From positions 1 to 20,464 of the IMG/VR virus record IMGVR_UViG_3300049597_000458: a DNA stretch of 20,464 nt. One strand, written 5' to 3'. The position numbers and the translations under genes are program-made. Positions 1 to 20,464 of the stretch are shown piece after piece; the stretch's first letter is position 1; each line of letters opens with the position of its first letter. The DNA comes from a virus. The notes below the pieces were generated by a model. The model ran no database searches. It worked only from the letters and a program-made list of their open reading frames with translations, and was not told the DNA's origin.

Positions 1-2
1 AC

Positions 3-110
3 AAGCCTAGTAGATCGAGCCTGCTTGGTCGGGAGGACTACGGCAGCAAGGTCGGGGCGCTCTGGTCGAAAGCCACTGAGGACGCCGACCGTCGCTTCAG
101 GCTGCGTTGA
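3..110 (+). CDS. Possible 3' end of a plus-strand gene (partial)
   Basis: Frame 3 of the plus strand is open from the left edge to a TGA at 108-110, giving 35 residues that end SKATEDADRRFRLR. The peptide has ordinary protein composition and most third positions are G or C, as in the neighbouring GC-rich genes. It would face the endonuclease at 131-667 tail to tail, with a 20-nt gap. No domain can be recognised from so short a piece. Another frame (frame 1) is also open across this stretch, so the call is tentative. Confidence 0.35.
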   Translation, partial: KPSRSSLLGREDYGSKVGALWSKATEDADRRFRLR

Positions 111-130
111 GCGGGTAGAGCTGGGATTGG

Positions 131-667
131 CTATAACCCGTGATTAGCAAACTCTTTATGGAATATCTCTCGTTTACTTACTATTGTAGTTTTAGCAAGT
201 TCAAGAGAGCTAAACGACCCTAAGTAGGTGCTGTTACCATCAAGCTGTATCCTTACTCTAAAGAGGTCGCCTTTTAAATCAACACCCTTAATCCCTGTTG
301 TGTTGTTTTTGTGGAGCCTCCCGTTTCTTTTATTTTGACCGTTAGTAGCCAGTCTTAGATTATTAAAAGAATTATCACTTCTTATGTTGTTTACGTGATC
401 TATCTGTAGATTTCCGGGGTCAATACCAGTCACTACACGATATGCCAAGCGGTGTGCTCCAAACCTAACTCCGTCAACCTGAATATAGATGTATCCCTTA
501 TGGTGCAGCTTACCGGCTACCGTCCCTTTCTTAGCCTTACCTCCAACACTAACCTTACGAACAAAGTTACCTGTTTCCTTGTCGTAGAGAAACAACTGGT
601 TTAGGCGTTCAACACTAGGTAGTGGTAGTATCTTCACAGCAGCAGTGAAATAATAGTATCGAGGCAT
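131..667 (-). CDS. HNH homing endonuclease with AP2-like DNA-binding domain
   Basis: 178 residues from the ATG at 667, which shares one base with the polymerase stop (TGATG); a GTG one codon upstream is less likely. The N-terminal half has the usual order of phage HNH/AP2 endonucleases: LFLYDKETGNFVRK near 26, AHRLA with the first His at about 72, IDHVNNIRSDNS with Asp90-His91, then FNNLR and NGQNKRN. This is the beta-beta-alpha metal nuclease that nicks or cuts DNA. Residues about 122-170 (TGIKGV...YLGSFSSLELA) look like an AP2 DNA-binding domain. Codon use is clearly more AT-rich than in the polymerase gene, which suggests later acquisition. Free-standing HNH genes commonly sit next to phage replication genes and cut homologous intron- or endonuclease-free alleles; that role is inferred here. 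Confidence 0.9.
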   Translation of the reverse strand: MPRYYYFTAAVKILPLPSVERLNQLFLYDKETGNFVRKVSVGGKAKKGTVAGKLHHKGYIYIQVDGVRFGAHRLAYRVVTGIDPGNLQIDHVNNIRSDNSFNNLRLATNGQNKRNGRLHKNNTTGIKGVDLKGDLFRVRIQLDGNSTYLGSFSSLELAKTTIVSKREIFHKEFANHGL

Positions 668-2667
668 CACTCGGGGTCAAGCGGATAAAGCTCGGACCAG
701 TTTTTGCCCCACTCACCTTCAACCCGGATCGGGACCCGGAACTTGAGGACCGTCTCCATGATGTGACGCATCTCCTCGAAGCCCTCCTCGTCCCAGTCCT
801 CCTCGACCGAGAAGTCCAGCTCATCATGAACAACGAGCGTGGGGACCCCAATCCGGTCGAACACACCGTCATTCCAGCACTTGACCATCGCCGACTTCAT
901 CAGGTCGGCAGCGGAGCCTTGGATGATGTGGTTCAGGGCCTTGTGCGTGCTGCTCCGCTTCAGGTTCGGCCCATACTTGGCCAATGCGGCGTTCAGGCGC
1001 AGAGGAACCGGTCTGGGGGCACCACGGGGCGTCCACTTGGGTTCCCACATATCGAAGTGGGAGATCCGGCCAAGAATCGTTTGTGTAAAGCCCTGCTCCT
1101 CGACAAGTTTGGAAGCCCACTCCATCGTTTCTGACACGTAGGGGAGACCGTCGTGATATGCTGTGAAAAACTCCTCAGCTTCAACGTCTGACAGTCCCAT
1201 CATCGACTGGAGTTTTTTCTGTGAAGCTCCGTAGATGCCTGCAAAGTTGACGTTCTTGACGTGCTTGCGTGGAAGGTCGAGTCCTACGACTCTGTGAATC
1301 ATCGCCTTCGTAAAGTCGTGATAGTCTGTGTCAGGATTGTTCTTATACTCTTTTCGCAAAGCTTTGGCACCTTGACCAACAGCAAAGTGGGCAAGTAAAC
1401 GCGATTCAATAGAACTGTAATCATATTTTCTCCAGTGTGAATGTCCTTTGTGCGGTATAAAAATTGATCTGATCTTCTTAGCTAAGTCGTTTCGAGAAGG
1501 TATCTGTTGAAGGTTAGGGTCGCTTGCACTCATGCGTCCTGTAACAGCACGCATTGGGTTGAAACTACCATGAACTCTTCCGTTGATAGAAGATCCAAAA
1601 ATGCTTCCATCAATGAACGACCCTACATACTTTTTCAGCTCTTGGAGGTCAACAACCATTTGACCGAGCGGGTGCTCCAGTGTCTTCAGGAACTCCGCCT
1701 TGAGCTGGGGCTTCTGGGTCTTTGGTGTTAGAGGGTAGGAAATCTTCAGCCGGTCGAAGACCTTGCCCATCTCCACCGGGGAACCCGTGTTGACGTGCCG
1801 ACCGGCGATCTTGTCCACATCAGCCTGAAGGTCCACAATGGCGGCGTTGAGAGCGTCACGGGCCTGCTCAGCGGCGTTGAGATCCACCGCGACACCTTTG
1901 ATACGCATAGCTACCAGAAGCCGGAGGAGATCGCACTCCAGTCGGTAAACGTCATGCAAGCCCTTCCGGTCCATCTTATTCCACTGCTCCCGGAGGACTC
2001 CATGAGGCAGCTCTACGTCGGACTCCGCGTAATGGCCAACCAGCTCAGGCGGGCAGCGGTAGAGGTTGCTCATCACCAGATCGCGGACTGCGTCAGGACC
2101 GGGCATTGGGCCTTTGCCAAAATAGTTCCACCCCCACTCGTAGAGAAGGTTGGACACCTTCCCTGTCCCTAACAGCTTTTGACTGACCTTCTCCAGTGAA
2201 GCTTCATCTTGGTGCTTGATGAGCTTTGCAGCTATCCAAGTGTCATGAAGTTCACCGTTGACGGTTACACCCTCATGCGTCAGCCAACCGAGGTCGTAAA
2301 GAGAGTTATGTCCAAGCTTAGGACAGGGAAGTGATAACTGGTCATTGACGTAGCGCATCACGTTGACCGGATCGAGGTTCAAGCTGGTTTCCTCGTGGCG
2401 GCACGGCAGATACACCGAGAATCCGTCATCTGTCCCAAGCGCCACACCGATGATGTGGCCTACCCCTCTGCCCCATCCCGGCCCAACAGTCTTCAAGTCT
2501 GGGTCCTTCGTCTCAACGTCGTAGGAGATCATCTTGGCACCCTTCAGGGAAGGGAGACGAGCGAGGTCAGGAAGCTTCCACCCCGTCGCCGGAACTTTCG
2601 GGCGTGGGTTGTAATAGCGACGCTTGCGCTTCGCCGGGACTTCGTCCTCTGGCCAAATGAGACTCAT
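667..2667 (-). CDS. Family A (PolA-type) phage DNA polymerase with 3'-5' exonuclease
   Basis: 666 residues, a length typical of phage PolA enzymes that lack the 5' nuclease domain. The exonuclease domain shows Exo I (SYDVET, Asp50 and Glu52), Exo II (HNSLYD, Asn121 and Asp125) and Exo III (HYAESD, Tyr213 and Asp217), so proofreading should work. Polymerase motif A is DYSSIESRLLAH (416-427). Motif B, the O-helix, is RKHVKNVNFAGIYG with Arg467, Lys471, Phe475 and Tyr479. Motif C is VVHDE with His614, Asp615 and Glu616. All metal-binding residues are present. Phe475 matches Phe762 of E. coli Pol I rather than the Tyr or Leu found in many phage enzymes. The ATG directly follows the stop of the preceding zinc-ribbon gene (TAAATG), so translation is probably coupled; the upstream AGGGGA is only a weak SD. 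This is the replicative polymerase of the phage. Confidence 0.97.
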   Translation of the reverse strand: MSLIWPEDEVPAKRKRRYYNPRPKVPATGWKLPDLARLPSLKGAKMISYDVETKDPDLKTVGPGWGRGVGHIIGVALGTDDGFSVYLPCRHEETSLNLDPVNVMRYVNDQLSLPCPKLGHNSLYDLGWLTHEGVTVNGELHDTWIAAKLIKHQDEASLEKVSQKLLGTGKVSNLLYEWGWNYFGKGPMPGPDAVRDLVMSNLYRCPPELVGHYAESDVELPHGVLREQWNKMDRKGLHDVYRLECDLLRLLVAMRIKGVAVDLNAAEQARDALNAAIVDLQADVDKIAGRHVNTGSPVEMGKVFDRLKISYPLTPKTQKPQLKAEFLKTLEHPLGQMVVDLQELKKYVGSFIDGSIFGSSINGRVHGSFNPMRAVTGRMSASDPNLQQIPSRNDLAKKIRSIFIPHKGHSHWRKYDYSSIESRLLAHFAVGQGAKALRKEYKNNPDTDYHDFTKAMIHRVVGLDLPRKHVKNVNFAGIYGASQKKLQSMMGLSDVEAEEFFTAYHDGLPYVSETMEWASKLVEEQGFTQTILGRISHFDMWEPKWTPRGAPRPVPLRLNAALAKYGPNLKRSSTHKALNHIIQGSAADLMKSAMVKCWNDGVFDRIGVPTLVVHDELDFSVEEDWDEEGFEEMRHIMETVLKFRVPIRVEGEWGKNWSELYPLDPE

Positions 2668-2946
2668 TTAGGCGTCCCCTGAAATTAAATGCAGTCCATC
2701 ATCGCGTCTTTCAATGGTGTCACCCCAATCAGCAAAGACACGCCGACCGTCAAAGGCTATAAAAGCGATTAACCGTGATACGCAAGGACTACACCCTACT
2801 GGTCCGTATTCACCCTCATACTCGCCGTAGTCCCCACACGTAGGGCAAGGAGGCTGTTCTCCCACAAAAGCAAGAACTTCGTTACCGTTATCCAAAACTC
2901 TTGGAGTGCTGGCGTAATCAGGTGCGGTGTATGTTATACTGTCCAT
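2668..2946 (-). CDS. Small zinc-ribbon protein, unknown function
   Basis: 92 residues. Four cysteines form two knuckles, CPTC at about 34-37 and CSPC at about 52-55, separated by an acidic, Gly/Tyr/Glu-rich loop, as in a zinc ribbon. The rest (RLIAFIAFDGRRVFADWGDTIERR) resembles a small beta domain. It lies between the clamp-like gene and the polymerase gene and starts 3 nt after the clamp stop, so it is part of the replication operon. No specific function is recognised. A nucleic-acid- or polymerase-binding accessory role is only an inference from position. Confidence 0.75.
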   Translation of the reverse strand: MDSITYTAPDYASTPRVLDNGNEVLAFVGEQPPCPTCGDYGEYEGEYGPVGCSPCVSRLIAFIAFDGRRVFADWGDTIERRDDGLHLISGDA

Positions 2947-2949
2947 AGT

Positions 2950-3885
2950 TTATCTCCTTGTTGATGAAATCATTCTAGCGTCGTCTGTAGAGGTCATTAC
3001 TAGGTTACCCTCCTCAGACACAAAGAAGCTCTTACTCAATCGTAGTAGCGAGTCAAAGTTTTTCTTAGAAAGTTTGAAGTCCGGTCCCTTAGCCGAACCT
3101 TCGATCACTCCCATAGAACCTTCCGATTCGTAGTAAACCTTACCCTCAAAGACACGGACTACATCGCACTCGATACTTGACAGGTAATCAAGCACGTCCT
3201 CAAGGATCTTAACCTTGACCCACTTCAGCTTGTAAAAGTGAGAGAGGTCATTGAGGTGCTCCGATATAAGACGACTCACTAGCGAGCTTCCGTCCTCGAA
3301 ATCGAACCGGACGTTGCTGGTATCTTGCCTAGCAGATACCACCTTCGACTTGAACTTGAGAAGTGCCACAGCGGACTCCTTCGGTAGGTTGAAATCAAAA
3401 TCGTCTGTTAGGCCCGAAGCGGCAGCGAGTAGCCGGTAGTTGTCGGAGGCTTCCATCACCCCCCGGCGAAAGGTCACCCCGGTCGCCATGATCCTGTCAT
3501 TCTGAGCGTTCACCGTCGCGACAGCGTGCTTCAGTGCCACGAGGTTCAGACCTCCCTCGACCTCGAAGTCAGGTCCGAACACGTCCACCGTCTCCAGCTC
3601 ATCGGCAGGTAGGCACGGTATGGTGAGCTGCTCCTTGCCTTCCTTCAGGACGAGCCTCTTGGCCTTGACCGTGAACGCCACCGTCCCGCGCTTTTTCTTC
3701 TGGAAGAAGTTCAGCAGCAGCTTCGGGTTGACCACACACGACACGTCGGACGCTATCGGTGCCCGGATGCAGAAAGTTCCGCCGAAGCTTGTCATCATGC
3801 CGTCGTCCAACCGCACCATCTGTGCGGTCGGTTGCGGGCTGAGTGGATTCAGCGCTAGTGAGCAGAGTTCGATCTGTGGTTTCAT
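2950..3885 (-). CDS. Sliding-clamp-like protein (DnaN/beta-clamp fold)
   Basis: 311 residues, shorter than the ~366 of bacterial DnaN. Several segments match the beta-clamp pattern. The stretch FTVKAKRLVLKEGKEQ followed by TIPCLPADELE (about 91-117) resembles the end of clamp domain I. RIMATGVTFRRGVMEASDNYRLLAA (about 131-155, written here in two overlapping parts as RIMATGVTFRRG and GVMEASDNYRLLAA) matches the 'GV.F...ATD..RLA' hallmark of domain II. LPKESAVALLKF matches the 'IP.K....L' helix. The C-terminus MTSTDDARMISSTRR lies where DnaN ends in its PMR tail. It would ring DNA and tether the polymerase. The start ATG shares one base with the helicase stop (TGATG). A phage-specific clamp homologue is the best call; sequence divergence keeps it below certainty. 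Confidence 0.72.
   Translation of the reverse strand: MKPQIELCSLALNPLSPQPTAQMVRLDDGMMTSFGGTFCIRAPIASDVSCVVNPKLLLNFFQKKKRGTVAFTVKAKRLVLKEGKEQLTIPCLPADELETVDVFGPDFEVEGGLNLVALKHAVATVNAQNDRIMATGVTFRRGVMEASDNYRLLAAASGLTDDFDFNLPKESAVALLKFKSKVVSARQDTSNVRFDFEDGSSLVSRLISEHLNDLSHFYKLKWVKVKILEDVLDYLSSIECDVVRVFEGKVYYESEGSMGVIEGSAKGPDFKLSKKNFDSLLRLSKSFFVSEEGNLVMTSTDDARMISSTRR
2952..2959 (-). promoter_or_regulatory. Strong Shine-Dalgarno site for the zinc-ribbon gene
   Basis: The minus strand reads AAGGAGATAAACTATG: an AAGGAGA core about six bases before the ATG at 2946. It is the clearest SD in the window. Its AGG AGA triplets are also the last two Arg codons of the clamp-like protein, and the TAA is that gene's stop, so one short sequence serves both genes. 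Most other starts in the window lack such a site. Confidence 0.8.
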
Positions 3886-5510
3886 CAGAATGGAATGTCA
3901 TCCTCCGCGACTTCGCCACGGGCAGGAACTTCACAACCGAGAACTTCAGGGTATTTCTTAGAAACGTCAACACGAATCAGTGTAGGAGTCAACAATTCAC
4001 CAGTCCTCTCTTCCGCTTCTTCGACCGACTCAGGAACAGGCATTGCTCCGCCTCGATGCTGCCACCAAACACTAACCCTACGTTGGATGATCGCGTTCTC
4101 GTTACCAAAGAACAGATATTCTTTGAAGCTATATCCGCCGACAAAATAAGTGGAGCACAGGTAGGGATTACCGGCTTTGGACACACCGCGCTTGTAAACC
4201 ACGCTCAGGACCTCGAACTCCTCGATCACCGGCTCAGGGTTTGCTCCGACCATGAGGGCGGCGTTCCCGGCCACTTTCTCAATCGTTGTTGACGGCGGGA
4301 ACTTGTATCCGCACTCGATACAAACCACCGCTCTTGTGTGGTTCAGGGTCGAGCACTCCGGGCATTTCTTGACAGGCGCTTCTCCAACCACACCGTCGCC
4401 CTTCTTGCGCGGACGTGGAATGATTGGGGCGTTGATAGGACCGAGACGAAAAGTGTTCCGTCCAAAGTCTAACACAACGCAATTCTTCTTGCCCGGTGCC
4501 ACACGAGTTCCTCGACCGAGGATCTGGACCCAGAGAGCCGTGGACTGGGTGACACGGGCGACGGCGATGAGATCCAGCGTCTTGAGGTCGTATCCTGTTG
4601 TTAGAATGCCGACGTTGATGAGGCAGCGAATCTCTTCCCTTTCGAAAGCCTCGATCTTCTCCTTCCGCCACTTGTCCTTTGCATCGACTGTGGTGCAGGA
4701 GACACCGGCAGCTTTGAACATGCGCTCAAGGTTCGCAGCGTGCTTGAGGCCGGATGCGAACACCAGCCAGTGCTTTCTGTTAGAACCGTGCTTGATGCAC
4801 TCCTTCACAACGCACTTGTTCAAGGCGTCGGTGTCCGCTGCCTCCTGTGCTTCAGCCTCAAGGAACTCACCCCCGCGCATCGACAGGTTGGTCACGTCGA
4901 TCACCTCATCCGGTTCTTTCGGCACAAGCATCGACAGGATACCGTCCGAAACGAACTGGTTGAACCGGGTAGTTTCTGATAGATCAATGATGATTTCGTC
5001 GAACAGCTCATGATCCACAAGAAGACCCTGTCCGAGACGGTATGGTGTGGCAGTAAACCCGATCACCCGGAGTAGCGGGTTTTCCTGCTTCAGCTCCTTG
5101 ATGAACTTCTGATAGGCTGTCCCTTCGTTGGGAGAGATGAGGTGGGCCTCATCCACCATCAGGACGTTGACCTTCTTGAACATCCAAGCTTTCCCGGCAA
5201 GAGACTGGATACCGGCGTAAATGATAGGGGAGCGTGTGTCACGACTTTTCAGACCAGCAGAGTAAATCCCTGCCGGAGCCTGTGGCCAGTATTTCAGCAT
5301 CGAGGAGCAGTTCTGGTCGATGACTTCCCGGATGTGAGTGACGCACATGACACGAGTGCTGTGCTTCGTTACGAGTGTTTTGATGAGGGAGTTACAGGCG
5401 TGAGTTTTGCCTGTGCCTGTAGGTGATACCACAAGACCGTTACCCTCCCGCTTTCGCAAGAACTTCAGGACAGCGTCGTGAATCTCAATCTGGTGTGCCC
5501 AAGCCTTCAT
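3885..5510 (-). CDS. RadD-like superfamily 2 DEAH helicase with SSB-like C-terminal tip
   Basis: 541 residues. SF2 motifs in order: motif I SPTGTGKT (29-36), motif II DEAH (120-123), motif III-like GFTATPYRLG (151-160), motif V-like TTGYD (304-308) and motif VI QILGRGTR (329-336). After motif VI come CVVLDFGRNTFRLGP and a zinc ribbon with CPEC (383-386) and CIEC (397-400). This arrangement is characteristic of the RadD/YejH branch. A C-terminal domain (about 425-525, with WWQHRGGAMPVPESVEEA) also occurs in phage relatives. The last residues are AEDDIPF, matching the SSB C-terminal tip. The likely role is DNA unwinding or remodelling during phage replication or recombination. The start ATG overlaps the stop of the Cas4-like gene (ATGA), so the two are translationally coupled. 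Confidence 0.92.
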   Translation of the reverse strand: MKAWAHQIEIHDAVLKFLRKREGNGLVVSPTGTGKTHACNSLIKTLVTKHSTRVMCVTHIREVIDQNCSSMLKYWPQAPAGIYSAGLKSRDTRSPIIYAGIQSLAGKAWMFKKVNVLMVDEAHLISPNEGTAYQKFIKELKQENPLLRVIGFTATPYRLGQGLLVDHELFDEIIIDLSETTRFNQFVSDGILSMLVPKEPDEVIDVTNLSMRGGEFLEAEAQEAADTDALNKCVVKECIKHGSNRKHWLVFASGLKHAANLERMFKAAGVSCTTVDAKDKWRKEKIEAFEREEIRCLINVGILTTGYDLKTLDLIAVARVTQSTALWVQILGRGTRVAPGKKNCVVLDFGRNTFRLGPINAPIIPRPRKKGDGVVGEAPVKKCPECSTLNHTRAVVCIECGYKFPPSTTIEKVAGNAALMVGANPEPVIEEFEVLSVVYKRGVSKAGNPYLCSTYFVGGYSFKEYLFFGNENAIIQRRVSVWWQHRGGAMPVPESVEEAEERTGELLTPTLIRVDVSKKYPEVLGCEVPARGEVAEDDIPF

Positions 5511-6373
5511 TTAGTTATGTCTTTGTAAAGTTTACACACAGTTCCAAAAGTTTGTTTCTTGAGGCATTTCCACTTAGCGTTCTTGGTCGGAACAGCAAAC
5601 TTGCAGGACCGGCAATTCTTGTCAGCAGGCTTGTTCTTCTGACAAACCCCAAGGACAGCGCAGTAGCGACACTTGTAATGTGATCCTGTGCTGGAAATCT
5701 TCGGAGGCGGCTCCTGCCGGTTGATGACTTTGTCAGCCTTATCGTGAAGAACAGCGAAGCTCCGCTTGTCGCGCTTGATCCACTGAAACTCAAGGTGATC
5801 GTCATCTTTGCACACAGCACAGAACAGACAGGCATCGACCCCGAAATATGCCATATAAAGCTGCATCTGTCCGTAATACTTCGGATCACTAACAGCAACA
5901 CCTTTCTTTTGCAGCTCCTTAAAGCGCTTTAGGTTGTAACTCTTATACTCAGCGAGAAAAGGCTTCTTGGTCCACTTGTCCCGAAACTTGGGAAGGAACA
6001 ACTCACCCGTCTCGTCCACAAGGAATCCGTCGCAGTGCCCGGATAGATGACCCTCGAAATCCTTGACCTCGAACTGCTCGCCGTTCTTATCAACATCGTA
6101 AACTGTTAGACCCGCAGCTCTCAACAGGATGATGAAGACATACTCTTCCCGGTGACCTCTACGGAAAAGCCGGAGCATACGTGGTGGGAAGGTATCGAGA
6201 ACAGCATGACGGAACTTCATCCACTCCGCCCGCAAGCAGTCACTCGCCAGCGCAGACATCCCAAGATACTTCCGGCGACCTTTATCAGCCGGAATCTTGA
6301 CAGTGTATTCCTCAGCGGGCTGGGAGGCACTGTAGGCGTCAATGCGCTCCTGTAGCTTTTCGATGTCGATCAC
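5507..6373 (-). CDS. Cas4/RecB-like PD-(D/E)XK exonuclease with iron-sulfur-type cysteines
   Basis: 288 residues from a GTG start 9 nt after the MazG-like stop. Nuclease motifs: SGHCDGF with Asp115, LAEYKSY with Glu142 and Lys144, and QMQLY with Gln169 and Tyr173. This is the order expected for the Cas4/AddB/RecB-type nuclease core. One Cys near the N-terminus (Cys46) and a C-x2-C-x5-C group (Cys235, Cys238, Cys244) match the four ligands of the Cas4/AddB 4Fe-4S cluster. A further C-terminal extension carries Cys254, Cys257, Cys270 and Cys280, arranged like an added zinc-binding module. It probably resects DNA to make single strands for the annealing/recombination proteins encoded upstream. 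No CRISPR array or other cas gene is present, so a CRISPR role is unlikely. Confidence 0.88.
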   Translation of the reverse strand: MIDIEKLQERIDAYSASQPAEEYTVKIPADKGRRKYLGMSALASDCLRAEWMKFRHAVLDTFPPRMLRLFRRGHREEYVFIILLRAAGLTVYDVDKNGEQFEVKDFEGHLSGHCDGFLVDETGELFLPKFRDKWTKKPFLAEYKSYNLKRFKELQKKGVAVSDPKYYGQMQLYMAYFGVDACLFCAVCKDDDHLEFQWIKRDKRSFAVLHDKADKVINRQEPPPKISSTGSHYKCRYCAVLGVCQKNKPADKNCRSCKFAVPTKNAKWKCLKKQTFGTVCKLYKDITK

Positions 6374-6384
6374 AGGGATTTCAG

Positions 6385-6789
6385 TTAGAACTTCTTCCCA
6401 CCATCCTTGGCACGATTCTCAGGTTTGTGGTCCTGACGATGGACGTTATATACCAGCTTCTCAGCCACGGCACCTCCAAGGTCCATACCCATCGCACCTG
6501 CGAGGTCACAGATACGAATGAGAGCGTCAGCAAGCTCGACCTCGACCATCTTTCGATGTGGGAGCTTGTCGTCCATCTGGTCCTTTCGGTAGCCCTCGGT
6601 TGCCTCGCTGACCTCGCTGTGGATCAAGAGAAGCTTTTCAGCAACCGTCCCGCGCTGCGGAGGAAGGAGACCTTCCCACCAACCGGCTTCTTCTGCGAGA
6701 CCGTGACAGGTTTCGACAACCTCGTTGACTAGCGGTGAAAACGCCTCAATAGCGCCGGGAAATGTAATAGTTGTTTGGAATCGTTTCAT
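6385..6789 (-). CDS. MazG-like nucleotide pyrophosphohydrolase
   Basis: 134 residues. The all-alpha NTP-PPase signature is visible: EKLLLIHSEVSEATEGYRK with Glu59 and Glu62, then VEVELADALIRI with Glu85 and Asp88 (the ExxE ... ExxD metal-binding pattern), followed by the helix DLGGAVAEKLVYN. Enzymes of this fold hydrolyse nucleoside triphosphates to monophosphates plus pyrophosphate. In phages they are thought to adjust nucleotide or alarmone pools, or to remove unwanted dNTPs. The start ATG overlaps the RusA-like stop (ATGA), and the Cas4-like gene follows after 11 nt, so it is inside the replication operon. The exact substrate cannot be read from sequence. Confidence 0.88.
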   Translation of the reverse strand: MKRFQTTITFPGAIEAFSPLVNEVVETCHGLAEEAGWWEGLLPPQRGTVAEKLLLIHSEVSEATEGYRKDQMDDKLPHRKMVEVELADALIRICDLAGAMGMDLGGAVAEKLVYNVHRQDHKPENRAKDGGKKF

Positions 6790-7157
6790 AATTCGAGAAT
6801 GGTAAAGTGAACTTCGAGTCGAGGATTTTCTTTGTCGTAATGGTGGTCACCCGGAAATACCTTCCAAGTTGAGTCATCTTGACCAGAGGCATCGGCAAAA
6901 CCGTCTTCGTATGCCTTAAATAGATTACCACATAAGTTAGATAGGTCGTGGCGTCCCTTGGTTTTCCAGTATGGGTGGAGTGTTAGAGTCTCAATGATGA
7001 AACCGAACGGGAGATCGAGGCTGGCTGTTTGCGTTCGAAACTCCCGTTCGGCCCGAGTCCGATGCTCCGCCGTCAAGCGATACTTCTTACCCCAATGGCA
7101 TCTCACGTTCGGTGAGAGGGATCGGTGTGGCAAGGGTAGCGTGACGACGAAGTTCAT
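6786..7157 (-). CDS. RusA-like Holliday junction resolvase
   Basis: 123 residues, the usual RusA length. The N-terminus has PHRSLSPNVRCHWGKK (about 10-25), like the 'P.S.N...R.HW' opening of the family. The catalytic core is RHDLSNLCGNLFKAYEDG with Asp71, Asn74, Lys81 and Asp85, followed by Asp94-Asp95 in SGQDDS, matching the 'D.DN...K..lD......DD' metal-binding motif of RusA. It should cut four-way DNA junctions made by recombination or replication. The start lies 24 nt after the SSB gene's stop with no clear SD; the downstream MazG-like gene overlaps by 4 nt. Confidence 0.88.
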   Translation of the reverse strand: MNFVVTLPLPHRSLSPNVRCHWGKKYRLTAEHRTRAEREFRTQTASLDLPFGFIIETLTLHPYWKTKGRHDLSNLCGNLFKAYEDGFADASGQDDSTWKVFPGDHHYDKENPRLEVHFTILEL

Positions 7158-7181
7158 CGGTGATTTTAGGCGAGGGTCGGA

Positions 7182-7907
7182 TTACTCCCAAGGCATCTTC
7201 TTGCCGCCCTTTGCTTTGGAGGTCTTGGCGGGAGGTGCCTCTTCTTCCTCTTCTTCCTCTTCTTCCTCTTCTTCCTCTTCTTCCTCTTCTTCCTCTTCTT
7301 CCTCGTCAGCGGGAGGCGAAACGACCTTGCCTTTCTTGGAGAGAGCTTTCAGCTCTTCCTGAGTAGGTTTTTTCTTGGCCTTGGAGGTCTTGGCCGGAGG
7401 AGTTTCCTCTTCCTCTTCTTCGTCCTCGTCCTCGTCCTCGTCGTTCTCCTCTTCCTCTTCCTCTTCCTCTTCCTCGTCCTCTTCTTCGCCCAAGGTAGTG
7501 CCTTCTTCGAAGATGGTGGAGATGTTGACGTAGGTTTTCCCGGCGTTGGCACCCTTGCCCTTGCTCTCGCGGGTGGTGATTTCCACCACCTTGCCGACGA
7601 ACTGAGCGAACCGCTTCGGGGTGATAACTCCTTCGAGGCCACAGGCTTCGGCGAATGCTTTGACTTCGCCCTCGGCGATGGAACGACGCTGTTCGTCGTC
7701 AGCCATGACTGCGATGTAGTAGCGGAAATCGCCCTTGTCCTTGTGGTGAAGTGTAACTTCGATTTGTTGAGTCTTCCCGGTAGGGTCAGACTTCACCGGC
7801 TTCATCACCATTCCGGTGATGGTGTAGTTGTGCGTCCCCAGAAGAAGATCGCGAATGGCGTTGTCGTTGATGGACTTCACCTTTTTAGTATCAATTTTCC
7901 AGCTCAT
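7182..7907 (-). CDS. Phage single-strand DNA-binding protein with two poly-Glu tracts
   Basis: 241 residues. Residues 1 to about 138 form a beta-rich domain with the look of the DUF669-type phage SSB family, including LLLGTHNYTITGMVMKPV, QQIEVTLHHKDKGDF, an AEACGLEGV helix, FVGKVVEITTRES, and KTYVNISTIFEEG. The remainder is extremely acidic low complexity: a first Glu/Asp tract, the linker PPAKTSKAK, a Lys-rich piece, a second almost pure Glu run of more than 20, a second PPAKTSKAK, and the end GGKKMPWE. Acidic C-terminal tails are typical of SSBs, but this length and duplication are unusual. It would coat single strands and pair with the Sak4-like ATPase upstream. The start follows a C/A-only leader with no SD. 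Confidence 0.75.
   Translation of the reverse strand: MSWKIDTKKVKSINDNAIRDLLLGTHNYTITGMVMKPVKSDPTGKTQQIEVTLHHKDKGDFRYYIAVMADDEQRRSIAEGEVKAFAEACGLEGVITPKRFAQFVGKVVEITTRESKGKGANAGKTYVNISTIFEEGTTLGEEEDEEEEEEEEEENDEDEDEDEEEEEETPPAKTSKAKKKPTQEELKALSKKGKVVSPPADEEEEEEEEEEEEEEEEEEEEEEAPPAKTSKAKGGKKMPWE
7239..7304. repeat. Tandem 9-bp repeat (CTCTTCTTC), coding poly-Glu
   Basis: About 66 bp of near-perfect tandem 9-mer, roughly seven copies, made only of C and T on the plus strand. On the minus (coding) strand it reads GAG/GAA Glu codons of the SSB tail. The tract is pure polypurine/polypyrimidine, so it is prone to slippage and could adopt triplex structure. Copy number may vary between isolates or be mis-assembled from short reads. 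Confidence 0.9.
7409..7494. repeat. Second low-complexity CT-rich tract (Glu/Asp-coding)
   Basis: Imperfect TCCTCT and TCCTCG repeats that encode the first acidic tract of the SSB tail (Glu runs with alternating Glu-Asp). It is less regular than the tract at 7239-7304. The two are flanked by copies of the same PPAKTSKAK-coding sequence, so the tail probably arose by internal duplication. Confidence 0.75.
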
Positions 7908-7960
7908 GTGCGTGGTAGTTGTAGTGTTGTTGGTTTGGTTTGGTTTGGTTTCTGCCAGAT
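7908..7960 (-). promoter_or_regulatory. C/A-rich SSB leader with four GGTTT (AAACC) repeats
   Basis: The leader of the SSB gene on the minus strand contains AAACC four times in tandem (7932-7951), then a run of mostly A and C (AACACTACAACTACCACGCAC) split only by a few T and G bases, ending at the ATG. No purine-rich SD is present. The stretch is predicted to be unstructured and resembles the C/A-rich leaders of other genes in the window. Confidence 0.6.
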
Positions 7961-8197
7961 TTACTGGAGATCGTGAATGGCGCGAACGATGTCGGTCACG
8001 CCGATGAAAGTTTTGAACTGCTTTGCTGTAATCGTTACACCATGCTCGCTGGTAATGTCTTCGAGCAGGTCGGAAACGTCCAGATCGGTGAGACCCAGCG
8101 CGGTGATCGGTGTCTCCGCTGAAACCGATTCCGTAGGGAGTCCGGTGTAGTCGGATACAATCTCAAGAACAGATAGAAGTGTGTCGTCCTCACTCAT
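7961..8197 (-). CDS. Acyl-carrier-protein-like protein lacking the phosphopantetheine serine
   Basis: 78 residues, the size of bacterial ACP. It aligns end to end with ACP: VLEIVSDYTGLPTESVSAET covers helix 1 and the loop, ITALGLTDLDVSDLLEDITS covers the LGxDSLDxVEL helix 2, and FIGVTDIVRAIHDL covers the 'I.TV.D....I' helix 4. In the LGADSLD consensus position it reads LGLTDLD, so the serine that carries 4'-phosphopantetheine is Asp38. It therefore cannot be a normal acyl carrier if the alignment holds, and may instead be a protein-protein adaptor with the ACP fold. Its location, between SSB and the recombination ATPase, is unusual for lipid metabolism. The fold call is by eye and moderately sure; function is unknown. 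Confidence 0.65.
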   Translation of the reverse strand: MSEDDTLLSVLEIVSDYTGLPTESVSAETPITALGLTDLDVSDLLEDITSEHGVTITAKQFKTFIGVTDIVRAIHDLQ

Positions 8198-8214
8198 AAG
8201 TCAAAATGTTAGGG

Positions 8215-8487
8215 TTACTTCTTGAAAGCGGACTTGCAACCGGCAGCGTGAGCACGTCGGCGGTTCTTGCGGATTTGCCGTTGGTTGGACGGAATCCGTG
8301 AGGGAGCAACCTGCGCTACTTGAGGCAGAGTAATAGCAGGACTCGGCACGAAATGCGGACGTGTAAACTTTTGTGTATCTCTCGGCTGCACAGCAGAAAT
8401 TGCAACCGGTGTGGTCGGAATCCGAGAACGTGCTCCAAAAATGGAAGCTGTCGCGAGAGCTAGTGATGCGGCAATTCTTTTGAACAT
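8215..8487 (-). CDS. Small basic protein with signal-peptide-like N-terminus
   Basis: 90 residues. The start MFKRIAASLALATASIFGARS has a basic n-region, a hydrophobic Ala/Leu stretch and small residues that could be a signal-peptidase site, so export is possible. The middle is Pro/Thr/Val-rich and probably disordered. The C-terminus is very basic (RQIRKNRRRAHAAG, then CKSAFKK). An alternative is a cytoplasmic nucleic-acid-binding peptide whose N-terminal helix is amphipathic. No family is recognised. It has a C/A-rich leader containing TCTAACA and sits between the ACP-like and Sak4-like genes. Confidence 0.6.
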   Translation of the reverse strand: MFKRIAASLALATASIFGARSRIPTTPVAISAVQPRDTQKFTRPHFVPSPAITLPQVAQVAPSRIPSNQRQIRKNRRRAHAAGCKSAFKK

Positions 8488-8516
8488 GGTGGTTGTCTGT
8501 TAGATGTTGGTGGTCG

Positions 8517-9302
8517 TTACTTGGTTGTCTTCTTTTTCTTGGTGGACTTCACCGGATCTTCGATGATACCCCCCTGAAGCTTGTAGATGATACGGGCAAG
8601 GTGTGGAACCTCAAGCTCTTTGAGCAAGCCTCCGCGATTTTTGGCGAAGCGGTCGCTGTCCCCTTGGTGGCAGCGCAGGACGCGCTCAGAATTACCGGCC
8701 TCGTCCATCTCGGAATCGAGGTAGAGGACATGAGCAAGCTCGTAGCAGAACTTTTCAGCGAACGCTTTACCTTCGAATGAAGGGCTGTAGATGAGTTCGC
8801 CTGTCTCGCCATCTTCGATGCGTGTGGTGTGGCATAGGAAAACACAGTGCTTGTCACCACCCATGAGAGTCTCAAGGAGGCCGATAGCTTGATCGTTATG
8901 TTCGCCGTAGGCTTTACGTCCATCAGCAAAGTCTTTCTTTTGCTGTTTCAAGATAAGCCGGGAAGCTTTCGAGAATGAGTCGAACACGATGGTATCGTAG
9001 TCAGGTGACTCCATGGCGAAGTTGACGGCAGCTTCGAATGAAGTCGGTTCGTAGGCTTCGATGTAAGGAATGTCGTAAAGGATGTCTGAGCGACCGGCAC
9101 CGAAGACCTTTTCAAGAGTCACCGGCTGGAGGGACTCCTCCCCGGTCTTCTCTGTTAGAATGACAATCGGATTGTATCCGGCGAGCGTCGCCGCCAGTGT
9201 GGTCTTGCCCATCCCGGCAGGACCGTGGACAGCGATTTTCTTGAACGTCATCGAAGCGGACTTTGCGGTGCTCTTGACTTTGATTTTCGATTTAATGGCC
9301 AT
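8517..9302 (-). CDS. Sak4-like RecA-fold ATPase (phage recombinase)
   Basis: 261 residues. Walker A is HGPAGMGKTT (26-35) and Walker B is DTIVFDSF (103-110). A later strand CVFLCHT and the segment RFAKNRGGLLKEL follow the pattern of the phage AAA_24/Sak4 family of short RecA-like ATPases. These anneal or pair single strands and typically work with a phage SSB, which is encoded three genes downstream here. The N-terminal ~20 residues and the C-terminus (KSTKKKKTTK) are Lys-rich extensions that may touch DNA. The leader is ACCAAACAACGCA, with no SD. The assignment to the family is firm; the recombinase role is from family knowledge. Confidence 0.85.
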   Translation of the reverse strand: MAIKSKIKVKSTAKSASMTFKKIAVHGPAGMGKTTLAATLAGYNPIVILTEKTGEESLQPVTLEKVFGAGRSDILYDIPYIEAYEPTSFEAAVNFAMESPDYDTIVFDSFSKASRLILKQQKKDFADGRKAYGEHNDQAIGLLETLMGGDKHCVFLCHTTRIEDGETGELIYSPSFEGKAFAEKFCYELAHVLYLDSEMDEAGNSERVLRCHQGDSDRFAKNRGGLLKELEVPHLARIIYKLQGGIIEDPVKSTKKKKTTK

Positions 9303-9462
9303 TGCGTTGTTTGGTGAAAGGGGTGGGAGGTGCGTGTTTTTGGTTGGCGGGTTATGTGTCCGTTGCTAAAGGCTCAAGCTTCTCTATCCGTCGTTGCGCT
9401 TGGTTGTTCCTTCAGCCATTTCACGTCATCTACGCGGAGATGTTACCTTCCCATTTGTTAGA
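9303..9462 (-). other. 160-nt spacer upstream of the Sak4-like gene
   Basis: Contains TCTAACA directly after the stop of the upstream gene (9456-9462) and a C/A-rich run before the Sak4-like ATG. A possible 16-codon GTG-started reading frame lies at 9374-9424 on the minus strand (VKWLKEQPSATTDREA), without an SD. It reads open for a few codons upstream, so it could be a gene remnant; it is too short to call. No clear terminator was seen. Confidence 0.4.
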
Positions 9463-9906
9463 TCACTTGAAGGTGACTTCAGGTGGTCCGGGTTTGGTGA
9501 CGATGTAGTCGTCGAGAATTTCAGAATGCTCCCGGTAGGCCGAAGTGACGACTTCAGGCTTCCAGCGAATTGCAGCGAGTGCGATGTCGCCCTGCTCTTG
9601 TCCGAGACGCTCAGCGTCCTCGACACTGATAGAACGGTTGAGCTTGCGGGTGATCCCGACCTTCACACCGTCGATGGTGATGGTCTTCGATCCCTCCTCT
9701 CCATTGTGGAGAGCGTCGGCAACGAAGAGGCGAATCTTCAACTGCTCTTCGCGGAGCTTTTCCAGTGATTCGGAAATCTCTTGCAGGCGAGTCCGTGCGG
9801 CGACGAGCTGCTTCTTTCCGATGGGGTATTTGACCTCGCTGTTAGGTGATGCTTTGGCAGCAGGTTTAGCAGGGGTTTTCTTTGGTGCTTTGGTGGTGGT
9901 GGCCAT
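9463..9906 (-). CDS. Conserved-looking phage protein of unknown function, Lys/Ala/Pro-rich N-terminus
   Basis: 147 residues. The first ~30 are low complexity (MATTTKAPKKTPAKPAAKAS), probably disordered and DNA-binding. Residues about 33-65 are a charged helix (AARTRLQEISESLEKLREEQ). A compact C-terminal part follows with ITIDGVKVGITRKLNRSISV, AIRWKPEVV and the ending VTKPGPPEVTFK. Proteins with a similar ending (TKPGxP) are common beside phage recombination genes, but no function is known to me. It is the first gene of the leftward operon, starting about 100 nt from the divergent HTH gene, after the leader AACCACCAACCACT without an SD. Confidence 0.7.
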   Translation of the reverse strand: MATTTKAPKKTPAKPAAKASPNSEVKYPIGKKQLVAARTRLQEISESLEKLREEQLKIRLFVADALHNGEEGSKTITIDGVKVGITRKLNRSISVEDAERLGQEQGDIALAAIRWKPEVVTSAYREHSEILDDYIVTKPGPPEVTFK

Positions 9907-10010
9907 AGTGGTTGGTGGTTACGAGAGCGAAGTTGAACGGTTTTACGAATAACACAAGAATAATTTTCATTCTGGACAAAATAATTTTTCAGGGCTAGGA
10001 ACTCCCCGCC
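9907..10010. promoter_or_regulatory. Divergent control region between the leftward operon and the HTH/primase unit
   Basis: AT-rich, about 104 nt, separating genes that point away from each other, so it should hold promoters for both. A direct repeat of AATAATTTT occurs at 9959-9967 and 9980-9988 (each followed by T or C), one spacing of about two helical turns. It is a candidate operator for the HTH protein encoded immediately to the right. The last ~25 nt are GC-richer and contain AGGA 10 nt before the HTH start. Confidence 0.6.
9933..9961 (+). promoter_or_regulatory. Candidate sigma70-like promoter for the plus-strand unit
   Basis: TTGAAC, a 17-nt spacer, then AAGAAT. The -35 matches TTGACA at four or five positions and the -10 matches TATAAT at four. 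Transcription would start about 40 nt before the HTH ATG. The call is by consensus only, in an AT-rich region where chance matches are likely. Confidence 0.35.
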
Positions 10011-10232
10011 ATGTCTGACCAAGACCCCATGACCACACTGCGAACGCTGGTGCGGGCTTCGGATCTGCACCTCACGCAGATTTCAACACGAAGCTCCGTG
10101 CCCTATGGAACGCTCTATCGAGCTATCCGAAAAGGGAAAAGCCTGAATGTTGACGCTTACGCGGCAGTCTATCAGGTTCTAACAGGTAACAGTCTTGTGG
10201 CAACTACTACGATTCCAGTAGATGAGCACTGA
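10011..10232 (+). CDS. Small HTH DNA-binding protein (Cro/CI-like)
   Basis: 73 residues, with one helix-turn-helix: LRASDLHLTQISTRSSVPYG is not exact in the sequence, where the helices read LTQISTRSSVPYGTLYRAIRK (about 21-41) and continue with SLNVDAYAAVYQVLTG. This is the compact lambda-repressor-like arrangement in which the second helix reads DNA. No dimerisation or peptidase domain is present. It is the first gene after the divergent control region, so it probably represses one or both promoters. Its end overlaps the primase start by 11 nt, and that overlap adjoins the first CTACTA palindrome. It is a likely, but unproven, candidate to bind either that palindrome or the AATAATTTT repeats. 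Confidence 0.7.
   Translation: MSDQDPMTTLRTLVRASDLHLTQISTRSSVPYGTLYRAIRKGKSLNVDAYAAVYQVLTGNSLVATTTIPVDEH
10204..10221. promoter_or_regulatory. Palindrome copy 1, CTACTA-N6-CAGTAG
   Basis: An 18-bp inverted repeat with 6-nt spacer CGATTC and one mismatch to CTACTA-N6-TAGTAG. It ends immediately before the primase ATG at 10222, so a bound protein or an RNA hairpin here would cover the primase start. Confidence 0.7.
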
Positions 10233-12513
10233 ACAAATACCGGAAGAGCTGAAGAAGCTCCAGCAGTGGGTCTGCTTCGATGTGTCGGAGGATGGGAGAA
10301 AGCTCCCCTTCATCCCCGGAACCACAAAGCTCGCATCCTCCGACCGTCCGCACGAATGGCGTTCATTCCGCATGGCGCTCAAGGACGTGACAGAAGGGAA
10401 GCGCCAGCATCTCGGGTTTGCCTTCTCGTCCGATGACCCCTACGTCTTCCTTGACCTCGACGATCCATCCGACAAGGACCAACAGCGGATCTGGAAACGA
10501 CTCAACACCTATTCACAGCGCTCCGTCTCCGGCGACGGTTGCCATCTCATCTGCCGGGGCAATTTCAAGGGGAGCGGGCGGCACCCGGCCAAGAAGTCGA
10601 TGGGACTTTTCAAGGAACGCCGTTTCTGCCTGATGACAGGCGATGTGGTCGGAGGACGTTCTACTATAAACGTAGTAGCTGACGAAGACCTCGAAGCAAT
10701 CGCCCGCTGGCTGGGCGGAGGCACCAAGACCGGCGAGGAGTTGATCGAGCACGAATCAGAGATCCCGGACCTGACTGTCTATCAGATGGGTGTGGACAGG
10801 TTCCAAAAATACAAAGCTCTGGCCAACGGGGACTGGCAGCAGTTCGAGGAATACGGCGGAGACCACTCCACAGCCGACCACGCTTTCCTAGCGATGCTTT
10901 GTGACCTAACAGATTCCAACGATCAGGTCCGCAAACTCTTCTACTACTCCGGCATGTGGAATGATTCGCGTGCTGCCAAGAAAGCCGCCCACGGTCTCCA
11001 CGGATACGTCAACCGGACGATCAAGAAGGTCCGCTCTGAGCAGGCGAGGGTTCAAGCAATCGAGGACAAAATCACCTTGGCACTCTTCGAGGAAGAAGAG
11101 ATCCCTGAGCAACCTGTAGAAACTACTATGCCCGTAGTAATTGAAAAGACCGGCAGCACCGACCTGATTGAGAGCTTACCTGACGGACTAATCAAGCAGG
11201 CAGCTCGATACGTCCACAAGTCGAGCATTCTCCCGCTACAGGAGTCCTCCCTCCTCGCTGCTCTAACACTGTTCTCCGGGATGTGTGGGCGTGCGTGGCT
11301 GACACCGACAATGTCGGGGTTGAATCTGTGGCTCGTCCTCGTCGCCGACACTGGATCTGGAAAGGACCAGTTCAACAAAGGATTGGGGCGCATCCTCGGG
11401 GCACTGGCGAAGCGCCAGCCATCCGCGCTCAACATCCTCGGCGGTGAGTTCGTATCCGGCCCTGCGGTCGAGCAGGCGTTACAGGACACCAAACGGTATA
11501 TCTCCTACGTCCCCGAGTTCGGCCACTTCTTTCAGCGCGTCAGCAACCCCAACGCTCCCGACCACATGAAGACGCTCCAGCAGCAGCTTCTCGACGCATT
11601 CAACGCCGCCGACAGATCGGGTCAGCTCAGGTGCCGAAAGCGGGCGCAGAGAGCGGAAGGTCCACCGATCATCGAGCGCCCGTGCGTGTGCCTTGTCGGA
11701 GAGACCACACCGACCTCGATGTTCGACAGCCTATCTATCAGGGACATTTCAACCGGCTTCCTCCCACGTCTCACCATCTTGGAGTCAGCGCCGGATTCGT
11801 GGTCGGACGAGGAGAACCCACAACACGGAGCGCTCCCTAGCAAGAAGTTCATGGACAAACTTGAGGAGTTGTTCATCGTCACCAACGCCGCCGATCTAAA
11901 GAATAGTTATACAGTCGTCGAACAGACAGAGGCGGCAGAGAAGCTCCTGAAGGCTTACAGATACAACAAACGTAAAATCACACGTAACTGCGACTCCCCG
12001 GTTGAGAAGGATGTCATCAACCGCGCTGGACTAAAGGTTCTCCGCTTGGCATCTCTTCTGGCCATTGCGGAGGACTTCTACAATCCGACCATTTCAGTAG
12101 AGCACGCAAAATGGTCTATCAACTTTATTGATAGAACCGACGAGGCTGTTCTCCAGCGCTTTACCTCCGGCAACGTCGGACAAGGTCAAGTCAAGCAGGA
12201 GACGGAGATCCTAAGAGTTGTTAGAAAGCTGGCGCAAACCAGTGTCAAGGAGCGCATCCGCATGAAGATGGTTCCTAAAGTGGCAAAGGACCGGACTGTC
12301 ATCCCCTACGGAACACTCAAGAACCGCTGTGTCGGTCTATCATGCTTTGCTTCTGATAGAGCTGGTGCTGTTAGTGCCTTCGACAAGGCTGTCAAAAACC
12401 TCAACGAGTCAGGCGTCCTCATCACGCTACCACAACAAATGGCGGCTGATAGATACGACACCGTCCGTGGAAAACTCCTATTCTACGACAAAGATGCCGA
12501 CACGACCGATTGA
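10222..12513 (+). CDS. Primase-helicase: AEP-type primase domain fused to DUF3987-like ATPase
   Basis: 763 residues. Residues 1 to ~170 look like an archaeo-eukaryotic primase/polymerase core: VFLDLDDP with Asp78 and Asp80, SVSGDGCHLICRG with His108, and RRFCLMTG near 133-140. A small helical domain follows (STADHAFLAMLCDLTDSN and LFYYSGMW), like the primase C-terminal or helix-bundle domain of primase-polymerases. From ~315 is a DUF3987-type P-loop module with ADTGSGKD (375-382), a Glu in YISYVPEFGH (427-436) and GFLPRL (512-517). Asp382 replaces the Ser/Thr usual after the P-loop Lys. Together it should prime and help unwind DNA at the phage fork. The start overlaps the HTH stop by 11 nt. 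It contains palindrome copies 2 and 3. Confidence 0.88.
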   Translation: MSTEQIPEELKKLQQWVCFDVSEDGRKLPFIPGTTKLASSDRPHEWRSFRMALKDVTEGKRQHLGFAFSSDDPYVFLDLDDPSDKDQQRIWKRLNTYSQRSVSGDGCHLICRGNFKGSGRHPAKKSMGLFKERRFCLMTGDVVGGRSTINVVADEDLEAIARWLGGGTKTGEELIEHESEIPDLTVYQMGVDRFQKYKALANGDWQQFEEYGGDHSTADHAFLAMLCDLTDSNDQVRKLFYYSGMWNDSRAAKKAAHGLHGYVNRTIKKVRSEQARVQAIEDKITLALFEEEEIPEQPVETTMPVVIEKTGSTDLIESLPDGLIKQAARYVHKSSILPLQESSLLAALTLFSGMCGRAWLTPTMSGLNLWLVLVADTGSGKDQFNKGLGRILGALAKRQPSALNILGGEFVSGPAVEQALQDTKRYISYVPEFGHFFQRVSNPNAPDHMKTLQQQLLDAFNAADRSGQLRCRKRAQRAEGPPIIERPCVCLVGETTPTSMFDSLSIRDISTGFLPRLTILESAPDSWSDEENPQHGALPSKKFMDKLEELFIVTNAADLKNSYTVVEQTEAAEKLLKAYRYNKRKITRNCDSPVEKDVINRAGLKVLRLASLLAIAEDFYNPTISVEHAKWSINFIDRTDEAVLQRFTSGNVGQGQVKQETEILRVVRKLAQTSVKERIRMKMVPKVAKDRTVIPYGTLKNRCVGLSCFASDRAGAVSAFDKAVKNLNESGVLITLPQQMAADRYDTVRGKLLFYDKDADTTD
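10661..10678. promoter_or_regulatory. Palindrome copy 2, CTACTA-N6-TAGTAG
   Basis: A perfect 6-bp inverted repeat with 6-nt spacer TAAACG inside the primase gene (codons for RSTINVVA). It has the same spacing as the other three copies. Confidence 0.75.
11123..11140. promoter_or_regulatory. Palindrome copy 3, CTACTA-N6-TAGTAA
   Basis: Spacer TGCCCG with one mismatch in the outermost base; the inner five base pairs (TACTA/TAGTA) are perfect. It lies in the primase gene, in the linker between the primase and ATPase domains. Confidence 0.65.
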
Positions 12514-13003
12514 TCGAATCCGTGAGAGCGGGTTCTTCGAACTTAAAATCAACCCCGGTGGAGGGTTGTGTCATGTGAAAGGGTGCAAGAATAGTTGCTC
12601 TGTGAAGGGGCTGGATCTTTGCCAGAAGCACTACCGGCAGTTTTGGAGATACGAGAACCCACAACGCTCTTCGTATGCCGTGCTCAAGTGTCACGCCAAG
12701 CAGCGAGGAATCAAGTTCACCATAAGCTTTGACTACTACTGTGGTCTAACAGACGCACTTAGCTATCACGATAGGGGTGCCGAAAACAGAGGTGACGTTC
12801 TAACAATAGACCGTGTCGATGCTACCAAAGGATATGAACCGGGCAATCTCAGAATCGTCACACACATTGAGAACTCTATCAAAGGGAACCGTGAAAGATT
12901 CCTCCCTGAGCATATCCAGCACATGCTTCAACGCCGTCGTGCAGAAGCCTTGGAGACCTTAGAGCGCTTCGAAGAAGAGGAAGAAGAGCGCTTTCCGTTC
13001 TGA
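12494..13003 (+). CDS. HNH endonuclease with N-terminal zinc finger
   Basis: 169 residues from the ATG at 12494, inside the primase 3' end (20-nt overlap). The N-terminal part has CHVKGCKNSCSVKG followed by LCQKHYRQFW, a Cys/His cluster that looks like a zinc finger. The HNH core is LTIDRVDATKGYEPGNLRIV followed by THIENSIKGNR, giving Asp and the conserved GY..GN and N..K pattern of this HNH branch. It is likely a free-standing homing or nicking nuclease placed behind the primase gene, as the first HNH is behind the polymerase gene. The C-terminus is FEEEEEERFPF, an acidic run capped by Pro-Phe, like the tip of SSB. Its 3' end overlaps the oppositely oriented gene by 76 nt. Confidence 0.8.
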   Translation: MPTRPIDRIRESGFFELKINPGGGLCHVKGCKNSCSVKGLDLCQKHYRQFWRYENPQRSSYAVLKCHAKQRGIKFTISFDYYCGLTDALSYHDRGAENRGDVLTIDRVDATKGYEPGNLRIVTHIENSIKGNRERFLPEHIQHMLQRRRAEALETLERFEEEEEERFPF

Positions 13004-13299
13004 ATCACAGGCACCTCCAGCAGATGCGCGGCGGTGGCAAGGACACGGAGGGGTAGCTTGATGTGGCTACCACCTGCCGATAAACCTTCAGGATCTATCA
13101 GATCCCTGTGAACGTGCTTGGCTTTCTTCCACTCACGTTTCAAGCGTTGTGCCAGTTGATCGAACTCGTGATCCTGAATGATTGAACTACTATAGACATA
13201 GTAGCAAGCGCAATGGAGCAAGTAATGAGGGACGAGCATCGAAGACGGCAGACTCTCGATGTAGCGGCTATTCTGGAAGAATAAAACGTCCGGGTGCAT
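12928..13299 (-). CDS. LigA-N-terminal-like (ligase Ia-domain-related) phage protein
   Basis: 123 residues from the ATG at 13299; a GTG at 13350 and an ATG at 13239 are alternatives. The core MLVPHYLLHCACYYVYSSS, followed by IIQDHEFDQLAQRLKREW and then HVHRDLIDPEGLSAGGSH, resembles the small phage proteins annotated as ligase LigA-related. Those match the Ia domain of NAD-dependent ligase ('YYvlD.p.isD.eYD.L...L'). There is no adenylation domain, so it cannot ligate on its own; an NAD- or nucleotide-binding role is possible. The C-terminus (RSSSSSSKRSKVSKASARRR) is antisense to the Glu tail of the HNH gene and may be a product of that overlap. Palindrome copy 4 lies within it. Confidence 0.7.
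   Translation of the reverse strand: MHPDVLFFQNSRYIESLPSSMLVPHYLLHCACYYVYSSSIIQDHEFDQLAQRLKREWKKAKHVHRDLIDPEGLSAGGSHIKLPLRVLATAAHLLEVPVIQNGKRSSSSSSKRSKVSKASARRR
13187..13204. promoter_or_regulatory. Palindrome copy 4, CTACTA-N6-TAGTAG
   Basis: A perfect copy with spacer TAGACA; the symmetry extends one further base pair inward (CTACTAT-AGAC-ATAGTAG). It lies in a gene on the opposite strand from copies 1-3 and in a different reading frame, which argues that the DNA rather than the protein sequence is conserved. Confidence 0.75.
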
Positions 13300-13423
13300 A
13301 AGAAAGGGTCTCCAGCCATCTCCTCTGGATTTCACAGAGAGACCTCTCACCGAAAGGGTGGGTTACACCTGAGATGACTGGAGTTTGCACGGTTCATTTA
13401 TTGTGTGGGTCACCTGTGCTTGG

Positions 13424-13515
13424 GACCACACTCCAGCCTCCGTAGCAGGTCGCTCAGGGTGTCCCACGATACGATTACTGGCCTGCCCACGTCTGACGGA
13501 GGCTGGAGTGTGGTC
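13424..13515. repeat. Perfect 20-bp inverted repeat with 52-nt loop
   Basis: The left arm GACCACACTCCAGCCTCCGT (13424-13443) is exactly complementary to 13496-13515. Inside the loop GCAGGTC (13445-13451) can pair with GGCCTGC (13480-13486) with one G-T wobble, extending the fold, and GGG-TGT-CCC sits near the apex. A 20-bp perfect stem is very unlikely by chance in a window of this size. Confidence 0.9.
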
Positions 13516-13537
13516 ACATACGTTCGCCGGTATGTGA
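13514..13537. repeat. 8-bp hairpin TCACATAC / GTATGTGA
   Basis: Perfect arms at 13514-13521 and 13530-13537 around the 8-nt loop GTTCGCCG. It shares two bases with the end of the 20-bp inverted repeat, so the two stems would compete at one base pair or stack end to end in RNA. Confidence 0.8.
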
Positions 13538-13549
13538 GCGGCACGTTGG

Positions 13550-13798
13550 TCAAGCTGGGACAGCCTCGAAGAATCGCTCGACAGCGAGACGGACCTTGCC
13601 GGAGTTAGCCCCACGGACTTCGTCCAGAAACTCCTTGATCTCCTCGTCGTCCCGGCCCTTTTCGAGAGTTTTCGAGACGCCGTTGCAGGAGAGCAAGATG
13701 CCGCCGTTGCGAAGTGTGGTGAAGCGACCTTTGCGAGAGTTTTCGAGGTCGGCGCGGGATTGAGCGTTACGTTGTTGGATTTCGTTGATACCGTTCAT
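13550..13798 (-). CDS. Small hypothetical protein
   Basis: 82 residues. The N-terminus MNGINEIQQRNAQSRADLEN is polar and helical. The middle GRFTTLRNGGILLSCNGVSKT looks like beta strands, and the end EEIKEFLDEVRGANSG followed by VRLAVERFFEAV is an amphipathic helix. No family is recognised. The leader is C/A-rich (ACGCACCACTACC) without an SD. It is the last gene before the structured noncoding region, whose hairpins would lie in its 3' untranslated region. Confidence 0.65.
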   Translation of the reverse strand: MNGINEIQQRNAQSRADLENSRKGRFTTLRNGGILLSCNGVSKTLEKGRDDEEIKEFLDEVRGANSGKVRLAVERFFEAVPA

Positions 13799-13834
13799 GG
13801 TAGTGGTGCGTTGTAGTGTTTGTTAATAGATACG

Positions 13835-13860
13835 AGTAGTAGGCGAGGTGAAAGTAGTAG
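13835..13860 (-). repeat. Direct repeat of CTACTACT in the leader of the 82-aa gene
   Basis: Within the 72-nt spacer 13799-13870 the minus strand carries CTACTACT twice (13835-13842 and 13853-13860) separated by 10 nt. These are the same half-site as in the CTACTA-N6-TAGTAG palindromes but in direct orientation. The rest of the spacer is a C/A-rich leader; no clear promoter was seen. Confidence 0.45.
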
Positions 13861-13870
13861 ATTACAGGGA

Positions 13871-14494
13871 TCAGTCAAGAGAAAATCCTGTGACACCACC
13901 CTTTTTTTCAGGAGGCTTCGGAATCTTGGGAGAACCCTTGGAAAGCTGCTTCAGGCTGATCTTCTTCGCCGGAGCCGGAGCGCCGGGAGTGGCTAGCAAG
14001 ATCCCGCGCTTTGCAGCTTCCCCTACGCTTAGGACGCACTCCACAGACCTCCCTGTGTGGGCGTCGCAGATCCCCGGAATCGCATCAGTGGAACGTGTGA
14101 CGAAAGACTCCGTGCAACGCTCCAGAGCTGCGTTGAACGCCTGCCGGTGGAAGGTTGTGGTAGTGCTCCCGTTGGCCTCAAGCTCAGCAGCTTGCTCAGC
14201 GTCAGGCTGGAAACAGATGAGTTTGTTGATCCGGTTGAAGACCAGAGACCGAGGCACGATCTGGAGGTTGTGGACCTGAAGGCAGGCCGGGAACAGGAGC
14301 TTTGCCCGCTCCGTCTCGGTGAGCTTGAACAGATTCCTGAGCACTCTAACAAGAGCGGCGTCCTGAGTCTTTTCCAAATTGGTCCCGCCCTTGTGCTGGT
14401 GGACACGTTTGACGGTGGGGGCAATGAGTCGAAGGAGTGACTCGATACGACCGAGCTGTTCACGATCTTCTTCTGTGAATGTAGTTGGTTTCAT
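13871..14494 (-). CDS. Hypothetical protein, 207 residues
   Basis: Residues 1-110 are helical and charged (EEDREQLGRIESLLRLIAP, then LVRVLRNLFKLTETERAKLL). The central part has VFNRINKLICFQPDAEQAAE and FHRQAFNAALERCTES. A later piece reads IPGICDAHTGRSVECVLSVG. The C-terminal ~40 residues are Pro/Lys/Gly-rich and probably disordered. I recognise no domain. The start overlaps the zinc-finger gene's stop (ATGA), so the two are coupled, and AAGAAG upstream of the ATG may act as a weak ribosome site. Confidence 0.75.
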   Translation of the reverse strand: MKPTTFTEEDREQLGRIESLLRLIAPTVKRVHQHKGGTNLEKTQDAALVRVLRNLFKLTETERAKLLFPACLQVHNLQIVPRSLVFNRINKLICFQPDAEQAAELEANGSTTTTFHRQAFNAALERCTESFVTRSTDAIPGICDAHTGRSVECVLSVGEAAKRGILLATPGAPAPAKKISLKQLSKGSPKIPKPPEKKGGVTGFSLD

Positions 14495-14730
14495 GGTTTC
14501 TTCTTGTTAGGTTTCTTTGAACTGGTTGCGTGTTTGGGAGCATCGAGCGGAATACCCACCTTGAGTCGATACTTGTTACGACCCTCGCGTTTCTTGCGTT
14601 CGTGGCACTCGCTACAGAAGTGTTTGCTCTTGCTCTTTTCATCACGCTTGTTGCCACAGCATGAGCAGTTGCCTTCCTCTTTCCTGCGAAGTTGCCACGC
14701 ACGTTGTCGGCTTTGTTTGGTCTGATCCAT
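14491..14730 (-). CDS. Small zinc-finger protein
   Basis: 79 residues from the ATG at 14730, chosen because it follows the upstream stop by two bases (TTCTAACAATG). The core is CSCCGNKRDEKSKSKHFCSEC followed by HERKKREGRNKY: two C-x2-C pairs separated by a basic loop, a zinc ribbon typical of many tiny phage proteins. The flanks are rich in Lys, Arg and Gln (QSRQRAWQLRRKEEG), which fits nucleic-acid binding. Function unknown. The stop of the upstream gene is the TAA inside TCTAACA. Confidence 0.75.
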   Translation of the reverse strand: MDQTKQSRQRAWQLRRKEEGNCSCCGNKRDEKSKSKHFCSECHERKKREGRNKYRLKVGIPLDAPKHATSSKKPNKKKP

Positions 14731-14732
14731 TG

Positions 14733-14972
14733 TTAGAAGTAGCTGGTTGTTTGGAGATAAGGTTGGTCTGGTGTTTCGACTTCGCTGACTCGTGGCAGGG
14801 ACAACCACGAGAGCGTATAGAGAGCCGCGACAAAGATGAGCAGGACCACAGCGAAAGCAAGGACTTTGATGGTAGATTTGATTATTGCGTTGTTAGAGAA
14901 CTTGATGTCGTGAGACAATAGTTGAAGGACAAGAATGGAAAAGAAGCTGAGTGCGAAGATTATGGCGATCAC
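14733..14972 (-). CDS. Small membrane protein with two transmembrane helices
   Basis: 79 residues from a GTG start that overlaps the upstream stop (GTGA). Two hydrophobic segments, IAIIFALSFFSILVLQLL (about 2-19) and STIKVLAFAVVLLIFVAALY (about 33-52), are joined by a short polar loop. The tail SEVETPDQPYLQTTSYF is soluble. The GGGGGGAAGG before the GTG could serve as an SD. No family is recognised. In phages such proteins may be holin-like, superinfection-exclusion or accessory membrane proteins; none can be favoured here. Confidence 0.7.
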   Translation of the reverse strand: MIAIIFALSFFSILVLQLLSHDIKFSNNAIIKSTIKVLAFAVVLLIFVAALYTLSWLSLPRVSEVETPDQPYLQTTSYF

Positions 14973-15223
14973 CCTTCCCCCCTTTCAGAAACCGCACGGC
15001 GTCCTGCATCTAGCAGGAGGTGTTGGACCTCCAAGGCTTCGGTTTCGTGAACGGCAACTTGCCTTCCGTCGCGTCCGTAAATCTCGATACCGTCAACGGA
15101 GTCAGGCACAGCCGGGACTTCGTGTGTGGCTTTTTCCTGTGGCCGATACTCAGCGAAGACACTGACCTCGATGTCGCCGCTTTCACGGCGTAGGATGTGG
15201 TCGATCTGGATGTCAATTTGCAT
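14969..15223 (-). CDS. Small hypothetical acidic protein
   Basis: 84 residues. Begins MQIDIQIDHILRRESGDIEV, with alternating hydrophobic residues like a beta strand, continues VPAVPDSVDGIEIYGRDGRQV and ends with helix ALEVQHLLLDAGRRAVSERG. It resembles a compact alpha/beta protein but no family is recognised. The ATG overlaps the stop of the 110-residue gene by 11 nt, and the stop overlaps the membrane-protein start by 4 nt, so three genes are chained. Confidence 0.7.
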   Translation of the reverse strand: MQIDIQIDHILRRESGDIEVSVFAEYRPQEKATHEVPAVPDSVDGIEIYGRDGRQVAVHETEALEVQHLLLDAGRRAVSERGEG

Positions 15224-15545
15224 GGGATAGTGTGATTAAGAGTTTACCGTAAAGGCTTGCGGTTCTGCGATTGATTGCTGGGATGCACTTCGGCTCCGGG
15301 TATTGGCTGGAAAGGTATTCTTTGAACATTGAGACAAGAAAGCCAACACTGATTCGGCAGGGGTTAGACTTCACCGTCTCAAGCTTGGTCCTGAACTGAA
15401 AGACTTGCTTTCTAACATATCCGGGCAACCGCCTAAAGTGGCCGACCCTTTCGCTGGTGTCTCCTGTTAGATACCACCAACTGTTTCGGCTGTCGATGAC
15501 GTAGTGCCCTCCTCTGATGCGGTCTTGGATGTTGTTTGGAAGCAT
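15213..15545 (-). CDS. Hypothetical basic protein overlapping the HD gene
   Basis: 110 residues, basic (FRRLPGYVRKQVFQFRTKL, then IPAINRRTASLYGKLL). No domain recognised. Its ATG follows CACCAACCAACACC, the same SD-less leader type as its neighbours, which supports this start even though the leader and first 26 codons lie inside the 3' end of the HD-domain gene in another frame (79-nt overlap). Confidence 0.6.
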   Translation of the reverse strand: MLPNNIQDRIRGGHYVIDSRNSWWYLTGDTSERVGHFRRLPGYVRKQVFQFRTKLETVKSNPCRISVGFLVSMFKEYLSSQYPEPKCIPAINRRTASLYGKLLITLSHAN

Positions 15546-16138
15546 GGTGTTGGTTGGTGAGCGGTTGCGCCGTAGTGGGCTGAAAGCATGTCCGATTGGT
15601 GGAGCACCAGCGCCTCAACGGTCTGAGGCTCGACGGGTGACCCCCATTCTTTGCGACCGTGGTGCGCTAGGATGCAATGCTGGATCGCTTCGATCACTGA
15701 CTCATCGACGCCGGACTCGCGGGCGGCGAGGGTGAACTTGATGGTGGAGCCGGGGATGTGGTGGATGCGTTTGGCGTAGTCGGACTGGTGCCACTCAACA
15801 GGGAGTGTCTCATCGTCGATTGAGTCGTGGCGTCCGCGACCCCCGACACGGTAGTATTCCCGCACCTTGGCGAAGTCGTGCCACAGGGCGGCGGCGATGA
15901 GGATGTCGTGCTTGGCCCACGGCTTCGTGAGGTTCTGGTTGCAGGTCAGGCTGCTCATGCCGAGCGCGATGTCGCACACCTCGACGGTGTGGGCTAACAG
16001 ACCGCCCTCGTAGGCGTGATGGTGACTGAGCGAGGCCGGGTGCGTCAGGAACTCGGGGGTGTCGAGGATCTTGCGGCAGCAGTCGCGCAGGGTGACTGAT
16101 TGGACGGATTCGATGTGTTGGATGAGGCGGGGTTTCAT
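15467..16138 (-). CDS. HD-domain phosphohydrolase, YhaM-like
   Basis: 223 residues. HHAYEGGLLAHTVEV (39-53) and LWHDFAKVREY (85-95) with His87-Asp88 are the HD metal-binding motifs. ILAHHGRKEWGSPVEPQTVEA (about 156-176, written as ILAHHGRKEWGSPVE then PQTVEA) with LHQSDMLSA (Asp183) closely follows the 'SHHG..E.GSPv.P.t.EA...D' pattern of YhaM-type 3'-5' exoribonucleases. There is no OB-fold domain as in full-length YhaM. It may trim RNA or single-stranded DNA, or cleave nucleotides. Residues after ~190 look like filler created by overlap with the next gene. The leader is GACCACCAAACACC, no SD. Confidence 0.82.
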   Translation of the reverse strand: MKPRLIQHIESVQSVTLRDCCRKILDTPEFLTHPASLSHHHAYEGGLLAHTVEVCDIALGMSSLTCNQNLTKPWAKHDILIAAALWHDFAKVREYYRVGGRGRHDSIDDETLPVEWHQSDYAKRIHHIPGSTIKFTLAARESGVDESVIEAIQHCILAHHGRKEWGSPVEPQTVEALVLHQSDMLSAHYGATAHQPTPCFQTTSKTASEEGTTSSTAETVGGI

Positions 16139-16171
16139 GGTGTTTGGTGGTCGGTGCTGTTGTAGTTCGTT

Positions 16172-16480
16172 TTAGGGTTGACGTAAAGCAGAATTTTCAG
16201 CGGCTTGTGAGAGCTGGGCAAGCTCACCGGCAGAGTAGCCGCTCAGGGGCTTGAGCACGACCCCGTCGGCGGGGAAGCTGTAGCACCCTCCTCCGGCGTA
16301 GGCTAGGCCGGTAAAGTTTACGATGTGACGTTGAAGCTCACAAACTACACCTGTTAGACTGTGAGGAACCCCGACTGTGAAAAACCAAAGCTGGTCCGTC
16401 TGCTCAAGCTCGATCCTCCAATCTGGAAGCCGGGACTTGAGACAGTTGAGGAGGGTCTGATATGGGTAGGGTGGTTTCAT
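16172..16480 (-). CDS. Hypothetical protein, 102 residues
   Basis: The ATG at 16480 overlaps the upstream stop (ATGA); an in-frame ATG at 16507 inside the upstream gene is less likely. Features are LLNCLKSRLPDWRIELEQT, LWFFTVGVPHSLTGVVCELQ and a Gly-rich turn AYAGGGCYSFPADGVVLKP, then a C-terminal helix. It looks like a small folded alpha/beta protein. No family is recognised. Confidence 0.65.
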   Translation of the reverse strand: MKPPYPYQTLLNCLKSRLPDWRIELEQTDQLWFFTVGVPHSLTGVVCELQRHIVNFTGLAYAGGGCYSFPADGVVLKPLSGYSAGELAQLSQAAENSALRQP

Positions 16481-17136
16481 TTGGTGGGTGTTGGTTTGCC
16501 CTCCCACTTACGGGAGAACTGTTCGACTGCTAGGTTGAGGACATCGAAATGAGTGTGGTCGCACACTGTTTCTTCAGGTTCATTACCGAGAACGATATAG
16601 ACCCAGAGGCTACGGCTAGGACTTGAAGGATGAGTGATGAATAGCTCAGCCACATCGACAGCGCAGATGAGTTTTTTGGCTTGCTGGCGACGTTGCCTCT
16701 CTGTCCCTGTCAATGCTTCCTTCCCATCACCATTGTCAACGGAGACGAGCGTGAAGTTGTGGTCTTGCAGGGTCTTGAGGAGAGAGCCGACGACGGGGTT
16801 CCAGTTGAGGGAAGTGACCACATCCTCTTCCACGTCGCCTAAAATGGACTCGATCTCTTCGATGTCTTCACTGACATCCCAAAACCCGCGCTGTTGGATT
16901 CGCTTGAGGTCGTCCAGCGTCGCCCTCGCCGCACTGATTCGGACTAACTTTTCGTCGTCAAGTGATTTCCACTTTGGATCGTTCTCACTACACGCCCGGT
17001 GCTGTGGAAGGTGCGCTTCCTTGGTTGTGTGATAGCGAAACTGTCCGCTCTCGATTGGCTTGTTGCAGGCCGTGCAGATCATCCGGCCTACACGGGTTCC
17101 GGGGACTTCGGCGTAATACCATGCTTTATTGCTCAT
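16477..17136 (-). CDS. Hypothetical protein with N-terminal zinc finger
   Basis: 219 residues from the ATG at 17136, which has the leader CTCTAACAAAATT; a longer frame upstream overlaps the preceding gene and is not favoured. Near the N-terminus MICTACNKPIESGQFRYH, then HLPQHRAC, gives C-x2-C plus His and Cys, a LIM- or ribbon-like zinc site. The middle is a long charged helix (LDDLKRIQQRGFWDVSEDIE). A C-terminal domain has KKLICAVDVAELFITHPSSP, then LWVYIVLG. The overall make-up suggests an accessory DNA/RNA-binding protein, but function is unknown. Confidence 0.7.
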   Translation of the reverse strand: MSNKAWYYAEVPGTRVGRMICTACNKPIESGQFRYHTTKEAHLPQHRACSENDPKWKSLDDEKLVRISAARATLDDLKRIQQRGFWDVSEDIEEIESILGDVEEDVVTSLNWNPVVGSLLKTLQDHNFTLVSVDNGDGKEALTGTERQRRQQAKKLICAVDVAELFITHPSSPSRSLWVYIVLGNEPEETVCDHTHFDVLNLAVEQFSRKWEGKPTPTK

Positions 17137-17143
17137 AATTTTG

Positions 17144-17305
17144 TTAGAGTAAGAGGATGAAGAGTGAGACGGCACACCCGGCGAGAAGCGACACGACAAC
17201 GAAGCCTGTTAGAAGCTCGATCTTGCCTCGTGTGTCCTGTTGAATCAGGAACGCCACGAGAATCAGGATGGCATAAGTAATAGGTATGGTGACAAACGGG
17301 TTCAT
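17144..17305 (-). CDS. Tiny membrane protein, two transmembrane helices
   Basis: 53 residues from the ATG at 17305, which overlaps CTAACATG at the end of the preceding gene. FVTIPITYAILILVAFLIQ and IELLTGFVVVSLLAGCAVS are hydrophobic helices separated by QQDTRGK, giving a helical hairpin. Almost no soluble part exists. Function unknown; toxins, anti-defence peptides and holin-like proteins all share this shape. Its stop TAA lies inside TCTAACA. Confidence 0.65.
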   Translation of the reverse strand: MNPFVTIPITYAILILVAFLIQQDTRGKIELLTGFVVVSLLAGCAVSLFILLL

Positions 17306-17306
17306 G

Positions 17307-17693
17307 TTAGTAAATAGAAAGGAGCTTCTTGATACGTTTGGGTGTTGGTTGCTGTCCTCTGGGCCAGTTGTCGAAGGTGGTTGGATACCCCTTGCGGCGG
17401 ATAGGCTTAACAGACACGCAAGGACCATTGAATTGAGTAAGGGTGATGTCAATACTAAAAGCACCACACTCTGTCCAGCAATGGGTCTCGTGCTGGTTTT
17501 GGACCGTCCGAGCCTCCAGCCCTTCCCGGCGTAAGACCTCGGTGACGAAGGATGCGGCGATGGCACAGAATGCTTTCAAGGTCCTGCTGTTAGAACAGTC
17601 GAGGTGACGGTCTCCGGCGTGGTCCACAAACCACACGCACGCTTCGCGGCAGCGCTTGGCGATGGTCCTGAGCTGTTTGGGGTCGGGGTTCAC
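17307..17693 (-). CDS. Possible transglutaminase/papain-like fold protein
   Basis: 128 residues from a GTG that overlaps the upstream stop (GTGA). The stretch LDCSNSRTLKAFCAIAASFV (31-50), then HETHCWTECG with His71 and SIDITLTQFNG with Asp82, has the Cys ... His ... Asp order and the 'HCW.....IDiT..QF' pattern found in small phage proteins with a transglutaminase-like cysteine-hydrolase fold. If so, Cys43 or Cys33 would be catalytic. Basic C-terminus (PTPKRIKKLLSIY). Function is not known; a deamidase, peptidase or crosslinking activity against host proteins is speculation. Confidence 0.6.
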   Translation of the reverse strand: MNPDPKQLRTIAKRCREACVWFVDHAGDRHLDCSNSRTLKAFCAIAASFVTEVLRREGLEARTVQNQHETHCWTECGAFSIDITLTQFNGPCVSVKPIRRKGYPTTFDNWPRGQQPTPKRIKKLLSIY

Positions 17694-18079
17694 GGAGTGA
17701 GTCGGGCTAGGAGGTTACGGGCATTTTCCCATGCGCGGGAGAGTTCACCGTGCCGTGACCTGATCCGTGACGGGTGAAACTCTTTCAGCGCCACAATCAA
17801 CTCCGCCCGCTCGTCGGCAAGCTGGCGCGGCGTGCGTCCGGTTTCGTGGCAGACGTTGAAAGCCTCGGCGATGAGTTCGGCGTTGGCGTCCCTCTCACCA
17901 TCCTCAACACGGGGTTGATGGCGGGAAATGAACGATCCCCCGACGACTCTTACAGAGAATAGGTCGTTCAACCTAACCCATCTCCCTCCATCATGATGAA
18001 TGCCTGCGTCTGAATCGGGTTGAACTATTGCCATGCCTTGAGTGATCCGTTGCGCGAGCGGTAGTGGTTCTGTTTTCAT
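17690..18079 (-). CDS. Conserved-looking hypothetical phage protein
   Basis: 129 residues. The central part DGERDANAELIAEAFNVCHE and TGRTPRQLADERAELI (about 60-96) matches a motif I know from many small phage and prophage proteins of unknown function ('ANA.LIAEAFNV..ETG.TPRQLA'). The N-terminal half holds VQPDSDAGIHHDGGRWVRL and short beta strands. Acts presumably in the cytoplasm; no signal. It has no C/A leader, but lies below an 82-nt spacer with a weak hairpin, so it may begin a small unit. Confidence 0.65.
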   Translation of the reverse strand: MKTEPLPLAQRITQGMAIVQPDSDAGIHHDGGRWVRLNDLFSVRVVGGSFISRHQPRVEDGERDANAELIAEAFNVCHETGRTPRQLADERAELIVALKEFHPSRIRSRHGELSRAWENARNLLARLTP

Positions 18080-18161
18080 AAGTGGTTCTCAGTTGCACCC
18101 GGAAAGCCCCACCCCCGCGAGAGGGTGAGGCGATTCAGGGTCGGGTGTTAGAGTGTTAGAT
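18080..18161 (-). other. 82-nt spacer with two TCTAACA copies and a weak hairpin
   Basis: After the TGA of the 147-residue gene, the minus strand reads ATCTAACACTCTAACACCC, the only tandem pair of the motif. Further on CACCC and GGGTG (18109-18113 and 18124-18128) can form a 5-bp hairpin, without a T-run. No clear promoter. Confidence 0.45.
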
Positions 18162-18605
18162 TCAGCGCTTGGCGTTAACTTCAGCGAGCACCTCCGCAGC
18201 CTGCTCCGGTGTGATCGTCTTCAATTCACGAAGCGCGATCCCAGACCGGGAACGGAGTTGCTCCAGTGTGAGTGTGTCGCCGATCTGAGGCAGCGGGTCT
18301 GAGCCGTAGGCTTGAATCCCGGCCTCTACGCCCTTGCCGGATGGAGCGAGGCAGAGCACACCCTTCAGGCCAAAGGAATTGGCGTTGGAGGAGATGGTGA
18401 CCACGGTGTAGAGTTCGGGGGCGGGGGTGGGCTTCGGTGCTTCACACTCCTTGATTACGGCGAAATTGTCGATCCAGTCGAAAGATTCCTTGGCGCTTTT
18501 GGCCCATCTCTGCACCTCGCCAATGTCGCCTCCTTGTCGGCAGGTTTCGAGGATGTTGTTAAGCGAGGTTTCGAGGTTTAAGTGGTGGTGGTAGAGAGTA
18601 TTCAT
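18162..18605 (-). CDS. Hypothetical protein, 147 residues
   Basis: N-terminal helices (TLYHHHLNLETSLNNILETC and WAKSAKESFDWIDNF) are followed by a Pro/Ala linker (APKPTPAPEL), then a beta-rich part (LYTVVTISSNANSFGLKGV and IGDTLTLEQL). No family is recognised. The leader contains ACATCACCACAACACCCAAC, C/A-rich with no SD. Confidence 0.6.
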   Translation of the reverse strand: MNTLYHHHLNLETSLNNILETCRQGGDIGEVQRWAKSAKESFDWIDNFAVIKECEAPKPTPAPELYTVVTISSNANSFGLKGVLCLAPSGKGVEAGIQAYGSDPLPQIGDTLTLEQLRSRSGIALRELKTITPEQAAEVLAEVNAKR

Positions 18606-18635
18606 TTTCGTATAGCGTTGGGTGTTGTGGTGATG

Positions 18636-18833
18636 TTAGGGAAGAATCCTGAAGGTGTTGAACTTGGACTTCTGAAATTGCGGGATTTCCGCAACGTCCT
18701 TGGCGCAGCCCTTGAGGGCGGCGGATAGTCCTTTGGCTTGTCCAACTGTTAGATAGACGGTGGGCTGTCCATCGAGCGAGACGGCGATGCGTCGGTCGTG
18801 ACGGTGGACTTGTGCGGTGTTGAGGTCTTGCAT
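18636..18833 (-). CDS. Small hypothetical protein, 65 residues
   Basis: MQDLNTAQVHRHDRRIAVSL begins with a short strand region, LDGQPTVYLTVGQAKGLSA continues, and a helix ALKGCAKDVAE precedes QFQKSKFNTFRILP. It has the shape of the small beta-beta-alpha proteins common in phage early regions. Stop TAA lies inside CCTAACA. Leader ACACCCAACCCCACCAGATC, no SD. Confidence 0.6.
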   Translation of the reverse strand: MQDLNTAQVHRHDRRIAVSLDGQPTVYLTVGQAKGLSAALKGCAKDVAEIPQFQKSKFNTFRILP

Positions 18834-18859
18834 GATCTGGTGGGGTTGGGTGTGAAGTT

Positions 18860-19216
18860 TTATTGGTTGGCGCTGGCCTCAATCTCGCGGGTGAGATACT
18901 GATCCAGCTCTTGCTCTGCTTTGCGAAGCTCGACGACGCCCCGGTGAACCTCCAGCCCGACCCCGAAACAGTGGACCCAGTCCCCATTGGGGAGCTGCCC
19001 GCTGACGAGTTGATCCGGCCAGTTGTTGAGCTTGGCAAACCTCCGGGCGGCGAGCGAGTGGAGACCACACTGGTCTGAGGGGAGCTTCTCGGTGATGGCG
19101 AAGTCCTCCAGCGAGTCCTTGGAGTAGATGCGGGCGGGGACACCTTCAGCGGAGACTTTGATCCGGGTGGGGCGTGTGTTGGTAAAGGCGAGGTGCTTTG
19201 TTAGGATGGCTTTCAT
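18860..19216 (-). CDS. Conserved-looking hypothetical phage protein (MKAILTK type)
   Basis: 118 residues from the ATG at 19216, chosen for its C/A-rich leader (ACCTACCACCACCTGTCACC); an ATG 14 codons upstream is inside that leader. The opening KAILTKHLAFTNTRPTRIKV and the segment LAARRFAKLNNWPDQLVSGQ match a widespread small family of plasmids and phages ('.RYL.aT..R..Ri.a', then 'H..AA..la...gW...l..G'). Function unknown. A C-terminal helix (ELRKAEQELDQYLTREIE) may mediate dimerisation. Confidence 0.7.
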   Translation of the reverse strand: MKAILTKHLAFTNTRPTRIKVSAEGVPARIYSKDSLEDFAITEKLPSDQCGLHSLAARRFAKLNNWPDQLVSGQLPNGDWVHCFGVGLEVHRGVVELRKAEQELDQYLTREIEASANQ

Positions 19217-19250
19217 GGTGACAGGTGGTGGTAGGTTGGTGGTGGTGGAA

Positions 19251-19685
19251 TCAATCAAGGATGGAACGACCGGAGAGGCAGCAGAGCGTCAGATAAGGAT
19301 TTGGACCGTAAACAAGAACGAGTGCGTTTACATAGCCGTATTCTATCGTGCGACCTTTCGCACTGTTCTTTTTGACTTTATTTACAGTGAGCAGCGCTTG
19401 AAGGCGTTTCTTGATAGCGTCAAGGTCGTAAGGTGCCGGGGCGAGGGTCTCGGCCTCGGTGTTGGCCTCGATGGCGGGCGTGGGCTTTTTGGGAAGCCAG
19501 CGGTAGGGAAGCACGGCTTCACGTTCGAAACCTGCTTCTGTTAGGCAAGCTGCTGCGTCGGCGTCCGAGCTGAAGCGCCCTATTGTGTCACTGCCTTGGA
19601 GGACATGACCCTCGATGAGGTGAAGGACGACGCCCTCCGCTGCGAGTGGACGATAGAGTTCTGGGGATGTGTTGTAGTTTGACAT
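19251..19685 (-). CDS. Hypothetical protein, 144 residues
   Basis: Two parts joined by a linker rich in Pro, Ala and Thr (KKPTPAIEANTEAETLAPAP). N-terminal: VVLHLIEGHVLQGSDTIGRF and SDADAAACLTEAGFERE. C-terminal: DAIKKRLQALLTVNKVKKNS and YGYVNALVLVYGPNPYLTL. No domain recognised. Leader AACCACCAACTCCAGACCACC, no SD. Confidence 0.6.
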   Translation of the reverse strand: MSNYNTSPELYRPLAAEGVVLHLIEGHVLQGSDTIGRFSSDADAAACLTEAGFEREAVLPYRWLPKKPTPAIEANTEAETLAPAPYDLDAIKKRLQALLTVNKVKKNSAKGRTIEYGYVNALVLVYGPNPYLTLCCLSGRSILD

Positions 19686-19724
19686 GGTGGTCTGGAGTTG
19701 GTGGTTGGTTTGTTAGAGAGAGGA

Positions 19725-19967
19725 TCAGGCGGCTTTGCCGAATGCGGCGAAGTGGAGGGCTTTGAAACGTGGGAGGGTGACCCCACGTTTGCCCTCCGGG
19801 TGGACAGCCCAAATGGATGCGCCATTGCCACGGACGGCGACGAAGCGCGAGGGCTTGCTGCCGGGGTTCACTTTGATCCACTGGCCAGACAAGAGCTTGA
19901 GTTGTCCGGTGCGGACTGCTTCGTGAATAGCGCGGTTGGTGAGATCGACTGTAGGGAGGTATTGCAT
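19725..19967 (-). CDS. Small hypothetical protein, 80 residues
   Basis: LTNRAIHEAVRTGQLKLLSG, QWIKVNPGSKPSRFVAVR and SIWAVHPEGKRGVTLPRF fit a family of small phage proteins with the pattern 'I..A...GqL.L..GQWv......SRF', of unknown function. Probably a small beta-rich domain with an N-terminal helix. The spacer downstream of its stop holds TCTAACA, then the next gene's leader. Confidence 0.65.
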   Translation of the reverse strand: MQYLPTVDLTNRAIHEAVRTGQLKLLSGQWIKVNPGSKPSRFVAVRGNGASIWAVHPEGKRGVTLPRFKALHFAAFGKAA

Positions 19968-20003
19968 GGAGGTGGTATTGGTTAGAGTTGAGAGGATTGA
20001 GTA

Positions 20004-20464
20004 TCACCACACACCAAGCTGGTCGAGTGCGTGGGCGTCCGGGTCCAGCCACAAGGGCCACTTGTGGGCGCTGAGCTTTTCGTAGAGTGCTTTGGCTTCG
20101 CCACGGAGAAAGAAGAGGTTGCCGATCTGCACTTTGTAGCCGTTAGGCTGGATTGCATTCCATGCGGCGTTTTCCAGCGGGAAGCGATAGCCGGGTTTGG
20201 GCTTGGCTGTTAGGCGTCCTTTGTTCTTTCCGGTGGAAGCAAGGGAGGCAAGGACAGCGTTGTGCTCTGCCGGGGTAAGCTGGGCAATCTCGGCGATCTT
20301 GATCGCGATGGCGGATGGGTCCAGCCCGGTGCTCTCTGCGGCTTTCTTGACGGGCAGTGTGGCAGGTTGGAGAGTGTGCGGGGGCGGGGCGAAGGGGAGG
20401 GCCACAATCTTCGCCTCAAAGCGCTCAGCGGTGAATTGATAGAGAGCTGCGGCGGTTTCCTCCA
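20004..20464 (-). CDS. Hypothetical protein, 5' end outside the window
   Basis: The frame is open through the right edge (EETAAALYQFTAERFEAKIV precedes the first internal GTG at 20405), so the true start lies beyond 20464. Visible residues: a Pro-rich hinge ALPFAPPPHTLQPA, a helical piece GLDPSAIAIKIAEIAQLTPA, a basic stretch STGKNKGRLTAKPKPGYRF, and YKVQIGNLFFLRGEAKALYE. No family is recognised. Confidence 0.6.
   Translation of the reverse strand, partial: EETAAALYQFTAERFEAKIVALPFAPPPHTLQPATLPVKKAAESTGLDPSAIAIKIAEIAQLTPAEHNAVLASLASTGKNKGRLTAKPKPGYRFPLENAAWNAIQPNGYKVQIGNLFFLRGEAKALYEKLSAHKWPLWLDPDAHALDQLGVW

Follow-up and report, generated by a model that had tools for sequence, protein, structure and literature searches.

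The DNA analysed here in its entire length of 20,464 nucleotides, referred to in the following as the window, is a viral contig (IMG/VR record IMGVR_UViG_3300049597_000458). It carries a gene for a 73-amino-acid XRE-like helix-turn-helix (HTH) protein (10011..10232, plus strand) upstream of a gene for a DNA primase/helicase (10222..12513, plus strand; phrog_3022, DUF3987), an architecture that is conserved and common to many cultured phages. A minus-strand gene whose product contains an NAD-ligase N-terminal-like domain (PF22745) is located at 12928..13350, and the divergent intergenic region upstream of the HTH-primase pair (9907..10010) is likely to serve as a promoter. A second contig, G001, represents nearly the same phage, with 99.96% identity across 19 kb. 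Several other features of this genomic neighborhood deserve mention: an acyl-carrier-protein gene (PF00550; 7961-8197) lies within the replication gene block; a protein with two long poly-Glu tracts is encoded in an SSB-like position by near-repetitive DNA (7182-7907); and an HNH endonuclease gene (127-679) is inserted at the 3' end of the DNA polymerase gene when compared with the otherwise near-identical G001. A homologue of this endonuclease (34% identical) is found at the same place in the related phage G002.

The original prediction for this region held that four copies of the palindrome CTACTA-N6-TAGTAG surround the primase gene. A search of the whole window allowing up to two mismatches recovered precisely these copies, starting at 10204 (one mismatch), 10661 (none), 11123 (one) and 13187 (none), and no others; 0.17 copies would be expected, and none of 100 shuffles of the window reached four. 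When all 4096 6-mer half-sites were enumerated with 15 spacers (0-14; 61,440 tests), CTACTA-N6 ranked first in the window with a p of 6e-8 (about 0.004 after correction for all half-sites and spacers), and a spacing of 6 was the only one enriched at up to one mismatch. The expected counts and this enumeration rule out chance or a codon artefact as the source of the sites.

Site 1 (10204..10221; CTACTACGATTCCAGTAG; 29.7 bits with the matrix introduced below; extended 24-bp form 10201-10224) is positioned at the end of the HTH gene and directly adjoins the primase ATG at 10222, as had been claimed. Sites 2 (10661..10678; CTACTATAAACGTAGTAG; perfect) and 3 (11123..11140; CTACTATGCCCGTAGTAA) are both embedded in the primase gene, the former in codons for RSTINVV and the latter in a variable linker (ETTMPVV). 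Hence, copies 1-3 do reside in plus-strand genes, while site 4 (13187..13204; CTACTATAGACATAGTAG; perfect) is found in the minus-strand ligase-N-domain-like gene and in a different frame. A fifth copy, ATACTACAAGCCTAGTAG, had been missed, as it is cut by the left end of the window: its last 13 bases correspond to positions 1..13, and the complete site (24.1 bits) is present in G001 (G001:10470-10487). There it lies near the 3' end of a giant open reading frame of 3526 amino acids (L052:4-10584) that ends beside the DNA polymerase gene. A conserved peptide of the type TTxxVV can be ruled out as an explanation for the palindromes, since some of them are read in frames that yield CYYVYSSS or NYYNLRSL, and the codons that form them include rare ones.

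The related phage G002 (64.7 kb) closes as a circle, its ends being spanned by G004, a contig of the same phage. It possesses the same gene order, polA-clamp-helicase-exonuclease-SSB / HTH-primase, with replication proteins that are 45-55% identical to those of the window (primase, 54%). Had the spacing been lost in relatives, the case for the palindrome would have been undermined; instead, G002 contains eight sites (24-33 bits), five of them with at most one mismatch and more with two, and in each of them the 6-nt spacing is kept. All eight fall within 12.9 of the 64.7 kb, and two pairs of sites are spaced 27 bp apart. Window sites 2 and 3 have counterparts in G002, site 2 at the same position (L006:10428) and site 3 as GAAACTACTA-N6-TAGTA within an otherwise diverged linker (L006:10866); the remaining sites have none. 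A stretch encoding TGDVV is particularly instructive: the window uses the codons GAT GTG GTC, whereas G002 uses GAC GTA GTA and thereby gains a site; GTA accounts for 8% of the Val codons in the genes of the window. As the peptide is unchanged while synonymous codons create the G002 site, selection acts on the DNA. Taken together, 11 of the 13 phage sites are located in coding DNA, one lies between convergent genes, and one in a likely control region. The latter segment of G002 (L051:2154-2239; at about 63.2 kb) has the appearance of a control region, in which two copies of a different palindrome, CATACGACAAAATTGTCGCATG, 58 bp apart, flank an intergenic CTACTA-type site.

The palindromes are not a general feature of phages with an HTH-primase pair, since seven distant cultured phages of this kind lack any comparable palindrome family. 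No sites were present in the close relative G003 (polA 59%, primase 50%), which has the HTH-primase pair, and no further clustered set emerged from 81 and 14 IMG/VR matches that we inspected for a wider phage habit. Our scan of GTDB with the primase detected no prophage, PF00589 integrases were absent from four related records, and the structural proteins of G002 have no relatives among cultured phages.

From the 13 sites of the window and G002, we built a scoring matrix whose scores are bimodal, with true sites at 24-33 bits and the next best sequences at 11.2 bits or below. The symmetrised full site comprises about 24 bp and reads AWCTACTAYR-NN-YRTAGTAGWT; among the 26 half-sites, A is found at -11 in 23, a purine at -2 in all 26, and TAC at -8 to -6 is invariant. 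The bases across the dyad vary independently, and their pairing never exceeds what independence predicts; at positions +-2, the purine/pyrimidine class is kept in 13 of 13 sites, with pairing possible in just two of them. This lack of covariation is what one would expect of a symmetric protein-DNA dimer site and not of an RNA stem. RNA hairpins or cruciforms functioning in transcripts, suggested at the outset by the palindromic nature of the sites, are contradicted by these data and have, in our opinion, next to no chance of being the correct explanation. What has gained support from the sequence comparisons is the other part of the original prediction, namely that the palindromes are scattered targets of a protein that binds DNA as a dimer and that selection operates on the DNA rather than on a peptide.

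Which protein might read these sites? The adjacent 73-residue HTH protein had been nominated, and a phage-encoded reader of this type, or another DNA-binding protein that escaped detection, would make the match to bacterial operators and host sites described below a secondary matter. The HTH gene is indeed adjacent and conserved, and the sites cluster around it. However, its predicted structure consists of four helices in an XRE-like fold that lacks a wing, and its best structural neighbors, albeit with weak E-values, are mostly XRE proteins (C.Esp1396I, HipB, SinR). Comparing the window with G002 and G003, identity between the HTH proteins amounts to 22-38%; the homologues of the window protein show just 22-24% identity and a different recognition helix, yet the site is unchanged in G002. 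Furthermore, the HTH proteins of G003 and G002 share 38% identity, and G003 nevertheless carries no sites, as is also the case for the distant relatives, so that the presence of the sites does not follow the HTH protein. Since the palindrome probably serves as a BlaI operator elsewhere and PF03965 had no match, even at an E-value of 10, in any of eight phage records, among them the closed G002, the 73-residue protein is probably not the reader, and we judge a phage-encoded reader in general to be highly improbable. Origin-binding by the primase, which had also been considered, found no support.

An alternative candidate emerged from bacterial genomes. The 22-bp consensus has 40 exact matches in GTDB (one genome per species, 84,980 species), of which about 15 are expected by a simple base-count estimate. 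Of the 40, 19 coincide with the start of a gene recognised by a BlaI profile made for this analysis; of nine adjoining genes that were tested, eight belong to PF03965 and one encodes an M56 BlaR1 peptidase with a PF03965 neighbor. In several phyla the exact palindrome precedes blaI-M56 operons, many blaI promoters contain a second, tandem copy, and in 11 of 11 of the GTDB-match genomes with one or two sites these were found at blaI. BlaI paralogues with the recognition helix AY[TN]TV carry TACTA operators; those of the WHEKT, GYTTTLK and SYSAI classes mostly carry different ones. Individual helix/operator pairs among the paralogues (L285-L314, L234-L272) are AYTTV-TACTA, GYTTTLK-TACGA and WHEKT-GACTACA, and a table relating recognition helix to operator should be reusable as a prediction tool. 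Operators of the CopY/BlaI/MecI family have a TACA-NN-TGTA core (PMC7253601), corresponding to that of the palindrome. The phage sites share with these operators the half-site geometry TACTA-YR-NN-YR-TAGTA, and they match the sequence at the 19 blaI starts, a palindrome with a TAYR-NN-YRTA core, which makes it probable that a protein of this family can read them. They differ in location: the phage sites, which are mostly coding, and those of the bacterial genome described next are dispersed in coding DNA and not concentrated at promoters of BlaI targets, and the phages themselves have no blaI.

This genome, G068, is a metagenome-assembled genome titled Akkermansia muciniphila ME-21oct19-55 (Verrucomicrobiota), a title that may be wrong; it entered our analysis through having one site, and 2.33 of its 3.4 Mb were read. 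Several findings connect it with the phages. G002 contains a full-length tmRNA gene (L006:8879-9266, minus strand; Rfam, 127.8 bits) just left of the HTH-primase region, which matches G068 with 87% identity over 75 nt (E 5e-18; all other genomes at least 0.016) in a comparison of one phage with 14 genomes of various phyla, G068 being the one member of the Verrucomicrobiota. This tmRNA has an unusually long predicted tag, ADSNEFAPSLEEANAILSFHGFVERELAAA, and is absent from the window. Moreover, tetranucleotide use places all phages closest to G068 among the genomes compared. On the basis of the 75-nt tmRNA match, the tetranucleotide similarity and the shared site, the G068 lineage is the likely host, with the evidence backing the phylum better than the genus.

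The exact sequence CTACTAYRNNYRTAGTAG occurs seven times in G068 and 0-2 times in each of the other genomes among 388 Verrucomicrobiota. The core TACTA-N6-TAGTA, found 38 times in the 2.33 Mb against 0.1 expected (log10 p -82), leads 15,360 palindromes in over-representation by a wide margin, the excess being nearly confined to spacing 6; most G068 sites were scored by the phage-trained matrix, of which the exact-core count of 38 is independent. Their flanks match the phage preferences at -11, -10, -9, -3 and -2. Site density is about 16 per Mb, and the phages, with 5-8 sites, are roughly 3-10 times denser. Among 36 strong sites, 27 are located in coding DNA and four between convergent genes; the genes holding sites encode MutS, RsgA, MgsA/RarA, a RecQ-like DEAD-box helicase, UbiA-family and PfkB proteins and other core functions. 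The sites are unevenly distributed along the chromosome (p 5e-5), no exact site was found on the contigs that carry dnaA and a soj-like parA, and across the unordered contigs strong GC skew goes with fewer sites (p 0.001). The same site-bearing sequence recurs at three contig ends (C1:25, C15:25, C4:185017) and is probably a repeat that breaks the assembly. Since the sites are mostly coding and uneven, they do not form a promoter regulon. A conventional blaI-M56 regulon accounts for ordinary bacteria with one or two sites and does not fit G068.

Two PF03965 proteins are encoded by G068. One (159 amino acids; E 2.5e-25) belongs to the AYTTV class, has a strong site in its own promoter, and ends in a lysine/alanine-rich, histone-H1-like tail, SKKSVKKSAEPAKKISAAKKSVAKKVAKKTAKK; its gene (C22:18661-19140) is located near ftsK with no M56 gene alongside. 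The second, on C28, differs in its recognition helix and lacks a site. The tailed BlaI-family protein is the probable reader of the G068 sites. With a winged-helix repressor domain joined to an H1-like tail, and with its sites dispersed, it may organise the chromosome, an architectural role that we infer from the basic tail and the uneven, non-promoter distribution of the sites.

Collectively, these data lend themselves to a model that we favor with moderate confidence: the phage palindromes may be dispersed sites of a host-encoded, BlaI-derived chromosome protein, carried around the replication genes. The predicted reader is a dimeric winged-helix BlaI/MecI protein (PF03965; class AYTTV) supplied by the host and not by the phage. 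Its dimers would bind the roughly 24-bp sites around the HTH-primase pair and neighboring genes, and the bound dimers would draw phage DNA, as it replicates, into the host system that organises the chromosome. The absence of sites from the close relative G003 counts against this model, and the phage site L051:2186, which does resemble a promoter operator, counts against an architectural role.

The same protein could be exploited in other ways. As the phage genome multiplies, the sites might act as an operator sponge that titrates the host BlaI-family protein, so that host promoters are freed or the organisation of the host chromosome is disturbed; their number would then matter and their position hardly at all. 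The near-consensus quality of the sites and their prevalence in coding DNA, with one between convergent genes, are in keeping with titration, and since ordinary BlaI hosts have just one or two operators per genome, even a small number of phage copies would suffice to exceed them. However, with sites in the tens in the likely host, titration would need many phage copies, and it does not call for the crowding of sites observed in G002; we therefore regard a sponge as rather unlikely. In another reading, early phage genes would be controlled by the host repressor, with BlaI-type dimers forming roadblocks or DNA loops over the HTH-primase genes and keeping the replication genes repressed until the host removes the repressor: three sites in the window and four in G002 are no more than 1 kb away from where the HTH and primase genes meet, and one G002 site sits in the complex intergenic region between two copies of another palindrome. 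Yet the divergent promoter region upstream of the HTH gene contains no site, and the host sites are likewise non-promoter, which leaves transcriptional control by a host repressor distinctly unlikely. We thus rank recruitment first, followed by titration and then by transcriptional silencing, mechanisms that are not firmly separated. The most far-reaching version, offered tentatively as a possibility that falls short of being probable, is that a Verrucomicrobiota lineage organises its chromosome by a BlaI-derived, H1-tailed protein reading tens of 24-bp palindromes, and that the phage, one codon after another, evolved a dense set of them for the recruitment or titration of this protein during replication.

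If so, a little-studied phylum would have converted a family of repressors, known from resistance to beta-lactams and copper, into a chromosome organiser, and the architectural sites of the host chromosome would be mimicked by a phage within its own genes. Site, protein and phage would then provide a sequence-defined handle on nucleoid organisation in the Verrucomicrobiota and on the use or disruption of host chromosome proteins by phages. In the literature that we searched, with partial coverage, no report of such an arrangement of phage and host sites was found. Mycobacteriophage stoperators are asymmetric repressor sites spread over the phage genome and read by a phage-encoded repressor (PMC9283540). 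The presence of many sites across a phage genome is a shared trait, but the palindrome studied here is symmetric and probably read by the host, with no phage-encoded reader found. Phage-plasmids related to N15 possess dispersed centromere sites, which resemble the present palindromes in being a small number of inverted repeats distributed over replication genes; in contrast to N15-like phage-plasmids, an unsystematic scan revealed no partition protein among the phage proteins. Canonical parS (TGTTTCACGTGAAACA-like) differs in sequence from the palindrome and is absent, within two mismatches, from the 2.33 Mb of G068. Chromosome-domain sites of the MatP/matS type are dispersed palindromes, and the G068 sites resemble them in being dispersed, uneven, coding and missing from the dnaA and soj-like parA contigs. 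The site and protein family of MatP/matS are unrelated to those of G068. Nevertheless, the 38 sites of G068 are many, dispersed, non-promoter and non-random in their distribution (p 5e-5), as is typical of matS- and parS-like sites, and should the chromosome-organising reading be correct, they would constitute a new system of this kind.
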